Shown: positions 1 through 64,000, counted from the stretch's first letter. The stretch: DNA of 64,000 nucleotides from Bacteriovoracaceae bacterium (GCA_018675575.1 JABGXW010000145.1:1-64000); one strand, 5' to 3'. The notes: generated from the sequence alone by a model not told the origin. Program-made: numbers and translations.

Positions 1-1548
1 AAAATTAGAAAACTCAAAAAGACACAGAGAGAGGGAAAGCTATCTAAGAAAAGACTTAAGAAAGATATTGCATGGCTGAAACTCGTGTCCAAGAAAAAAA
101 TAAGAAAGCTAAAATCTGTTAATACATCAGTTTCTAAACAGCTAAAAAGTGCATCGACATCACTTGCCTCCGCTGCAAAAGTAATTAATAAACAAGATAA
201 AGAAAAAAATAAGCTCGATAGAGAACTTTCTATAGCAGCAAAAAAACTAAAGAAAACTCAAATATCTTATCAGAGAGAAGTAATAAATCTTAAGGATAGT
301 AATGAGGCAAAGCTTAGAGCTGAAAGAATCGCATTTGAGAAGAAAATTGAAAAGCAGAAACTCACTGCGACTGAAAAGGCTAAAAAGCTTAAACGATTTA
401 AAGCAAGAATGGCAGTAAAGCAATCGAATCTTAAAGATCAAATTCAGGAAATGGAAGATAAATCAGAACAGACTGAGAAAGAATTCTTAGCTCAACAAAG
501 AGAAGCAGCGAAGAGAATTGCTTCTGTGAAATCTAAACTATCTACTGCAAAACAATCTATTAAACAATCTGAGAAGGAAAGAAGAGAGGTTCAGCAACAA
601 TTAACCAATACCAATATGAAATTAGTAAAAGCTCAAAAAAGTTATCAAAGAAAAGTGGCTAAACTAAAGTCAAAACATGCTTCTAAGGCCAGAGTTGAGA
701 GAAAAGCATTTGATAGAAAGATGAAAAAATTAAAACTTTCATCTTTTGAGCGTGCTAAACGGATGAAGGCATTTAAAGCTCAAATGAGATCTAAAGAGGC
801 TGGATTAAACAAACAGTTAAAATCTTTAGAGAAAAGAAACAGTAGGTCCCAGGCAGCTTTAAAGTCAGCCAAGGGTCAAGCAGACAAAAGACTTGCAAGT
901 ATTTCACGTTTAAAGAGTCAGAAGTCTGAACTGAAAGGAAAGTCAGCCAAACTTTCAAAGTCACTTAAAAGATACCAGGCCAGAGAGGCTGCAAAAAAAC
1001 AACTCTCTAAACAAATCGTAGACGAGCTCGCTAAGGTTGGAATCAAATCTGGTATAGATGGAAAAACTGGAGAGGTGACTCTCTCATTTGGAAAAGAGTT
1101 CTTCTCGAATGGAAAAGCAAACTTAAAGCCTGGAATGAGAAAAGTACTTAAAAACTTCATTCCTAGATATGCAAAGTCTCTTTACAAAAATAAATCAATT
1201 GCAGACAGAATTAAAAATGTTGAAATTATTGGACATGCTTCACCAACGTATGGTGGAAAATATGTCAATCCAAATAGTTTAAAACCTCAAGATCAAAAAG
1301 CAACAAGATATAATTTAGATCTCAGTATAAATAGAGCGAAGGCAATATTTGATTATATTTTTGATACTAAAAATATGAACTATGAACATCAAAAGAGACT
1401 AAGATCTCAAGTGAAAGTGACTGGACGTGGGTTTTTCTCTGGTAAACAAAGAATGCCAGCACAAAAAATGTCACAAAAGAAATTTTGTAAGAAATTTAAT
1501 TGTAAAAAAGCACAAACAGTTATTATAAAATTTAACCTTAAGGAATAA
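1..1548 (+). CDS. OmpA-domain coiled-coil protein (5' partial)
   Basis: Probable peptidoglycan-binding envelope protein; its start lies outside the window. A GTG at 85 could serve as a start, but the frame is open to base 1 and the upstream residues (KIRKLKK) match the lysine-rich coiled coil that follows, so I treat the gene as truncated by the window edge. Most of the protein is a Lys/Glu-rich coiled coil. It contains a roughly 70-residue unit present twice about 125 residues apart (around AERIAFEKK at nt 319 and VERKAFDRK at nt 694). The last ~150 residues resemble the OmpA/MotB C-terminal domain: VTLSFGKEFF, VEIIGHAS and LSINRAKAIFDYI. The next gene starts 11 bp downstream and encodes a MotA/ExbB-type channel protein, so this may be its MotB-like partner. 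Whether it has an N-terminal membrane anchor cannot be seen. Confidence 0.8.
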   Translation, partial: KIRKLKKTQREGKLSKKRLKKDIAWLKLVSKKKIRKLKSVNTSVSKQLKSASTSLASAAKVINKQDKEKNKLDRELSIAAKKLKKTQISYQREVINLKDSNEAKLRAERIAFEKKIEKQKLTATEKAKKLKRFKARMAVKQSNLKDQIQEMEDKSEQTEKEFLAQQREAAKRIASVKSKLSTAKQSIKQSEKERREVQQQLTNTNMKLVKAQKSYQRKVAKLKSKHASKARVERKAFDRKMKKLKLSSFERAKRMKAFKAQMRSKEAGLNKQLKSLEKRNSRSQAALKSAKGQADKRLASISRLKSQKSELKGKSAKLSKSLKRYQAREAAKKQLSKQIVDELAKVGIKSGIDGKTGEVTLSFGKEFFSNGKANLKPGMRKVLKNFIPRYAKSLYKNKSIADRIKNVEIIGHASPTYGGKYVNPNSLKPQDQKATRYNLDLSINRAKAIFDYIFDTKNMNYEHQKRLRSQVKVTGRGFFSGKQRMPAQKMSQKKFCKKFNCKKAQTVIIKFNLKE

Positions 1549-1559
1549 AGGGTAGCATC

Positions 1560-2870
1560 ATGATGCAAGAATTAGTACAAGGATTAGTCGAGTTATTGGT
1601 GAATTTCGCCACAAGTCTACTTCTTCCTTCAATGCTTGTAGTATTTACTCTAGGGGTTCTTTTCAGAGCTCTTATATACTTCACCATTCAAAGAGAAATG
1701 TGGTTCGCTAATGAATTCCAACGAAGAGTTGAAAAGTTTATGAATACTCATCATGATGAATCGGAAGTTTCTTTCTTCATTGCAGTAAAGCGTATGTTAG
1801 AAAAGACTTTTTATGAAGCTTTCATCGTTAGAGCTGTTATGAAGAGGAGAAGACCTGACTATGTAATGTCTATTGCTGATCGGTTATTCTTAATACAGCA
1901 AGGGGCTGCGTTCCTAGTAAGGGATACATTAAAACAAATTAAATTTTTGCGTAAAGATAAGTCACAACCAAAGCTTTTAGAAATATCTAAATCTGTGTTA
2001 CAGAACAACCCATGCTTTAGTAGAGTCTTTGGTATTATTCCGATTAATGTTTTTAATGATATGTTAAATATTTTGCCAGGGTTATTTATTGTTGGTGGGA
2101 TTTTTGGAACCTTTCTGGGAATCATGAAAGCACTTCCAGAGTTAAGTGGAATGGACCTCGAAGATATTGAAGGTACAAAGCTGGTAATGGATACATTCCT
2201 TTTAAAAATTTCATTTTCAATGAGTACATCAATTATAGGAATAGTTTTATCTGTCTCAATGAATGTAATTAATACTTTCCTTCATCCTGAAAAACTATTT
2301 ATGGAAATTGTTGAGAAATATGAAAACTCACTAGATGTTTTGTGGAATAGAGCAACTAGTAATGAATGGAGTGAGGATTTAGCAGACTTTGATGAACATC
2401 GAGATCCTCTCGAAGCCTTAGCAGAGGACTCGCTAGCTCAGGAGTTATTAAGGGCTGATAAGGAAAGCAAAAGTAAAGACTACAATGAAATAAATATAGA
2501 AAGTTATGATATTAAAAATGCTATTGTAGATAATACACGAGAACCCAAAAAATCTCCGACCTCAATGAAAGATATGAAATCAAAAATGGAACAGTCTCAA
2601 CAACAAAATAATAAACGAGCGGAAAGGAAACAAGTTGAGCGAAAAACTGAAGAAGCTATGATTGAAATCAAGCATTCTGCACAAGAGTTTGAATCGTCGA
2701 AGCAAGTTGATGAACTTGAAGATAATATTGAAACCGTTTCTCGAACAGAGGAGGGATTTGATGAAGTCGCTGAAGTTAGTGAAGAAGAAGGCCCAAAAGA
2801 AGATCATGACAATAATGAAGAAAAGTATGAAGAAGATGGCGACGGCGACGGCGTTAAAAAAGCGAGTTAA
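1560..2870 (+). CDS. MotA/TolQ/ExbB-type proton channel protein
   Basis: Predicted inner-membrane ion-channel stator subunit of 436 residues. Three membrane segments are visible at about 15-41, 170-192 and 216-240. The second carries the family pattern GGIFGTFLGIM and the third the SMSTSIIGIVLSV stretch, typical of MotA/TolQ/ExbB/ZorA proteins. Between TM1 and TM2 lies a ~130-residue cytoplasmic loop. The last ~170 residues form an acidic, low-complexity tail ending in an Asp/Glu/Gly run. Start: ATG 1560 (a second ATG follows at once) behind AAAGGG. It is 11 bp after the OmpA-domain gene and 124 bp before the FHA coiled-coil gene. The class is clear; the driven process (gliding, envelope remodelling, other) is not known. 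Confidence 0.82.
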   Translation: MMQELVQGLVELLVNFATSLLLPSMLVVFTLGVLFRALIYFTIQREMWFANEFQRRVEKFMNTHHDESEVSFFIAVKRMLEKTFYEAFIVRAVMKRRRPDYVMSIADRLFLIQQGAAFLVRDTLKQIKFLRKDKSQPKLLEISKSVLQNNPCFSRVFGIIPINVFNDMLNILPGLFIVGGIFGTFLGIMKALPELSGMDLEDIEGTKLVMDTFLLKISFSMSTSIIGIVLSVSMNVINTFLHPEKLFMEIVEKYENSLDVLWNRATSNEWSEDLADFDEHRDPLEALAEDSLAQELLRADKESKSKDYNEINIESYDIKNAIVDNTREPKKSPTSMKDMKSKMEQSQQQNNKRAERKQVERKTEEAMIEIKHSAQEFESSKQVDELEDNIETVSRTEEGFDEVAEVSEEEGPKEDHDNNEEKYEEDGDGDGVKKAS

Positions 2871-2994
2871 AATAGTATCATATAAGATAACACTTCGTAA
2901 TATCAGTAGGATATCTGTCTGGGCCCTTTCCTAATTACTCAACTTTTTTACCAAAAATGGCGATAAGTATAGGTATTAATATGGGAATTCAGTA

Positions 2995-5900
2995 ATGACG
3001 GATAAGGTTCCAGAAATAGACATTCTTGTGAAAACGCATAAGGGGCAGAAAAGTTATCATTTTTCTCAAGCTGAAATTATTGTTGGGCGCTCGAAAACAA
3101 CAACTCTTTATATTCCATTAGAGGGAATGAGTCGAAAACATTTTAAAGTTATTTCTGCTTCTCAAGGCTTTGCCATTGTAGATTTAGGATCTGCAAATGG
3201 AACATTATTAAATAGTACACCATTGGTTAAAGACAAGCCGACTCTTTTGTCTAAAGGAGATCTCATAGAGATAGGAGGAGTACAAGTAAGCTTCTTAATT
3301 GAGTATATAATTGAAGAGGAAGAACCGGAAATATTAATTACTGAAGAGATGCTAGCAGAAGAGGAAGAAGAATCATTCTCTGCAGAGGATGTCTCAGTTA
3401 GCTTTTCGGAACTAAAAGTTTTAAGAAAAGAAAATGTTGAAAAAACTCTAATGAATAATTCATCAAGAGACATTAATAATTTAGAAAAGATAAAAATTGG
3501 AAATATCGATGATAAAGCTGAGGAAGACCAATCCGCTTTCTTACAAGAAAAAAATGATTTAAAGACTTATGAAGAAAGAGAAAAGTCCCATGAAGAAGAA
3601 ATTGAAAATCTTGCAATAGAATTTGAATTTACAAATGCAGATGAGATAAATAAAATATCACAGGCCGAAGATGATGTAATTGAAGTCAATGAGTTAAATA
3701 CCTCATATGTCACAGAAAAAGCTGAGGTCTTGAAACCTGTTAAGGAATATACAAACATCTCAGAAATGAAAGCGATCAAAGAAAAATACCCTGATCAGAA
3801 GTTAGAGGAAATCAAGATCCAGTTCGAAAGAACTAAACAAATAGAAGTGAATAAATTTAAAGAGGAACTGGAAGAGTCGAAAAAACAAGAGATTCAAGAA
3901 ATTTCAAGATTAACTAAGAACAAAGAAATAGAGCTTCAAATAATGACAGGAGAGTTTGATAATACAAAAAAAGTTGAACTTGAAAAAATTAAATTCCTTG
4001 AGGAAGAGAAAAAAAGAGAGCTTGAAAAAGTTAGATGTGAAAAAGAAAAACTTGAAAGCCTTGTAAAAGAAGAACGGAATCATATAAAGAAAATTGAGGA
4101 AAACAAAAGAGAAGAGCTAAACGAGATGCAAGCTTATGCTATGTCTGAAATTGAAAAAGAATGTCTGGAATATAAAGAAAAGTTATTAGAAGAAGCAAGA
4201 TATGGAGCAGAAAAGGAAAAGAGAAAGATTCTTGACGATGCAGAATTAGAGAAATCAAGTTTTCTTAAGAATTCAAAAAGGGCTTTATCTGAAGCAAAAG
4301 ATGAGGCTGAAATCATCTTGCTACATGTTGAGAAAGAGGCTAGGAAAAGAAAAGATAAGAACTATGAAGATATTCTTGAAAGTCAAAGGCATAATAATGA
4401 AGAATTGATTAAGCTTAGAAGGCTCGCAGAGGAGGATGCTAATTCTTATTATTCAACAATTAAAAATGAAGCAACTCAAATCTTAGAACTCGCAAAGTCT
4501 GAAGTCGAAGAAATGAAGGTTAATACCAACAAAGAGTTAGAATATATTAAAGAATCAGCCAACGAAGCTGCAAACATTGCGTTTACAGAAGCCGAAAGAG
4601 TTAGAGCAGAATCTTCTCAATTAAATAAGAACGCAAAAATTCAATCAGATAAAATATTAAAAAATGCTTACGCAACAGCAATGTTGATTAAGAATACTAA
4701 TCAAGAAAAATTCAAAGTGCAAGATGAACAAGACTTTTTTGAAGAACTGAAAGAGGAGTTTCCTGGGTTTGAAGATCAGCATCAAAATCAAGTTCAGAAT
4801 ATTTTTTCATTAATTAATAAAACTAGTGAAGAAATGGATGACGTGTTAAAAGAAAAACAGCAAATATACGAAGAAGAGAATAAGCATCTTAGAGAGTCCG
4901 AACTTAAAAGAATTCAGATAGAAGCAAGAGAAGATGCAGTTAAAATTAAAGCACTAGCAGAAAGTGAAGCTGAAGAGATTATTCGAAATGCCTACCTCCA
5001 CTCGAAAATGATAGAAACCGAAGCAAGCACTAGAATAAATGATAAACAAAATGAGCTTGACGAACTATGTGCGATATCAAACAACGAAATAACAGAAAGA
5101 TCTTTAGAGCTAAAGTCGATGGCTGAAAAGTCGGAAGAAATTAAACAGCATGTTGTTGAACTAACAGAAGAAAGATCTACGCTAAAGAAAAAACTTGAAG
5201 AAGAAAAGGGTAGGTTTGATGAATTCTTTAACGATTCCTCGGAAAAAGAAACAAGCTATAGAAAAGTTAATCATGATCTTGAGATCGAAAATCAGAACTG
5301 GCAAAATAGACATGATAAAGTAAAAGAAAACTTTGATATATTTGAAAAGAGAACAGACAAAAAAAAAGAGGAGCTAAATCAAAGAATAAGCTCTTTAAAC
5401 ACAGACAAAGAGAAATTGCTCGTTATCATTAATCCTCTTCGCGATGAGGTCGAAACTTTACGAGAAGAAAAGGATGATCTCTACCAAGATAATTCACATT
5501 TCTTTGAAAACCTTAAAACAAGAAAGTTTGAATATGACAAATTAAAGGATATTAATGATAACTTAGAAGAATCAGTTTCAAAAAATAAAGAACTTGTTTC
5601 AGAAATGAATTCTTTAATAATTGAAAAAAAAGAGGAAGTTGGAAACTTGGATTTTCAAATTAAAAATATTTCGTCAGAGCTTAAAATAAAAAGAGATGAA
5701 ATTCAAAGAGAGAAGGAGAGTATCCTTCATGAAGCAAAAGTTGAAGAACAAAACCTTAAGGAAGAGTTAGCGCATATAAAAGCGAATAAACAAGCTTATG
5801 CTGAAAAGGAAATTGCTCAGTTGAAAAAAGATGCTATTATAACACGTGATAACACCATCTTGGATGGAGAGAAGCAAAGGGCTGATTTGATTAACGAGGG

Positions 5901-7317
5901 AAGTCTTGAAGTAAGCCGGCTTAAAAGTGATACAAATAACTGGATAACAGAAGTTCAAGCAATAATAGAAGAGAAAAATGCTGAGATGGAAACGGCAGAA
6001 GAAGAAGGAAAAAAAATCTTGATTGAGCGAAAAATTGAAGCTGAAAGAGATTATAATAAACTAATTGTAGATGCGAATAACTTAATTAAAAAGTCTGAAG
6101 AAGAATCAAATAAAAAGATATTGCTTGTTGGTGAGAAGTTTCAGCAAAAAATGAAAGAAAGAGAAAACCTTTTTAATACAGAGAAGAAGGATTTCTTTGA
6201 ATCTGCCGAAAAGAAAAGAGTTGAAGTAATAAATAATGCAAACCAAAAAGCTGCAGAATATGTTAATAAAGCTGAAATCAAAGGCAATGTAATATTATCT
6301 GAAATAAAAAAGAAAGAAGATGCCATTCTTCAGCAAAAAGATGCCGTTCTCGCGGATATTGAGAAAGAATCAAACCTTTTAAAAGAGAAATTGGACTTAA
6401 AGTTTGTTGAACGTAAGAAAATGGCAGATAGAGAGATTTCACAAATGAAGATCAAAGCATTTGAACTTCTAAAGATTGAGAGAAAAGAAGTAGAAGAGAA
6501 AATTGAAAATAGAAAGAAAATCTACGTGGCAGACATAACCGAAAATGTTGGAATACAGCTACAGTTAAAAATGAAAATGCTTGGTACGCAAATGGCAGAA
6601 ACTAATTTCGAAAAATTAAAGTCTGAAATAAGCTCTATTGTTGATGCTGCAGTTTTTCCAGATAAAGACACTGAAAAGAAAACGAAAAAAACATTAATGG
6701 GAACAGGCCGGCTGGCTGGGGGCGTCAAGAGGTTTTATCTGAAAATCGCCATTGGAGTGCTTACTCTAATTACTTTATTTATTGTAATGGCCATTTTTCC
6801 TCAGCTCTTACCGGGAATAAAAGATGTATTTATCTCTTCAATAAAAACAGAGGAATCTGCATCAGATATTTTTCTTCAAAAAGAGATTGACAAGAAAAGA
6901 AATAAACCTCATTTTCAGCCTAAATATATCCTTGGATTTAAAGAAACCTATGTTGACAATGTTATCTATACTAAAAAATATGCTGAGACAGTAGTGGATC
7001 CAAAATATATTTCTAAGTGGACCATCTCACTAAACTCCTATCTCGTTGATGAGCTAGGTCTTAATGATAATATTATTGTCAAAATTATTAGCTACGAAAA
7101 TAATATGCTAAGACAATTAGTAGAGCTTAAGTCTAAAATTAATCCTAAACATTCTTTTAAGGGAATTGAAAGGATGAGAGAGAAGGAACAGGAATTTTCA
7201 CCTAAGATAAGAGAGTTGTTTAAAATTAAAAAAGATTATATCTTTTTTAATAATTTTAAGAGATCATTTTTTAGTGATTACGTAAAGGGCCCAAGAATAA
7301 AAAAAAATAATATCTAA
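2995..7317 (+). CDS. Giant FHA-domain coiled-coil membrane protein
   Basis: A 1440-residue protein I cannot assign to a named family. Residues ~1-105 are an FHA domain with the phosphothreonine-binding landmarks IIVGRS, SRKH and SANGT. Residues ~110-1230 are an almost uninterrupted Glu/Lys-rich coiled coil. One membrane segment lies at about 1247-1268 (IGVLTLITLFIVMAIF), followed by a ~170-residue basic C-terminal domain that should be periplasmic if the FHA end is cytoplasmic. Seen: domain order and coiled coil. Inferred: a cytoplasmic scaffold reading Thr phosphorylation and reaching across the membrane. The order FHA, membrane segment, periplasmic part recalls GltG of the Myxococcus gliding machinery, but the coiled coil is far longer. 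The ATG at 2995 has only a weak ribosome site. Confidence 0.85.
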   Translation: MTDKVPEIDILVKTHKGQKSYHFSQAEIIVGRSKTTTLYIPLEGMSRKHFKVISASQGFAIVDLGSANGTLLNSTPLVKDKPTLLSKGDLIEIGGVQVSFLIEYIIEEEEPEILITEEMLAEEEEESFSAEDVSVSFSELKVLRKENVEKTLMNNSSRDINNLEKIKIGNIDDKAEEDQSAFLQEKNDLKTYEEREKSHEEEIENLAIEFEFTNADEINKISQAEDDVIEVNELNTSYVTEKAEVLKPVKEYTNISEMKAIKEKYPDQKLEEIKIQFERTKQIEVNKFKEELEESKKQEIQEISRLTKNKEIELQIMTGEFDNTKKVELEKIKFLEEEKKRELEKVRCEKEKLESLVKEERNHIKKIEENKREELNEMQAYAMSEIEKECLEYKEKLLEEARYGAEKEKRKILDDAELEKSSFLKNSKRALSEAKDEAEIILLHVEKEARKRKDKNYEDILESQRHNNEELIKLRRLAEEDANSYYSTIKNEATQILELAKSEVEEMKVNTNKELEYIKESANEAANIAFTEAERVRAESSQLNKNAKIQSDKILKNAYATAMLIKNTNQEKFKVQDEQDFFEELKEEFPGFEDQHQNQVQNIFSLINKTSEEMDDVLKEKQQIYEEENKHLRESELKRIQIEAREDAVKIKALAESEAEEIIRNAYLHSKMIETEASTRINDKQNELDELCAISNNEITERSLELKSMAEKSEEIKQHVVELTEERSTLKKKLEEEKGRFDEFFNDSSEKETSYRKVNHDLEIENQNWQNRHDKVKENFDIFEKRTDKKKEELNQRISSLNTDKEKLLVIINPLRDEVETLREEKDDLYQDNSHFFENLKTRKFEYDKLKDINDNLEESVSKNKELVSEMNSLIIEKKEEVGNLDFQIKNISSELKIKRDEIQREKESILHEAKVEEQNLKEELAHIKANKQAYAEKEIAQLKKDAIITRDNTILDGEKQRADLINEGSLEVSRLKSDTNNWITEVQAIIEEKNAEMETAEEEGKKILIERKIEAERDYNKLIVDANNLIKKSEEESNKKILLVGEKFQQKMKERENLFNTEKKDFFESAEKKRVEVINNANQKAAEYVNKAEIKGNVILSEIKKKEDAILQQKDAVLADIEKESNLLKEKLDLKFVERKKMADREISQMKIKAFELLKIERKEVEEKIENRKKIYVADITENVGIQLQLKMKMLGTQMAETNFEKLKSEISSIVDAAVFPDKDTEKKTKKTLMGTGRLAGGVKRFYLKIAIGVLTLITLFIVMAIFPQLLPGIKDVFISSIKTEESASDIFLQKEIDKKRNKPHFQPKYILGFKETYVDNVIYTKKYAETVVDPKYISKWTISLNSYLVDELGLNDNIIVKIISYENNMLRQLVELKSKINPKHSFKGIERMREKEQEFSPKIRELFKIKKDYIFFNNFKRSFFSDYVKGPRIKKNNI

Positions 7318-7364
7318 TCAGAAACACAGTGTTAACATTTCTTATAATCTATCGGGGTCTTAAT

Positions 7365-8180
7365 ATGAATCCATTTGAAATTAAGTACAATATGCTTAAT
7401 GTTTCTCTTAAAAGTTATATTTTAACTATTGAGTTAAACAATCCAGATCAGCACAATGCCATTACGGATGAACTTATAGATGAATTATGCTCAGTACTAG
7501 ATATTGCTAACAGAACTATTGATGTTAGGGTTGCCATTTTAGGCGCTGTTGGTAAATCTTTTTGTGCTGGTGGTGACATTAAAGGAATGAAAAATCAAAC
7601 GGGCATGTTCGCTGGAGAAAATGAAGAACTCCGACAGCGATATCTCCATGGAATTCAACAAATCCCTAGGGCCATAGAAAACTTCAGAAAACCGATTATA
7701 GCCAGGCTTAATGGAGCTGCTATAGGTGCCGGCGCAGATATTACCTGTATGTGTGATATACGAATAGCGGGAGCATCTTTTAAATTTGGGGAAACTTTCT
7801 GTAAGTTAGGTTTAGTCCCCGGAGACGGAGGAGCTTTTTTTCTTACAAGAGTTTTAGGTCATGCTAAAGCGATGGAACTGTATATCACATGCGAAATAAT
7901 TAATGCTGAGGAAGCAAATAGAATTGGTCTTTTGAATCACCTCGTAGCAGACTCAGAATTAAATGCAAAGGCTCTCGAAGTTGCCACTCAAATCGCAAAG
8001 AATGCCCCCATTGCTGTCTCTATGACTAAGCAAGCGGTTAAAGCAACAAGAAGTCAGGAGCTGAATAATCATTTAGAAATGATGGCCACTTATCAAGCTA
8101 TATCACAAAGAACATCTGATCATGTAGAAGGTTTAGACGCTTTAATTGAAAAACGAGAACCAGACTTTAAAGGAGTCTAG
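7365..8180 (+). CDS. Crotonase-family enoyl-CoA hydratase/isomerase
   Basis: Acyl-CoA-processing enzyme of the crotonase fold, 271 residues from ATG 7365. GGGG lies 7 bases before that start; an in-frame GTG at 7329 has no ribosome site. The oxyanion-hole segments FCAGGDIKGM and NGAAIGAGAD are present, with FGETFCKLGLVPGDGG downstream. The two catalytic glutamates of classical enoyl-CoA hydratase are not kept: GGGCE reads GAGAD and PEILLG reads TFCKLG. The Asp of GAGAD and the Asp of PGDGG align with catalytic Asp positions of dienoyl-CoA isomerase. An isomerase-like reaction is therefore at least as likely as hydration; the substrate is unknown. A TATAAT at 7343-7348 lies just upstream. Confidence 0.85.
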   Translation: MNPFEIKYNMLNVSLKSYILTIELNNPDQHNAITDELIDELCSVLDIANRTIDVRVAILGAVGKSFCAGGDIKGMKNQTGMFAGENEELRQRYLHGIQQIPRAIENFRKPIIARLNGAAIGAGADITCMCDIRIAGASFKFGETFCKLGLVPGDGGAFFLTRVLGHAKAMELYITCEIINAEEANRIGLLNHLVADSELNAKALEVATQIAKNAPIAVSMTKQAVKATRSQELNNHLEMMATYQAISQRTSDHVEGLDALIEKREPDFKGV

Positions 8181-8186
8181 TCTAGC

Positions 8187-10799
8187 TCACTCTTTTGTTT
8201 CAGATAATTCCATTTCTATGGAAAAGAAAGACTCTTCAGGCTTTTGCTCCAAGACTTGATAAGTAGGTGCTTGTTTTAAAGAAGTAGACAAAATGATATC
8301 ACTTTCTACAAGTTTGATTAAATCAATGTCCTTAGCAGTTCCTTTAATGAACATCGAATTAATAGGCCATCTTAAACTTTTTTGATTAGAAGATTTAAGG
8401 CCTCTTGCTTTATTTAAGACTTCTTTTGAAAGGTCTATTAATTGTTTAGATTCAATAGCGTTTTTATTCAATTCTATTGCGCAAGGCCACAATGAGCTAT
8501 GAACAAAAGGTGATTCTCCATCAAGTTTTGAAAATTCAAAATTCCATACTTCTTCGGTTACATAGGGTACGAACGGTGCAAATAATTTTATAAAAGAACG
8601 TAATGAATGTTCAAGCGTGGCTAGTGCTGATTGGCCACTTGCTTGTTCTTTTTGTTTATACGCCCTCGTTTTTGTTAATTCTAAATAGAAGTCACAAAAA
8701 TCCCAAAACGAAGATTCAGTTTGAGAAAGAGCAATTGCATAATCATATTTTTCAAAATGAGCTGTTGATTGACTAATAAGTAAATTCATTTTTCGAATCC
8801 ATGCTACATCAACTGGCTCTGTGATGAGTCCTGGCGAATTTGTTTTAAATTTGCCTTCTTTATCATACATTTGCATCAATACAAATTTAGAGGCATTAAA
8901 TATTTTTGTAGTAAGTCTTAATCCGACTTTAAAAACACTTTCATCGTAAACGGTATCGTTTCCAAGCCTCGCTTTACCGGCCCAGTATCTTAGAGCATCA
9001 GCAGAATATGTTTTTAACAAATCATCTGGAGTAACTGTATCACCTTTTGATTTACTCATTTTCTTTTTATCTGGGTTTACAACCCAGCCACTGATAGCAA
9101 TATTATGCCAAGGAATCTTATCTTCATGCATCCACGATTTTGTTATAGTGTAGAATGCCCAAGTTCTTATAATTTCGTGCGCCTGAGGTCTTAAATCCGC
9201 TGGAAATAACTTAGCATGTCTCCCATCATTTCCTTTCCAATGACTCGATATCTGTGGGCTGACTGAAGATGTTGCCCAAGTATCCATGACATCTGGATCT
9301 GCCATAAAACCATTTGGCTGTCCTCGCTGTTCTTCAGAGTAGCTTACAGGATTTGTCACTTGTGGATCTAAAGGCAATTGTTCTTTGGAAGCAAAAATAG
9401 GATTGTCGTAATCAGGCTCTCCTTGCGCATCAAGTTTGTACCAGACTGGAAATGGAACACCAAAAAATCTTTGTCTAGAAATACACCAATCTTGATTAAG
9501 CCCTTCAACCCATTGTTCGTATCTTTTGAACATGTGCTCAGGATGCCACTTCACTTTTTTACCTTGCTCTACAAGAGTATTTTTATTTTCCAAAATTTTA
9601 ATAAACCATTGTCTTGTCGAGATAAATTCTAATGGCTCATCACCTTTTTCATAAAACTTAACTATTTGTTCTGTAGGTTTTGGTTCTGCACAAAGAGAAT
9701 CTCCTAGCAACTCAACCATTTTTTTCCTTGCTTGTTTTGCATAGAGGCCAACTAGTTCTTGATAATTTGAATTTGCAACTTTAGGATTTTCTGAAGCAAA
9801 CTCTTCTTTGCCAAACTCGATCTTAACAAGCTTTCCGCCCCTTCCTATTATTTGTTTAAGAGGCAATGAAGTTGTTTTCCAAAAATCGACGTCGGCAGAG
9901 TCCCCAAAGGTACATACCATAAGAATACCAGTTCCTTTGTCTGGATCTGCATGTTCAGCTTTTAAAATGGGAACTTTTGAATGAAAAACAGGAGTAATTG
10001 CAAACTTTCCGAAAAGGTGTTGGAATCTTTCATCATCAGGATGAGCAACGACACAAATACAAGCAGCTAACAATTCCGGTCGGGTTGTAGATATAACAAG
10101 TTCTTCCCCACAATCAGTCTTGAATTTAATATCATGATAATGACCATGCTTTTCTCTATCTTCTACCTCTGCTTGTGCAACGGCAGTTTGAAATGTTGTA
10201 TCCCACATGGTTGGAGCTTTAGAACTATAAACATGGTTTTTATCAACTAAATCAAGAAATGAGTTTTGCGAAACCTTTCTGCAATGCTCATCGATAGTTG
10301 CATATTGTTGATTCCAATCAAAAGACAATCCAAGATGTTTCCATAGTCCTTCATATTTAATTTCATCACTGGCAGTTTGAATTTTACAAGCCTCTAAGAA
10401 ATTCTGTCTCGAAACTTCCTTCTGTGTTTTTTTCCCGCCTTTAGCATTTTTTGGTTTAAACTCTGGATCGTAGGGAAGTTGAGGATTACATCGAATACAA
10501 AACATTGATTGTACTCTTCTCTCTGTAGGTAAACCATTATCATCCCATCCAATAGGATAGAAAATATTTTTACCTGTCATACGCATGTAACGCGCCACAA
10601 TGTCAGTTTGTGTATAAGAAAAAACATGTCCCATATGCAGTGAACCAGAGACTGTCGGAGGAGGAGTATCAATAACATAGGTTTGTGATCTGTCGACATT
10701 TGGGTTGTATTGATAAACTGCATGCAAGGCCCATTTTTTGCCCCAATTTTCTTCACTCGTAGCATTATTATATTTTTTAGGGAGATCGCTTGCAGCCAT
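8187..10799 (-). CDS. valS: Valyl-tRNA synthetase, archaeal-like type
   Basis: Charges tRNA-Val. A class I synthetase of 870 residues with HIGH-type motif HMGH (about residue 56), a large editing domain, KMSKS (about residue 578) and an anticodon-binding domain. The segment after HMGH reads YPIGWDDNGLPTER, the form found in archaeal and Rickettsia-type ValRS, not the VGTDHAGIATQ form of the E. coli enzyme. At 870 residues it is also shorter than the 951-residue E. coli protein, and I see no long C-terminal coiled-coil arm. The gene is convergent with the crotonase gene and divergent from the receiver-domain gene. The assignment to Val is confident because PPTVSGSLHMGH is specific for this family. 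Confidence 0.95.
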   Translation of the reverse strand: MAASDLPKKYNNATSEENWGKKWALHAVYQYNPNVDRSQTYVIDTPPPTVSGSLHMGHVFSYTQTDIVARYMRMTGKNIFYPIGWDDNGLPTERRVQSMFCIRCNPQLPYDPEFKPKNAKGGKKTQKEVSRQNFLEACKIQTASDEIKYEGLWKHLGLSFDWNQQYATIDEHCRKVSQNSFLDLVDKNHVYSSKAPTMWDTTFQTAVAQAEVEDREKHGHYHDIKFKTDCGEELVISTTRPELLAACICVVAHPDDERFQHLFGKFAITPVFHSKVPILKAEHADPDKGTGILMVCTFGDSADVDFWKTTSLPLKQIIGRGGKLVKIEFGKEEFASENPKVANSNYQELVGLYAKQARKKMVELLGDSLCAEPKPTEQIVKFYEKGDEPLEFISTRQWFIKILENKNTLVEQGKKVKWHPEHMFKRYEQWVEGLNQDWCISRQRFFGVPFPVWYKLDAQGEPDYDNPIFASKEQLPLDPQVTNPVSYSEEQRGQPNGFMADPDVMDTWATSSVSPQISSHWKGNDGRHAKLFPADLRPQAHEIIRTWAFYTITKSWMHEDKIPWHNIAISGWVVNPDKKKMSKSKGDTVTPDDLLKTYSADALRYWAGKARLGNDTVYDESVFKVGLRLTTKIFNASKFVLMQMYDKEGKFKTNSPGLITEPVDVAWIRKMNLLISQSTAHFEKYDYAIALSQTESSFWDFCDFYLELTKTRAYKQKEQASGQSALATLEHSLRSFIKLFAPFVPYVTEEVWNFEFSKLDGESPFVHSSLWPCAIELNKNAIESKQLIDLSKEVLNKARGLKSSNQKSLRWPINSMFIKGTAKDIDLIKLVESDIILSTSLKQAPTYQVLEQKPEESFFSIEMELSETKE

Positions 10800-10897
10800 G
10801 TATGAGCGCCTTTTTAAGTTATTATTAATTTTTTATGAAATATAGCAAAGAATTATCGACATGACACCTATTTGGCTTCATGCTACTGGTAATAATT

Positions 10898-11323
10898 ATG
10901 GAAAATAAATTCGAAATCTTCAAAAATATAAACATTCTGGTATTGGACGATGTATCTTTCTATTACTCTCTTATTAAAGACCATTTAAAAATTCTTGGTT
11001 TTGAAGGGGCAGTTTTCAAGGCATTAGGTGTTCTCGATGGAATTGAAATATTGAAAAAACATAAAGATACGAATAAAGAAATTGACCTTATTCTCTGTGA
11101 TTTATATATGCCAGAATACAATGGTCTAGATTTTATTAAAACGGTACGTGCTTCAAAGAGTTTTGCGAAAGTTCCAATAATGGTTTTCACCGCAGAAACT
11201 GAACAGGGGCGAATAATTGAAGCAATTCAGGCCGGTGCGAATTCCTATTTGTTGAAACCTTGGGAGGCCATACAACTTAAAGAAAAGTTAATTGAATCGT
11301 TAACAGTCATTAGGCATTTGTGA
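10898..11323 (+). CDS. Single-domain response regulator (CheY-like receiver)
   Basis: A 141-residue receiver domain without an output domain. Landmarks: acidic pair in LVLDD, phosphoacceptor Asp68 in LILCDLYMP, conserved Thr in MVFTAET and Lys in YLLKPW. I prefer ATG 10898 (MENKFEIF) to the in-frame ATG at 10880, because the shorter protein begins where receiver domains normally do; neither has a strong ribosome site. Its 3' end overlaps the convergent FHA gene by 24 bp. With no sensor kinase nearby, the input and output partners are unknown. Confidence 0.88.
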   Translation: MENKFEIFKNINILVLDDVSFYYSLIKDHLKILGFEGAVFKALGVLDGIEILKKHKDTNKEIDLILCDLYMPEYNGLDFIKTVRASKSFAKVPIMVFTAETEQGRIIEAIQAGANSYLLKPWEAIQLKEKLIESLTVIRHL

Positions 11324-11815
11324 TTTTATCTTATATATTTTAACAATTGTCTTTGAAGATAGGTCCTCGAGATCTTTAAACATTTCAGTATTAGGTTCTA
11401 CTACATGCTCTTTGACTCCTTCAATATGGAGGCCAGTATGTGTGAGTTCAGGAAGACGGAGTTCAGTTCTTTTTAGTGTGTATGGTTGAACATTCTTTTT
11501 CAATTCAAGGGGAGTCATCTGAACCTTATCTAATGCGATGGTATAACTTCCTATCGAAACTTCATCCCTTAAATATATTTGTGTTAGCTGAGTGACCTTT
11601 TTACCATTTAATCGTGTCCCATTTTTACTATCAAGATCTTCGACGTAAACTTTTCCATTTACAGCAAAGATTCTCATATGTAGCCCGCTACATAGTTCGT
11701 CTTGTAACGTAATTTCCGCTTTTGAACTTCTTCCGATTCGGACATTCAAATCTCCGAGTTCGAAAGAAATCATATCTAATTCATTGGGAAATAACACTTT
11801 AACTACAATACTCAT
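11300..11815 (-). CDS. FHA-domain protein
   Basis: A 171-residue cytoplasmic protein with one FHA domain at about residues 20-100: VRIGRSS, then SGLHMRI where the usual SRxH motif stands, and DSKNGTRLNG. The Arg of the usual SRxH motif is replaced, but the Gly-Arg-Ser and Asn-Gly-Thr elements are intact, so phosphothreonine binding is plausible. The C-terminal ~70 residues (from PLELKKNV) have no recognised domain. It overlaps the 3' end of the convergent receiver-domain gene by 24 bp. Confidence 0.85.
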   Translation of the reverse strand: MSIVVKVLFPNELDMISFELGDLNVRIGRSSKAEITLQDELCSGLHMRIFAVNGKVYVEDLDSKNGTRLNGKKVTQLTQIYLRDEVSIGSYTIALDKVQMTPLELKKNVQPYTLKRTELRLPELTHTGLHIEGVKEHVVEPNTEMFKDLEDLSSKTIVKIYKIKSQMPNDC

Positions 11816-11869
11816 AGCATCCTTTAATACTTATAAATAATAGCAAGGAATTGGCAAATTTAGAAAACT

Positions 11870-12013
11870 TTATTTGTTTTTAACTCTTTTCTTGACCTCG
11901 TTTGTCTTTAAATTGATGTCAATTTTATCGACAAGAAGATTTTTAAGTCCTTTTTTCAAATAAGATTCAAGATCTTCATCAGTTGAATCAGTATTTGAAA
12001 TAACAAGAGATTT
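11870..12013 (-). pseudogene. Possible 3' remnant of a decayed gene
   Basis: In the otherwise gene-free stretch 11816-12138 the minus strand holds a 47-codon open segment ending in TAA at 11870-11872. Its translation (from KSLVISNTDSTDEDLESYL to KTNEVKKRVKNK) has a protein-like, charged composition. It has no ATG, GTG or TTG near its beginning and is closed upstream by an in-frame TAG at 12014-12016. It looks like the C-terminal end of a gene whose 5' part was lost. It could instead be chance; I do not recognise the family. The remaining ~125 bp up to the next gene hold only a TATAAT at 12128-12133. Confidence 0.3.
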
Positions 12014-12138
12014 CTATTTAATTGGGTTCATTAACTAATTGAGTCAAGCACTGGGCACCTACAACTTTCATAAGAGCATATAAATCCCTGTAAAAGCAAT
12101 AATTTATATAGAGAAGTTAATAGATGATATAATGGGCC

Positions 12139-13065
12139 ATGTCGCAATTTATTCTACTTTTCATATGCGTAAGTACCTACTTTAGCTCACCAATTAGTGT
12201 GGCAGAAGATTCATTTAATGACATGCCTCCAGGCTTGAAAGAAGCCTGGACCAATGGAACTTATGTTAAACAATACTACACTGATAGAACTACTGGAGTT
12301 GTAACTGTTTTCTCAAGGCCGGTTAAATATAGTGCTGTTGATAGAAGTAAAAAAAAAGATGAGAGTGAGTTACCTCAGAGTTTTGGGAATTCCCCAAAAT
12401 ACTTAAAAAAGTTGGGGAGTAAATCAATCTGTAAATCATCATATTCTAAGAGACCAACGTTTGAACTTCCCCCTGAAGCTTTCGGCAAGAAATGTGGGGG
12501 GAGCTATGCTAATAAAATTGCAGAACAAAAGAGAAAATCTGTTTCAAGATATAAAATAGAACAGCTTACAAGCAGCGAATACAAAAAATGGCGCAAGAAG
12601 GAATTAAAAGAGGCAATACCAGATCATAAGCTCACATGGTATGAGTTAATGAAAAGGAAGAATATAAAAGAAGAAAAACTCAACAAAATAAAGGCAAAAA
12701 TTGCTGTAGAAGAAGCCTATAAGGCAAGAAAAGCAGAACAAAAGTTAAAATCCAAACCTGTCAGAACTTACTATTCTTCCTACCCTCGCCAGTCATCATT
12801 TCAACGAGATAATAAGAAGAGATCTAAATCAGCTACTAAGAAAAATATTAGCAAACAAAAGTCTTCAACAGGAAAAATGAAAGGAAAAGTATTTGGATTT
12901 TCAAAAAAGACACCTCGCTCTTTTGGCTCGAGTGGAATTAATCGCACACCTACAGGAAATTTTTCTAGCTCACAGAGTACTTCTTCTACAAGGATGATTT
13001 ATTATTCTCCGAATAAATCTTCATCTTATGAATGGGGTCGAAACTCTAAACAGATTAAAAGGTAA
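12139..13065 (+). CDS. Hypothetical secreted basic protein
   Basis: Unrecognised 308-residue protein. Residues ~1-22 look like a signal peptide ending near SVAED, so the product should be exported. The middle is Lys/Arg-rich (KKWRKKELKEAI, KRKNIKEEKLNKIKAK) and the last ~110 residues are Ser/Lys/Tyr-rich and low in complexity. No catalytic motif is visible. There is no clear ribosome site before ATG 12139; a TATAAT ends only 5 bases upstream, so either translation is near-leaderless or the true start is further in. A hairpin with a T run (13067-13090) follows the stop and extends into the convergent PilZ gene. Confidence 0.65.
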   Translation: MSQFILLFICVSTYFSSPISVAEDSFNDMPPGLKEAWTNGTYVKQYYTDRTTGVVTVFSRPVKYSAVDRSKKKDESELPQSFGNSPKYLKKLGSKSICKSSYSKRPTFELPPEAFGKKCGGSYANKIAEQKRKSVSRYKIEQLTSSEYKKWRKKELKEAIPDHKLTWYELMKRKNIKEEKLNKIKAKIAVEEAYKARKAEQKLKSKPVRTYYSSYPRQSSFQRDNKKRSKSATKKNISKQKSSTGKMKGKVFGFSKKTPRSFGSSGINRTPTGNFSSSQSTSSTRMIYYSPNKSSSYEWGRNSKQIKR

Positions 13066-13066
13066 A

Positions 13067-13090
13067 TATCCTATGAGAGGATAGATTTTT
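13067..13090 (+). terminator. Intrinsic terminator of the 12139-13065 gene
   Basis: Perfect 6-bp stem TATCCT (13067-13072) / AGGATA (13078-13083) with a 5-base loop, followed by GA and five T's. It begins 2 bases after the TAA and overlaps the 3' end of the convergent PilZ gene. Confidence 0.5.
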
Positions 13091-13796
13091 CTTGAGTATC
13101 AAACATGATACCAACTTTGAATGAATTTTTATCCTCCATTTCTCTTATTCCTTTGATCTCTCCTCTTATTTTTCGTGCTATAGCTTTTCCATCTAATGTT
13201 TTTATAATTAACTTTTGATTTACTTCAAATTCAGAAGGGTGACTAATTAAAAATCCTGCTCCCGTTTGAGACATATCATATAATGGATATTCTATAACTC
13301 TCTCCATAGGGTCAATTGCTCTTTGAATGCCGATTCTTTTTGAGATTTTTGCTTGAACTCTTGGTGCTTGCCTTAGGTGTTTATTTGCAAGTTCATCTTC
13401 AGCAGGAAGAAGGTTCCAACTATTAACAATCTCTTGTGTCAGAAGAAATATTTCTTTAGGAGAATTGAGCATCATTTGATAACTTTCAAGTCTTTTGATT
13501 GCGCATTGAAAATAGATGAGGCTTGTTGGCGATAGTATATTTACACTTTGCTCTGGTTTTAAGTTTAATATATGTTGCTCTATCGACCTAAACTCAATAT
13601 GTCTGCTTTTTATATTCTCTTTAATGAGTTTTGCAAAATGAATAATAGGCTTTTCATTTTTATTCAATGAATCTTGCCATAACCAAATTTTGTCATGGTC
13701 ATAAAATTGCCTAATGTACCTCTCTATATCCTGAGTATTAAAAACTCTATGACTATTTAATAATCGTTTCATGAAAATCCTTGTAATAAGACTCAT
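13071..13796 (-). CDS. PilZ-domain protein (predicted c-di-GMP effector)
   Basis: A 241-residue protein with a C-terminal PilZ domain at about residues 140-235. The c-di-GMP-binding landmarks are present: RQAPR (an RxxxR motif) and YDMSQTGAGF (a DxSxxG motif). The N-terminal ~140 residues are helical and have no named domain. Two starts are possible: ATG 13796, whose Shine-Dalgarno (AGAGG) sits inside the hairpin downstream of sodB, or ATG 13772 (MKRLLNSHRVF) with AAGGA seven bases upstream. It follows sodB on the same strand and is convergent with the 12139 gene. The regulated process is unknown. Confidence 0.82.
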   Translation of the reverse strand: MSLITRIFMKRLLNSHRVFNTQDIERYIRQFYDHDKIWLWQDSLNKNEKPIIHFAKLIKENIKSRHIEFRSIEQHILNLKPEQSVNILSPTSLIYFQCAIKRLESYQMMLNSPKEIFLLTQEIVNSWNLLPAEDELANKHLRQAPRVQAKISKRIGIQRAIDPMERVIEYPLYDMSQTGAGFLISHPSEFEVNQKLIIKTLDGKAIARKIRGEIKGIREMEDKNSFKVGIMFDTQEKSILS

Positions 13797-13818
13797 AAAA
13801 AGACCTCTACTTTAGAGG
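13797..13818 (-). terminator. sodB terminator overlapping the PilZ ribosome site
   Basis: On the minus strand a 6-bp stem (CCTCTA 13804-13809 / TAGAGG 13813-13818, 3-base loop) is followed by a run of five T's (13801-13797) after sodB. The promoter-distal arm also supplies AGAGG, the ribosome site for the PilZ ATG at 13796, so the element may both end sodB transcripts and mask the next start. Confidence 0.45.
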
Positions 13819-13845
13819 CCCTTGTTATATCGATTTAAATATAAT

Positions 13846-14421
13846 CTACAGATTTGAATTCACGAAATCCCAATTAACTAAATTCCAAAATGCTTCTATA
13901 TATTTAGGTCTAGCGTTTCTATAATCAATATAATAAGCATGTTCCCATACATCAATAGTCATTAAAGCTGTTAAACCTTGAGTCATAGGAGTTTGTGCAT
14001 CATCTGTGTTGACAATACTGAGCTCTCCACTTGAATCTTTAACCAACCAAGTCCAGCCTGCACCAAAATTTGCAGCTGCCGAATCGGAAAATGCAGTTTT
14101 GAATTCGTCAAAAGATCCCCATTTCCCATCAATCACTTGGGCTATTGTTCCAGTAGGACTTCCGCCTGCATTTGGACTTAGGCAGTTCCAGTAAAAACTA
14201 TGGTTCCATACTTGAGCAGCATAGTTAAAAATACCACCTTTTGCACCTTTAATTATTTCTTCAAGGCTTGAATTTTCAAACTCCGTACCCTTAATGCCTA
14301 TATTTAATCTTGTGACATCAGCATTATGATGTTTACCGTAGTGATATTCTAAGGTTTCTGGTGAAATATGGGGTACTAATGCATCGTTTGACCATGGTAG
14401 TTCTGGTAATTTATGAGTCAT
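13846..14421 (-). CDS. sodB: Superoxide dismutase, iron type
   Basis: Cytoplasmic Fe-superoxide dismutase converting superoxide to oxygen and peroxide. Length 191 residues, as usual. Metal ligands fit the family pattern: His in YHYGKHH, His in NHSFYWNC, Asp and His in DVWEHAYYIDYRN. The AAQVWNHSFYW segment places the active-site Gln where Fe-type enzymes have it; the metal preference is inferred from this. A structured, relatively GC-rich leader (14480-14580) lies upstream and a hairpin terminator downstream. Confidence 0.95.
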   Translation of the reverse strand: MTHKLPELPWSNDALVPHISPETLEYHYGKHHNADVTRLNIGIKGTEFENSSLEEIIKGAKGGIFNYAAQVWNHSFYWNCLSPNAGGSPTGTIAQVIDGKWGSFDEFKTAFSDSAAANFGAGWTWLVKDSSGELSIVNTDDAQTPMTQGLTALMTIDVWEHAYYIDYRNARPKYIEAFWNLVNWDFVNSNL

Positions 14422-14479
14422 TGTTTTACCTTTTGTTATGAAGGTTAGTTAAAGTTCGCTTAGTTTATATTCAATTGTT

Positions 14480-14580
14480 CAGCTCCTGCAAGCTTGTTCT
14501 GTCCATTCGGCTAACTCAATAGTTGATCGCGTTCCTCGGGCAGCCGGTGCGTTTATTTATTAATCAGAAATACGTGCCGA
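14480..14580 (-). other. GC-rich structured intergenic segment upstream of sodB
   Basis: The 216-bp gap between sodB and the divergent HExxH gene holds an island clearly richer in G+C than its surroundings. On the minus strand CGGCT near 14550 can pair with AGCCG near 14513, with a smaller TCAA/TTGA stem inside. It would lie in the sodB 5' leader. I recognise no Rfam family; it could be a leader element, a small RNA or a remnant. Confidence 0.25.
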
Positions 14581-14637
14581 GTAAAAATATACGGCAATAT
14601 TTTCTATATAAATACGAAAAATTGTCGATAAGCTGTT

Positions 14638-15603
14638 ATGAAATTGCATATCATGATTTTCATTTTATTTAACTGTTCAATAGTTTACTGTGGGACATTT
14701 AATCAATTCAAGAAAAAAGTTATCGATATTGATAGTTATTCATTTGCTCCAACTAAAAGATGGGTCACAATTAATAAGGATGAAACTAAAAGTATTGAGA
14801 GATTGATTTCTCTGCTTAAAAAATCGAAAACAGGCCGAAAGATATTAATAAAGTCCAGCAAAAAAGCTTTAGAAGAAGGTAAGCTTTTGGTTCACTTATT
14901 TAAGGCAGGAGAGGGAAGTTTGCTGGATACAACACTCGTAAGAAGATTTTCTCGAAGCAACCCTGATCAAATTATGTATGAGAATAAATCTACAATTTAT
15001 ATTAATAAAGAGCATACTATTTTGAATGCCGTTCTAGATATGGCACATGAATTAACTCATTTTACTTTTAGAAAACCGTTTAATCCTTATGTTGGAAACT
15101 TTACTCCTGATCAATTTGTTAAATCTACAGTTGAGGGTCTAGGTGGAGAAGTTGATGCTTACTTAATAGAATGTAGAGTTCTATATGAACTATTTCCAAC
15201 TAGTGCACGCTCAGTTTCAAACTGTGAAAAAGTTCGAGATTCAAAAACAGGTAAGTTTTCTAAGAAACTAGGGGTAAAGCAATTTTATAAGGTGGGGCGT
15301 CACGTTAGAACATATATGGAAGAGCTTTCTTTTTTTAAGTTATCGTCAAATAAATTTCCTTACCTGAGTAGTCGAACAGCAACATTTATATCTTCTGCCT
15401 GGGGATTACCTTACCCATTGGCCGCATTAAAAGAGTATAAGACAATTATGGGTAAAGTGTGTCATAATGATCACAAAAGATTAGTTCTTATGAAAGGAAA
15501 TGTCTCGAGGGCCCCTGCAAGTATGTTACAAGGAGAAAGCTCGAAAAAGCGCTATGATTCTTTTAGCAAAAATTATCACAACCGATGCCAACAATTTATT
15601 TAA
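14638..15603 (+). CDS. Predicted secreted HExxH zinc-peptidase-like protein
   Basis: A 321-residue protein I cannot place in a named family. An N-terminal hydrophobic segment (about 5-18, ending near YCG) suggests export. Residues 137-141 are HELTH, a zinc-metallopeptidase HExxH motif in the helical context DMAHELTHF. About 30 residues later LGGEVDAYLIE supplies a candidate third ligand (Glu), as in gluzincins. The C-terminal half has no recognised domain. Seen: the motif and the signal-like N-terminus. Inferred: peptidase activity in the periplasm or outside the cell. It stands alone between sodB and the nuo genes. Confidence 0.7.
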   Translation: MKLHIMIFILFNCSIVYCGTFNQFKKKVIDIDSYSFAPTKRWVTINKDETKSIERLISLLKKSKTGRKILIKSSKKALEEGKLLVHLFKAGEGSLLDTTLVRRFSRSNPDQIMYENKSTIYINKEHTILNAVLDMAHELTHFTFRKPFNPYVGNFTPDQFVKSTVEGLGGEVDAYLIECRVLYELFPTSARSVSNCEKVRDSKTGKFSKKLGVKQFYKVGRHVRTYMEELSFFKLSSNKFPYLSSRTATFISSAWGLPYPLAALKEYKTIMGKVCHNDHKRLVLMKGNVSRAPASMLQGESSKKRYDSFSKNYHNRCQQFI

Positions 15604-15695
15604 AATAAACTGAACCTTTTTCTTCAACTTTGACTATCGTTGTCATGTAGAACAAAAAGCTATTTTATTTTATCGTATATCTATGGCGCATCTTA

Positions 15696-15724
15696 TTGAC
15701 GATAACAGACTAGAAATGTAAAAA
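15696..15724 (+). promoter_or_regulatory. Candidate sigma-70 promoter of the nuoBCDI operon
   Basis: TTGACG (15696-15701), a 17-base spacer and TAAAAA (15719-15724), about 70 bp before nuoB. The -35 matches the consensus at five of six positions and the -10 at four of six. nuoB itself has a strong GAGGAG ribosome site. Confidence 0.4.
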
Positions 15725-15793
15725 TATGACATACTTGGAAAGGACAATTTTAGTGTGTAATGGGTTTAGAAATAAATTCCATGAGGAGATATC

Positions 15794-16276
15794 ATGCAGG
15801 ATAATATTGCATTAGTAGCACTTGACGATTTTTTAAATTGGGGTCGAAAAAACTCTATCTGGCCTATGACCTTTGGTCTCGCTTGTTGTGCAATTGAAAT
15901 GATGGCCACAGGTGCTTCGAAATATGACTTAGAACGTTTCGGTTGTGGTGCATTTATGGCCACTCCTCGTCGTGCAGATTTAATGATTGTAGCTGGAACA
16001 GTAACTCTAAAAATGGCATCAAGAATTCAAACTCTTTATGAACAAATGCCAGAGCCAAAATATGTACTCTCGATGGGGTCATGTGCCAATAAGGGAGGTC
16101 CTTATTGGGAAGCCGGATACCATGTTTTAAAGGGAGTAGATGAAATTGTTCCTGTCGATGTCTATGTTCCTGGTTGTCCGCCAAGACCTGAAGCGTTAAT
16201 TGAAGGGATTATGACTCTTCAAAAGAAAATTGCAAATGAAAGAATGCTTAAAGACAAGTGGGTGAAAAATGCATAA
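15794..16276 (+). CDS. nuoB: NADH-quinone oxidoreductase subunit B
   Basis: Complex I connecting subunit carrying iron-sulphur cluster N2, next to the quinone site. 160 residues, the usual length. Cluster cysteines are visible in [10 protein letters not shown] (about residues 32-33), [10 protein letters not shown] and [12 protein letters not shown]. The ATG at 15794 follows GAGGAGATATC. It overlaps nuoC by 8 bp, opening a four-gene operon B-C-D-I. Confidence 0.96.
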
Positions 16277-16892
16277 TGAATTAGCTCAATTAATAAACTC
16301 AAATGTATCTGGATCAAATGCAGAACATGTTGCGAGAGAAAATGGAGATGATGTTTTATTTATTTCTAGTGAACATATTTTAAGAGTATGTACTTTTCTA
16401 AAATCAGCTCAAGGATATGAGTTTAATGTACTTCAAGTTGTTACTGGCTGTGATTACACAGACAGAATTGAAGTTAGTTATATTCTTGCTAGTTTTATTA
16501 ATAATTTAGAATTAATTTTAAAAACAAAACTGTTAAAAGAAAATAAAGATCATACACCTGAATTAGAGTCTGTTTGTTCTGTTTGGGAAGCTGCAAATTA
16601 TCAAGAGAGGGAATGTTTTGATATGCTAGGTGTTTGTTTCAAAAATCATCCTGATCCAAGACGAATTTTATGCCCTGATGATTGGGAAGGTTACCCCCTT
16701 AGAAAAGACTATGTTCCAGCTGAAAAATATAATGGAATGGTAATCAACCCAGAACATAAAATTAATAGGGAAGAAATTTTCTTTGGCGAAAAGCTTAAAA
16801 GAGAAGCAGTTGATCCTAAAAAGATCTCCTATAGTTGGAAAAAACCAGAATATTTTCCTGACGGAGTTCCTGAATCTACTGAATCTGAATAA
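16269..16892 (+). CDS. nuoC: NADH-quinone oxidoreductase subunit C
   Basis: Peripheral-arm subunit of complex I, 207 residues, separate from nuoD (not the fused NuoCD of E. coli). The family signature is visible as [20 protein letters not shown] followed by YPLRKDYVP. It overlaps nuoB by 8 bp and is followed by nuoD after 23 bp. The C-terminal tail after KRE is short and charged. Confidence 0.95.
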
Positions 16893-16915
16893 TTAAAATA
16901 CAAGGTAATTAAGTT

Positions 16916-18082
16916 ATGAGTGATCATAGTACAACATCAGAATGGTATAAAAACCCTGCAGAAAGAGAAGTTTTAAAAACGGACCTTCTGACTTTAAATA
17001 TGGGGCCTCAACATCCAGCAACACACGGAGTTTTAAGAGTCGAAATTAAAACAGACTCCGAAATTGTCGTTGAGGCAATTCCTCATATTGGTTATTTACA
17101 TCGTTGTATGGAAAAGCATTGTGAAGGATTAGACTATAGGGGAATTATTCCTTACACCGATAGAATGGATTACCTAGGCGCTATGGGGATGGAATGGGGA
17201 TATGCTCTTACTCTTGAAAAAATGCTTGGAACAGAAGTTCCACAAAGAGCAGAATACATAAGAGTTTTGGTTGCTGAATTACAGAGGATAGCATCTCACC
17301 TTATGTTTTTTGGAACTTATGCGATTGATCTTGGTGCCTTCTCTCCTTTTCTTTATGCATTCCAAGACAGAGAAACCATTCTTCGAATTTTTGAAGAACT
17401 TTCCGGGGCAAGATTGCTTTATAATTATATTTGGATAGGTGGAGTCTGGAATGACATCACTGATGGACAATTAAGAAGAATTACTAAATTCTGTGAAGAA
17501 ATGAGCGAGAGTCTTAAAAAATACCACGCACTAGTTGGTGAAAATCATATTTTTGTTGGAAGAACAGCAAATGTTGGGATGATGAGCAAAGAGCTTTGTT
17601 TTGATCACGGTGCGACAGGACCTATCTTGCGCGGTAGCGGGGTTAATTGGGACTTGAGAAAAAATAGAACATATGGACTCTATAAAGACCTCGATTTCGA
17701 CATCATTGTAGGAGAAGGGATTAAGGGGCAAGTCGGAGATTGTTGGGATCGTTATTGGGTAAGAATGCAAGAAATGCATGAATCAATTAAAATTATTAAA
17801 CAATGCCTTGATGGAATAGAAGAGGGACCAATTATAGGAAAGGTTCCAAAGGTCATAAAAATTCCTGAAGGTGAAATATATATGAGAACAGAATGTCCGA
17901 GAGGTGAGTTAGGTTATCATCTTATAAGTAACGGAGGAAAAACTCCATATAGACTTAAAGTTAAGTCATCATGTTTTACACATGTTGGACTTTTACCTGA
18001 AGTTGCTAAAGGACAAATGATAGCCGATTTTGTTGCTACAATAGGTAGCATTGATATTGTTCTTGGAGAGGTTGATAGATAA
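16916..18082 (+). CDS. nuoD: NADH-quinone oxidoreductase subunit D
   Basis: The 49-kDa-type subunit that lines the quinone pocket, 388 residues. Recognised from NMGPQHPATHGVLR, HIGYLHRCMEKHCEG, the PRGELGYHLIS segment and the C-terminal VLGEVDR. The hydrogenase nickel-binding cysteines are absent, as in all NuoD. Its TAA overlaps the nuoI ATG by one base, so the two are likely coupled in translation. Confidence 0.96.
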   Translation: MSDHSTTSEWYKNPAEREVLKTDLLTLNMGPQHPATHGVLRVEIKTDSEIVVEAIPHIGYLHRCMEKHCEGLDYRGIIPYTDRMDYLGAMGMEWGYALTLEKMLGTEVPQRAEYIRVLVAELQRIASHLMFFGTYAIDLGAFSPFLYAFQDRETILRIFEELSGARLLYNYIWIGGVWNDITDGQLRRITKFCEEMSESLKKYHALVGENHIFVGRTANVGMMSKELCFDHGATGPILRGSGVNWDLRKNRTYGLYKDLDFDIIVGEGIKGQVGDCWDRYWVRMQEMHESIKIIKQCLDGIEEGPIIGKVPKVIKIPEGEIYMRTECPRGELGYHLISNGGKTPYRLKVKSSCFTHVGLLPEVAKGQMIADFVATIGSIDIVLGEVDR

Positions 18083-18600
18083 TGGATATGACAAACGTAA
18101 ACCCACATGAAGATACATTAACTTTCAAGAAATGGTTTCAAAATGTTTGGCGCGGTTTTAGTACTGCTATAAAGGGGATGGGCATAACATTTAAATATGT
18201 CTACTCAGTTAAGCCCGTAACAATTGAGTACCCTGAAGTTCGAGAAGAATTACCTAAAAATTCAAGATCGAGGCTTTTTAATGATGTTCAAAACTGTATC
18301 TCGTGCCATATGTGTGCAACGGCATGTCCTGTTGATTGCATTTATATTACAGCTGAGAGAAGAGAAAAGGATGCACCAAAATTAAAAACATCTGATGGTA
18401 CGGCGATTCGATTAGACCTGAAGCAATATACAATTGATACAGCTCTATGCTGTTACTGTGGACTCTGCACTACTGTTTGTCCTACACAATGTCTGACACA
18501 CACCACAGATTATGAATATGCAGCTTATACTGTTGATTCGATGAAGTATGACTATACATCACCAGAAATAGTCGCATGGAGAGAAAGGCTAGTTAAATAA
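18082..18600 (+). CDS. nuoI: NADH-quinone oxidoreductase subunit I (two 4Fe-4S ferredoxin)
   Basis: Carries clusters N6a and N6b in the peripheral arm. 172 residues with two CxxCxxCxxxC motifs: CISCHMCATACPVDC and CCYCGLCTTVCPTQC. A shorter amphipathic N-terminus precedes them. It is the last gene of the operon: no nuoE, F, G, H or J-N follows, so the NADH-input and membrane modules must be elsewhere or absent. The 3' end forms half of a convergent hairpin (18587-18616). Confidence 0.93.
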   Translation: MDMTNVNPHEDTLTFKKWFQNVWRGFSTAIKGMGITFKYVYSVKPVTIEYPEVREELPKNSRSRLFNDVQNCISCHMCATACPVDCIYITAERREKDAPKLKTSDGTAIRLDLKQYTIDTALCCYCGLCTTVCPTQCLTHTTDYEYAAYTVDSMKYDYTSPEIVAWRERLVK

Positions 18601-18616
18601 TTTATACTAACTAGCC
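18587..18616. terminator. Convergent hairpin between nuoI and the methyltransferase gene
   Basis: Perfect 9-bp inverted repeat GGCTAGTTA (18587-18595) / TAACTAGCC (18608-18616) with a 12-base loop, straddling the nuoI stop and lying just past the stop of the opposing gene. On the minus strand it is followed by TTTCTCT; there is no T run on the plus strand. Confidence 0.45.
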
Positions 18617-18625
18617 AACTTCGAC

Positions 18626-19855
18626 TTAGTGACTTTTTCTTATGATCAGTGCTTTTAAGTAATTTCCTTCCGGAAATCCTTTGATTGTAGGACAATCCTC
18701 ACCTAGTTTAAACTCATTAACAATTTTAGCTTGTCCTTTAATTAGTTGAAGAATTTTGTCTTGATATTTTTTCTTTGAGACAGAATGTGTATTTAAAAAT
18801 AAAGCGGCATGACCTTTATCTTCTAGCGATTCAAGAATTAAAGGAATCAAGTCTTCATATTTCTTTAATGCCTGTGTTGTTTTCTTTCCATCTGAAGAAC
18901 TGCTTGGTGGGTCACAGACAATTAAATCAAACTTAACCTGCTCTCTATTAAGTTTTTTGAGAGCTTGCTCTGAACTCATGACCATGGACCTGTGTGTTGA
19001 AGTGAAATGATTAAGGAGAATGTTTCTTTTAAGCCAGTCCATATATTTTGAAGAAAGATCAACAGAAGTTACGTGGCCATTATGAAATAGACCTTGTAGA
19101 GAGAAAGCTCCAGTGTAGGAATAGAGATTTAACATCGAATTTGAATTTTCGAAATATGGTCTCATCTTTTTTCTTATTGAAGCTGCATCAGTATAAATTC
19201 CAGGATCGTTGCCATCAAATGGCTTAACTTCATACTTGATTCCAAACTCAGTCACATTGCAATTAATTGTAGAGCTTATTTTCTTACTAATCTTTTTAAT
19301 CTCAGGTTTACAGCCAGGAAAACGTTCTTGTAAAAGGACTTTGTAATCATTTGATGGGAAGTGCTTTTCAAGGAGTCTTTGAACATGTTTTGTAACGGCA
19401 AATTGAAGAGGAAACCAAAATGAAGAAAAAGTTTGAATTAAAACGACTTCACCCATAAATTGAATAAAGAGACCTGGGATATGATCAGCTTCTCCAAATA
19501 TCCAATAAAAGTTATCTCGTTCTTCTGAAATTTTATCAATAATTCTTCTTTCAAGTGCATTTTCTAATCGAGAACCTAAGTCATATTCAAAGTTTTTAAT
19601 TTTCTCAACAAATGGTTTTTGGTGGGACCAAACTCTTCCTTTTATTTTTGGATGTCTCCAATCATTAATAAACAACACTATTTCTTCTTTAGTTTTTGGA
19701 TGAATTCCAATTAAGAAAAGGTTTGTTTTAGGAAATGTTTTTGTAAAACTATCTAAGATAATCCAAGGATGACCGTTCTTAGTATGCTTTATAGAATCTG
19801 GATGTATGTCAACTCTTGGAAATGGTCTCTCGAAAAGCCTGGGGTTTTTTTTCAT
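18626..19855 (-). CDS. RlmI-like class I SAM-dependent RNA methyltransferase
   Basis: Predicted rRNA cytosine methyltransferase of 409 residues with the RlmI/RlmK layout. An N-terminal PUA-like segment (about 12-90, with KNGHPWI) is followed by a Rossmann-fold domain carrying MLNLYSYTGAFS (SAM-binding region), SVDLSSKYMDW and the catalytic DPP in LIVCDPPSSSS. The family is clear; the exact target base is not, so no symbol is given. It starts 18 bp after the stop of the upstream small gene and is convergent with nuoI. Confidence 0.85.
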   Translation of the reverse strand: MKKNPRLFERPFPRVDIHPDSIKHTKNGHPWIILDSFTKTFPKTNLFLIGIHPKTKEEIVLFINDWRHPKIKGRVWSHQKPFVEKIKNFEYDLGSRLENALERRIIDKISEERDNFYWIFGEADHIPGLFIQFMGEVVLIQTFSSFWFPLQFAVTKHVQRLLEKHFPSNDYKVLLQERFPGCKPEIKKISKKISSTINCNVTEFGIKYEVKPFDGNDPGIYTDAASIRKKMRPYFENSNSMLNLYSYTGAFSLQGLFHNGHVTSVDLSSKYMDWLKRNILLNHFTSTHRSMVMSSEQALKKLNREQVKFDLIVCDPPSSSSDGKKTTQALKKYEDLIPLILESLEDKGHAALFLNTHSVSKKKYQDKILQLIKGQAKIVNEFKLGEDCPTIKGFPEGNYLKALIIRKSH

Positions 19856-19873
19856 GATTACCTAGATATCTTT

Positions 19874-20143
19874 TTAAGGTGTGCCACCTAGACTAATCAA
19901 TTCTTCAACTGAATTTTCAAGGATTAGAACTAATTTATTTGTAATAAGAAATGGATCATCACTTTCAAAAACACCATAAGTCGCAAGTCTTTTTCCCATC
20001 TCTTGAGTGAGTGGATGATAAGGATCAAGTTCATTACATAGCAAATTTAGATCTTCAATTATGATAGAAAGTTCTTGAATACGGCCAACTATTGAAGGTT
20101 GTTCCTGACTTGAAGTATTTGATTCTAGATTGATGTTAATCAT
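19874..20143 (-). CDS. Small hypothetical protein
   Basis: An 89-residue acidic, helical protein (MININLESN to LISLGGTP) of unknown function. A GTG at 20191 would add 16 residues, but it lies within 11 bases of the divergent gene's start and has no good ribosome site; ATG 20143 is preferred, weakly supported by GAGA upstream. It precedes the methyltransferase gene by 18 bp and is probably cotranscribed with it. Confidence 0.6.
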   Translation of the reverse strand: MININLESNTSSQEQPSIVGRIQELSIIIEDLNLLCNELDPYHPLTQEMGKRLATYGVFESDDPFLITNKLVLILENSVEELISLGGTP

Positions 20144-20201
20144 ATTCGTGAATGTCTCAAATTTGGTACATCTAGTCAATCCTTCACTCACAGGAGTTTT
20201 T

Positions 20202-21089
20202 GTGTTTATTATTCTCTATATCTTGTTTTTAATAGGACTTATTTACTTAATAGAGAAATTGCCCCAAAGAGGCAGTATATTTCACTTTAAGACGGTTTTT
20301 CCTCGGTCCGTCATGGTTAAACAAGGTGATGAGTTAACGGCCATCATATGGGAGATGGCCCTTGTTCATGAAGGGGAAGGTCCTAAAGGTCATTTTCCTC
20401 AGTATAAAGGATTTGAATTATTACTTAATTTTTTACTAAAAACCATGAGGATTCATGGAGGTTCAAAGAGGACTGTCTTAGGTCCTCTCAAAATGTCTCT
20501 ATCTTCGGACCTTAAATGGGAAAAGAAATTATTAGCAGAGTATAAGGATGGAATATTTCAATTTTTTCTAACTGGGTTAATAACATGGATATTTGCAATT
20601 TTTTCATCTTGGATTTTAGAAATAGAATTAGGAACCTGGACTTCTTTGGCAATTTTCTTCGCCCAAGTCATAGGGGTGATAATATTTCATTATTTCATTA
20701 AATATTTTGAGAATAAGTATTTTTTAAGTCTCTTCCAGATCAGTCAAAAGCTCATAAGGTTTGATGCCTTATTGAAAACGAGTCTCTCGATACAAGAAAT
20801 TCTAGAATTTAGTGAAATTAATAACTTACCATCAGTAACTGAAAATGTAGTTTTGAGGCCACTTATCCTGTCACTTTTGCAGCTTGTCAGAAAATGGAAA
20901 AATTTTGGAGTGTGTATAAAGTCTGAAGTTATTGAAATTAGATACGATATTTCTTTCTTATTTGATGAAAACTTTAGAAAATTTATAGATTTAGTTAAAT
21001 TCTTAAAATTCCTTATACTTTGTATGTTTTTTTTGACGCCATATTTTCTAAGTATTGGTTCGTTATTAAGTGGCTTTTTAATTGAATAA
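20202..21089 (+). CDS. Multi-pass membrane protein, possibly TadB/TadC-like
   Basis: A 295-residue inner-membrane protein. GTG 20202 is chosen because AGGAG stands five bases upstream, and it removes an overlap with the divergent small gene that a start at TTG 20130 would create. It has an N-terminal membrane segment (FIILYILFLIGLIYLI), a cytoplasmic stretch, two adjacent segments near the middle (FFLTGLITWIFAIFSSWIL and AIFFAQVIGVIIFHYF), a second helical stretch and a C-terminal segment. This alternation resembles type II secretion F/TadB-TadC platform proteins. No such gene is found in the Tad locus at 23900-28510, so it is a weak candidate for that role. No motif proves it. Confidence 0.55.
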   Translation: MFIILYILFLIGLIYLIEKLPQRGSIFHFKTVFPRSVMVKQGDELTAIIWEMALVHEGEGPKGHFPQYKGFELLLNFLLKTMRIHGGSKRTVLGPLKMSLSSDLKWEKKLLAEYKDGIFQFFLTGLITWIFAIFSSWILEIELGTWTSLAIFFAQVIGVIIFHYFIKYFENKYFLSLFQISQKLIRFDALLKTSLSIQEILEFSEINNLPSVTENVVLRPLILSLLQLVRKWKNFGVCIKSEVIEIRYDISFLFDENFRKFIDLVKFLKFLILCMFFLTPYFLSIGSLLSGFLIE

Positions 21090-21142
21090 GAGTTGGATTC
21101 ATATTATTTTTAATCCTTTAAATTACAACACGGGAACTTAAT

Positions 21143-22828
21143 ATGAGTGCAACAAACGATAAGCAAATTATCTATTCAATGAACAGGGTGGGTAAGCTTT
21201 ATAATCAAAAATATGTATTAAAAGATATTTCATTGTCTTATTTCTATGGAGCAAAAATTGGAGTCTTAGGTTTAAATGGCTCAGGTAAATCAACTTTATT
21301 AAGAATATTAGCGGGTATAGATGAGAACTATTTAGGTGAAACACATATCTCAAAAGGCTACACTGTAGGTTACCTAGAGCAGGAACCGTCGCTAAATCCC
21401 GAAAAAACTGTACGAGATATCGTATCAGAAGGAGCTTCAGAAATTGTCGCTCTTTTAAAAGAGTTTGATGCTGTAAATGAAAAGTTTGCTGAACCTATGT
21501 CTGATGATGAAATGGAAAAGCTCCTTGTTAAACAGGCGAAACTTCAAGATGAATTAGACGTCTCAAATGCTTGGGATTTAGACTCTAGACTTGAATTAGC
21601 GATGGATGCGTTGAGATGTCCTCCGAGTGATCAAAAAATATCAGAACTTTCTGGTGGTGAAAAAAGAAGAGTTGCCTTATGTCGATTACTTTTAAAAGAG
21701 CCAGATATCTTATTATTAGATGAACCTACAAACCATTTAGATGCCGAAACTGTGTTTTGGTTGGAAAGGCATCTTCAAAATTATAAAGGGACAGTTATTG
21801 CAGTAACTCATGATAGATATTTTCTAGATAATGTTGCTGGATGGATTTTAGAATTAGACAGAGGAATGGGCATACCATTCCAAGGTAATTATACAGATTG
21901 GCTAACCTCAAAGACTAAAAGACTTTCAATGGAAGAAAAACAGGAGAGTAAACGTCAAAAATCTATGAACGAAGAATTAGAGTGGATAAAAGCTTCACCA
22001 AAAGCTAGGCAAGCGAAATCTAAAGCAAGAATTAAGAACTATGAAGAAAGGCTGAATGAATCCCTTGAAAAAAGAAATGAAACAAATGACTTGTTTATTC
22101 CCGCTGGACCTCGATTGGGCTCTGTAGTGGTTGAGGCAAATAATATTGCTAAAGCATTTGGTGACAAGCTTCTTTATGATAACTTATCTTTTCAGCTTCC
22201 AGCTGGTGGTATTGTAGGAATTATTGGACCAAACGGTGCTGGTAAAACAACATTATTTCGTATGATGACTGGTGAAATTGAACCCGACAGTGGTGATTTC
22301 AAATTGGGTGAAACTGTAAAACTTGGTTATATTGATCAAGGTAGAGATTTAGATCCTGAAAAATCTATTTATCAAACAATTAGTAATGAACTTGAATTTT
22401 TGGAACTAGGTAATAGAAAAATAAATAGTAGGGCATATATTGCAAAATTTAATTTTTCTGGTGAAGACCAAAAGAAAAAAGTAAGCCAATTATCTGGAGG
22501 AGAAAGAAATAGAGTCCACCTCGCAACAATGCTTAAGGGCCAAGGTAATGTCTTACTGCTCGATGAGCCTACAAATGATTTAGATATAAATACTTTGAGA
22601 GCTTTAGAAAATGCACTTATTGACTTTCCGGGATGTGCTGTTGTCATTTCCCATGATAGGTTTTTCCTCGATCGGATTGCCACACATATTCTTGCTTTCG
22701 AAGGTGAAAGCCGTGCGGTTTGGTTTGATGGTAATTTTTCCGATTATGAAGAAGATAAAAAGAAACGACTAGGTGAGTCAGCATTAGTGCCTCATCGAGT
22801 GAGCTACAAAAAACTTAAAAGAGATTAA
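21143..22828 (+). CDS. ettA: Energy-dependent translational throttle protein (ABC-F)
   Basis: Cytoplasmic ABC-F ATPase acting at the ribosomal E site. 561 residues with two ABC cassettes: Walker A GLNGSGKST and GPNGAGKTT, signatures LSGGEKRR and LSGGERNR, Walker B LLLDEPTNHLD and LLLDEPTNDLD. The linker contains the RQAKSKARIKNYEE stretch typical of EttA, and length and order fit EttA rather than Uup or YbiT. No membrane segments. It stands 53 bp after the membrane-protein gene; the aspartokinase gene starts one base after its stop. Confidence 0.93.
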   Translation: MSATNDKQIIYSMNRVGKLYNQKYVLKDISLSYFYGAKIGVLGLNGSGKSTLLRILAGIDENYLGETHISKGYTVGYLEQEPSLNPEKTVRDIVSEGASEIVALLKEFDAVNEKFAEPMSDDEMEKLLVKQAKLQDELDVSNAWDLDSRLELAMDALRCPPSDQKISELSGGEKRRVALCRLLLKEPDILLLDEPTNHLDAETVFWLERHLQNYKGTVIAVTHDRYFLDNVAGWILELDRGMGIPFQGNYTDWLTSKTKRLSMEEKQESKRQKSMNEELEWIKASPKARQAKSKARIKNYEERLNESLEKRNETNDLFIPAGPRLGSVVVEANNIAKAFGDKLLYDNLSFQLPAGGIVGIIGPNGAGKTTLFRMMTGEIEPDSGDFKLGETVKLGYIDQGRDLDPEKSIYQTISNELEFLELGNRKINSRAYIAKFNFSGEDQKKKVSQLSGGERNRVHLATMLKGQGNVLLLDEPTNDLDINTLRALENALIDFPGCAVVISHDRFFLDRIATHILAFEGESRAVWFDGNFSDYEEDKKKRLGESALVPHRVSYKKLKRD

Positions 22829-22829
22829 T

Positions 22830-23945
22830 GTGAAGATTGTTGCAAAATTTGGAGGCTCCTCAGTAAAAGGTGCTGAGGCCATAAAAAGATGTTGCAAAAT
22901 AATTAAAAATAATTGTGATATAGATGTGGTCATTTTATCAGCGACATATAATTCTACAAATGAACTAGAAATAATAGCTGGCTTGGCCATAAAGAATATC
23001 GACGGCGCGCATGTCGCTCTAAATAATTTCTTTACTAAACATGAAGATATTATCCGTAAATTAGAAATCTCAGATCAATGTTATGAATTCATAAATAACT
23101 TAAGAGAAGAGCTAAAATGTACAATTTTGCAAATGAATGAAGCTCAAAGTATCAGTGCCAAACTTATGGATCATATGTATTCGTATGGAGAACGACTTTC
23201 CACGGCCATCGTATACAAGTACTTATGTAAAAGTTCAGAGGATAGGAATCCCCTTCTTCTAGATATACGAACTTTTTTGATAACAAATGATAACTATGGC
23301 CTTGCTGAACCGATTATCGAAAAGATTAAATCTAATTTAGATTCAATTAAACAATTTAAATCTAAAGACCTTATTATTACTCAAGGGTTCATTGGTGCGA
23401 CTGAAGATGGGTGTACAACGACACTGGGGAGAGAGGGGTCCGATTATTCAGCGACGCTTATTGCTGAAGCAATTTCAGCTGATCAAGTTCAAATATGGAC
23501 GGATGTAGCAGGAGTTGCTACGATTGATCCGAAGCTTGTCTCTGATGCAAGGTTTATCAACAAGCTTTCCTACGAGGAGGCCACCTCGTTGGCTGAAAAT
23601 GGTGCTAAGATACTGTTTCCTAAAACTTTAGCGCCTGCAAAAAGAAAAAATATACCTGTTTTTGTAAAGTCTTCTTTTTTACCTAATTCAGAAGGAACAA
23701 AAATTTGCCAAATTGCCAAAGAAGAACTGGAACCAAGAGTTTCTGGATTAGCTTTAGACAACGGATTATTAACAATTGTAGGAATTGATTTAATTCATTT
23801 TGAAGATAAGATAAAAAACTTCCTAACTGAATTTAATGCCATTCTAATAATGAAAGAAAATAATTTCATAAAATATAAATTTCCAAATAATTCAAAACTT
23901 CACCTAGCTTTATACTCACTGCATGGATATTTATTTTCAGAGTAA
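22830..23945 (+). CDS. Aspartokinase with shortened regulatory domain
   Basis: Phosphorylates aspartate at the entry to lysine, threonine and methionine synthesis. The catalytic part (about 1-290) has KFGGSSV, GREGSDYS (usually GRGGSD) and IWTDVAGVATIDP. After it only ~75 residues remain, against ~150 for the usual pair of ACT domains, so it has at most one ACT-like unit and may be feedback-insensitive or bind effectors differently. The start is GTG 22830, one base after the ettA stop. The last 46 bp overlap the convergent pilus ATPase gene. lysC is the likely name but paralogues cannot be excluded. Confidence 0.85.
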   Translation: MKIVAKFGGSSVKGAEAIKRCCKIIKNNCDIDVVILSATYNSTNELEIIAGLAIKNIDGAHVALNNFFTKHEDIIRKLEISDQCYEFINNLREELKCTILQMNEAQSISAKLMDHMYSYGERLSTAIVYKYLCKSSEDRNPLLLDIRTFLITNDNYGLAEPIIEKIKSNLDSIKQFKSKDLIITQGFIGATEDGCTTTLGREGSDYSATLIAEAISADQVQIWTDVAGVATIDPKLVSDARFINKLSYEEATSLAENGAKILFPKTLAPAKRKNIPVFVKSSFLPNSEGTKICQIAKEELEPRVSGLALDNGLLTIVGIDLIHFEDKIKNFLTEFNAILIMKENNFIKYKFPNNSKLHLALYSLHGYLFSE

Positions 23946-25033
23946 ATATATTCAAAGTTGATCCGCTCACCATCTGAACCAAACACTTTGATTATCTCTG
24001 TTATTTTTTTGTTTTCCATATGGATTACATAATTAATATTTTGCGAAATAAGTTTTAATACTTCTGAATAAGATAAACTTTTATTTTGAATACTCATTTC
24101 GAATAATAATGCAATCCTCTCTACACCATCTCTTGCGTTAATTGAATGGATACTGCTCATTAATCCTTTATGCCCATTATTCATAGCTAGCATGAAAGGA
24201 ATGACTTCTGAACCACGCATTTCTCCTAAAATGATTCGTTCTGGCCTCATCCTGAGAGAATATTGTGTATATTTTTCTAAACTGTAAAATTTACTTTCTG
24301 CTGCTAATAAATAAGTAAAATGATCTTTCTTTACATTTATCTCCTGAGTATCCTCAAGAATGATGACATGTTCCTCATCGATCATTGATAATAATGAAGT
24401 TAGTAAAGATGTCTTTCCTGATCCTGTTGAACCTGAGATCAGTAAATTTTCTTTTTTGTTTATTAGTTCTTTGATTATTGTACTCATTGACTCATTTCTA
24501 ACAAAAGAACGCAAAGGTATAATCTGATTACCTATGGCCCTAATGAAAACTTTAAATCCTTTTCGACTACCATGGGTCGCGGGATGGACGACTGTTATTC
24601 GACATGACTTTTTATGAATAATAGAGTTAAAACTAACGAAAGGAATTCCTTGATTCCAATTCTTTCTTTCTTTTAGGGTTAAAACTTCGATTGATAAGAA
24701 GATTTCTTCCATTGAAATTGATAGATGGGTGCTCGAAATATTTCCTGATTGATAAACTTGAACTAGCTTAGGAGAATGAATAATAATCTCTTCAAAGCAA
24801 TTGGAGAATAGATCCTCTAAATACATCAATGAGTTTATATCATGAAACCAGGCTTCTAATATTCTACTTTGTTCATGTGAAACTAAATTCATTCCTAATT
24901 CATCTGAAGTGATATCTCTAATTTCCTTAAAACCTAAAATTCTTTTCTTTGTAATATTTTGCTTATAAATATTTTTAAAATATTGTAAAACTTCGTTATT
25001 TAAGTTTTTATTAAATATATTCAAGTTTGACAT
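23900..25033 (-). CDS. cpaF: CpaF/TadA-type pilus assembly ATPase
   Basis: Hexameric secretion ATPase powering assembly of a Tad/type IVb pilus. 377 residues. C-terminal ATPase core: Walker A GSTGSGKT (about residue 203), ILEDTQEI, the Arg-rich YSLRMRPERIILGEMRG segment and the SSIHSINARDGVERI box. The N-terminal ~130 residues are the helical domain of this subfamily. Its start overlaps the end of the secretin-like gene by 23 bp, and its end overlaps the aspartokinase gene. It is the last gene of the locus running from the pilin at 28510. Confidence 0.88.
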   Translation of the reverse strand: MSNLNIFNKNLNNEVLQYFKNIYKQNITKKRILGFKEIRDITSDELGMNLVSHEQSRILEAWFHDINSLMYLEDLFSNCFEEIIIHSPKLVQVYQSGNISSTHLSISMEEIFLSIEVLTLKERKNWNQGIPFVSFNSIIHKKSCRITVVHPATHGSRKGFKVFIRAIGNQIIPLRSFVRNESMSTIIKELINKKENLLISGSTGSGKTSLLTSLLSMIDEEHVIILEDTQEINVKKDHFTYLLAAESKFYSLEKYTQYSLRMRPERIILGEMRGSEVIPFMLAMNNGHKGLMSSIHSINARDGVERIALLFEMSIQNKSLSYSEVLKLISQNINYVIHMENKKITEIIKVFGSDGERINFEYIYSENKYPCSEYKAR

Positions 25034-26498
25034 AGGCCATAATCCTCTCTGTTAACTGAATTTTACTATTATCTTTAAATAGTTCTCCGAGAATAGGAAA
25101 TTTTGAAAGATATGGTAAGAGCTGTTCTTCTGTTCCAATATGTAATGAGTTTGAAGTGAAGATATTGATAGTTTTCTTTAAATTAATATATATTGAAGAC
25201 TCACTTTGAGAATTTGAAAAACGTGAACTCTTAGGATTAGACGACTTTGAAAATTTAATTGTATATTTAAGCTGATAAGTTCTTCCCATAGATTTCAGGT
25301 GAGTACTTATGTTAAATCCAGAAAACTTCCAAGAAGAAATAGCGCTTCCATCCTTAGAATTTGTATTTTTAAATAATGTTTCAGCACCTATCTTAAGTAT
25401 AGTCTTTTCCTCAAGAGTCATAACTACTTCATGAGTTCCCATGGTTTGTAGAAAGTAATTACTTCCTTCTAGTTTGAACTTATTATCGTTAATTAAACTA
25501 TTCCAATTGTTATTTAATAATTGAGAGATTCTAGAAGAAATACGAGAGAAGCCTTTTTTTAATGATTCAGACTCAGTTGTTGCCAATTTATAGAACCTTA
25601 TCTTTAAAATATAATTTTGTTTTTGTTTATGACTTAACGTCTTTATAAATGTTATGAGATATCTTTTTTCTAGGTCTTTATAAAAGCTTTTATTAATGTG
25701 GTTAGAAATTGTGCAAATAATATTCAATAATGAAGAGTTACAACTTATGTAGTCTTCATATGAGTTAAAAAATCGGGAATAGATGGACATAATGATTTTG
25801 TTTTTAAGCTTTATACCGAGCTTAACTTTTAACAATAACTTCTTTAAATTTTCTTTTTCAAGATGTTTTAGATAATAATAGCTTTGAAGATCAGAGACTT
25901 CTCCAGTTGCTATAATAAGTGGTCCAGCCAGTCTTATGTCTAGATTCATTTCTTTAAGGGTTTCTCCTATATGTAAAATTTTTAGTTGGCGTTTTTTTTC
26001 TAAAACATAAACTTTGTAGGTTTTTTTCAATTTCTTTGACCAGATGACAAGTTCCGTATAACCCAACTTAAGTCCTTTAATGATAATCGTATTGATTTTC
26101 TTCTTATGCTTATGGCCTATGATGGTGGTATTTGTGACTGTAAACTTCGATATTTGAGAATATTTTATCTCCTTATGCTCTCCAATTGATAAGAGTAGTG
26201 TCGTTCTTTCAGTATCTTGAGCACTCTTTGCATGAGCCGCCATGACGCAAAGGGCCAGGGCCAAGAGTAATGCTTTGACAGCATATATAAGTATAGGTAA
26301 AAACTTAGTTCTGAAAATGTTAACAAGCTTAAAAACCTTGATTTTGTGGAGTTGGAAAATGGTTTCAAATACTAAAATAACTAAATTAAGAAGATCAAAT
26401 AAGAAAGTTAAAATGGGCAAGAGAAGAAAGTCGTTGAACAATAATAAAGGTACAACTCCAAAATTTACAATCCATTTAGAAAAAAAATAACTAATCAT
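25011..26498 (-). CDS. CpaC/RcpA-type secretin-like protein
   Basis: Predicted outer-membrane channel component of the Tad pilus, 495 residues. After a signal-like LLALALCVMAAHAKSA (about 78-93) comes the pilus-protein N-terminal domain (LLLSIGEHKEI through LKLGYTELVIWSKK). The C-terminus has the secretin ending FPILGELFKDNSKIQLTER followed by MAYVKLEYI. The middle is Lys/Ser-rich and diverged. ATG 26498 has AAGGA eight bases upstream, but this gives an unusual ~75-residue hydrophobic N-terminal extension before the signal sequence. A plus-strand small gene lies antisense to that extension, so the true start may be further in. Confidence 0.7.
   Translation of the reverse strand: MISYFFSKWIVNFGVVPLLLFNDFLLLPILTFLFDLLNLVILVFETIFQLHKIKVFKLVNIFRTKFLPILIYAVKALLLALALCVMAAHAKSAQDTERTTLLLSIGEHKEIKYSQISKFTVTNTTIIGHKHKKKINTIIIKGLKLGYTELVIWSKKLKKTYKVYVLEKKRQLKILHIGETLKEMNLDIRLAGPLIIATGEVSDLQSYYYLKHLEKENLKKLLLKVKLGIKLKNKIIMSIYSRFFNSYEDYISCNSSLLNIICTISNHINKSFYKDLEKRYLITFIKTLSHKQKQNYILKIRFYKLATTESESLKKGFSRISSRISQLLNNNWNSLINDNKFKLEGSNYFLQTMGTHEVVMTLEEKTILKIGAETLFKNTNSKDGSAISSWKFSGFNISTHLKSMGRTYQLKYTIKFSKSSNPKSSRFSNSQSESSIYINLKKTINIFTSNSLHIGTEEQLLPYLSKFPILGELFKDNSKIQLTERIMAYVKLEYI
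26275..26303 (+). promoter_or_regulatory. Candidate promoter of the antisense small gene
   Basis: Consensus TTGACA (26275-26280), a 17-base spacer and TAAAAA (26298-26303) on the plus strand, 56 bp before the 26359 start. It lies inside the secretin gene, antisense to its signal-peptide codons. Confidence 0.5.
26359..26490 (+). CDS. Small very basic protein, antisense to the secretin gene
   Basis: A 43-residue protein (MVSNTKITKLRRSNKK to FTIHLEKK) with about a third Lys/Arg. It has its own signals: a TTGACA-17-TAAAAA promoter at 26275, GGAG seven bases before ATG 26359, and an 8-bp terminator hairpin with a long T run 29 bases past the stop. Codon use is that of the window (AAA, AGA, TTA). 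It overlaps the hydrophobic 5' extension of the minus-strand secretin gene. I do not recognise the family; the composition suggests nucleic-acid or ribosome binding. The complete set of signals is the main evidence that it is real; an antisense RNA is the alternative. Confidence 0.5.
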   Translation: MVSNTKITKLRRSNKKVKMGKRRKSLNNNKGTTPKFTIHLEKK

Positions 26499-26519
26499 AT
26501 TATTTCCTTTTTATATTGG

Positions 26520-26553
26520 AGCCTTTCTATATGAAAGGCTTTTTTATTTTTTT
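26520..26553 (+). terminator. Strong intrinsic terminator on the plus strand
   Basis: Perfect 8-bp stem AGCCTTTC (26520-26527) / GAAAGGCT (26533-26540), loop TATAT, then TTTTTATTTTTTT (26541-26553). The T run follows only in the plus direction, although the annotated pilus genes on both sides are minus strand. It fits the small gene ending at 26490. Confidence 0.7.
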
Positions 26554-26843
26554 AAGTGTGCAAAACTCCTTTTCAGAACATCCCTGTCTTGATTAATAAT
26601 TTTATATTCCGAATTCTTGTTAATACATATATGTAGAATCGTTGATTTGTCTGAGACACAAGGAATTTCTTTATTATTTAAAACAATTGCTTTAGAAGGT
26701 ATTGCGTGCTGATCTATAAGTATCTTTTTTATTCGATGAGCATTCTCATAATCTTTTTGTTGAAATGTAATGACAAAAAGTGTTCTCGCTTGAGTCTGGA
26801 TAGAAAATAGTAGCAGGAATAAATATTTAAAATATAAGTTCAT
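26544..26843 (-). CDS. Small secreted hypothetical protein of the Tad locus
   Basis: A 99-residue protein with an N-terminal signal sequence (MNLYFKYLFLLLFSIQTQA, cut near ARTLF). The mature part is a mixed alpha/beta sequence with two cysteines (IPCVSD and ICINKN). Its 5' end overlaps the upstream lipoprotein gene by 17 bp, so it belongs to the pilus operon. Function unknown; a periplasmic pilus-assembly role is inferred from position only. Confidence 0.65.
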   Translation of the reverse strand: MNLYFKYLFLLLFSIQTQARTLFVITFQQKDYENAHRIKKILIDQHAIPSKAIVLNNKEIPCVSDKSTILHICINKNSEYKIINQDRDVLKRSFAHLKK

Positions 26844-27243
26844 AGTATTTCCTTTTGTTTTTGTTGATTATTTTCGCCTGGGTAAAATATGGGAGTATCT
26901 TTAAACTTTGTTCGTCAGTATTAACAATTTTTGACAAGTCGCTACTCAGTATTTCTATTCTTGATGTCGTAAGATCGTTAAGGTTGTTATGTGATATCTT
27001 AATACTATGCAACCACGCTTTTCTGATAATAATTTTATTATTATTATTTAAAATGGTAATTGCCATGGGAGTGGATATATTTGTTGTATCTAAATATATT
27101 TTAGTTTGAATGATTATTTTTTTATGATGAGCACTTTTAAATGGATACCAATTTGATTTTACAGGAAGAGCCTTACTTGTCTGACACGCCGAAATACAAT
27201 ACACAATAATATTTGTAATAAGTAACATCAATAATAATTTCAT
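26827..27243 (-). CDS. Predicted lipoprotein of the Tad locus
   Basis: A 138-residue predicted lipoprotein starting at ATG 27243 (MKLLLMLLITNIIVY) with a lipobox-like ISAC. An in-frame ATG at 27318 would add 25 charged residues before the signal and overlap the upstream gene. AAAGAG lies about eight bases before 27243. The mature part has alternating beta-like stretches and no recognised domain. Tad loci usually encode a lipoprotein; the position fits, but sequence similarity to TadD was not seen. Confidence 0.6.
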   Translation of the reverse strand: MKLLLMLLITNIIVYCISACQTSKALPVKSNWYPFKSAHHKKIIIQTKIYLDTTNISTPMAITILNNNNKIIIRKAWLHSIKISHNNLNDLTTSRIEILSSDLSKIVNTDEQSLKILPYFTQAKIINKNKRKYYELIF

Positions 27244-27289
27244 TCGATAACTCTTTTTTAAATGATGTTCTTTACTTTTCCAATGAGCC

Positions 27290-27553
27290 TCAATTGATTC
27301 GATTCCATTCATAGACAAACTCCTTTAGAACAAGTGCTTTTTGATTTTCAATTTTTTCAAAAATGTAAATTAATGAAATTAGTATGCTTAAAATAATGGT
27401 AAACCATAGCGTAGTTTGGATAACTTGGTATCCAGACTCATTAAATGAGAAACTTTTGATTTTGGACTTTGAGTGGATGTTTTTGCGTTGTAAGAGAGAA
27501 TGATCCTCTCTTCCCTGAAATCTCCTAAAAAAAAGTGATAGGTAAATGACCAT
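27290..27553 (-). CDS. TadE-like pseudopilin (short)
   Basis: An 87-residue protein with the pseudopilin layout: a basic N-terminal stretch, then FNESGYQVIQTTLWFTII leading into a ~20-residue hydrophobic helix and a short tail. The Glu next to the hydrophobic helix fits TadE-type prepilins. The only start in frame is ATG 27553, so the gene overlaps the 3' part of the preceding pseudopilin gene by 166 bp in another frame. No good ribosome site is seen; a T8 run just after the start (27529-27536) could allow a -1 frameshift from the upstream frame instead. Confidence 0.6.
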   Translation of the reverse strand: MVIYLSLFFRRFQGREDHSLLQRKNIHSKSKIKSFSFNESGYQVIQTTLWFTIILSILISLIYIFEKIENQKALVLKEFVYEWNRIN

Positions 27554-28044
27554 TTCGTTTTTTTTAATATCGTTGTCCCATTTTGTCGTCGTTTAAAAGA
27601 GAATATTTTCACTCTTTGATATGGACTATTTCTAATGAATTGATAGGGGCTTGTCAGGGAGCAAAACTTTGAAGTGAAAATATTTTTCATATATGAAACA
27701 AAGATAATATTTTGTGAAATTTGGGCCGTTCTCATCGCCATTTGAGCATGGACCCGAGAAGCAGGTACTAATGATAAATAATATGATGCTTTAATTACCT
27801 TGTTAAGATGAGCAATTCTCGCTTGATATTTATCTGTCGAAACATACAGAAACTTAAAGCATAGATGTTTATGAGTCCGTTCTCTTAGTTGATTGAGAGT
27901 CTTCATATTATTTAGAATAAATAGGCTCCATAAACTTATTGACATAAGAACAAGTAAAATTCCAATAAATGAGATCTCGCCCAATTCATTAGAATTTTGA
28001 TGGCCATAATTTATGTATATTAAATTTTTGAACATTTGAGCCAT
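27388..28044 (-). CDS. TadE/TadG-like pseudopilin
   Basis: A 218-residue protein starting MAQMFKNLIYINYGHQNS, then ELGEISFIGILLVLMSISLW, a Glu-bearing hydrophobic helix as in TadE/TadG-type minor pilins. A helical region with KHLCFKFLYVSTDKYQ and a polar C-terminal part follow. Its 5' end overlaps the small secreted-protein gene by 56 bp and its 3' third overlaps the 87-residue pseudopilin gene in another frame. The C-terminal ~50 residues (after the T8 run) are less convincing and could be an out-of-frame product. Confidence 0.6.
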   Translation of the reverse strand: MAQMFKNLIYINYGHQNSNELGEISFIGILLVLMSISLWSLFILNNMKTLNQLRERTHKHLCFKFLYVSTDKYQARIAHLNKVIKASYYLSLVPASRVHAQMAMRTAQISQNIIFVSYMKNIFTSKFCSLTSPYQFIRNSPYQRVKIFSFKRRQNGTTILKKTKWSFTYHFFLGDFREERIILSYNAKTSTQSPKSKVSHLMSLDTKLSKLRYGLPLF

Positions 28045-28270
28045 CTTTTAAATGAATTAAATTCAGTTTGCTTATCATCTTCATTTTATTTTTACACCGT
28101 CTTAATTTTACGGAATAATTTTTAGTAGGTTTATAAATCTCATGTAGAAATAATTTGTGAAGAAACTCTTTTTGATTTACTTGACAGTTTATTTCAACAA
28201 CCATTTTTCCGAACACATGGATTTGAATAAGTAAAAACTGGATACAAACTACAAAAGCTAAAACTTTCAT
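27989..28270 (-). CDS. Small secreted basic protein of the Tad locus
   Basis: A 93-residue protein with a signal sequence (MKVLAFVVCIQFLLIQIHVFG) and a basic mature part with two cysteines (INCQVN and LRRCKN). GAGG stands about nine bases before ATG 28270. It lies between the pilin gene and the larger pseudopilin gene, overlapping the latter by 56 bp. No family recognised. Confidence 0.6.
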   Translation of the reverse strand: MKVLAFVVCIQFLLIQIHVFGKMVVEINCQVNQKEFLHKLFLHEIYKPTKNYSVKLRRCKNKMKMISKLNLIHLKDGSNVQKFNIHKLWPSKF

Positions 28271-28330
28271 CTTGGTACCTCATCAATCAATTTATTGATA
28301 AAATGTAATTTAAGAATCTCTAAAAAAACT

Positions 28331-28510
28331 TTACTTCAATGGTAAATTTGTGACAATTTGCTCTTTCATATTATTTATTCTTTTTTGGACCACCAGTCCA
28401 AATTGTTTGACAGCGACAAGGCAAAAAATACCTACGAGGCTAGCAATAATCACATACTCCAAGACTCCTTGCCCTTTTTGATTTTTAAGAATTTTTAGTT
28501 TTTGTCTCAT
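28331..28510 (-). CDS. flp: Flp-type pilin (major subunit of the Tad pilus)
   Basis: A 59-residue prepilin. The N-terminus MRQKLKILKNQKGQG is short and basic, and the processing site reads KGQG-VLEYV with the conserved Glu-Tyr pair of Flp pilins. A hydrophobic helix follows (IIASLVGIFCLVAV), then a short polar tail. AGAAGGAAATTA before ATG 28510 is a strong ribosome site. It is the first gene of the minus-strand locus continuing with pseudopilins, lipoprotein, secretin and CpaF. The motif, length and context together make this assignment strong, although the reading frame is short. Confidence 0.88.
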   Translation of the reverse strand: MRQKLKILKNQKGQGVLEYVIIASLVGIFCLVAVKQFGLVVQKRINNMKEQIVTNLPLK

Positions 28511-28695
28511 TAATTTCCTTCTGTAAAATTGAACGAACTTTATAGACGGTCTTCAAGAACATCAAAAGTATTGAAAACGTAAATATTTAAAAACATTAAG
28601 CGAGGTCAATAGTCGGTTAATGTTTTTGCTTTTACAAGATTAGTAATTGGTAAAAAGGTGATTGCATCAAATACTCTAAACGCTTAAAATAAGAT
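28511..28695. other. Divergent intergenic region between pilin and SPOR genes
   Basis: 185 bp between the Flp pilin gene and the SPOR-domain gene. It should hold both promoters, but I find no pair of hexamers with good spacing on either strand; only the pilin ribosome site AAGGAAATTA is clear. Confidence 0.3.
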
Positions 28696-29334
28696 ATGGA
28701 CGAAAAATCAAATCTTTATGTTTTTGAAAAAAAGGAAATATTTCTTCTTTTTTTATTTATGATTCTTATAGCACTCACATCATTTGTGTTTGGCGTCAAA
28801 ATGGGAAAAAATTATTCATATAAATCTGCTGGTCTCACAACAGAAGACAGAACAAATGTCGATCTACTTTCAGGTCAAGAGGAAGATGTTAATAACACTC
28901 TAGAAAAAACCAATAAAGTGGATGAAGAAGAATTAAGAAAAGCAATGCATGAATCACTTAAAAAGAAAATAATGGATGAAATGACAAAAAATCCGGCCAT
29001 GCCAATTGCAACGCCCTCCCCGATTGTAACCCCAATAGCGGAAGTTGCCGAGACTGCAAAAGAGACAGCTTCAAATAATTCAGATAAATTCACCGGAAAA
29101 TTTACAATACAACTAAGCTCACATCGATCTAAAGACGAAGCCACTGAGTTTTCCAATGGATTCACGGCAAGAGGATATGACCCAATAGTTAATGAAGTAG
29201 AATTAAAGGGAAAAGGCACTTGGTATAGAGTCAGTCTCGGTGTCTTTGACAATGTGTCAGAAGCAAAAGAATACATCTTGAAAGAAAAAGAACTCTTTCA
29301 AGGTCAAGATTACGTCATAGGGCGCTTTGATTAA
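28696..29334 (+). CDS. SPOR-domain membrane protein
   Basis: Predicted division-site or septal-peptidoglycan protein of the DedD/FtsN type. 212 residues: short cytoplasmic N-terminus, one membrane segment (about 15-37, LLFLFMILIALTSFVFG), an acidic linker, then a C-terminal SPOR domain of ~75 residues with FTIQLSSHRSKDEA and WYRVSLGVFD. SPOR domains bind denuded septal glycan. It precedes manC but has no obvious link to it. Confidence 0.85.
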   Translation: MDEKSNLYVFEKKEIFLLFLFMILIALTSFVFGVKMGKNYSYKSAGLTTEDRTNVDLLSGQEEDVNNTLEKTNKVDEEELRKAMHESLKKKIMDEMTKNPAMPIATPSPIVTPIAEVAETAKETASNNSDKFTGKFTIQLSSHRSKDEATEFSNGFTARGYDPIVNEVELKGKGTWYRVSLGVFDNVSEAKEYILKEKELFQGQDYVIGRFD

Positions 29335-29381
29335 AGGTCTTCAAAATATTATAATTGACTAAATTTAAAATTGGAAAATTC

Positions 29382-30458
29382 ATGAATGACGAATTCAATT
29401 CTTTTGTATTAGTTATGGCCGGTGGACAAGGAACAAGATTTTGGCCCGAGTCTACTTCTAAAAAACCTAAACAATATCTATCTTTAAACTCCAGTAAATC
29501 ACTACTAGAAGAAACTCTTAGAAGATTTGATGGTCTTGTACCAAGTAAACACTCCTATGTTGTAACTGTAAAGTCACAAGAAAAATTAGCAAATGATTGT
29601 TCAAAAAATCTTATTGCTAATAATGGATTAATTTTTGAACCCTCAGGGAGAAACACAGCTCCATGTATATTATTAGCATTAGCAAAATTAGAGGCAAAAG
29701 GAGCTATGGACTCAGACCTCATGGCCATTGTTCCAAGTGACCATGTCATTTTAAACCAAAAGGGATTTCAAAGGACTGTTTCTAAGGCCTACAAATTAGC
29801 TTCAGACAATAATAAAATCGTCACCATTGGAATTAAACCAAACTTTCCTCATACTGGTTATGGATATATCCGAAAGGGCCAGGCAGTCAAAGAAGGTTCA
29901 TTTGGAGTATTTGATTTTGTTGAAAAACCAGACTTTGAAACAGCAAAATCATATCTTGCATCAGGTGAGTATTATTGGAATGCAGGTATGTTTGTCACAA
30001 GCTTAAAAACCTTAAAGAACGAATTTAAAACCCACGCACCAGACATGTATGAATACTATCAAGGTTTGGTAGAATCTAATGATGATGATATTGTTAAAAT
30101 TTATTCAAAAATTCGAAAAGAATCTATTGATTATGCTGTTATGGAAAAGTCTAAAAACGTTTATGTGCAAGAGGCTGAATTTGATTGGAATGATTTGGGT
30201 TCTTGGGATGCTCTTGAAACAGTCATTGACCAATGTGATGATAATGTCACTGTTCACAATAATGATCATTATTATCACGAAGCTGCAGGTAATGTTGTTT
30301 TTGCCCCAGGAAAATTTGTGAGCCTCCAATATGTAAATGACCTCATCATAGTTGATAACGATGATGTACTGATGATATTACCAAAAGATCGTGCCCAAGA
30401 AGTTAAGAAAATAGTTGAATATGTTAAATCGACTCCCTTGAAAGAGAGACTGACCTGA
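29382..30458 (+). CDS. manC: Mannose-1-phosphate guanylyltransferase
   Basis: Makes GDP-mannose from mannose-1-phosphate and GTP for envelope polysaccharide. 358 residues from ATG 29382 (MNDEFNSF), preferred over TTG 29355 because TTGGAAA precedes it at suitable distance. Signature VMAGGQGTRFWPES with KKPKQYL, then VPSDHVI, the GYGYIRKG segment and FDWNDLGSWDAL. Only the pyrophosphorylase domain is present; the C-terminal isomerase domain of bifunctional ManC/AlgA is absent. Confidence 0.9.
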   Translation: MNDEFNSFVLVMAGGQGTRFWPESTSKKPKQYLSLNSSKSLLEETLRRFDGLVPSKHSYVVTVKSQEKLANDCSKNLIANNGLIFEPSGRNTAPCILLALAKLEAKGAMDSDLMAIVPSDHVILNQKGFQRTVSKAYKLASDNNKIVTIGIKPNFPHTGYGYIRKGQAVKEGSFGVFDFVEKPDFETAKSYLASGEYYWNAGMFVTSLKTLKNEFKTHAPDMYEYYQGLVESNDDDIVKIYSKIRKESIDYAVMEKSKNVYVQEAEFDWNDLGSWDALETVIDQCDDNVTVHNNDHYYHEAAGNVVFAPGKFVSLQYVNDLIIVDNDDVLMILPKDRAQEVKKIVEYVKSTPLKERLT

Positions 30459-30485
30459 TATCTTATTTGTCTGTGAAAAACATGA

Positions 30486-30674
30486 AGCTTTACTGTTGAA
30501 CGCTTCATAAAAATAGAATTAAAAAGTCTTTACAATCGTTCTGATAGAAATACTTGGGCACTAACTCAAAGAAATGACCTGTGCACAATCTTTACAGGTG
30601 CAATGGGCTTTGCAGTTTATTTAATAAACTATTATATAGGAGATGAAAGGCTTCCAATTCTAGAGCCGATTTGA
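30486..30674 (+). pseudogene. Possible gene remnant without start codon
   Basis: The gap between manC and purB contains a plus-strand frame open for 62 codons (KIELKSLYNRSDRN to YYIGDERLPILEPI), closed upstream by TGA at 30483 and ended by TGA at 30672. Its composition is protein-like, including a hydrophobic FTGAMGFAVYLINYYIG, but no start codon precedes the Met at about codon 40. Either a 5'-truncated gene or chance. The gap also holds an ATGAAGC/GCTTCAT hairpin (30482-30508) and an ACCTGT/ACAGGT pair near 30578-30600. Confidence 0.28.
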
Positions 30675-30685
30675 GAATGAAAAAC

Positions 30686-32011
30686 TTAACTTGGTAGAGG
30701 ATAAAGATCTAACGATCGACTGAAAACTTTATCTACGTGGGCAAGATAGATATTTTTAATTTCATTAAAAGTAGGTCTAGGTAATTCTAAGACAATATTT
30801 TTTTCTTTTAATAAATTCACCAAAGTATCAAAAAATACATCTACAGAATTTTCTTTGAAACCTTCAAAAGATGATTTTTGAAGAATCTCATAAAGCTCTT
30901 CCCTTCTAAAATCTGTTTTTTGAATTAGGTGATGTAGATAATAGCTTGAGAGGTAAGTGAAGTTTTCATTTACTCTATTTTCAATTACCTCTTTGTGAAA
31001 CTCTAAATTATTAACAGTTTTTGTTAATCTTTCTACTCCATAGAGCATAAGTCCTAAATTGTCTGGAAGAAATAATCTTTCGGCACTTGAGTGAGAGATA
31101 TCTCTTTCATGCCAAAGCATAATATTTTCTTCAGCTATTTTTGCATGTGATCTTAAAACTCTCGCAATACCTGTTAGATTTTCTCCACTTATTGGATTTT
31201 TCTTATGGGGCATAATAGAAGAACCTTTTTGGCCTTTTGAAAAACCTTCATGTAGTTCGTTTACATCAGATCTATGAAGATGTCTGATTTCAACACATAA
31301 TCTTTCAATAGCACATCCAACTAGAGAATTAATCTGAGTAAGTTTTGCGATTCTGTCTCTAGGAATGACCTGAGTTGAAAGAGGTTCCACTTTTACGCCT
31401 AGTATTTTGGCTGCCATAGCTTCAGCTTCCGGATTAACAATAGTGTAATTACCCACAGCCCCTGAAAATTGAATAGTTAATTCACTTTCATAAAAAGAAA
31501 CGAGGTCTTGATAGCGACGAGCAAATTCGTTGTAATGACCTAAAAGTTTTTGCCCAAAGCTCATAGGCTCTGCATACATTCCGTGGGAGCGACCGATACA
31601 AACTACACCCTTCATTTCTGTAGCTCTGTTGTATAATGCCTTAAGAAGTCTTCTATAGGATATGATAATTATTTCTAGGCCTTCCTTTATTTGAAGAGTG
31701 AGAGAGGAATCAATAATATCAGATGAGGTCACACCAAAGTGAAAGTACTTCGCAACCTCAGGATCTAAATTTTCTGTAATCGAAGTACAAAATGCAATGA
31801 CATCATGTTTTACGGTATTTTCAATTTCAATAATTCTTTCAGGGTTAATGACTGCCTTTGCAGCTATTTTTTCACTTATACCAGTAGGAACTTTACTTCC
31901 CTCAAGAGATTTTAAAATGGCCATCTCAATATTTAGATAAGTTTCGAATTTATGTTGGTCAGTAAAAATTGAAGAAATTTCTTTTTTTTCGTACCGTGGA
32001 ATCATGGTCAT
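30686..32011 (-). CDS. purB: Adenylosuccinate lyase
   Basis: Catalyses two fumarate-releasing steps of purine synthesis (SAICAR to AICAR, adenylosuccinate to AMP). 441 residues. Fumarase/aspartase superfamily signature GSSIMPHKKNPI at about residue 262, with GRSHGMYAEP and FGVTSSDIIDSS contributing catalytic His/Ser loops. Starts MTMIPRYEKKE as usual for PurB. It begins 24 bp after the end of the outer-membrane genes on the same strand. It is distant from guaBA, the other purine genes in the window. Confidence 0.94.
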   Translation of the reverse strand: MTMIPRYEKKEISSIFTDQHKFETYLNIEMAILKSLEGSKVPTGISEKIAAKAVINPERIIEIENTVKHDVIAFCTSITENLDPEVAKYFHFGVTSSDIIDSSLTLQIKEGLEIIIISYRRLLKALYNRATEMKGVVCIGRSHGMYAEPMSFGQKLLGHYNEFARRYQDLVSFYESELTIQFSGAVGNYTIVNPEAEAMAAKILGVKVEPLSTQVIPRDRIAKLTQINSLVGCAIERLCVEIRHLHRSDVNELHEGFSKGQKGSSIMPHKKNPISGENLTGIARVLRSHAKIAEENIMLWHERDISHSSAERLFLPDNLGLMLYGVERLTKTVNNLEFHKEVIENRVNENFTYLSSYYLHHLIQKTDFRREELYEILQKSSFEGFKENSVDVFFDTLVNLLKEKNIVLELPRPTFNEIKNIYLAHVDKVFSRSLDLYPLPS

Positions 32012-32035
32012 ACCTTTTTATAAGAATAGGCCATC

Positions 32036-32746
32036 CTAAAAATAAAAAGTGAAATCAATCCCAAGTGAAACCCAAGATAAAAGTAAGTTTCTAGAAGAAC
32101 TCGATTCGCCTTCAAATTCCAACGGCTTTTTTGTGTGAATAAGGTTATAGCTCATTTTACCACCAATGTGAAAACTTTCAGAAGTTCTAGCATGAATGCC
32201 GAAATCTGCTTTTAGACCTTCTCCAGAAAATGAGTCGCCGCGAAAAGAGTCATCCACTTGATTATAGGTAATAAAGGCACCAACTGTTTCGTATAATGTA
32301 CTTGAACGAAATAAATGACGAATATAATTTGTTCTATATGAAAGGCCAATACCAAGAGTAAGAATTCCAAGGGATGATTCTTCAAGATCTTCACTTGTTG
32401 CTCCTAAAGCAGAATTATTTGTCGTGACTTGATCAAATCTGGCGGATGCTTTTGAAACTGAGAAGTCTAGCCAACCAAAACTTTTTTTGGTTCCATAAAT
32501 AAATTCAAATGTCGAAATTGTTGTGAATTCGAATATATCAGAATTAAAATGGTAAATAACTGAATATCTACCAACATCAGATTTTAAATCGTAGATTCCT
32601 CTTGTGATTCCTGTTTTAGGATCTTGTGTTGCAGATAATACTTGGGCATCAGCATCTTCTACTTCTGAAAATGTGTCCTCTAAATAGTCAGCATAAGAAA
32701 GAGAGTTATGACAAATCAGAGAAAGAACAATCAATATCTTTTTCAT
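32036..32746 (-). CDS. Putative outer-membrane beta-barrel protein
   Basis: A 236-residue exported protein: signal sequence MKKILIVLSLICHNSLSYA cut before DYLED, then repeated amphipathic beta-like strands ending in the aromatic SLGIDFTFYF, typical of outer-membrane barrels. Its ATG overlaps the stop of the TolC-like gene (ATGA), so the two are coupled. A strong AAGGAAA ribosome site precedes it. Family not recognised. Confidence 0.65.
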   Translation of the reverse strand: MKKILIVLSLICHNSLSYADYLEDTFSEVEDADAQVLSATQDPKTGITRGIYDLKSDVGRYSVIYHFNSDIFEFTTISTFEFIYGTKKSFGWLDFSVSKASARFDQVTTNNSALGATSEDLEESSLGILTLGIGLSYRTNYIRHLFRSSTLYETVGAFITYNQVDDSFRGDSFSGEGLKADFGIHARTSESFHIGGKMSYNLIHTKKPLEFEGESSSSRNLLLSWVSLGIDFTFYF

Positions 32747-34224
32747 TTTCCTTTCTCCCTTATTGCTAGATTTTCAAAATTTTGACCAGGGAAGTCTTCC
32801 TGACCCATCGTCTCTGCTAGTTCTAGCTTAGCTTTCAAATGCAAGAATTTTAAAGTTTCATAAGCAGCTTCAGTTGTTGATTGTTCTATGAGAGCAAGTC
32901 TGAAATCTTGAAAGTCTGTTCTCTTCTTTAAATAATCGTCGAGTACAGTATCGAATAGTTTTTGTAAGGTGGTTATTCGTGCATCCAAAACTTTTAGTTC
33001 GTTTTGAAGATTTGTTAACGAATAATACTTTGATCTCACTGTTGATTGTGATTCATGTTTCGCTTGCTCAAGATTTTTTTCTGCTAGTTCTCTTGCTGTA
33101 TAACTTAAAGTTGTTTTTCTCGTATTGAATAGGCCGTCTTTTCCTGTGAGCGCCCAGGTTGCTGCGATGCTTGCCACTAACTCAATATTTGAATTATTGG
33201 AATTGGTTTCATAATCATTGATATAGGTTGAAGTAGAGAAACTATGCGTATAGGCTCCAAGATTTATTGAAAACTTAGGCAAGGGTAAATTTTCTCTCTG
33301 CACAATATCATGACTTCGTTTTGCAATATGAACAGCTACTTTCGCGTCTTTAATATTAAGATTGTCTTTTTTTGCATATTTCAGGGCCTCATCAAAAGTT
33401 GTTTTCATAGGAATGTACTTAAGTCTTTCTCTAAATATATATATTGTACCAACTGGATCTTTTAGGAGAATCGCTAGAGTTTCATCTGCTGTGCCTGTAT
33501 TTCTTTTTGCTTCAAAATATTCACTTTGCGATCGAAGATACTCAGCTCTCGACTGATAATATTCTCTTTTAGATACTTTCTTCAAAGTAACTTTTTCTCG
33601 GTTCATACTGTAGATAAAGGAAGTATGACGGAGTTGTTCTTTTTTTATTGCAGAAATCTTTTTGTACATAATGGTCTCAAAAAAAGCATTTATTATAGAA
33701 TGTTTTAGAATTCTTCTTTTTTCTAATAACTTCTGCTTGCCTCTGAGGTAAGTTTCCTTACTGTTTAGAAATTCTAAGTAGTCTTTACCCCAGTTGAAAA
33801 CGGTATAGTCTTCAATCACAAATGCAAGATTTCCTGAAGGATAAGGGGAAGTTGTACCTCCCGTTTTTTCTCCTTTCTTTATTCTGCCAACTCTCTGAGA
33901 ACTAGAAGTTAATTGAAGACTTATTTGTGGGTACCAAAATGCATGTTTTGAGTCTGTCCAATTTAATTCAAGGATTTTATCTTCATACTTTCTTTTTTGT
34001 TGTTCGTAATTTTCTCTGAGACCCTGCTCAATTGCTCCATTCAATGTGACTGTTTTAATTTGATCTTTAAATTTGAATGAGCCAGTCTCTTCCTGTACAT
34101 AACCACCGGATTTAAGCTGTGGTACTTTTTTTGTCTGAGAATATACGGGATTTACACTTAAGATGAAGCTAGATATTGATAAATATTTTAATACATTTTT
34201 ATTCATATATAAAAATGATGACAT
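32743..34224 (-). CDS. TolC-family outer-membrane protein
   Basis: Predicted trimeric outer-membrane channel protein, about 493 residues. After a signal sequence (MNKNVLKYLSISSFILSVNP) come the long alternating helices and barrel strands of the outer-membrane efflux family, with two weak repeats, e.g. LNWTDSKHAFWYPQISLQLT and AKRSHDIVQRENLPLPKFSI. ATG 34224 is used; ATG 34206 fits the signal peptide equally well and TTG 34233 is possible, none with a clear ribosome site. No inner-membrane pump or adaptor gene is next to it: neighbours are a small secreted protein and a beta-barrel protein. Confidence 0.78.
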   Translation of the reverse strand: MSSFLYMNKNVLKYLSISSFILSVNPVYSQTKKVPQLKSGGYVQEETGSFKFKDQIKTVTLNGAIEQGLRENYEQQKRKYEDKILELNWTDSKHAFWYPQISLQLTSSSQRVGRIKKGEKTGGTTSPYPSGNLAFVIEDYTVFNWGKDYLEFLNSKETYLRGKQKLLEKRRILKHSIINAFFETIMYKKISAIKKEQLRHTSFIYSMNREKVTLKKVSKREYYQSRAEYLRSQSEYFEAKRNTGTADETLAILLKDPVGTIYIFRERLKYIPMKTTFDEALKYAKKDNLNIKDAKVAVHIAKRSHDIVQRENLPLPKFSINLGAYTHSFSTSTYINDYETNSNNSNIELVASIAATWALTGKDGLFNTRKTTLSYTARELAEKNLEQAKHESQSTVRSKYYSLTNLQNELKVLDARITTLQKLFDTVLDDYLKKRTDFQDFRLALIEQSTTEAAYETLKFLHLKAKLELAETMGQEDFPGQNFENLAIREKGK

Positions 34225-34245
34225 AGGAATCAAGGAGTGTGAAGT

Positions 34246-34608
34246 TTATTGTAGTAAGTTTGGACAACCCATTTTAACTAATGCCTCTTCAGCATTAACA
34301 ATTTTTTGAAGAGCAAGTTCTAATTCGTATTTTAATCTAACACTCGTTTTAACAATTTTAACGTAAAAATCTCTATCATCATCTTTTTTAGAAATATTAA
34401 GCAAATGATCGTTTCTTGAAATTAGGGATTTTAGATTTTGTTTATGCCAAACTTTATTCTTACGTTGCTTATTAAGCTCATAGCAGCGTAATGATGTTGA
34501 AGGATTAGTTATAATGTCGGTTTGAAAATCCTGCTTGTCATATGATTGGGCCATTGCACCATGGATAATGATCCAAATGGCGCAGAGTGTAGTGGTCAAT
34601 TCTTTCAT
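34246..34608 (-). CDS. Small secreted hypothetical protein
   Basis: A 120-residue exported protein: signal sequence MKELTTTLCAIWIIIHGAMA cut before QSYDK, then a charged helical part with two cysteines (LRCYEL and MGCPNL). A good GGAGAGG ribosome site and a palindromic AGGTCGACCT precede the ATG. First gene of the set leading to the TolC-like and beta-barrel genes. Function unknown. Confidence 0.65.
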   Translation of the reverse strand: MKELTTTLCAIWIIIHGAMAQSYDKQDFQTDIITNPSTSLRCYELNKQRKNKVWHKQNLKSLISRNDHLLNISKKDDDRDFYVKIVKTSVRLKYELELALQKIVNAEEALVKMGCPNLLQ

Positions 34609-34760
34609 AAGGTCGACCTCTCCTGTCGGTTATAGTGTGATATATAAAAAAAGAGTTGTTTCAATACATTTCAAGTCTAACATAACTTTCAGAAGGGCAT
34701 GAAAAGTGATAGATTCTACCTTTAAAGCAATTGCTAACTATGAAATTTTTAAGGCTTTTT

Positions 34761-35546
34761 GTGGAGCATAAAAATATTCTTATTCTAATTCCATCCAGAT
34801 ATCATTCTTCTCGGTTTGAAGGTAAGCCTCTTGTCCCCATAAATGGAAAAAGCCTTATTAAAAGAGTCTATGAAGGCTGTGAAAGAATCAAAACAAGTAA
34901 TCAAGGCAAGAATCTATTGAATGTTGATATTGCAGTGGTTACAGATGATGATCGTATTGAAAAGCATGTCAAAGATTTTGATGGTGAAGTTGTTCGTGTA
35001 GATGAAAAACTTGAAAGCGGAACATTAAGAATTGAAAAAGCATATAAGAAATACTTTAGGGAAAAGAAAAAATATGATGTGATTATCAATGTTCAGGGAG
35101 ATGAGCCATTAATCGATGGCCCTGACTTACAAAATTTAGCAGATTTTCATATCAATTCTCAATTTAGTATTTCTACAATTGTTAAACCTGAATCCATGTC
35201 AAATGAGAATATTAAATCTAGCGATAAGGTAAAAGCAATCTATTCTAAAGAGAATGGGAAATGTCACTTCTTTACTCGTGCAGAGGTTCCTTATATCAGA
35301 GATCAATCAGATGCTTCTGATAATAACGAATGGTTCTTGCATATTGGCGTATATGCATATTCACCAGAGTCTTTATTAAACTATTGCTTATTGAAACCAA
35401 GTTATTATGAAGAATTAGAAAAGCTTGAACAGTTAAGGGCCCTTGAGAATAATATGACAATTGGTGCAATAATTACAAGTCACGAAATGATCGGTATTGA
35501 TACACCAGAAGATATAATAAAGCTTGAAGGGGTTTTAAGTGAATAA
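34761..35546 (+). CDS. kdsB: 3-deoxy-manno-octulosonate cytidylyltransferase
   Basis: Activates Kdo with CTP to CMP-Kdo for LPS core synthesis. 261 residues from GTG 34761; AAGG stands six bases upstream, and the protein then begins VEHKNILILIPSRYHSSRF, the position where KdsB proteins usually start. ATG 34740 is possible but has no ribosome site. Landmarks: EGKPLVPINGKSLI, INVQGDEPLI and GIDTPEDI. It overlaps pyrG by 8 bp. Confidence 0.92.
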   Translation: MEHKNILILIPSRYHSSRFEGKPLVPINGKSLIKRVYEGCERIKTSNQGKNLLNVDIAVVTDDDRIEKHVKDFDGEVVRVDEKLESGTLRIEKAYKKYFREKKKYDVIINVQGDEPLIDGPDLQNLADFHINSQFSISTIVKPESMSNENIKSSDKVKAIYSKENGKCHFFTRAEVPYIRDQSDASDNNEWFLHIGVYAYSPESLLNYCLLKPSYYEELEKLEQLRALENNMTIGAIITSHEMIGIDTPEDIIKLEGVLSE

Positions 35547-37167
35547 TAAAAAACTAAATAAAAAGTTTATTTTTATTACGGGAGGTGTGGCCAGCTCCTT
35601 GGGGAAAGGTTTGGCCGCTGCTAGTCTCGCGGCTCTTCTAGAACGTAGAGGAGTAAAAATAAATATGTTAAAAATGGATCCTTACATTAACGTTGACCCT
35701 GGAACAATGAGTCCCACTCAACATGGAGAAGTTTTTGTGACAGATGACGGAGCAGAGACGGATTTAGACTTAGGACATTATGAACGTTTTACATCTTTGA
35801 CCCTCTCTAAAAAGAGTAATTTTACAACAGGTCAAGTTTATCTTCAGGTAATCGAGAATGAGCGTGAAGGAAAATATTTAGGAAAAACTGTTCAGGTAGT
35901 ACCACATATTTCTGATGAGATTAAAAGACGGATACACATTGCTGCTGAAAATGTTGATTTGTTAATAGGTGAAATAGGAGGGACTGTTGGCGATATCGAG
36001 TCATTGCCTTTTATGGAATCCATAAGGCAATTTGCAAATGATGTTGGAACTGAAAATGTTTTATTTGTACATCTTGTACTGCTGCCTTATATTGCAGCTG
36101 CAGGGGAAGTTAAAACAAAACCGGCACAGCACTCTGTAAAAGAATTGCGATCAATTGGCCTGTTTCCAAATCTGATTATTTGCAGATCAGACAGAGAACT
36201 TGATAAAGGTATTAAAGAAAAGCTGAGCCTGTTTTGTAATGTTCCAAAAGAGAATGTTTTTTTATCAATAGATGTTGATTCAATCTATAAAGTTCCAATA
36301 TTATTTCACAAACAAGGTTTAGATGAAAAGATAACGGAGCTTTTAGGCATGTGGACTGGACGACCTAATATAAAAGATTTAGAAAAGGTTGTTTATAATT
36401 ATGAAAATCCTCTTCGTGAAATAAATATTGGCATAATAGGGAAATACACTGATTTAATTGAGTCATATAAATCGCTTGGTGAAGCATTATCACATGGTGC
36501 CATTGCAAACCAATTAAAACTTAATACTGTTTTTATTGATGCTGAAGAATTAGAAAGCAAAGAGAAACTTGAATCCTTGCTCACAAATCTAAACGGAATC
36601 TTAGTTCCGGGAGGATTTGGAGAGAGAGGCACTGAAGGTAAGATCGCTGCTGTTAAATATGCCAGAGAAAATAAAATCCCATACTTTGGAATCTGTCTAG
36701 GGCTTCAAATGGCATTAATTGAATTTGCTCGAAATGTTGCAGGCATTAATAAAGCAAACTCTGAGGAATTCTCCAAGGGAGGAGAACAAGTAGTTCATTA
36801 CATGGAAGGACAATCAAAAGAAGGTCGCAAAGGTGGCTCCATGAGATTAGGAGCATATGATTGTGAATTAAAGGCAGGATCATTAGCAGAAAAAATTTAT
36901 GGAGAAAAACTGGTTTCAGAACGTCATCGTCATCGTCTAGAAGTTAATAATAAATATATTGAAACAATGGAAGCCTCTGGTTTAACAATTTCAGGTAAAA
37001 ATAAAGAACTTGATCTGGTAGAAGTAATTGAGTTGAAAGAACATCCATATTTTATTGCTTGTCAGTATCATCCAGAATTTAAATCAAGACCGTTTTTACC
37101 GCATCCACTTTTTAGAACTTTTATTCAGGCTGCTGGGAAACAAAGAGGGAGTGAGCAAAATGCATAA
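35539..37167 (+). CDS. pyrG: CTP synthase
   Basis: Makes CTP from UTP, ATP and glutamine. 542 residues. N-terminal amidoligase domain (FITGGVASSLGKG, MDPYINVDPGTMSP, EVFVTDDGAETD) and C-terminal class I glutamine amidotransferase with nucleophile Cys in FGICLGLQMA and the His/Glu pair in QYHPEFKS. Start is GTG 35539, inside the end of kdsB; its end overlaps kdsA by 8 bp. Placing CTP supply between kdsB and kdsA matches the CTP demand of KdsB. Confidence 0.96.
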   Translation: MNNKKLNKKFIFITGGVASSLGKGLAAASLAALLERRGVKINMLKMDPYINVDPGTMSPTQHGEVFVTDDGAETDLDLGHYERFTSLTLSKKSNFTTGQVYLQVIENEREGKYLGKTVQVVPHISDEIKRRIHIAAENVDLLIGEIGGTVGDIESLPFMESIRQFANDVGTENVLFVHLVLLPYIAAAGEVKTKPAQHSVKELRSIGLFPNLIICRSDRELDKGIKEKLSLFCNVPKENVFLSIDVDSIYKVPILFHKQGLDEKITELLGMWTGRPNIKDLEKVVYNYENPLREINIGIIGKYTDLIESYKSLGEALSHGAIANQLKLNTVFIDAEELESKEKLESLLTNLNGILVPGGFGERGTEGKIAAVKYARENKIPYFGICLGLQMALIEFARNVAGINKANSEEFSKGGEQVVHYMEGQSKEGRKGGSMRLGAYDCELKAGSLAEKIYGEKLVSERHRHRLEVNNKYIETMEASGLTISGKNKELDLVEVIELKEHPYFIACQYHPEFKSRPFLPHPLFRTFIQAAGKQRGSEQNA

Positions 37168-37957
37168 TATGGATTTTTTCTTAGGACCATGTGTTTTAGA
37201 GAGTGAAGAGCTGGCATTAGAGATAGCGAAATATTTAAAAGAAAATATTGAACCTTTAGAAGGAGTAAATGTTTTCTTTAAAGGAAGCTATGATAAGGCC
37301 AATAGGACATCAGTTGATTCCTTTAGAGGGCCAGGATTAACTGAAGGGTTGAATATTCTTCAAAAAGTTAAAGATACTTATGGATTTCCATTGATTACAG
37401 ATTTTCATGACCCTGATCAAGCGATGCCCGTTGCTGAAGTTGTGGATGTATTACAAATTCCAGCATTCCTTTGTAGACAAACTGATATGATCTTAGCTGG
37501 AGCTAAAGCATGTAAAAAATTTGGAAGAAAATTAAAAATTAAAAAAGGCCAATTTCTTTCACCTTCAGACACAAAACAAATTGTAGAAAAAGCAGCTACA
37601 ATTTTAGATAGAGATTCAATTCTTCTTACGGAAAGAGGTACTTCTTTTGGATATAATAACTTAATTGTTGATATGGCCTCTTTTCAGGTGATGAAATCCT
37701 TTGGTGTGAAAACGGTTCATGATGCAACTCACTGCGTTCAACAACCGGGAGGACTTGGAACAATAACTGGTGGAAAACGAGACCAGATTTTTGTTCTTGC
37801 CAAGGCCGCTGTGGCTGCTGGGGCCGATGCTGTCTTTATGGAATGTCATCCCGACCCAGACAAAGCGAAGTCTGATTCAACAACTTGTTTACAATTGGAA
37901 AAACTCCCTGAAATAGTCTCAACATTAGTAAAACTAAAAATGATAGTGGATAAATAA
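37160..37957 (+). CDS. kdsA: 3-deoxy-8-phosphooctulonate synthase
   Basis: Condenses PEP with arabinose-5-phosphate to Kdo-8-phosphate. 265 residues from ATG 37160 (MHNMDFFLGPCVLESE) behind GAGGGAG; an earlier in-frame start at 37055 would run deep into pyrG. Landmarks: FKGSYDKANRTS, LQIPAFLCRQTD and VHDATHCVQQPGG. The conserved Asn in KANRTS is typical of KdsA; the CRQTD Cys segment is also present. kdsC starts 1 bp after its stop. Confidence 0.95.
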   Translation: MHNMDFFLGPCVLESEELALEIAKYLKENIEPLEGVNVFFKGSYDKANRTSVDSFRGPGLTEGLNILQKVKDTYGFPLITDFHDPDQAMPVAEVVDVLQIPAFLCRQTDMILAGAKACKKFGRKLKIKKGQFLSPSDTKQIVEKAATILDRDSILLTERGTSFGYNNLIVDMASFQVMKSFGVKTVHDATHCVQQPGGLGTITGGKRDQIFVLAKAAVAAGADAVFMECHPDPDKAKSDSTTCLQLEKLPEIVSTLVKLKMIVDK

Positions 37958-37958
37958 T

Positions 37959-38510
37959 ATGAATTTCACAGAAAAAGATCTACTTGATGCTGTAAATCTC
38001 CATAGAGTAAAACTCTCTAAAATTAAATGTGTGGTATTTGATTGTGACGGGATATTAACAAATGGTCATGTCACTTATGAAGGGGAAGAAATGGGCTGGA
38101 ATAGAACAAGCCATACCTCTGATGGATATGGAATGCAGATATTAATGCAAGCTGGACTTAAAGTAGGTGTTATTTCTGGTGGAAATAGTAAAGGAGTACT
38201 TAAAAGATACAAAGATAATTTAAAGTTAGATTTTGTATATCTCGGTAATGAAGATAAACGTCAAGCCTATAAAAAAATATTAAAAATGGGCTTTAATGAT
38301 GATGAAGTGCTTTATATGGCCGATGAATTGTTCGATATGCCACTCTTAAAACGATGCGGGTTTGCCGTCACTGTGCCGATTGCATCCCAAGAAGTGAAAG
38401 CCGTCTGTGATTATGTAACCATTAGAGAAAGCGGTATGGGTTGTGCTCGTGAATTAATTGATATCTTAAGGAATGCTCAAAACTTAACCGTAAATGTTCC
38501 TGAGTTTTAA
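37959..38510 (+). CDS. kdsC: Kdo-8-phosphate phosphatase (HAD family)
   Basis: Removes phosphate from Kdo-8-P to give Kdo. 183 residues, HAD phosphatase of the C0 (capless) type. Nucleophile motif VVFDCDGILTNG (normally FDVDGVLTDG), motif II ISGGNS, catalytic Lys region and motif III ADELFDMPLL, where most homologues read GDDxxD. The Gly-to-Ala and Asp-to-Glu changes there are unusual but keep acidic residues. It completes the route kdsA-kdsC-kdsB, all in this operon. Confidence 0.9.
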   Translation: MNFTEKDLLDAVNLHRVKLSKIKCVVFDCDGILTNGHVTYEGEEMGWNRTSHTSDGYGMQILMQAGLKVGVISGGNSKGVLKRYKDNLKLDFVYLGNEDKRQAYKKILKMGFNDDEVLYMADELFDMPLLKRCGFAVTVPIASQEVKAVCDYVTIRESGMGCARELIDILRNAQNLTVNVPEF

Positions 38511-38514
38511 TAAG

Positions 38515-38784
38515 ATGAGTAATGATAAAGAAAAAAGAGAAGGAATGATGCAATTGTTGGATAATCAATATGATTGGCCAGCAATCTATAATTTTAAATT
38601 TGTAGTATTGGCCACGAAAATAAATGAATTGAAACAACTGGTAGGTGATGAGGGTTTAACCATGAAAATGTCTAGTAAAGGGAAGTATATTTCACTTACA
38701 ATAAATAGAACAATGAACTCTAGTTTAGAAGTCGTTGAGTTTTATGAAAAAGTTTATGTAATAGAAGGAATTATTACACTCTAA
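38515..38784 (+). CDS. DUF493 (YbeD-like) family protein
   Basis: A small 89-residue protein starting at ATG 38515, 4 bp after kdsC; an ATG at 38494 lies inside kdsC. Family landmarks: YDWPAIYNFKFVV, SSKGKYISLTINRTM and a C-terminal FYEKVYVIEGIITL. YbeD has an ACT-like regulatory fold; its role is not established. gpsA begins 13 bp downstream. Confidence 0.75.
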   Translation: MSNDKEKREGMMQLLDNQYDWPAIYNFKFVVLATKINELKQLVGDEGLTMKMSSKGKYISLTINRTMNSSLEVVEFYEKVYVIEGIITL

Positions 38785-38797
38785 GTAAGGAAGATAA

Positions 38798-39832
38798 ATG
38801 AGTTACGATACAGCAATTGTTGTTGGGGCTGGTGCATTTGGTACATGTATAGCCTCTGTTCTTGCCAACAATTTTAAGAAAGTTATTTTAAAAGTTAGAT
38901 CTGAAGACGTTTATCTTGCTATCAAAAACCAAAAGGAAAACTCTGTTTATCTTCCTGGCATTAAGTTGGCAGATAATATTGAGGCTGCTTTATCTTGGGA
39001 AGAATTAGATCAACAAACTCTAGGTTCAAAAATTGAAATAATTGTTTCAGGCTTGCCTACTGCTGGCATAAGCGGATTCTTTGATGAACAGTATCTTAGA
39101 TTTAAATCCTATTTTGATCAGAATATACCCCTCGTTTCTCTATCAAAAGGAATTGATCCAGATACCCTTGAGCTATCTGATGATCTCTTTTTTGATATGT
39201 TTTCTCAGCATAGAGAATTATTTTGTTTTTTATCAGGGCCTTCATTTGCAAAAGAAGTGATGCAAGAGCAAATTACATTAGCAACTTGTGCAGGACGATC
39301 TAAGAAAGTATTAAATAAAGTAGCGAAAATGATGGATGCCCCTTATTTTAAATTACTACTGTCTTACGATGTAAAAGGAGTGTTACTAGGAGGAGCATTA
39401 AAAAATATCTTAGCAATTGCTGGCGGAATTGTAGAAGGTCTCGGCTACAACCACAATACTAGAGCAGCATTGATAACTAGAGGGATTACCGAAATGCTTA
39501 AGTTTGGAATGGTTTATAATGCTAGGCCTGAAACTTTTTATGGTCTGTCTGGTATGGGCGATCTTATCTTAACAACAACTGGAGGTCTTTCAAGAAATAA
39601 GAAGTTCGGCATAGAAATAGCTAAAGGAAGAACTGCTGAAGATATAATTAACTCCCAAAGAACAGTTGTAGAAGGTTATAAGACGGCTAAAGCTGCTCAT
39701 CTCGTCTCAAAAAAATATGATATAAATGCGCGGATTTTTAACGGGGTTTATTCTGTTTTGTATGAAGGCGAAAAAGCTGAAGATGTCATTAAATCGATGA
39801 TGAAAATACCAAGCCGCTTTGAAATTGAGTAA
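38798..39832 (+). CDS. gpsA: Glycerol-3-phosphate dehydrogenase [NAD(P)+]
   Basis: Makes sn-glycerol-3-phosphate for phospholipid synthesis. 344 residues: NAD(P)-binding VVGAGAFGTCIA at the N-terminus, SKGIDPDT, FLSGPSFAKEV, catalytic Lys in GGALKNILAIAGGI and GLSGMGDLILT. Last gene of the kds group. Its final codons form one arm of a 14-bp hairpin shared with the convergent gene. Confidence 0.95.
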   Translation: MSYDTAIVVGAGAFGTCIASVLANNFKKVILKVRSEDVYLAIKNQKENSVYLPGIKLADNIEAALSWEELDQQTLGSKIEIIVSGLPTAGISGFFDEQYLRFKSYFDQNIPLVSLSKGIDPDTLELSDDLFFDMFSQHRELFCFLSGPSFAKEVMQEQITLATCAGRSKKVLNKVAKMMDAPYFKLLLSYDVKGVLLGGALKNILAIAGGIVEGLGYNHNTRAALITRGITEMLKFGMVYNARPETFYGLSGMGDLILTTTGGLSRNKKFGIEIAKGRTAEDIINSQRTVVEGYKTAKAAHLVSKKYDINARIFNGVYSVLYEGEKAEDVIKSMMKIPSRFEIE

Positions 39833-39848
39833 TTCTCAACTTCAAAGC
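39816..39848. terminator. Convergent hairpin between gpsA and the next gene
   Basis: A 14-bp inverted repeat with one mismatch (39816-39829 / 39835-39848) and a TAATT loop. It includes the last gpsA codons and lies 9 bp past the stop of the opposing gene. No long T run follows on either strand, so Rho-independent action is uncertain. Confidence 0.5.
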
Positions 39849-39857
39849 ACATAAAAA

Positions 39858-40412
39858 CTAATAACAATAAGCTTGCTCTAAAAAGTATCTCTGGCAAAGG
39901 TGGCCAGGGTTTCCGCAATCGCTATCATTTTGAGAGTGGTAGATTCTATCTCTGCACCTTTTGGACTCAGAGGCCTTTACATTAACAATAAATGTACCTG
40001 TTGTGACAATCGTCCCATTCTTTTGGAGCTTATAATTGATGGTGTTTTTACCACTTCTGAGCAAAGGTCGTTGTAATAAAGAACCTAACCATAAATTAAA
40101 ATATTTTTTACTTTCACCCTGAACGGCATCAAACGATACTTTCTTACTTCTTCTTGAACCTTGTTGGTGTCTCGCTTCTAATGTTACTTTATTTGCATCA
40201 ATTGCAGGATGAATGAATTTATCTCTATCACCCGATTCTAAGTAATCCATACGACAAATATGTGATCGCGACCTTTTAGGACAATAAGTATAAATATTTC
40301 CGTAAATATAATGTGAAGTTAAATTGCTTCCAGATTTAAATCCAATAGCTCCATCAGCAAATAGTTGGAATGAGCTGAATAGAAATACTAGTAGGATAAG
40401 ATTGTTTAACAT
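39858..40412 (-). CDS. Secreted hypothetical protein with cysteine-rich end
   Basis: A 184-residue exported protein: signal sequence MLNNLILLVFLFSSFQLFA cut before DGAIG, a beta-rich middle, and a C-terminal ~30 residues with four cysteines (KRCRDR, DSDCGN, HLCQRY, AYCY) plus CPKRSRSHIC nearer the N-terminus. The cysteines probably form disulphides. AAGGAAATTAATA precedes ATG 40412. It lies downstream of the DsbD-like gene on the same strand. No family recognised. Confidence 0.7.
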   Translation of the reverse strand: MLNNLILLVFLFSSFQLFADGAIGFKSGSNLTSHYIYGNIYTYCPKRSRSHICRMDYLESGDRDKFIHPAIDANKVTLEARHQQGSRRSKKVSFDAVQGESKKYFNLWLGSLLQRPLLRSGKNTINYKLQKNGTIVTTGTFIVNVKASESKRCRDRIYHSQNDSDCGNPGHLCQRYFLEQAYCY

Positions 40413-40482
40413 TATTAATTTCCTTTTTTTAGACTTGATTATTTTATAGGTTTTGAAATCTAATCGTCAAAGAAACTTAGGA

Positions 40483-42714
40483 TTAATTTAAATAATTACT
40501 TATTTCTTCTAATGATATAGTTTCTCCAAGATTAACTAGCTTGCCATTGCTGTCGAGTATAAAGTAAGCAGGTACTCCTGCCATTCCATGATCTTTCAAC
40601 CATTTACCAATCTTCTCATCGCGTTTTGTCCAATCCGCTAGTAGTAATTTAACATTCTTTTGTTTTACCAATTCTTCAAACTCATTCGTTTCTAACACTA
40701 CTTTTTCATTAATTTTACAGGTAAAACACCACTTTGCTGTAAAATCAATAAATACTAGATGCTCTTCATTTAAATACTTCTGAAGTTTTTCATTTGAAAA
40801 TTTCTCCCAAGAGAGTCCTCGTATTTTTTTTTCCTGTAGCAGAGAACTCTCTGAACTAATATTCGATTTATTCATGGGGGAAAAGGACATTTGTAGAAAG
40901 AGAATTAAAGGTAATGTTAATGAAAACCAACCCAGCTTATTAGACTTTTTCTTTAATAAAAAAGATACCAGAGTGAGTAATAATATAAAGAATAATTTAT
41001 AGACTTGGATTTTAATGTCAACTTGTGCCAAAAATATATCAAAGAGCCAAATGACAGTTAAAAGCAGAGTTAACCCTAAAAACTTTTTGAGGTGATTCAT
41101 CCAATTTCCAGGTTTGGGAAAAAATGAAATAATCTTGGGGAAAAAAGCAGTCAGAAGAAAAGGAAACGCTAAGCCTAATCCAATCATGAGGAACATTATT
41201 AAAATTGTGAATTGATTTGATGAAAATGCAAAAGTTAAAGCCGTTCCAAGAAAAGGGGCGCTACAAGGTGTAGAGAGAATCGTTGCCAAAACACCACTCA
41301 AAAAATCTCCTGTAAAAGAATCAGATAATTGCATTCCTCCCAAGTTTTTTCCTCCGGGGGTCACAATCTCAAATAGTCCAAATAAATTCAAGGCCATGAC
41401 AAAGAGTATGAGAATTGTTACTGAGACAAATAAGGGAGATTGTAATTGAAATCCCCAGCCGACGTAACTTCCTGCTTGCTTTAGAAGAATAACAGAAATC
41501 GCTAACATAACGAATGAAAACAAAATTCCCAAACTGTAGAATATATTATGTTTAAATATTCGTTTATTACTTTCACTTGAATGCGTAATAAGACCAAATA
41601 ATTTAATGCTAATGACAGGAAGAACACAAGGCATAAAATTTAGAATAAATCCGCCTAGAAATGCAAATAATAAATAATACATGAAAGAAAAATTCTCTAT
41701 AGGTTTAACCATTTCAATCTTCTTAATTTCCTTATTATTTGATTTTGAAATGTCAATTTTTTTAAGTAATGTTAATAGTTTTTCAGAGGCAGTCGCGGAA
41801 GTTAAGTTAAAAGAAGGAAAGCTTTTTTCTATGACTTTTATTTCTTTTGAAACGGGATCAGTAAATAGAAACTTAAGATTTAAAGGAGATTTAAATCTAC
41901 CGTCTTTCGGTAAGTCAATAGGAGGGTCCTGATATTCTCCGTCCCAATCAATCGGGAGTTTTCCAAAAATATTCTTTTTTGAGTCTGTATGAATTACTTC
42001 ATGGGTAAAAGTCAGAGGGGTAGTAGGAAAAGGGGTCAGAAGATTTCTATCATTCGAAGGAGAGAAGTGAGAGGGATTTGTAAAATTATAGTAAAGTACT
42101 AATCCATCTTCTTTTAGATTTCTAGCAAGTACTAAATCTAAATTATCAGGAAAACTTTGCTTTAAAGGTAATTTTGAAAATTTATTTATTAAGGTTTCTT
42201 CGCTGACCGACAACTCTGAGTCAGCATTTTTGAGCATACCATTTTGAAATGTTGCTGTAATAGATTTTTTACCTGGAATACATATATGTTTGCAGACTAA
42301 CCAGGTTCCATTAATATCTATGTTCTTATTTTCTAGAGCTGAAACTTGAGAATCTTTTAACTTAAAGAAAAATGAATAATCGTTTTCATATCCATAGGCC
42401 CACATATTTCCTTCTTCCAAATATCTTTTTGGAGAAGGCCATTCTAAAGATTCAATTTCTAAAACTTTTCCGTCTAGTTTAAACTGTATTTTTAATGGAA
42501 GTCCTGCATCCCCTGGGTTTTTCCAGTACGTATGCCACTTTGGTTGATTTTTAAATGAAATGGCAATATAGGTTTGATCGTTGAGGTTTAGTGAATTTGC
42601 ACCCATGAGGACAGGATTATCGGAGATATCATTTTGATTTGAATGAGCATTTTGGGCCCCAAAAGTAAGTAGAACAACAGAAAATAAACCTGTAAAAAAT
42701 TTTAGAATGCCCAT
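40483..42714 (-). CDS. dsbD: DsbD/ScsB-type thiol:disulphide interchange protein
   Basis: Carries electrons from cytoplasmic thioredoxin across the inner membrane to periplasmic disulphides. 743 residues: signal sequence, an N-terminal domain with WKNPGDAGLPLKIQF and the cysteine segment WLVCKHICIPG (ScsB/DsbD family), a membrane domain of about eight helices with NFMPCVLPV and STPCSAPFLG, and a C-terminal thioredoxin-like domain with KWCFTCK. A promoter (TTGACA-18-TATTGT) and AAAAAGGAACAT ribosome site precede it. DsbD and ScsB are hard to separate by eye. Confidence 0.88.
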   Translation of the reverse strand: MGILKFFTGLFSVVLLTFGAQNAHSNQNDISDNPVLMGANSLNLNDQTYIAISFKNQPKWHTYWKNPGDAGLPLKIQFKLDGKVLEIESLEWPSPKRYLEEGNMWAYGYENDYSFFFKLKDSQVSALENKNIDINGTWLVCKHICIPGKKSITATFQNGMLKNADSELSVSEETLINKFSKLPLKQSFPDNLDLVLARNLKEDGLVLYYNFTNPSHFSPSNDRNLLTPFPTTPLTFTHEVIHTDSKKNIFGKLPIDWDGEYQDPPIDLPKDGRFKSPLNLKFLFTDPVSKEIKVIEKSFPSFNLTSATASEKLLTLLKKIDISKSNNKEIKKIEMVKPIENFSFMYYLLFAFLGGFILNFMPCVLPVISIKLFGLITHSSESNKRIFKHNIFYSLGILFSFVMLAISVILLKQAGSYVGWGFQLQSPLFVSVTILILFVMALNLFGLFEIVTPGGKNLGGMQLSDSFTGDFLSGVLATILSTPCSAPFLGTALTFAFSSNQFTILIMFLMIGLGLAFPFLLTAFFPKIISFFPKPGNWMNHLKKFLGLTLLLTVIWLFDIFLAQVDIKIQVYKLFFILLLTLVSFLLKKKSNKLGWFSLTLPLILFLQMSFSPMNKSNISSESSLLQEKKIRGLSWEKFSNEKLQKYLNEEHLVFIDFTAKWCFTCKINEKVVLETNEFEELVKQKNVKLLLADWTKRDEKIGKWLKDHGMAGVPAYFILDSNGKLVNLGETISLEEISNYLN

Positions 42715-42768
42715 TTTTATGTTCCTTTTTGATAATCTCTCTTATTATCGGATATAGAACACGAATGA

Positions 42769-42798
42769 ACAATATTGAGAGGGTCAAAACCTTGTCAA
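42769..42798 (-). promoter_or_regulatory. Candidate sigma-70 promoter of the dsbD-like gene
   Basis: On the minus strand consensus TTGACA (42798-42793), an 18-base spacer and TATTGT (42774-42769), about 55 bp before the start at 42714. The rest of the 233-bp gap holds a CTTATC/GATAAG hairpin near 42883-42904 and nothing else I recognise. Confidence 0.45.
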
Positions 42799-42947
42799 TT
42801 TTCTGTAATTAATTCATGATTGTGGTGCGTTGCGCGGTCTATGTTCTGCTTCTTTAGTTAACTTCTGTTTATGATGTAACGCCTTATCTATTGAGGCGAT
42901 AAGATAGTTAAGGTCTAGAGTTAGTACTAGTTCCAAATCTAGAGATT

Positions 42948-43898
42948 TTACTCTTCCTGTTCTTCATCAAAGAGATAATCTACTTGCGGAGAGCAGTTTG
43001 TATCATCGCTATTTCTGCATGTCCTTGGAGTCCATTGAATGCTAACTCCGACTCCGCCGAGTAAAGCTGCGGGAGAAATAGTAAGACCTCCTGAGTATTG
43101 TCGATCTTCACTTGAGCGTCTTCTAAAAAGTTTACCAACAAAATAGGCAATTCCAGCACTCATTGTGACATCAGAGAGCCAGTGAGCATTATCATTAACT
43201 CGAGAGAGTGAAACGATAGTGGCCAAACTATAGGCCACAATTGGTACCCATCTTGTTTCCCTATAGTTAGTTGCAAAAATTGTGGCTATTGACCAAGCGG
43301 CAACAGAATGTCCCGAAGGAAACGAAGTATTGTCTGAAGGCCATGAAGCACCATCATAACTATAAGGTCCGTCTCCCTGTCTTGGTCTATGTCTGTGGCT
43401 TAATGATTTCAATATTTCTACAATTGCTCCTGTTAGGGCCAAGTTTCCTATTGAACTTAAAGTTGTTCTCCTTAAATTTTCGTTTCTAAAAACTAATGCT
43501 GTCGCTAATGATCCTAATAGAAAGTGAGGAATACCATCTTGCCCTCCAAGATAATATCCGAAAGAAGCGATTCTATCTGTCGTATCAGATCTGTGATCTT
43601 GAACAGTATCCATAATTTGTTGATCGAAGACCATCATGATTCCCACAACACCTAACAATCTTAAAAAATTAGTAGCATCAGTACTATCATAAGGAAGGGG
43701 AATAAAAACTCCATGCTCATCATCAGCAGGGGTGAGATCATTATGGAGTTGAGAACTGTTATTTATATAATGGCTTGATACTGAGTTACATTCATTTAAT
43801 AGTGGGTCTAAATCATCACAGAAATCATTCGAAACAGCAGAAGCTGTAGAATTGAGAGACAGAAGAGCAGCTATAAGAAATATTTTAACTTTTTTCAT
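42948..43898 (-). CDS. PAP2-family phosphatase, exported
   Basis: Predicted lipid or undecaprenyl-pyrophosphate-type phosphatase of 316 residues from ATG 43898 (MKKVKIFLIAALLSLNS, signal-like); ATG 43934 is also possible. The three PAP2 motifs are intact: KSLSHRHRPR, PSGH in TSFPSGHSVAAW, and SRVNDNAHWLSD. Membrane segments are fewer than in integral PAP2 enzymes, and an acidic tail ends the protein (DYLFDEEQEE). Several residues favour a periplasmic or outer-membrane location; the substrate is unknown. Confidence 0.82.
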   Translation of the reverse strand: MKKVKIFLIAALLSLNSTASAVSNDFCDDLDPLLNECNSVSSHYINNSSQLHNDLTPADDEHGVFIPLPYDSTDATNFLRLLGVVGIMMVFDQQIMDTVQDHRSDTTDRIASFGYYLGGQDGIPHFLLGSLATALVFRNENLRRTTLSSIGNLALTGAIVEILKSLSHRHRPRQGDGPYSYDGASWPSDNTSFPSGHSVAAWSIATIFATNYRETRWVPIVAYSLATIVSLSRVNDNAHWLSDVTMSAGIAYFVGKLFRRRSSEDRQYSGGLTISPAALLGGVGVSIQWTPRTCRNSDDTNCSPQVDYLFDEEQEE

Positions 43899-43947
43899 AA
43901 ACCTATTCATAGGACAATATATACTGTCGTGCAATATTTATATAAGA

Positions 43948-43993
43948 AGCTCTCTAAGTAAGTACTCAATATCAGGTACTTGGGGTGAGAGCT
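43948..43993 (-). terminator. Two-part hairpin downstream of the ROK gene
   Basis: AGCTCTC (43948-43954) pairs with GAGAGCT (43987-43993); inside it AAGTAC (43960-43965) pairs with GTACTT (43976-43981), with symmetrical 5-base internal loops. It lies 8 bp past the ROK gene stop. Only a weak T-rich tract (TTCTTATAT) follows on the minus strand. Confidence 0.4.
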
Positions 43994-44001
43994 ACTGCAA
44001 T

Positions 44002-45033
44002 TTAATTTTTTTCTATATGGGGCAGTAGGGCAGCGCCAAGAACACCTGCGCTATCACCGAGTTTGTTTTTATAAATTTTTGGAGAAAAATCTTTGAGGAA
44101 ATTAATGTCACTGAGCTTTTCTTCAAGTCCTTGATAGATAGCATCTTGATTACTTAATCCGCCACCTAGAACAAAGTAGTGTGGATCAAAAATATTGCTC
44201 AAGTTACAAATAAATTTTAAGAGGTCTTCTTGGTAGTCGCCTAATATAGACAGGGCAAGTTTGTCCTTAGTCTGTTCGATTAAATGAAAAATTTCTTTTG
44301 CGTTTATTATGTCCTCTGACATAGATGAATTTTTTAGATTAAAACCAAACTCTAATCCCGATCCTGATAAATATACTTCAGCACATCCTTTTCTACCACA
44401 GTAGCAATCTCTCCCATTATTATGTAAAACAGTATGACCTATTTCTCCCCCCCCTCCTATTTTTCCATTGAGTAAATGGCCATTTATGAGAATCCCGCCT
44501 CCACAACCTGTTCCTAAGATAATCCCTATTGAGATTTGATCTTTAAATTTGATTCCAAACTGATCCTTAAAGTTGACACCAGCACCTCCCAATGATTCTG
44601 CTAATGCAAAACAATTGGCATCATTATTTAATGAGATATTAGGTGATATTTTTAAACTTTCTTTAAAAAAAAAGAGTAAGTCTTCTTTTATTGGCCTGTT
44701 TTCAAATATCTGTGAGTTTCCGTGAATCATTTTAAGAGTTTCTGGATGAACAGAGCCTGGCAAACCAATTCCAACTTCAAGAATATCAGAAGCGTTTACT
44801 TTACTTTCTAAAATGATGTCTTGAATGAGGTTTTGTAATCTCGCTAAAACATCCTTGTAGCCATAATCTCTATTCGTTGGAATTCTTTTTCGAATCAAAA
44901 TTTTGAAAGATTGAATGTTACTTTCGTCGAGGGAAATAGGATTAGGGAGGTTTTTGTTGTCTGATAATTCTATTATGGCGGCTTCCATTTTGGAGCCGCC
45001 AATATCTATTCCTAGTGAGTACTTATATGACAT
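44002..45033 (-). CDS. ROK-family sugar kinase
   Basis: ATP-dependent sugar kinase, 343 residues. Phosphate loop LGIDIGGSKMEAA at the N-terminus, GLPGSVHPETL, NDANCFALAE with the catalytic Asp, GTGCGGGILING, and the ROK zinc site GHTVL plus CYCGRKGCAE. No DNA-binding domain, so a kinase, not a NagC/Mlc regulator. N-acetylglucosamine, glucose and fructose kinases share these motifs, so the substrate stays open. Confidence 0.88.
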   Translation of the reverse strand: MSYKYSLGIDIGGSKMEAAIIELSDNKNLPNPISLDESNIQSFKILIRKRIPTNRDYGYKDVLARLQNLIQDIILESKVNASDILEVGIGLPGSVHPETLKMIHGNSQIFENRPIKEDLLFFFKESLKISPNISLNNDANCFALAESLGGAGVNFKDQFGIKFKDQISIGIILGTGCGGGILINGHLLNGKIGGGGEIGHTVLHNNGRDCYCGRKGCAEVYLSGSGLEFGFNLKNSSMSEDIINAKEIFHLIEQTKDKLALSILGDYQEDLLKFICNLSNIFDPHYFVLGGGLSNQDAIYQGLEEKLSDINFLKDFSPKIYKNKLGDSAGVLGAALLPHIEKN

Positions 45034-45270
45034 CTTCTATGACCTATTCTTTGAAGTGCTTTGCTCAAGTTTTAGACGAAGATTGATGTATGTCAAGAAA
45101 GCTAATTTAACCATTTCGTTATTACAGACAGTTAAGTCCTTTTTTATTGATATCTTAAAGAAATAAACTTTTTAACTATTTGAATTTATATAATTCACTA
45201 AATATTTTTCTATAAATGACGAAAAGTCTAAGAACTAAAAGAATTAATTTTCTTAATTAGGAATTAAATT

Positions 45271-45978
45271 ATGAAAAAAGTTTTTAAAACAATTGGTTTA
45301 ACTATTACCTGTTTATTTATGAGCTCATGTCAGTTTGTTGATTATATAGAATCAAAATCTGCATCGATAAATAATTATGAGAGGGTGGCGTTGAACTTAT
45401 CGAAAGAAAATCGAATTCTCCAAACAAAAATGAGTAGTCTTCAATTTGAAATTCAAAGTGTAAAATCACGGAATCAATATTTAGAGTTAAAGCTTCAAGA
45501 AAAAAGCAATAAAGTCAAAAGAGAGATTGCAAGCATCGTTCCAAGTTTGCCAAAAAATAATTTTGTCAAAAATGATATTTATCATTGGAGCTCAGATCAA
45601 ATGTTGGCAACAGCTGAAAAAGAATTTAACAGCAAGAACTTTGAAAAAAGTGCTCAGTTTTATCATGCCATTTCTATTAATTACAACACTCCAAATATTT
45701 TAACAGACAGATATCATTTCGAAGCTGGTATTGCTGCTTATGAATCTAAAAGCCATGATGATTGGACTATTTATCATTTAAACTCATTGGTGAGTAAATA
45801 TCCTTATTCTAAGTTCTATAGAGGGGCAAAGCTTTGGATGGCCCTTGCAAACTTGAGGCAAGGTAATCATAAAGCTTTCTACTCTACTGTTGATGAATTT
45901 AGAAAGAAGTATAAGAATACACGAGAATGGGACATCTTAAAAGGTCATTATGAAACAATTGTTCAAAAATATAAATAA
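45271..45978 (+). CDS. Lipoprotein with coiled coil and TPR-like repeats (CpoB/YbgF-like)
   Basis: Predicted 235-residue lipoprotein: lipobox-like FMSSC near residue 22, a coiled-coil stretch (about 40-85, NLSKENRILQTKMSSLQFEI), then TPR-like helices (SDQMLATAEKEFNSKNFEKS, FYRGAKLWMALANLRQGN). This layout resembles CpoB/YbgF, which couples outer-membrane constriction to septal synthesis; the match is by architecture only. AGGAATTAAATT precedes ATG 45271. It overlaps the FecR-domain gene by 29 bp. Confidence 0.72.
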   Translation: MKKVFKTIGLTITCLFMSSCQFVDYIESKSASINNYERVALNLSKENRILQTKMSSLQFEIQSVKSRNQYLELKLQEKSNKVKREIASIVPSLPKNNFVKNDIYHWSSDQMLATAEKEFNSKNFEKSAQFYHAISINYNTPNILTDRYHFEAGIAAYESKSHDDWTIYHLNSLVSKYPYSKFYRGAKLWMALANLRQGNHKAFYSTVDEFRKKYKNTREWDILKGHYETIVQKYK

Positions 45979-47149
45979 GACTAGTCTCTTTATTACTCTT
46001 ATTGTTCATCTTATGGCCTATAAGGTTCATGCGCTAGATTCTGTTGCTATCGTTAATGATATTAAAGGTACCGTGTTTGTTTCGGCTCATGGAAAAACAG
46101 CCCAATTGAATATCGGCGATGAGATTTTATTAGGATCAGAAATTTTGACTACAGCTGGAGGAACAGTTTCACTTACTGATTATTATGATCATCAATTTCA
46201 TCTTTCAAATTCTTCTCATGTTAAATTGAAAGGAGATACAATTCAGTTAAGAAGTGGATATCTTTGGATGCAATCTTATAGGAAAATAGGTGCAAATTCT
46301 CCATTTAAAATTACAACAGCAAACTCTATTTCAAAATATACATATGGAGAATCGATTTTATCATTTGATCCTGTTTCTACTAAAACTCAATTGCTTGTTA
46401 TAAAAGGAAAGTTTATTTTTCAAAATATTCAAAATGAACTCGACCAAATATATGTGGAAGATGGTTTATTTTCTTACATAAAGACAGATCAAAATAAGGG
46501 AGGTCCTCGAGCATCTACACCTGTAGGATTTTCATCTTTTAAAAAGATTACCAGCTTGTTTAATCGTGTAGCACCTATGGGGTCGATCGATCATATTGTA
46601 AAACGAGAAAACACAATAGCTAAAATGAATCCGACGCTGAAAACAGCTCCTGAAATAACTCCAAGTTGGAAAAAAACAAGTAATAAAAGAGAGATTGCAT
46701 CAAGTCCAATAAAATCAGGAAATATTATTTACATCCATGGTAGTAAGAAAAGTGATTCACGTTTTTTAAGTAAACAATTAAAATACTTAGGAAAAAAACA
46801 TAATATCAGGAAGAAGAAGAAAAAAGTCTTTAAGCATTCAAAAGTGACTGTAAGAATCTATGGAGCTGATTTTAAACTCAAAAAAGTTCCAGCATCTGTA
46901 ACAAAAGTAAAAGAGACTATTAAGCGGTCAAAGCCAGTTATTAAAGTAGTGACGAAAAAGGTGAAAGCACTCTCAATAAGGGCCCCTGCATCTACTACTT
47001 CATCCAGTACTCAACTTAATGATAAGGGTGATGCCTTTGAAAAAGGTTTAAAGAAGGCCTATAAAAAGCAAACGCGTCATTCTCCAGAAATAAATAGTCT
47101 CATTCATGACTTAAAAAATTATGATCAAGATTTCAAAACGGCCTATTGA
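45950..47149 (+). CDS. FecR-domain exported protein
   Basis: A 399-residue protein with a signal sequence (about 1-28, LFITLIVHLMAYKVHA) and a FecR-type domain at about 30-180: VNDIKGTVFVSAHG, LNIGDEILLGSEI, FHLSNSSHVKLKGD and LRSGYLWMQ. The C-terminal half is Lys/Ser-rich and probably disordered. No anti-sigma membrane anchor is seen, so the domain is more likely a structural periplasmic or surface module than a TonB-signalling regulator. Cotranscribed with the overlapping lipoprotein gene. Confidence 0.78.
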   Translation: MKQLFKNINKTSLFITLIVHLMAYKVHALDSVAIVNDIKGTVFVSAHGKTAQLNIGDEILLGSEILTTAGGTVSLTDYYDHQFHLSNSSHVKLKGDTIQLRSGYLWMQSYRKIGANSPFKITTANSISKYTYGESILSFDPVSTKTQLLVIKGKFIFQNIQNELDQIYVEDGLFSYIKTDQNKGGPRASTPVGFSSFKKITSLFNRVAPMGSIDHIVKRENTIAKMNPTLKTAPEITPSWKKTSNKREIASSPIKSGNIIYIHGSKKSDSRFLSKQLKYLGKKHNIRKKKKKVFKHSKVTVRIYGADFKLKKVPASVTKVKETIKRSKPVIKVVTKKVKALSIRAPASTTSSSTQLNDKGDAFEKGLKKAYKKQTRHSPEINSLIHDLKNYDQDFKTAY

Positions 47150-47261
47150 AGTATGGCCGCCCGCATTGAGTCTTTGAATTATGACATGTTGTCTCGCCAA
47201 CTGGCGTGCCATAAGTTATAATTTTCTCAATTCAAATTCAATTATGTACGAGGTTCTTACT

Positions 47262-48734
47262 ATGTCAAAAATCGAAACAGAATCCTTTCTCACTTATGAC
47301 GATGTTCTTCTAAGGCCTGGATACTCTGAAGTTTTACCATCCGACACTGATTTAGAGACGCGATTCTCTAGGAATATATCTCTTCGAATTCATTTGGTCT
47401 CAGCAGCAATGGACACCGTTACTGAATCACCTGTTGCCATTATTATGGCACAACAAGGGGGAATTGGTGTTATTCATAAAAACTTACCTATTGATAGGCA
47501 GTCTAAAGAAGTCGAAAAAGTAAAAAAGTATGAGGCTGGAATGATTTTAAATCCTGTCACAGTTAATGAAGATGCAAGCCTTGCAAAAGTTGTAGAAATA
47601 ACTAGAAGCCATAAAATTACGGGGGTACCAGTTGTTAATAAAGAGGATGAACTTGTAGGAATTTTAACCTCTAGAGATATTCAATTTGAAGCTGATTTCA
47701 ATAAAAAAGTTAAAGAAGTGATGACAGGAAAAGATCGACTTATTTCTGCTGAAGAGGGAATATCGTTAGAAGATGCACAAATCCTTTTACATAAACATAG
47801 AATTGAAAAACTTCCCATCGTGAATAAAAAATTTCATTTAAAAGGCCTTATAACAATTAATGACATACTTAAGAAACTTCACTATCCGAGTTCAAATAAA
47901 GATTCTTTCGGCAGACTTCGAGTTGCAGCAGCTATAGGGGTAGGAGATAAAGAATTCATAAGAGCAAAGGCCTTAGTGGAAGCTAAAGTTGACGCTCTGG
48001 TTATTGATACCGCTCATGGACACTCGAAAGGTGTTATCAATATGGTCAAAAAAGTTAAAGCAGAATTTCCTAATGTTGATGTCGTAGCAGGAAATGTCGC
48101 GACTAAAACAGCTTGCGAAGACCTTATCAAGGCTGGAGTTGATGGTATAAAAGTTGGAATAGGCCCTGGGTCAATATGTACAACAAGAGTTGTTGCAGGA
48201 ATCGGAGTTCCTCAATTTTCTGCTGTTAAAGAATGTGCAGAAGTATGTTTAGCAAAAAAAATTCCATTCATCGCTGATGGTGGAATTAAGTATTCTGGAG
48301 ATATTGTAAAGGCCCTTGCTGCAGGAGCTAGCTGTATTATGGTAGGGTCTCTTTTTGCGGGATGTGATGAAACGCCTGGTGAGACAGTACTTTATCAAGG
48401 AAGAACTTATAAAGTTTATAGAGGAATGGGGTCATTAGGAGCAATGTCATTGGGGTCTAAAGACAGATATGGGCAATCAGCAGTAGATGATATTCAAAAG
48501 CTAGTACCGGAAGGAATTGAAGGACAAGTACCATATAGAGGTGCGCTCGCTACGACAATTTATCAGCTGCTTGGTGGAATCAGAGCAGGGATGGGTTATG
48601 TTGGGGCGTTGAATCTTGCTGAACTAATTGAAAATTCAAATTTTATAAAAATAACACAAGCTTCCTTAAAAGAGAGTCATCCTCATGATGTCATGGTCAC
48701 TAAAGAAGCACCAAATTATCAGATGAATAGGTAG
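47262..48734 (+). CDS. guaB: IMP dehydrogenase
   Basis: Oxidises IMP to XMP with NAD+, the committed step to GMP. 490 residues from ATG 47262 ([17 protein letters not shown]) behind GAGG; an in-frame ATG at 47181 gives an atypical extension. Landmarks: a pair of CBS domains at about 95-205, [11 protein letters not shown], catalytic-loop Cys in [13 protein letters not shown], and [12 protein letters not shown]. guaA starts 3 bp after its stop. I looked for a purine riboswitch upstream and saw none. Confidence 0.96.
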
Positions 48735-48737
48735 TCA

Positions 48738-50288
48738 ATGAATTTACGACAAGTATGGATTGTAGACTTTGGATCTCAATACACACAATTGATCACAAGA
48801 AAAACTAGAGAGCTAGGATATTCATGTGAGATTATTACTTATGAAGAATCATTAGAATGTTGGAATAAGGGAGAGAAACCAAGTGCAATAGTTCTGTCTG
48901 GGGGCCCATTATCTATCTCAGCTGACGATAATGATTATTCTTTTTATTTTGAAGAAGATATACCTTTGATGGGAATTTGTTATGGTATGCAAATTATCTG
49001 TAGAGAGTTAGGCGGAAAGGTTGAAAAAGGTGTTTCCGGAGAGTATGGAAAGGCGAATATTCATTTTACTCAAGGCCATCAGGTAGATGGGTGTTGTAAA
49101 GATCTTAATGTGTGGATGAGTCACTTCGACCATGTTTCTGTTCCTCCTGAGAACTTTGATGTCATTTTAGAAAGTAAAAATAATTTTATAGCAGGAATAA
49201 AACATAATACGAAAGGAATTTTAGGTTATCAGTTTCATCCTGAAGTTGATCACACAGAATATGGTAAAGAGCTCTTAGAGTACTTTTATAAAGGTCTTGC
49301 TAGGTTAAACAAAGATTGGTCAACAAAAGAAATGCTCGCAAAAGCAAGCGAAGTCGTTACGAATGTGGGTCGAACAAAAGTATTATGCGCATTTTCAGGA
49401 GGTGTTGACTCCCTTGTGGCAGCAACTTTAGCTGAGAAAAGTCTGGGAGATGATCTGCATTGTTTTTTCGTAGATAATGGTTTACTTAGGCCGCAGGATC
49501 ATCACCATATAAAATTACTACAAAAAGAAACCAATTTAAATATTGAAATTATCAATGCATCCAAAGATTTTCACGACAAGACAGCGGGAATTGAAGACCC
49601 AGAAAAAAAGCGGAAAGCAATAGGGGTCACTTTTATTGAAACTTTTGAAAGAAAAGTTCATGAATATGAAGAGCAAAAAGGAATTGCTTTTACTCATCTA
49701 CTTCAAGGAACCCTCTATCCTGATGTAATCGAATCCACATCTCCTCATAAAAAAGGCGGAAAGTCAGTAACAATTAAGTCCCACCATAATGTAGGGGGAT
49801 TACCTGAGAAAATGAAGCTTGAGCTTCTTGAGCCACTACGATTTTTATTTAAGGATGAAGTTAGAGCTCTTGGAAAAGAGCTTGGTTTAAATCCCGCTTG
49901 GGTTCACAGGCATCCCTTTCCTGGACCAGGCATTGGTGTAAGAGTGCTAGGTGAATTAAACCCTGGATCTATTAAATGTGTACAATTGTCTGATCAAATA
50001 TTATTTGAAGAGATGCATAATTTTGAGCTGTACGATAAAATTTGGCAAGCCTTCACTGTGTTCCTCCCTGTCAATACAGTAGGAGTTAAGGGGGATGGTA
50101 GGGCCTACGAAAATGTTATGTGTATCCGTTTAGTTAACAGTACAGATGGAATGACTGCCACTTGGTGTGATGTTCCTTATCCTTTTATGGATAAAGTTTC
50201 TTCTCGTATCACAAATGAGGTCTCGGGGATTACCAGAGTTGTTTATGACGTAACCAGTAAACCTCCTGGCACTATTGAGTGGGAATAA
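48738..50288 (+). CDS. guaA: GMP synthase (glutamine-hydrolysing)
   Basis: Converts XMP to GMP. 516 residues: N-terminal class I amidotransferase (Cys in MGICYGMQI, His/Glu in YQFHPEVDHTEYG), ATP pyrophosphatase P-loop FSGGVDSLVAA, and the C-terminal dimerisation domain (HRHPFPGPGIGVRV to KPPGTIEWE). Forms a two-gene purine operon with guaB. Confidence 0.96.
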   Translation: MNLRQVWIVDFGSQYTQLITRKTRELGYSCEIITYEESLECWNKGEKPSAIVLSGGPLSISADDNDYSFYFEEDIPLMGICYGMQIICRELGGKVEKGVSGEYGKANIHFTQGHQVDGCCKDLNVWMSHFDHVSVPPENFDVILESKNNFIAGIKHNTKGILGYQFHPEVDHTEYGKELLEYFYKGLARLNKDWSTKEMLAKASEVVTNVGRTKVLCAFSGGVDSLVAATLAEKSLGDDLHCFFVDNGLLRPQDHHHIKLLQKETNLNIEIINASKDFHDKTAGIEDPEKKRKAIGVTFIETFERKVHEYEEQKGIAFTHLLQGTLYPDVIESTSPHKKGGKSVTIKSHHNVGGLPEKMKLELLEPLRFLFKDEVRALGKELGLNPAWVHRHPFPGPGIGVRVLGELNPGSIKCVQLSDQILFEEMHNFELYDKIWQAFTVFLPVNTVGVKGDGRAYENVMCIRLVNSTDGMTATWCDVPYPFMDKVSSRITNEVSGITRVVYDVTSKPPGTIEWE

Positions 50289-50292
50289 TATA

Positions 50293-51198
50293 TTAAAGTA
50301 GAGTCATTTGCGGCTTTTCTAGTTTCGAATTGTTAACTTTTCTTGTTCTATGTCTTAGTATTTCTCTTTTTACAAAAGAATTTTTAAAAGTTTGAATAAC
50401 AAAAAAGCTCATCTCTGGATATTTTCTTTTCAGGAACTTCATTTCTTCAGTAATAAGTTCGACATTTTTTTCATCATCATCAGACATTCCGAATCTATGA
50501 TGAGGACTATATCCATAATCTTTAATGGCCCTCTCCACCGACTCTCTAATGGCAAACCTTTTTAGTTCGGGAACAAACATTTTTAAATCTTTATCACCAA
50601 GTTCTTTTCTCGTATCATTATTTGAGACAGGATAGAGTGAAAGATAGTTTGGTTCTCTAGGAATATGTCCATCGCGCACCATTAATGAAATTCCATCTTT
50701 AACTGTTTGGACATTATGTCCACGAGCAGTGATAACAGATATTGGACGTTGGTTAAAAGTGGCATGATAAAAACAATTCCATGAAGGTGCTTTCCACAAA
50801 TGATCTTGTTCATTTAAAGCTTTCTCTATATCATGAATGAATGATTGTTTTTTTCCAAGAAACCTTTCTAAAACAGAGTAGTCCTTATCTCTAAATGATC
50901 TAAATGATCCATTCTCATCATTAAAGTTCATATAATAGTCTGCAAAGATCCCTGACTGACCAATATTTTTGTTTTCTCTTGCGAATTCACCGCTACTTAC
51001 AAGTATTTCTTCTTGTCTTTTTTTATGAAAGAGGACTATTGGAGTAGAGAGAAAAATAACGTTGTCATCAAAATCAAAGAAGTAAAAGCTTCTACCACCA
51101 AGATCAAAATTTCGATCAGACTCTAATGGGCGCATCAGTTCAAGCTCTAGCTGAGAGCGGTTTTTTGCTTTTTTAGAATTTGTATTAATAATGGGCAT
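50293..51198 (-). CDS. HAD-like protein of unknown substrate
   Basis: A 301-residue soluble protein with three HAD-phosphatase-type motifs in order: DxD in YFFDFDDNVIFL (about 43-46), Thr in ISVITARGHN and the acidic pair in RFGMSDDDEKNVE. A long insertion between motifs I and II would be the cap. Neither signal nor membrane segments. It is convergent with guaA (4-bp gap). The HAD class is plausible from motif order; the substrate is unknown. Confidence 0.65.
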   Translation of the reverse strand: MPIINTNSKKAKNRSQLELELMRPLESDRNFDLGGRSFYFFDFDDNVIFLSTPIVLFHKKRQEEILVSSGEFARENKNIGQSGIFADYYMNFNDENGSFRSFRDKDYSVLERFLGKKQSFIHDIEKALNEQDHLWKAPSWNCFYHATFNQRPISVITARGHNVQTVKDGISLMVRDGHIPREPNYLSLYPVSNNDTRKELGDKDLKMFVPELKRFAIRESVERAIKDYGYSPHHRFGMSDDDEKNVELITEEMKFLKRKYPEMSFFVIQTFKNSFVKREILRHRTRKVNNSKLEKPQMTLL

Positions 51199-51302
51199 AT
51201 TACACCTATGCTATTTTCTACACGGTGCGTTCACTAAACACAAGATTTTTGTAAAAAAGGGGGGATGGGCTCCTAACGGGTATCCTAAGATCAGGTACTT
51301 AC

Positions 51303-52121
51303 CTAGTAGTTTAGACTAGTTCTTACGGCCTTATGATCTGATAAGGTTTCGTTTTTATAGAGCCTTTCCTTCATAATAACTTTCGACTCATTGACCAAAA
51401 GTTCTGGAGAAGACCACACATAATCAATTCTCTTTGTGAGTTTACGATTAGTATATCCATTTCGCTCATCAGCAGAGAGATCTGGATTATCTAAAACATA
51501 TTCTTGGTGAGAATCATTAAGACCAAGAATGGTAGTCATGTGGTCATGTAAAAATGAACTCGGCTGAAAATTAAAATCACCAAGAAAGATAGTTTTATTT
51601 CCAGTGGAATTCTTTTGCACAAATTTAATTAATTGGTTCATTTGTGAAAGTCTTGGACCAAAGTCTTCTCCTTCAGCATTGAGATGAGTAACATAGACAT
51701 CGATTAATTCATTTTTAATATTGACTTGAGCAAAGAGAACTCCTTTGTTTGCTCGGCAATCCCAGCCCTGGCATTCTTTGTATTTTATCGTATCCGTTTT
51801 GACTATAGGATATTTTGAAATTAAAACTAATCCTGAACTCAGATTTAAAAGACATTTCTTAGGTCCATAAGCAACATGAGGAAAATTCTTGTGTTTTGTA
51901 ACTTTGAGAGCTGTTCGAGTAAAAGCTTCTTGGAATCCAATAAAATCTACGTCTTGTTTTGCAATTATTTTCTTTAGCACTTTAAATCGCTTAATTCGTT
52001 TCGCGATTGGAAATGGAAGACCCCATATATTATAGGTCATTACTTTAAGTTCACTAGCATTGATATTAAAAGCAGTTAATAATAGCAATAATGTTAGAGA
52101 TGACTGAATGAACGATTTCAT
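51303..52121 (-). CDS. Secreted sphingomyelinase-like phosphodiesterase (EEP family)
   Basis: Exported endonuclease/exonuclease/phosphatase-fold enzyme of 272 residues. Signal sequence MKSFIQSSLTLLLLLTAFNINA, then metal and catalytic motifs LKVMTYNIWG (Asn), DFIGFQEAF (Glu), YVTHLNAEG (His), TIFLGDFN (Asp/Asn), RIDYVW and LSDHKAV (Asp-His). The YNIWGLP opening and the pattern of two extra cysteines recall bacterial neutral sphingomyelinases and related lipid phosphodiesterases more than nucleases. GGGGAG precedes ATG 52121. Its place beside a phosphonolipid gene cluster is suggestive. Confidence 0.78.
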   Translation of the reverse strand: MKSFIQSSLTLLLLLTAFNINASELKVMTYNIWGLPFPIAKRIKRFKVLKKIIAKQDVDFIGFQEAFTRTALKVTKHKNFPHVAYGPKKCLLNLSSGLVLISKYPIVKTDTIKYKECQGWDCRANKGVLFAQVNIKNELIDVYVTHLNAEGEDFGPRLSQMNQLIKFVQKNSTGNKTIFLGDFNFQPSSFLHDHMTTILGLNDSHQEYVLDNPDLSADERNGYTNRKLTKRIDYVWSSPELLVNESKVIMKERLYKNETLSDHKAVRTSLNY

Positions 52122-52216
52122 GTTCTCCCCTTTGGATAGGTCATTAATTTATTTATGAAGGATATATGTTCCCAAGTTAGAAGGGGATTGTAAATATTTT
52201 CAATTGAAGCGCATAG

Positions 52217-53353
52217 TTAGCATTGTTGGAGTTGTAACTTATTGATTTTAATATATTCTTCAACTGTTGAAAGAAAGAACCCAATGTCTTTTGAGTTTAA
52301 TGTACCTATATTAGAAACTCTAAAGGTTTTTTCTTTAGCTCCCTTTCCGGGATAAATAGTAATTCCCCTTTCATAGAGAAAATCATGCATTTTATCAAAG
52401 TGATATTGAGAATCAGTGGGTTCAACAAAAGCTGTCAAAATTTTTGAATGTTTACTTTTTTCTATCAATGCTTTGAAGCCCAATTTTAACATTCCGTCAT
52501 GCATTTGTTCATAGAGGTCGGAATATCTTTTAGAGCGACCAGTTATTCCCTCTGATCTAAATTCATCAATTGCAGCTTTGAGTGCATATACAGTTTGGAC
52601 AGGGGGGGTAAAAAGAAATTGTTTTTTCTCTTTTTGATTTAAGAAATTATTATAAAGATTAAAATAGTAAGACTTCACTTTATAGGAGGCGATTTTTTTT
52701 AATTCAGAAGTCTTTGCGATGACAATCCCGATTCCAGCCATTCCCTGGATACATTTATTTGAAGATGAAATTATAAAATCAACAGGAGTGTCTTCAACAT
52801 CAAGTTCAATTCCAGCATAAGAAGACATAGCATCCAAAATAGTAATCATTTTAAATTCATCAGCAAGACTTTTTAATTCTTTAACAGGATTAAGTATACC
52901 GACTGTCGTTTCATGGTGAATAAAGGCCAAAGCTTTAGCATTTCTGTTCTTTAAATGTTCTCTTACCTTGCCAAGGTCAATGGAGTCCCCCCATGTGAAC
53001 TTAACTGTTGAAAATGGAATTTTGAATGCTTCACAGATCTGAGTCATCCTTTTTCCGTAGGCGCCATTGTCAATGATAACTATTTCTTCGCTTTCTTTTG
53101 TGCAAGAAGTTAAGCAAGCTTCCATGGCCCCTGTTCCAGATCCTCCTAAAAGAATTGCTTCATAATTATTTTTTCCATTAACTACATCGACGCAACCTTG
53201 ACGAATGTCATCCAATAAGTCTCCAAACTCTTGTTCCCGTGGACAGATATCTGTAACTACTTGTGAAAGTTTTACCTCTTGAGAAGTAGTGGCTGGTCCT
53301 GGATTCAGTAGAATTTTTCTAGGAATGACTTTTGTTAAAGTTTCGTTTTCCAT
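52217..53353 (-). CDS. phnW: 2-aminoethylphosphonate-pyruvate transaminase
   Basis: PLP aminotransferase interconverting phosphonoacetaldehyde and 2-aminoethylphosphonate. 378 residues: KILLNPGPATTS, ILLGGSGTGAMEA, HHETTVGILNP, LDAMSSYAGIELD and the PLP lysine in SSSNKCIQGMAGIG. In this context it most likely works in the biosynthetic direction, since phosphonopyruvate decarboxylase is encoded immediately upstream (1-bp overlap) and PEP mutase before that. Last gene of the seven-gene operon. No phosphonatase (phnX) is nearby, which argues against a catabolic role. Confidence 0.93.
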   Translation of the reverse strand: MENETLTKVIPRKILLNPGPATTSQEVKLSQVVTDICPREQEFGDLLDDIRQGCVDVVNGKNNYEAILLGGSGTGAMEACLTSCTKESEEIVIIDNGAYGKRMTQICEAFKIPFSTVKFTWGDSIDLGKVREHLKNRNAKALAFIHHETTVGILNPVKELKSLADEFKMITILDAMSSYAGIELDVEDTPVDFIISSSNKCIQGMAGIGIVIAKTSELKKIASYKVKSYYFNLYNNFLNQKEKKQFLFTPPVQTVYALKAAIDEFRSEGITGRSKRYSDLYEQMHDGMLKLGFKALIEKSKHSKILTAFVEPTDSQYHFDKMHDFLYERGITIYPGKGAKEKTFRVSNIGTLNSKDIGFFLSTVEEYIKINKLQLQQC

Positions 53354-54501
53354 TATAAACCTTTTAGAAATGATTTAAATCGTTTTGCAACTTCAAATGG
53401 TTTTAATGTCGGTCGGCCTAAATTTTTAGGAGATCCTGATTTAATTTTAAAGTGAACAAAACTAAGTTCAGGTTTATTCATATTACTTTTAACAAAATCT
53501 TCAAATTCATAACTATCATCTGTTGCCAGAATATTTTGATAACCTGTGGCCTTCGCAATTTCTGCAAAATTAATTCCTGATGAATAGGTCGCTTGACCTC
53601 CTGTTGAGTCATGAACACCATTATCTAATAATACATGAAATAATTTACCCTTAGATTTTAATCCTAGAGTACACATTGTTCCAAGCCTCATCATTAAAGC
53701 GCCATCACCATCAATGACACAAACAGGTTTATCTTTCTTAACTTCAGATATACCTAATCCAAGAACTGGAGCACAACCCATAGAACCCACCATGTAGATT
53801 TGATTAGAGTAGTCTCCAATTTCAAAAAGCTCTCTACCTGATTTTCCCGTCGTCGCAATAATGGGGAGATCCTTATATAGTTCAGATAAAACTTTTAATG
53901 CATCTGTTCTAGATGTAACTCCTTGGAGTTTTTCTTTTACAAGATATTGAAATGGGGTTTTAACTTCTGGACTCTCTTGATCTTTGGTCAAGGGACGAGC
54001 TTCAACATCACCTTTTCTCATAACAAAAAAGAATGGCATCTTACTTTTTGTCATAAAATAATCTGCTTCTTGAATTGCTTTTGAAATCTCCGTTTTCTCT
54101 CGTGGGAAGTAGGCCCATTTCACTTGCATAGTCTCTAATAACTTCGTAGTAATTTGTCCCATTAATTCATGTTGAGGTTCGTCACTTGTTCCACCAGGTT
54201 CACCTCTTAGCGTTACAATTCCTAAAAAAGGAACTTGAAATGTATAAGAAAGTGAAGTGAGTGGATTGACTGCATTTCCTAGACCTGAGTTTTGGAAAAT
54301 AACCACTGCCTTCTCCCCTGCTAAGGAGACTCCACTCGCTATTCCAACAGCATCTCCCTCATTTGTGGAGGGTAGAAAATTTACAATATCTGACTCAATG
54401 ACAGAATTAATTAGTGGTTTTAAGTAAGAACAAGGAGTTCCTGTAAAAAACTTAAACCCAAACTCATTACATTGTTCTAAAAAATCATTACCTGTGATCA
54501 T
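53353..54501 (-). CDS. aepY: Phosphonopyruvate decarboxylase
   Basis: Thiamine-diphosphate enzyme converting phosphonopyruvate to phosphonoacetaldehyde, the step that pulls the unfavourable PEP-mutase equilibrium. 382 residues. Catalytic Glu in PSTNEGDAVGIASG, FQNSGLGNAVNP, RGEPGGTSDEPQH, and the TPP motif VCVIDGDGALMMR with HVLLDNGVHDS downstream. Its start lies 22 bp after the mutase gene and its stop overlaps phnW by one base. Confidence 0.93.
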   Translation of the reverse strand: MITGNDFLEQCNEFGFKFFTGTPCSYLKPLINSVIESDIVNFLPSTNEGDAVGIASGVSLAGEKAVVIFQNSGLGNAVNPLTSLSYTFQVPFLGIVTLRGEPGGTSDEPQHELMGQITTKLLETMQVKWAYFPREKTEISKAIQEADYFMTKSKMPFFFVMRKGDVEARPLTKDQESPEVKTPFQYLVKEKLQGVTSRTDALKVLSELYKDLPIIATTGKSGRELFEIGDYSNQIYMVGSMGCAPVLGLGISEVKKDKPVCVIDGDGALMMRLGTMCTLGLKSKGKLFHVLLDNGVHDSTGGQATYSSGINFAEIAKATGYQNILATDDSYEFEDFVKSNMNKPELSFVHFKIKSGSPKNLGRPTLKPFEVAKRFKSFLKGL

Positions 54502-54523
54502 ATTTTACCTCGATGTATTTTGA

Positions 54524-56134
54524 TTAGAACAATTGACCTTTTTCAAAGTCTGAATAATTATCTACATCCATCCAATGCCCTTCAATATAAGAGACATTGA
54601 TTTTGATATCTTCAGCAGTTAACTCTCTGAATAAATCAGGAAGTTTAAGTTTGTTGAAATCATCTCTTCCTTTTAACTCTTCAAGCTTTAATTTAAGGAT
54701 ACTTGATCCTCTTTCTGATGTTTTTAAGATTCCTATCCACTCACCAGTAGCGTCACCGTTGAAATCAGCAAGTTTACAAAGTTCAGTATTCAATAGAGTA
54801 ACAGAATCTTGTGAATATGATTTTTTATTTAGTTCATTACATTGGACAAAATCTCCGACATAATCACTTTTTCTAGAACTTAAGTCACTATCAACGATAA
54901 TGTTAATATCGCCTCTCGCTTCTCTTAAAATATCTAAAATGTATGATCTAAAAACAATGTCACCGTATGAGATTGTTGTTTCTCCTTGAATTTCATCTTT
55001 CGCAAGGTAAAGAGATTGAAGCTCTCCCGTACTAGCAAAATCGTTATTATCTACAAATGAACAATTTAAATTTGTAAATTGATCTTTTCCAAATCCTCTG
55101 ACAATAGTAAGATCTCTAATTTCTTTGTCTTTAAATTGATCAATCATCTTTTTAACAATAGGAGTTCCATTTAGGCTAAGCATTGCTTTGGGTTTGTTTT
55201 GAGTAAGTTCTCCAAGTTCTTTGCCTTGACTTGCAGCTAAGATGATCCCTTTTTGAGATTTTTCCGATGTTAAATATAACTTTTCTGCTTCAGCTAGTTC
55301 TTTATCATTTTGAAGTCTAAAAACTTCTTTAACAGGAACAACTTTATCCTCAATATCGATGAGACTTTGTTTAGTAAAAATATTTGATGCTGTGTCTTGC
55401 ATCGTTTTAATTGAGGCCCGCAAGAGATGATTCGCCCAGATCGCCATGCTTACACCATGCTTTCTAAATTGATCAGTGGGAGTCGAATAGTATTTTGTTG
55501 GGACAATAACTACCGGGCATCTATCACCCCATTCTTTCATAAAAGAAAATATTTCATCTGGGTTCGTTTGCTTACTGTGCATTAGAATTGCAGTCGCGCC
55601 AGCTTGTCTATATGCCTCGGCCCTCTTAAGAGCTTCTTTTAGTCCCCAGCCAGCAATGAAGGCCTCAACTCTTGCAACAATACAAAAATCTTCATCTGTA
55701 CGTGCATCTAAGCCTGCTTTGATTTTTCCAGCAAACTCATCAATATTAGCAAGAGGTTGTTGTTCGCCTCTTAAAAAAGAATTTGTTTTAGGAAAGATTT
55801 TATCTTCGATACAGACTCCAGCAATTCCTCGCTGTTCAAGCTTCTTTACAAGTCTCATCATATTATTAAAGTTCCCGTAACCTGTATCACCATCTAATAA
55901 AAGAGGAATTTTTGTTGCGTCTGACATAAACTCAACGACTTCCAGAACTTGTGTCCAAGATGCTTCGTTGTTATCTCGAACTCCTAAAGCTGCAGATATT
56001 GAAAGTCCTGATCCCCAAATTCCATCAAATCCAGCTTCTTCAACTATTTTTGCTGAAAGTCCGTTATGCGCTTCCATAATAAATGATAGGTCTTTTGATG
56101 CGAGCATCTCTTTTAACTTAGTTGTTTTTTTCAT
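54524..56134 (-). CDS. pepM: Phosphoenolpyruvate mutase fused to a nucleotidyltransferase-like domain
   Basis: Forms the C-P bond by isomerising PEP to phosphonopyruvate. 536 residues. Residues ~1-285 are the mutase: [28 protein letters not shown] and the diagnostic [10 protein letters not shown]. Residues ~295-536 are an NTP-transferase fold as in PepM-PntC fusions (PntC attaches CMP to aminoethylphosphonate). The glycine-rich motif of this second domain is degenerate: [13 protein letters not shown] stands where LAAGxGxRLxxLT is expected, losing one Gly and the Arg; PKAMLSLNG and YGDIVF are kept. The intact second nucleotidyltransferase encoded by the operon may compensate. Start ATG 56134, 9 bp after the transporter gene. 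Confidence 0.94.
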
Positions 56135-56143
56135 AATGATTTC

Positions 56144-56764
56144 CTAATTGAAAAATAAGTTTTTTCCCATGAAAAGGCTTATGCACACCATGAGAGCTCC
56201 ACTTACTTTATTAAAATAACTTAAATATTTATCTTTGATTTTATTTTCAAATCTTTTTACAAATAATATGAGGAATAAAAACCAAACTGCTGAGCCAATT
56301 GCTAGGCCTAGAGCAACTGCAAAATGGTTTAGGGTTGTTGCTGGGTAAAGTGCAAGGGACTTTATAAATGCAGCCAATGCGGTCATTGAAAATATGAGGG
56401 TTGGATTTGAAGTATATAGAACAACTCCTAATAAGAATGCACCGACTAGTTTATGTATATCTTTTTCTTTTTTGAAGTCTGTAGAATCAACATTTTTAGC
56501 AAGCAGCTCCTTAACACCTAAAGCAAAAATGAGAATGATTCCAACTGTCTTAAGGACTTGGACGGTATTATCGTTAAACTCAACAAATGAAAGACCTGAC
56601 ATAATAATAAAGAAATAGATAAAGTCCATTAATGATCCCCCTAGAGCTATGCACATAGCGTTGAGAGATCCTTTTTTTACTTTAGTATTAATAACCCAGA
56701 TATTGATTGGTCCAATTGGGATACACATCAGGAAACCTATAATAAATCCTACTAAAAATGCCAT
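56144..56764 (-). CDS. LysE/RhtB-family transporter
   Basis: Inner-membrane protein of 206 residues with about six helices. The N-terminal GFLMCIPIGPINIWVI is the family signature (IPGPxN region), followed by GGSLMDFIYFF. LysE/RhtB proteins export amino acids. Within a phosphonate operon (1-bp overlap with the CDP-alcohol transferase gene) it might export an aminophosphonate or a precursor; this is inference from position. Confidence 0.82.
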   Translation of the reverse strand: MAFLVGFIIGFLMCIPIGPINIWVINTKVKKGSLNAMCIALGGSLMDFIYFFIIMSGLSFVEFNDNTVQVLKTVGIILIFALGVKELLAKNVDSTDFKKEKDIHKLVGAFLLGVVLYTSNPTLIFSMTALAAFIKSLALYPATTLNHFAVALGLAIGSAVWFLFLILFVKRFENKIKDKYLSYFNKVSGALMVCISLFMGKNLFFN

Positions 56765-57630
56765 TATACTTGCTCCCTCTTTAATTTATTATTCACACCA
56801 TTTTGGATCATGTACGTCATGAATACCCACATATTTGCGAGGAAGAATGCAAAGTATATATAAACTTCTAGTTCATTGATCATTAAGGCAATAGCTAGAA
56901 TACTGAGATGAGTTGAACCTGAAATAACACTCCAAAAAGGAAGAATTTTTTTATTATAAAGAATGTAAGCATCGCTATGATACTCAACTCTCTTCTTCTC
57001 ATTAGCTTGTTTGTCTGAAAAAATTAAAAAGAGAAAAAGTAGAAAACGATTGAATAATTCTTTTTTTTCTTTTTTTAACTTTTCATATTCTCTTTTATAT
57101 CGATCAATTTCACGTTTTCTTCCATTAGGATTACCTGATTGATAAAAGATTAATTGTTTTTTATAGAATGAATAAATGCCGACATGGACCATTAAAAGCA
57201 TGGCACATGGCCAAATCATATAAGGAAAATTTGTATCTGAATTTGCATAAGCAATTTTTAATCCAATAAACGTTCCAGTATAGAAATTGATAGAGGCGAG
57301 TAAATCAACAAACATGTCAATCAGCTCGCCATACATCGAGCCATTTCTTTTCATTCGAGCGAGCATTCCATCACAGCAATCAAGAATACCGAAGATAAGG
57401 ATACATAATCCTCCTTTGATAAAGCTCTCATGAGTTCCTTTCGATAAGAATTGACCTGCAATAATTGCAAAAAAGAGTGCCCCTAAAGAAAAGAGATTAG
57501 GTGTTAGGGGCAATTTGTAAGTTGCTTTAATAATGACATAGGCCAAGGGTCTATAAAATACAAAATCAAAAGGTTCTTCTAAGCTGAAGTCTTTTGTATT
57601 CTTTTTGTAGTCTTTGAGATTAAAACTCAT
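56764..57630 (-). CDS. CDP-alcohol phosphatidyltransferase
   Basis: Integral-membrane enzyme of 288 residues that moves a phospho- or phosphono-alcohol from a CMP donor to a lipid acceptor. The full catalytic motif D-x2-DG-x2-AR-x8-G-x3-D-x3-D is visible from DCCDGMLAR to GELIDMFVD. Several membrane helices surround it and a Lys/Glu-rich cytoplasmic loop (about 168-215) interrupts the fold. It overlaps both neighbours by one base. With the mutase and cytidylyltransferase genes beside it, a CMP-phosphonate donor and a diacylglycerol or ceramide acceptor are predicted. Confidence 0.88.
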   Translation of the reverse strand: MSFNLKDYKKNTKDFSLEEPFDFVFYRPLAYVIIKATYKLPLTPNLFSLGALFFAIIAGQFLSKGTHESFIKGGLCILIFGILDCCDGMLARMKRNGSMYGELIDMFVDLLASINFYTGTFIGLKIAYANSDTNFPYMIWPCAMLLMVHVGIYSFYKKQLIFYQSGNPNGRKREIDRYKREYEKLKKEKKELFNRFLLFLFLIFSDKQANEKKRVEYHSDAYILYNKKILPFWSVISGSTHLSILAIALMINELEVYIYFAFFLANMWVFMTYMIQNGVNNKLKREQV

Positions 57631-58409
57631 TATGCATTTACTCCAGTAAATCTCTTCTTTGCATCTTCATAATCTTCCGGGGTATCAATTTCAATCCATT
57701 TGTCAGAGGAGAGATTATGAATTCCAACATCATGCTTAAGTAAAAAGACGTTCATGAGATGTTCCCAGTTCTTGAGTCGATTTTCCTTTTGAGACAAGAA
57801 CTCATTAGCATCAGCTAAAAGATTTGCGGTGACTTTTTCTGTAAACTTCAAAATACCAATAGCTTCACCAGCAAAGGAGTAAGATTTAAGTTCTTCTTCT
57901 GAAACTGAACGTTTATCGACTGTTAATCTGGCAAAATTATTACTATCAACTAAAGTTTTGGCACATTCAATATCATTTAAAGATGCTTTACCCACCAGAA
58001 TTTGATTTTCCTCTGGGTCATTTGTAAAATCTTCTAATATCTTCGAATCGTAAACAAGATCGCCATCAAAAATTAAAATTCCTTGAGTGGCAACATCTAA
58101 TCCAATCTTAAGTGAATAAGTATTACCTAGATTTCTATAATCTTCATTAAGAACATAATTAATTTTAATTTGTTTTTCATATTTCTCTAAATGATTTCTA
58201 ATCATTTCTTCTTTAAAACCAAGCACAATTATAGATTCTTTAAAACCCAGTTTAATCCAAGTCTCAAAATGCCGATCTAGAATTGTTTTGCCGTTTAGCT
58301 CAAGTAAACATTTAGGATTGTCAGTAATTTCAGATATTCTTGATCCGAATCCTGCAACCAACAAAAGGGGTGTGAATTTCTTAAAGGCATTCATTGTTTT
58401 TGTATCCAT
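57630..58409 (-). CDS. Stand-alone nucleotidyltransferase (PntC-like)
   Basis: A 259-residue NTP-transferase protein. It has an intact nucleotide-binding motif: LLLVAGFGSRISEITDNPK, with Gly, Ser-Arg and Lys all kept, then LLELNGKTILDR, GNTYSLKIGL and the metal Asp in IFDGDLVYDS. This fits CTP:phosphocholine- or PntC-type cytidylyltransferases. Because the domain fused to the PEP mutase is degenerate at this motif, this protein is the better candidate for CMP activation of the aminophosphonate. Starts overlap neighbouring genes by 1 and 19 bp. Confidence 0.85.
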   Translation of the reverse strand: MDTKTMNAFKKFTPLLLVAGFGSRISEITDNPKCLLELNGKTILDRHFETWIKLGFKESIIVLGFKEEMIRNHLEKYEKQIKINYVLNEDYRNLGNTYSLKIGLDVATQGILIFDGDLVYDSKILEDFTNDPEENQILVGKASLNDIECAKTLVDSNNFARLTVDKRSVSEEELKSYSFAGEAIGILKFTEKVTANLLADANEFLSQKENRLKNWEHLMNVFLLKHDVGIHNLSSDKWIEIDTPEDYEDAKKRFTGVNA

Positions 58410-59314
58410 AATCTTTCCATTGTACGTTTGAGTACTTGGCCATTTTCACCAGTAAATTTCTCAACAGAAATAGCATCTTTTGCATCAGAAAAACAGGTTC
58501 TACCGTGCAGAACCTGATCATCAATTGTTACACAAATATTTCCAGCTTCTAGTGTAAACCGTTCTTGGTTTTTCGTGCTGTTGGTTAAGGCGTCCAGGAC
58601 ATCGATGGCAAACAATTGGTCGATTGTCATCGGTTTTTCGGCTTTGATATGGGCTGATTCCATATAGGGACGGAGATGTCTAAACTGAGGAGATTTATCA
58701 TCTTTATAGGTAATAATAGGAGCTTCATAGAGTTTATCTGCAACACCTCTCATTTCCCAAATATAGTTATTCTCTAAAGTTTCAAGAACTTCAGGAAAAT
58801 CAGTTTTGAGAATTTTATGAATTTTAAGTCCGTCGACAAGAATACTTTCTCCTCCAATAAATGCCGGTGAAATACATGATAAGAATAAGTAATTCCAAAG
58901 TTCTGGAAGATTCACGTTATCTGTATGCAGGGTTCCTCCTTCTCTGGTCTGATGATATCGAGCACCTGTATCCATAGATCCATGTCGGTCTCGATCATAA
59001 ACAGCAATTAGCTTTTGACCTTGCTCATTTTGAATTAAAGGTCGCCCAAATATTTGCCCAAAAACTAAAGCAGTACTGTGATGTGTTTTTATATGTTCGT
59101 TAAAATTTTCTTTTTTAGGCATTTTGATGAGAAGGGCCCGGTGTTGATCAACGAGATTTTTACATTCTAATAGCCAATCCGTTGTACCTGGGAGATCTGA
59201 TTTTAATGTTGAGTTTGAAAAAATGTCTTCATCAGAAAAGTCTGTTTTGAAAAACTGATGAACTTCTTCCACTACATTAGCTGGTGGTGTAACTGTTTTC
59301 ATAAACGTATTCAT
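58391..59314 (-). CDS. TauD/PhnY-like Fe(II)/2-oxoglutarate oxygenase
   Basis: Non-haem iron hydroxylase of the TauD/TfdA family, 307 residues. Iron ligands: HTD in GGTLHTDNVNLP and the distal His in DQVLHGRTCF; 2-oxoglutarate-binding Arg in LKRTMERLW. PhnY, a member of this family, hydroxylates 2-aminoethylphosphonate at C1. Being first in a phosphonolipid operon, it is predicted to make 1-hydroxy-2-aminoethylphosphonate or to act on the finished lipid. GAGG stands eight bases before ATG 59314; promoter at 59343-59371. Confidence 0.85.
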   Translation of the reverse strand: MNTFMKTVTPPANVVEEVHQFFKTDFSDEDIFSNSTLKSDLPGTTDWLLECKNLVDQHRALLIKMPKKENFNEHIKTHHSTALVFGQIFGRPLIQNEQGQKLIAVYDRDRHGSMDTGARYHQTREGGTLHTDNVNLPELWNYLFLSCISPAFIGGESILVDGLKIHKILKTDFPEVLETLENNYIWEMRGVADKLYEAPIITYKDDKSPQFRHLRPYMESAHIKAEKPMTIDQLFAIDVLDALTNSTKNQERFTLEAGNICVTIDDQVLHGRTCFSDAKDAISVEKFTGENGQVLKRTMERLWIQKQ

Positions 59315-59342
59315 GGTTGCCTCATTTATCCCTTTGATTTAA

Positions 59343-59371
59343 TTTATATTACTTTAAGTGTTGAATAACAA
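59343..59371 (-). promoter_or_regulatory. Candidate sigma-70 promoter of the phosphonate operon
   Basis: On the minus strand TTGTTA (59371-59366), a 17-base spacer and TATAAA (59348-59343), about 30 bp before the oxygenase start. The half-site TTTGTCACAA at 59388-59397 lies upstream of its -35. Confidence 0.5.
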
Positions 59372-59387
59372 GTAAAGCAATAGTATC

Positions 59388-59434
59388 TTTGTCACAAATT
59401 TTGAGGAGAGGAAATATTGTGACAAATATCACAA
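59388..59434. promoter_or_regulatory. CRP/FNR-like palindrome and extra half-site in the divergent promoter region
   Basis: TTGTGA-N6-TCACAA at 59417-59434 is a perfect palindrome of the CRP/FNR-family form TGTGA-N6-TCACA. A third copy of TCACAA lies at 59392-59397; TTTGTCACAA (59388-59397) and TTGTGACAAA (59417-59426) also form a 10-bp inverted repeat that brackets the ribosome site of the regulator gene. The palindrome covers the regulator's GTG start. The binding protein is unknown. Confidence 0.5.
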
Positions 59435-59952
59435 GCCAAGAGTTTGGCGATAGATTAAAACTTACATATGTAATCATCGGTATTTTTCTACTTATCGTGC
59501 TAGATGTTCTCACTGACTTTCTATTTAAAATTCCAGAAAGCAAACTTATTTTTAAAGCAATACTTGCTGGTGGTAACCTCATTTTCATGGGTTATCTTGT
59601 TTACTTTATCTGGAACAAGTTCGATAGAGATGACGCCATTAAGCATGGTCTAACGCGCGCCAAGTTAAAGGCCCAGGCTGATGCAGATCGATATGAATCT
59701 AAGGCCATCGAATTAACAGATAGATTCGAAGATTTTATAGCTAGACAATTTAAAAACTGGGAACTTAGTCCTAGTGAAAAGGAAATTGCCCATTTGCTCC
59801 TGGTTGGAAAGAGTTCCAAGGAAATTGCACAGACGCGTTATACTTCTGAAAGAACAATTCGAAATCAATGTCGATTTATATATGAGAAATCGGGTTGTGG
59901 AGGCCGATCAGAGTTATCAGCCTTTTTCTTCAATACATTTATAAAACAGTAA
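59419..59952 (+). CDS. Membrane-anchored LuxR-type regulator
   Basis: A 177-residue protein from GTG 59419, chosen because GAGGAGAGG lies just upstream; TTG 59389 has no ribosome site. Two membrane helices (about 12-32, YVIIGIFLLIVLDVLTDFLF, and 39-60) are followed by a linker and a C-terminal LuxR/GerE helix-turn-helix: LSPSEKEIAHLLLVGKSSKE, then RTIRNQCRFIYEKSGCGGR. No receiver or autoinducer domain, so the membrane part may sense the envelope directly. It is divergent from the phosphonate operon (104 bp between starts) and is its likely regulator; this is inference from position. Confidence 0.83.
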   Translation: MTNITSQEFGDRLKLTYVIIGIFLLIVLDVLTDFLFKIPESKLIFKAILAGGNLIFMGYLVYFIWNKFDRDDAIKHGLTRAKLKAQADADRYESKAIELTDRFEDFIARQFKNWELSPSEKEIAHLLLVGKSSKEIAQTRYTSERTIRNQCRFIYEKSGCGGRSELSAFFFNTFIKQ

Positions 59953-59953
59953 T

Positions 59954-60697
59954 TTAAAAAAACGAGTAAATAAAACCTAAAACAAGTCTCACTGATTGCT
60001 TTTTATGTGTCGTAGGTGATGACGCTATTGTGTCACCATAATACTTTTGGCCAATATTTATAAAATACTGCCAAGGACCATCTGTATAAACTGTTCGGAT
60101 ATTTAAACCATAATTTGTAGCAGCAGAACCATCGTAGGTGGCCCTATTTCTCGATAGGTCAATCTCACTGGGCTTCACTCCAAAGTAATAATTCACGTAA
60201 TGATCATTCCAATGTTGATAGAAAGGTCTAGGACTAATCATAAACTTTCCAAAATTAAATTTAGGAGCATAGGTTATGGTAATGACTGATCCATTACTTT
60301 TATTTTGTATATCTTTATAGTATTGAAAAGTCAGTTGATAAATATTAATTAGACCACCTAAAAATATGGAACGTACTCTTTCATCCATATTTGGACCCTC
60401 ATAGGGTTCGCCCTCATACAGAAGGGTTGCTGCTAATTTAAGATCTTTTTTATGGAGTAATGCGACTCCGCCACCATCTTTATTAATAACTACAGGACCA
60501 ATTCTAAACATTATGCTTGGATAAGGTTCAATGATAGGATCAGAGCGAAAAAATAGACGGTGATTCTCTTTTCGTATATTGTCCTCTAAGTTGACAGCTG
60601 GACCTAATTTGAGTTCAACTAATTTTTCTGCATATATAACTACAGGAAAACAACATAAATAGGCGATTAAGACTAAGAGAGCCCTTGGATTGATAAT
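59954..60697 (-). CDS. MipA/OmpV-like outer-membrane protein with non-AUG start
   Basis: Predicted outer-membrane barrel of about 247 residues. An internal ATG at 60511 would give only 185 residues and lose the N-terminus, but the frame is open further up and encodes a signal peptide (INPRALLVLIAYLCCFPVV, cut near YA-EKL) followed by LKLGPAVNLEDN. No ATG, GTG or TTG lies between that signal and the upstream TAA; the strong AAGGAG at 60707-60702 points to ATT 60697 or ATC 60694. The barrel part has GPVVINKDGGGVALL, YEGPNMDERVRS and a C-terminal LVLGFIYSFF, typical of MipA/OmpV. Its beginning overlaps the end of the MMPL gene. Confidence 0.65.
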   Translation of the reverse strand: MINPRALLVLIAYLCCFPVVIYAEKLVELKLGPAVNLEDNIRKENHRLFFRSDPIIEPYPSIMFRIGPVVINKDGGGVALLHKKDLKLAATLLYEGEPYEGPNMDERVRSIFLGGLINIYQLTFQYYKDIQNKSNGSVITITYAPKFNFGKFMISPRPFYQHWNDHYVNYYFGVKPSEIDLSRNRATYDGSAATNYGLNIRTVYTDGPWQYFINIGQKYYGDTIASSPTTHKKQSVRLVLGFIYSFF

Positions 60698-63006
60698 GGT
60701 CTCCTTTTTTTATTTATTGTTTTCCAACTTAAATAATTTAGAAAAACAGGTCTTACCATCATACATATAAAATACATTCCTATTTGTCCGAGAACTGAAA
60801 TCCAGGCGATGCCATTTAATAACTTGGCCTCCGCCAAAAATAATGATCCAAATCCGATTAATGTTGTTGCTAAGGAAAGGTGAATCGCTTGTGCAGATAG
60901 TTTAGAGCTTTTTAGAGAATTGTAAGACTCTAGTTCTCTATGGTGGATATGAACGCCCATATCTATTCCTGAAGCGAGAATCGCGGGGAACATTCCAACA
61001 TTCATTATTGTAAATCTCACTTCAAATAGCCCCATCAGTCCAAAAAGAACTGAAATCCCAAGTATCAATTGAATTTCTAATGTTAAGGCTGAGGAAATGG
61101 ATTTAAAATCTATTAAGAAAGTTATAAATGCACCAATCAAAAACATAATAATAATTACTTTTCCATCTTCTACGATATGATCAAGAATCTCAACAAAAAC
61201 TAATGTATCTGAACCAATTTTGGTTTTAGGAAACTCTTTTTTGGTTGCCCTAAGTAGAGTCGCAAATTCATTTAATTCGTCTCGTGTATCAAGTTCCTTA
61301 TTTGGGTAGATTAGGACAATACTTCCGGATTTACCAAAAGAATTCTTTATGTGGGGAGGGAGGTCTTCTCGGGTATAAACACCTACTTCAAGCCACGAGC
61401 GAATTTTCTTGGCATCTATTCCTGTTTTTTCATGAAGTTCTTGATCAGAAATATCTTTAACAAGATTTTTTAATTTTTTAACTTTCCTCGCTCTTGATTT
61501 GATCTTTTTTGGAATGATCGTTCTAATTGAAACAACATCTTGGACAATTTCTTTATATTTTTTCTGTTCAATAAATTTAACAACTTTTTCAGCCGTTTTT
61601 TTATCAGGGGCCAAAATCCCTGCTGGCGAAGTCGATTTTCCATAGAGTGTTTCACTTAGTGCCTTAAGATCTCTCGTTTCTTTTGATAAATCTCGCATTC
61701 GAGTGAAATCATACTCAAACTCTGTTTGAAAAGCACCGTAAACAAGAAATGGGATGGCCAATAGTAAGAACTTTAAGTGTTTGACTTTGAAAGGATAAAA
61801 TCCAAAACATCTAACAGTTTTTTGTAAAAATATTTTTTCGTTTAAAACTTTTCCTGATGCGGGCAATATCGACATAAACACGATGAAAATAGAGATGATT
61901 CCAAAACCTGCAATGATACCTAGTTCTGAAAATCCTCGAAACTCGCTAATGTATAGGCAGAGAAAAGCAATTGCGGTTGTAAGAGCTGCTGAAAATAATG
62001 CTCTTCCTGTTTTTGAATAGGTTGCTAATAAAGCCTCTTCCTTAGAGAGCCCTTCATTAATTTCTTGATAATACCTTCTAATGAGGTGGATTCCATAATC
62101 AGCACCAAGTCCAGCCAGAATAGCGAGCAAGAATCCAGTAAGGATGTTGATTTGACCTACTAGGTAGTACGCAATTCCAGTAGTAAAGCCTAAGGCCAAG
62201 ATGACCCCAGAAATGGTGACAAGGGCGGCCCTTAAACTACCAAGTCCTAAAAATAAGAGCAACGAAATTACAATAGTTGAAAAGATACCAGTCTTACCTA
62301 TATCCCTTTCCATTTGTTTAGTATCGCGTACTTTTTCTACATACCTACCAATAATATTGAATTTTTTTCCTTTTAATATTGAAGCAACAATTGATTCTAC
62401 TTGGTTACTTAATGTTTCGGAACGAGAAAGGTCTACGGATTCAAAAATAGGTTTAACTAAAAGAAGAGCATATTTTTTGTCTTTAGACAGAAAATATTTG
62501 TTAGAATCATTATCTTTTTTAAAGTCTCTAAAAAACTGTTTTGCCTTTGTTATATTGTCTTCTCGATCTTCAGCTGTCTCCAGTCCAAAGTTCATCATAC
62601 TTGATTTTCCTTTATCAAATAAAATTTTGGCATTTCTTCTAAGTTTCTTAAATTCTTTTTTCTCAAGTATATAAAGTGATTTATCTTCTAAAAGATATTC
62701 TTCAGTATTATAAAAAACATATTTCACTTCTTTATTTAATTGAATTTTTTCAGCAATAGGTTCTAAAAACTGTTGTGGTCTATCCATCGGGCCAAGTAAA
62801 ACCATTAAGTGACCAACTCCACCTATATCATCTGAAACAGTATTCATTTCTTTTACTGCAGGATTATCTTCAGGAAGTAGGTTGCTGAGAGACAAATTTA
62901 TTGGCAAGTAAGGAGCTTTAGAAAATCCGAAAGCTGACAAGAGTATAACTACCACTAGGAAAATATATTTATACTTGAAATTTAAATGGACCAATCTTTT
63001 CGTCAT
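60673..63006 (-). CDS. MMPL/RND-family transporter
   Basis: Inner-membrane RND-type exporter of 777 residues with the two-halved MMPL layout: TM1 (about 12-29), a periplasmic loop to ~230, a block of helices (VISLLLFLGLGSLRAALVTI, INILTGFLLAILAGLGADYG), a second periplasmic loop (~420-610) and a second helix block (GMFPAILASGIDMGVHIHHR). The AGLGADYGIH and ASGIDMGVHI segments hold the Asp-bearing proton-relay positions of this family. Many relatives export lipids or hopanoids. It lies between TolC-like and MipA-like genes with tiny spacing. Confidence 0.88.
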   Translation of the reverse strand: MTKRLVHLNFKYKYIFLVVVILLSAFGFSKAPYLPINLSLSNLLPEDNPAVKEMNTVSDDIGGVGHLMVLLGPMDRPQQFLEPIAEKIQLNKEVKYVFYNTEEYLLEDKSLYILEKKEFKKLRRNAKILFDKGKSSMMNFGLETAEDREDNITKAKQFFRDFKKDNDSNKYFLSKDKKYALLLVKPIFESVDLSRSETLSNQVESIVASILKGKKFNIIGRYVEKVRDTKQMERDIGKTGIFSTIVISLLLFLGLGSLRAALVTISGVILALGFTTGIAYYLVGQINILTGFLLAILAGLGADYGIHLIRRYYQEINEGLSKEEALLATYSKTGRALFSAALTTAIAFLCLYISEFRGFSELGIIAGFGIISIFIVFMSILPASGKVLNEKIFLQKTVRCFGFYPFKVKHLKFLLLAIPFLVYGAFQTEFEYDFTRMRDLSKETRDLKALSETLYGKSTSPAGILAPDKKTAEKVVKFIEQKKYKEIVQDVVSIRTIIPKKIKSRARKVKKLKNLVKDISDQELHEKTGIDAKKIRSWLEVGVYTREDLPPHIKNSFGKSGSIVLIYPNKELDTRDELNEFATLLRATKKEFPKTKIGSDTLVFVEILDHIVEDGKVIIIMFLIGAFITFLIDFKSISSALTLEIQLILGISVLFGLMGLFEVRFTIMNVGMFPAILASGIDMGVHIHHRELESYNSLKSSKLSAQAIHLSLATTLIGFGSLFLAEAKLLNGIAWISVLGQIGMYFICMMVRPVFLNYLSWKTINKKRRPLSIQGLS

Positions 63007-63011
63007 TTTGT

Positions 63012-64000
63012 TTATAATTTTTTCGTTAAAAGAATGGGGTCCACCTCAGTTCCTACTGAAAGGGATAATTCTGCCCATGCCAGGTTATAATTATAGATAT
63101 TTTCTAAATGATCTTTGTATGTATAAGCACGGATTTCGTAGGCTTCAACCACTTCTTTGGCCTTGATGAGCCCAATACCTCCACCTATTATGGTCCGTGA
63201 TAATAATTTTTTTCCTAGGCGATTTGCCTTCTTTGAGTTTTTTATTTTTATTTTAAACTCTTTTACAATTCTCCACTTTTCTTGAACTTTTATTGCAAAT
63301 CCATGTTTGGCATACTTTTGTTTATATTTTAACTGTTCTGATTCTATATTTATTTTTTGTGACTTTGCCTTACTTATTCCAAAATTGAGATCCCATTTTA
63401 TTCCTACACCAACGATCAGGCTATTTTCGTTATAGGGATCGTAAGCAAAAACTGATTGCTGAGCTTGACGAGCATCAGTATAGGAATATTCGTATTTAAA
63501 TAGAATACCGAGATTTGGATAATTTGATTTCCGCTCTCCGATGGCCAGTAGTCGTTTAGCCTCTATTCCTTCTTCAAGTTGTTTTAACTCAGGCTTGTTT
63601 TCAACTAATAGGTCTTGATAATAATCAAGACTTTTAATTTTTCTTTTCTCATGCTCAAGCCATTCTTCTTTAGGATGTATATTTAAACTCTTATCATAAC
63701 CGGCATAAAGCTTAAGGCCGTCTAATGCGAGACTTCTTTTGTTTTTTATTTCTATTTGTTTTGATTTAAGTTGATTTAGAAAAATGTTTAATCTATAGAG
63801 GTCTGACTTTTTGAATTTCTTCTTTTTAACTTTTTCAATAATGAGCTCAACTTCATTAATACCTTCAGAGACAAATTCAATCAAATTATTTGTTAGTAAA
63901 ACTCCGTAATAAATTTCTTTTAATTTTAATCTTGTACTGTTAACAGTTCCTTCTAACTTTGCGGAAGCATAATTTTGTCCGTGTTTAGCGGCTCGCAAGA
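63012..64000 (-). CDS. TolC-family outer-membrane protein (5' partial)
   Basis: C-terminal ~329 residues of an outer-membrane efflux protein; the frame stays open to the window end, so the N-terminus and signal are outside. Long Lys/Glu-rich helices (NNLIEFVSEGINEVELIIEK) alternate with barrel-like strands (NLGILFKYEYSY, SLIVGVGIKWDLNFG). The second helical pair follows with a conserved-looking NYNLAWAELSLSVGTE near the end. A TTG at 63998 is not a credible start. It ends 5 bp before the MMPL gene and should supply its outer-membrane exit. Confidence 0.75.
   Translation of the reverse strand, partial: LRAAKHGQNYASAKLEGTVNSTRLKLKEIYYGVLLTNNLIEFVSEGINEVELIIEKVKKKKFKKSDLYRLNIFLNQLKSKQIEIKNKRSLALDGLKLYAGYDKSLNIHPKEEWLEHEKRKIKSLDYYQDLLVENKPELKQLEEGIEAKRLLAIGERKSNYPNLGILFKYEYSYTDARQAQQSVFAYDPYNENSLIVGVGIKWDLNFGISKAKSQKINIESEQLKYKQKYAKHGFAIKVQEKWRIVKEFKIKIKNSKKANRLGKKLLSRTIIGGGIGLIKAKEVVEAYEIRAYTYKDHLENIYNYNLAWAELSLSVGTEVDPILLTKKL

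Follow-up and report, generated by a model that had tools for sequence, protein, structure and literature searches.

A compact seven-gene operon in the genome of a member of the Bacteriovoracaceae is predicted to make a 1-hydroxy-2-aminoethylphosphonate (HAEP) head group for a phosphonolipid and to place it most likely on ceramide, as in the lipid of Bacteriovorax (Bdellovibrio) stolpii, a reading to which we give a probability of about 0.6. Taken part by part, a lipid of the 2-aminoethylphosphonate (AEP) type is very probably the product, its head group is probably hydroxylated, and ceramide is a somewhat better than even choice of acceptor. Gene content, gene order, motifs and co-occurrence are established directly. 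In the proposed pathway, PEP would be converted to phosphonopyruvate by the PEP mutase (PepM), to phosphonoacetaldehyde by phosphonopyruvate decarboxylase (Ppd) and to AEP by the transaminase (PhnW). For the later steps we infer the oxygenase substrate and site, the nucleotide, the acceptor lipid and the role of the LysE-type protein as follows: the TauD-type oxygenase would hydroxylate AEP, or the CMP ester of AEP, at C1 to give HAEP; the stand-alone PntC-like enzyme would couple hydroxy-AEP to CMP; the CDP-alcohol phosphatidyltransferase (CAPT) would transfer the head group to a lipid alcohol, for which ceramide, produced through a serine palmitoyltransferase (SPT)-GNAT-SDR gene set, is the likeliest candidate; and LysE may help with translocation.

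The seven minus-strand genes with several 1-bp overlaps that an earlier note had described were all found as open reading frames at 52217-59314 of the window (the whole 64-kb stretch of DNA analysed), and the domain calls agree (Table 1). They are transcribed in the order oxygenase (Pfam TauD), nucleotidyltransferase (NTP; NTP_transf_3), CAPT (CDP-OH_P_transf), LysE-type transporter (LysE), PEP mutase fusion (PEP_mutase + NTP_transf_3), Ppd (TPP enzyme) and PhnW/AepZ (Aminotran_5), and are so tightly packed, with successive spacings of -19, -1, -1, +9, +22 and -1 bp (minus denoting overlap), that a single operon is likely. The base composition of the operon gave no sign of foreign origin, and a promoter scan found 42 candidates against 37.7 expected, that is, not above chance. 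The LuxR/GerE-type gene divergent from the oxygenase gene probably encodes the operon regulator, and a homologue occupies the same divergent position at two related loci (L020 and L021). A terminator-like 10-bp hairpin followed by TTTTT, situated within the 3' portion of the oxygenase coding sequence, could attenuate the downstream genes.

Table 1. Genes of the predicted operon and neighbouring features in the 64-kb window.
Feature	Position	Strand	Evidence
TauD-family Fe(II)/2-oxoglutarate oxygenase, 307 aa, proposed AEP C1-hydroxylase	58391..59314	-	Pfam TauD 1.3e-18
Stand-alone PntC-like cytidylyltransferase, 259 aa, GxGSR...PK intact	57630..58409	-	PDB Tde-PntC 6pd1 4e-14
CAPT, 288 aa, proposed head-group transferase	56764..57630	-	Pfam 1.3e-8; full family motif
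LysE-type membrane transporter, 206 aa	56144..56764	-	Pfam LysE 7.6e-21
PEP mutase (residues 1-289) + MobA-like nucleotidyltransferase domain (about 293-536)	54524..56134	-	TIGR02320; 1m1b
Phosphonopyruvate decarboxylase, 382 aa	53353..54501	-	TIGR03297 above cut-off
AEP transaminase PhnW/AepZ, 378 aa	52217..53353	-	TIGR03301 above cut-off
LuxR/GerE-type protein, probable regulator	59389..59952	+	Pfam GerE 2e-6
Terminator-like hairpin	58494..58516	-	
Endonuclease/exonuclease/phosphatase-family gene	51303..52121		
MipA-like outer membrane protein	59954..60511		
HpnN/BstA-like RND transporter	60673..63006		

AEP synthesis by PepM, Ppd and PhnW, as claimed in that note, is borne out by all three enzymes, which score above the curated NCBIfam equivalog cut-offs: 399 bits against 319.6 for the mutase (TIGR02320), 391 against 312.5 for the decarboxylase (TIGR03297) and 381 against 360.8 for PhnW/AepZ (TIGR03301). 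The mutase also carries the PepM signature EDKxxxxxNS and matches the solved PEP mutase 1m1b at 1e-136.

The mutase fusion and the separate nucleotidyltransferase are likewise both present, with a refinement concerning the fused domain. In Rice et al. (PMC6697681), PntC is defined by the motif GXG(T/S)RX4-8PK, and its Arg15Ala, Lys25Ala and Lys153Ala variants have less than 10% activity. The stand-alone enzyme carries this motif together with the equivalents of Arg15 and Lys25 (GFGSRISEITDNPK); GxGxR...PK and a DK lysine are conserved in an alignment of its homologues, and Tde-PntC is its best PDB match. The mutase-fused domain, in contrast, departs from the motif, with ASQGKEL in place of GxGxR (ASRGxEL in most relatives). 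The arginine is missing at this position in 15 of 15 aligned mutase fusions, and likewise in the fusions of Burkholderia, Mycetohabitans, Cupriavidus, Roseomonas and genome G016, each of which adjoins an intact stand-alone NTP. Because the fused domain lacks the PntC arginine, the stand-alone enzyme is likely the operon's cytidylyltransferase (PntC), and the fused domain is probably impaired or has a role other than the PntC step. Such a degenerate domain suggests a reason for the second nucleotidyltransferase in PepM-fused clusters. At the position of PntC Glu104, which contacts the AEP amine, a phmmer alignment shows that the stand-alone enzyme shares an Asp with LicC, and Glu196 is kept; as a speculation, the change from Glu to Asp may make room for the hydroxyl.

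Membership of the oxygenase in the TauD-type Fe(II)/2-oxoglutarate (2OG) family is secure. Its best PDB sequence match is the phosphonate hydroxylase FrbJ (3e-7), followed by TtnM, gamma-butyrobetaine dioxygenase and, more weakly, TmpA, and an AlphaFold2 model of medium quality (pLDDT 75) matches the folds of TtnM, CsiD/GlaH, TmpA, FrbJ and BBOX1 at an identity of only 12-20%. The facial triad HxD...H (H130, D132 and H270) is invariant in 10 homologues, as are R297 and R301, which we take to be candidate counterparts of the 2-oxoglutarate and oxyanion arginines of TauD. The protein falls below all NCBIfam equivalog cut-offs. It shares its fold, metal ligands and phosphonate-pathway context with FrbJ and TmpA, which are TauD/BBOX-type phosphonate hydroxylases, but is remote from them in sequence (13-20% over the fold). 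TmpA, which hydroxylates an AEP derivative at C1, is a catabolic enzyme and exceeds the present protein by about 60 residues. A phosphonate-type 2OG oxygenase in the FrbJ/TmpA neighbourhood is thus supported, and the genomic context suggests AEP as its probable substrate and C1 as the probable site. A search of phages returned no such oxygenase. In plasmids, all matches were generic TauD proteins (24-29% identity), and neither of two annotated neighbourhoods examined was phosphonate-related.

As to the lipid step, the CAPT motif is complete (D84xxD87GxxAR...G101xxxD105xxxD109), with its residues invariant in 14 homologues. The CAPT model (pLDDT 91.6) has CMP-bound AF2299 as its best fold match and also matches PIP synthases, a fold that leaves the acceptor undisclosed, so that the model does not tell ceramide from diacylglycerol. 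The window's genome contains one SPT-like gene, whose closest PDB entries are serine palmitoyltransferases (4.5e-113) and which scores 496 bits against the NF047600 cut-off of 640. It lies on another contig than the operon, and next after it come genes for a GNAT and an SDR protein, an arrangement resembling the bacterial ceramide synthesis genes Spt/bCerS/CerR (PMC11087976, PMC11334938); by this context, the GNAT and SDR products are putatively bCerS-like and CerR-like, respectively. SPT occurs in 21 of 21 family genomes carrying the mutase fusion, G100 being counted from an SPT fragment at a contig edge, versus 47 of 108 without it (p=2.7e-7), a value inflated by shared ancestry, since 14 of the 21 belong to one genus. 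SPT is common also without the operon. Counted by genus, the figures are 8/8 and 22/40 (p=0.018). Two genomes of the same genus (G033 and G066) have SPT and lack the operon, indicating that the operon was gained or lost among close relatives. The lipid proposal in the earlier note is supported by the CAPT, by the ceramide genes of the window's genome and by the SPT of all genomes that have the operon; the ceramide genes and SPT favour ceramide as the acceptor.

In another, rather unlikely reading, the head group is unchanged but CMP-(hydroxy)AEP is transferred to diacylglycerol, which would make the product a glycerophosphonolipid instead of one built on ceramide. CDP-alcohol transferases commonly use diacylglycerol-type substrates, the CAPT model matches AF2299 and PIP synthases and no ceramide enzyme, and no close SPT was found in SAR11 genomes with an oxygenase-PntC-CAPT module (best matches 25% identity, E 5e-6). 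It is opposed by the presence of SPT in all family genomes with the mutase fusion, by the sphingolipid nature of the related B. stolpii lipid, and by Caulobacter CC_1152-CC_1161 (PMC11324152), where a nucleotidyltransferase and a CDP-alcohol-type enzyme are likewise proposed for ceramide head groups, although the head group there is phosphoglycerate and not a phosphonate.

Within the family, the predicted phosphonolipid operon recurs in a restricted set of genomes. Clear oxygenase homologues were found in 10 of the 95 family genomes searched first, and the operon gene order recurs around the oxygenase in those 10 at 29-76% protein identity, with some contigs ending inside the operon; this repetition, extended by further contigs of the genome collection, argues against chance. 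When 369 genomes of the phylum were searched with a profile, the oxygenase turned up in 20. Each of these belongs to this family (20/129 genomes) and has the mutase operon, and five of the 20 carry a second, more distant full-length copy. Variants include a GNAT gene between the mutase and Ppd genes (L023, L024), an M13 peptidase gene between those for Ppd and PhnW in L139, where the domain was tested (similar genes in L056, L060 and L061), the absence of PhnW nearby (L023, L025) and a missing LysE (L027); in most operons the LysE gene adjoins CAPT. In a collection of named genomes, 23 oxygenase loci were identified. Among their sources are Bacteriovorax sp. BSW11_IV, a cultured isolate that carries the operon (L019/L046), numerous Bacteriovorax MAGs and four records from Pelagibacteraceae (SAR11). 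One contig labelled Methylococcaceae UBA2778 (L049) also carries the operon, reflecting either horizontal transfer or mis-binning. A stand-alone, more distant oxygenase copy lies outside the operon at L028:9739-10692, with similar second copies in other genomes of genus g15.

Loci with only part of this gene set help to separate its modules. In G016, the mutase fusion, Ppd, NTP and PhnW lie in a glycan locus that has no oxygenase, CAPT or LysE. In the SPT-positive genome G037 (L187:6993-10364), a 618-aa PntC-AEP transaminase fusion resembling Tde1415 adjoins LysE and CAPT, and the oxygenase is absent. These contrasts suggest that CAPT belongs with LysE in a lipid module, to which the oxygenase is an addition. 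The possibility that AEP decorates a surface glycan or other polymer, with CAPT serving a glycan carrier lipid, appears quite improbable: many of the PepM clusters in bacteria are regarded as phosphonoglycan clusters (PMC6697681), and the SAR11 and G016 loci sit among glycan genes (for SAR11, see also PMC8931226), but no recognised glycosyltransferase or LicD gene was found within the operon of the window or those of its relatives, and the glycan-type locus of G016 is the very one without CAPT, LysE and oxygenase.

The predicted phosphonolipid module itself has counterparts outside the family. SAR11 loci (L064:745-6180, L065:6609-12071, L067:9719-12925) carry, in this order, the oxygenase gene, a PntC-like NTP gene and a TylF-like methyltransferase gene, with CAPT following the methyltransferase gene in L064 and L067 and lying just upstream in L065; in L064 and L065, a nearby mutase is fused to another cytidylyltransferase domain, PF01467. 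A Burkholderiaceae cluster (L128, L129 and L132, representing Burkholderia, Mycetohabitans and Cupriavidus) encodes CAPT, a HalD-like 2OG oxygenase, an LPG_synthase_TM protein, NTP, an AepX fusion, AepY and a transaminase; Mycetohabitans also has dxs and a gene for an MMPL transporter in the vicinity. This cluster matches the present operon in CAPT, 2OG oxygenase, NTP, AepX fusion, AepY and transaminase, but its oxygenase is of another family and the LPG_synthase_TM protein replaces LysE, which looks like independent recruitment of an unrelated oxygenase for the same chemistry. It may tentatively be proposed, at slightly less than even odds, that the TauD-type oxygenase founds a new class of biosynthetic AEP/CMP-AEP C1-hydroxylases, a portable head-group module with its own cytidylyltransferase in predatory bacteria and SAR11, for whose task Burkholderiaceae recruited an unrelated enzyme. 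It is still less probable than a glycan role that the oxygenase hydroxylates another part of the lipid, such as the long-chain base or acyl chain: it heads the operon, its substrate is assigned by context, and the lipids of B. stolpii are reported to contain long-chain bases with hydroxyl groups as well as 2-hydroxy acids, but the pairing with a PntC gene extends to SAR11, whose genomes yielded no close SPT, the closest relatives of known function use small phosphonates or amino/carboxylic acids as substrates, and the equivalent Burkholderiaceae operon carries an unrelated 2OG oxygenase.

The sphingophosphonolipid with a HAEP head group that the earlier note attributed to B. stolpii was confirmed by PMC8154272 and PMC12366243, both citing Watanabe et al. 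2001, and is also described in PMC6148460; its HAEP enantiomer is not established, according to PMC12366243. This lipid corresponds to the predicted product and comes from the same predatory group, with ceramide genes present here, but it is known as chemistry only, and here such a lipid is predicted from the genes of another genome. The open literature searched assigns no genes to the B. stolpii lipid. That further bacteria make HAEP has been postulated from genomic data (Yu 2013 and another reference, both cited in PMC12366243), which means that the general idea has precedents. Judged by the literature searched, the novelty lies in a concrete operon in the Bacteriovorax family, a candidate hydroxylase of the TauD type, the degeneracy of the fused domain, the SAR11 module and the counterpart that lacks the oxygenase. 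The operon would offer the first candidate genes, as a complete testable set with a candidate hydroxylase, for a lipid type known since 2001. Phosphonyl tailoring (Pnt) clusters such as that of Treponema denticola Tde1415 (PMC6697681) share the PepM-fused NTP domain, separate PntC, Ppd and AEP transaminase, but the present operon adds CAPT, LysE and the TauD oxygenase and lacks LicD and glycosyltransferase. SAR11 bacteria emerge as possible makers of hydroxylated phosphonates. This bears on the origin of the hydroxy-AEP degraded by environmental bacteria, a compound whose sources are poorly known (PMC8154272, PMC12366243).

Several neighbouring genes were also considered. The endonuclease/exonuclease/phosphatase-family gene 95 bp downstream, whose product is predicted to be secreted and weakly matches sphingomyelinase, was rejected as an operon member given this gap and its absence from other loci. 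The HpnN-like RND gene was likewise rejected as a general operon partner, as a close relative adjoins the operon only in L063/L136; there, this relative (43%), the sole close one observed, lies immediately beside the oxygenase gene, a position hinting at lipid transport. MipA homologues flank the operon in the window and also in L020 and L027.
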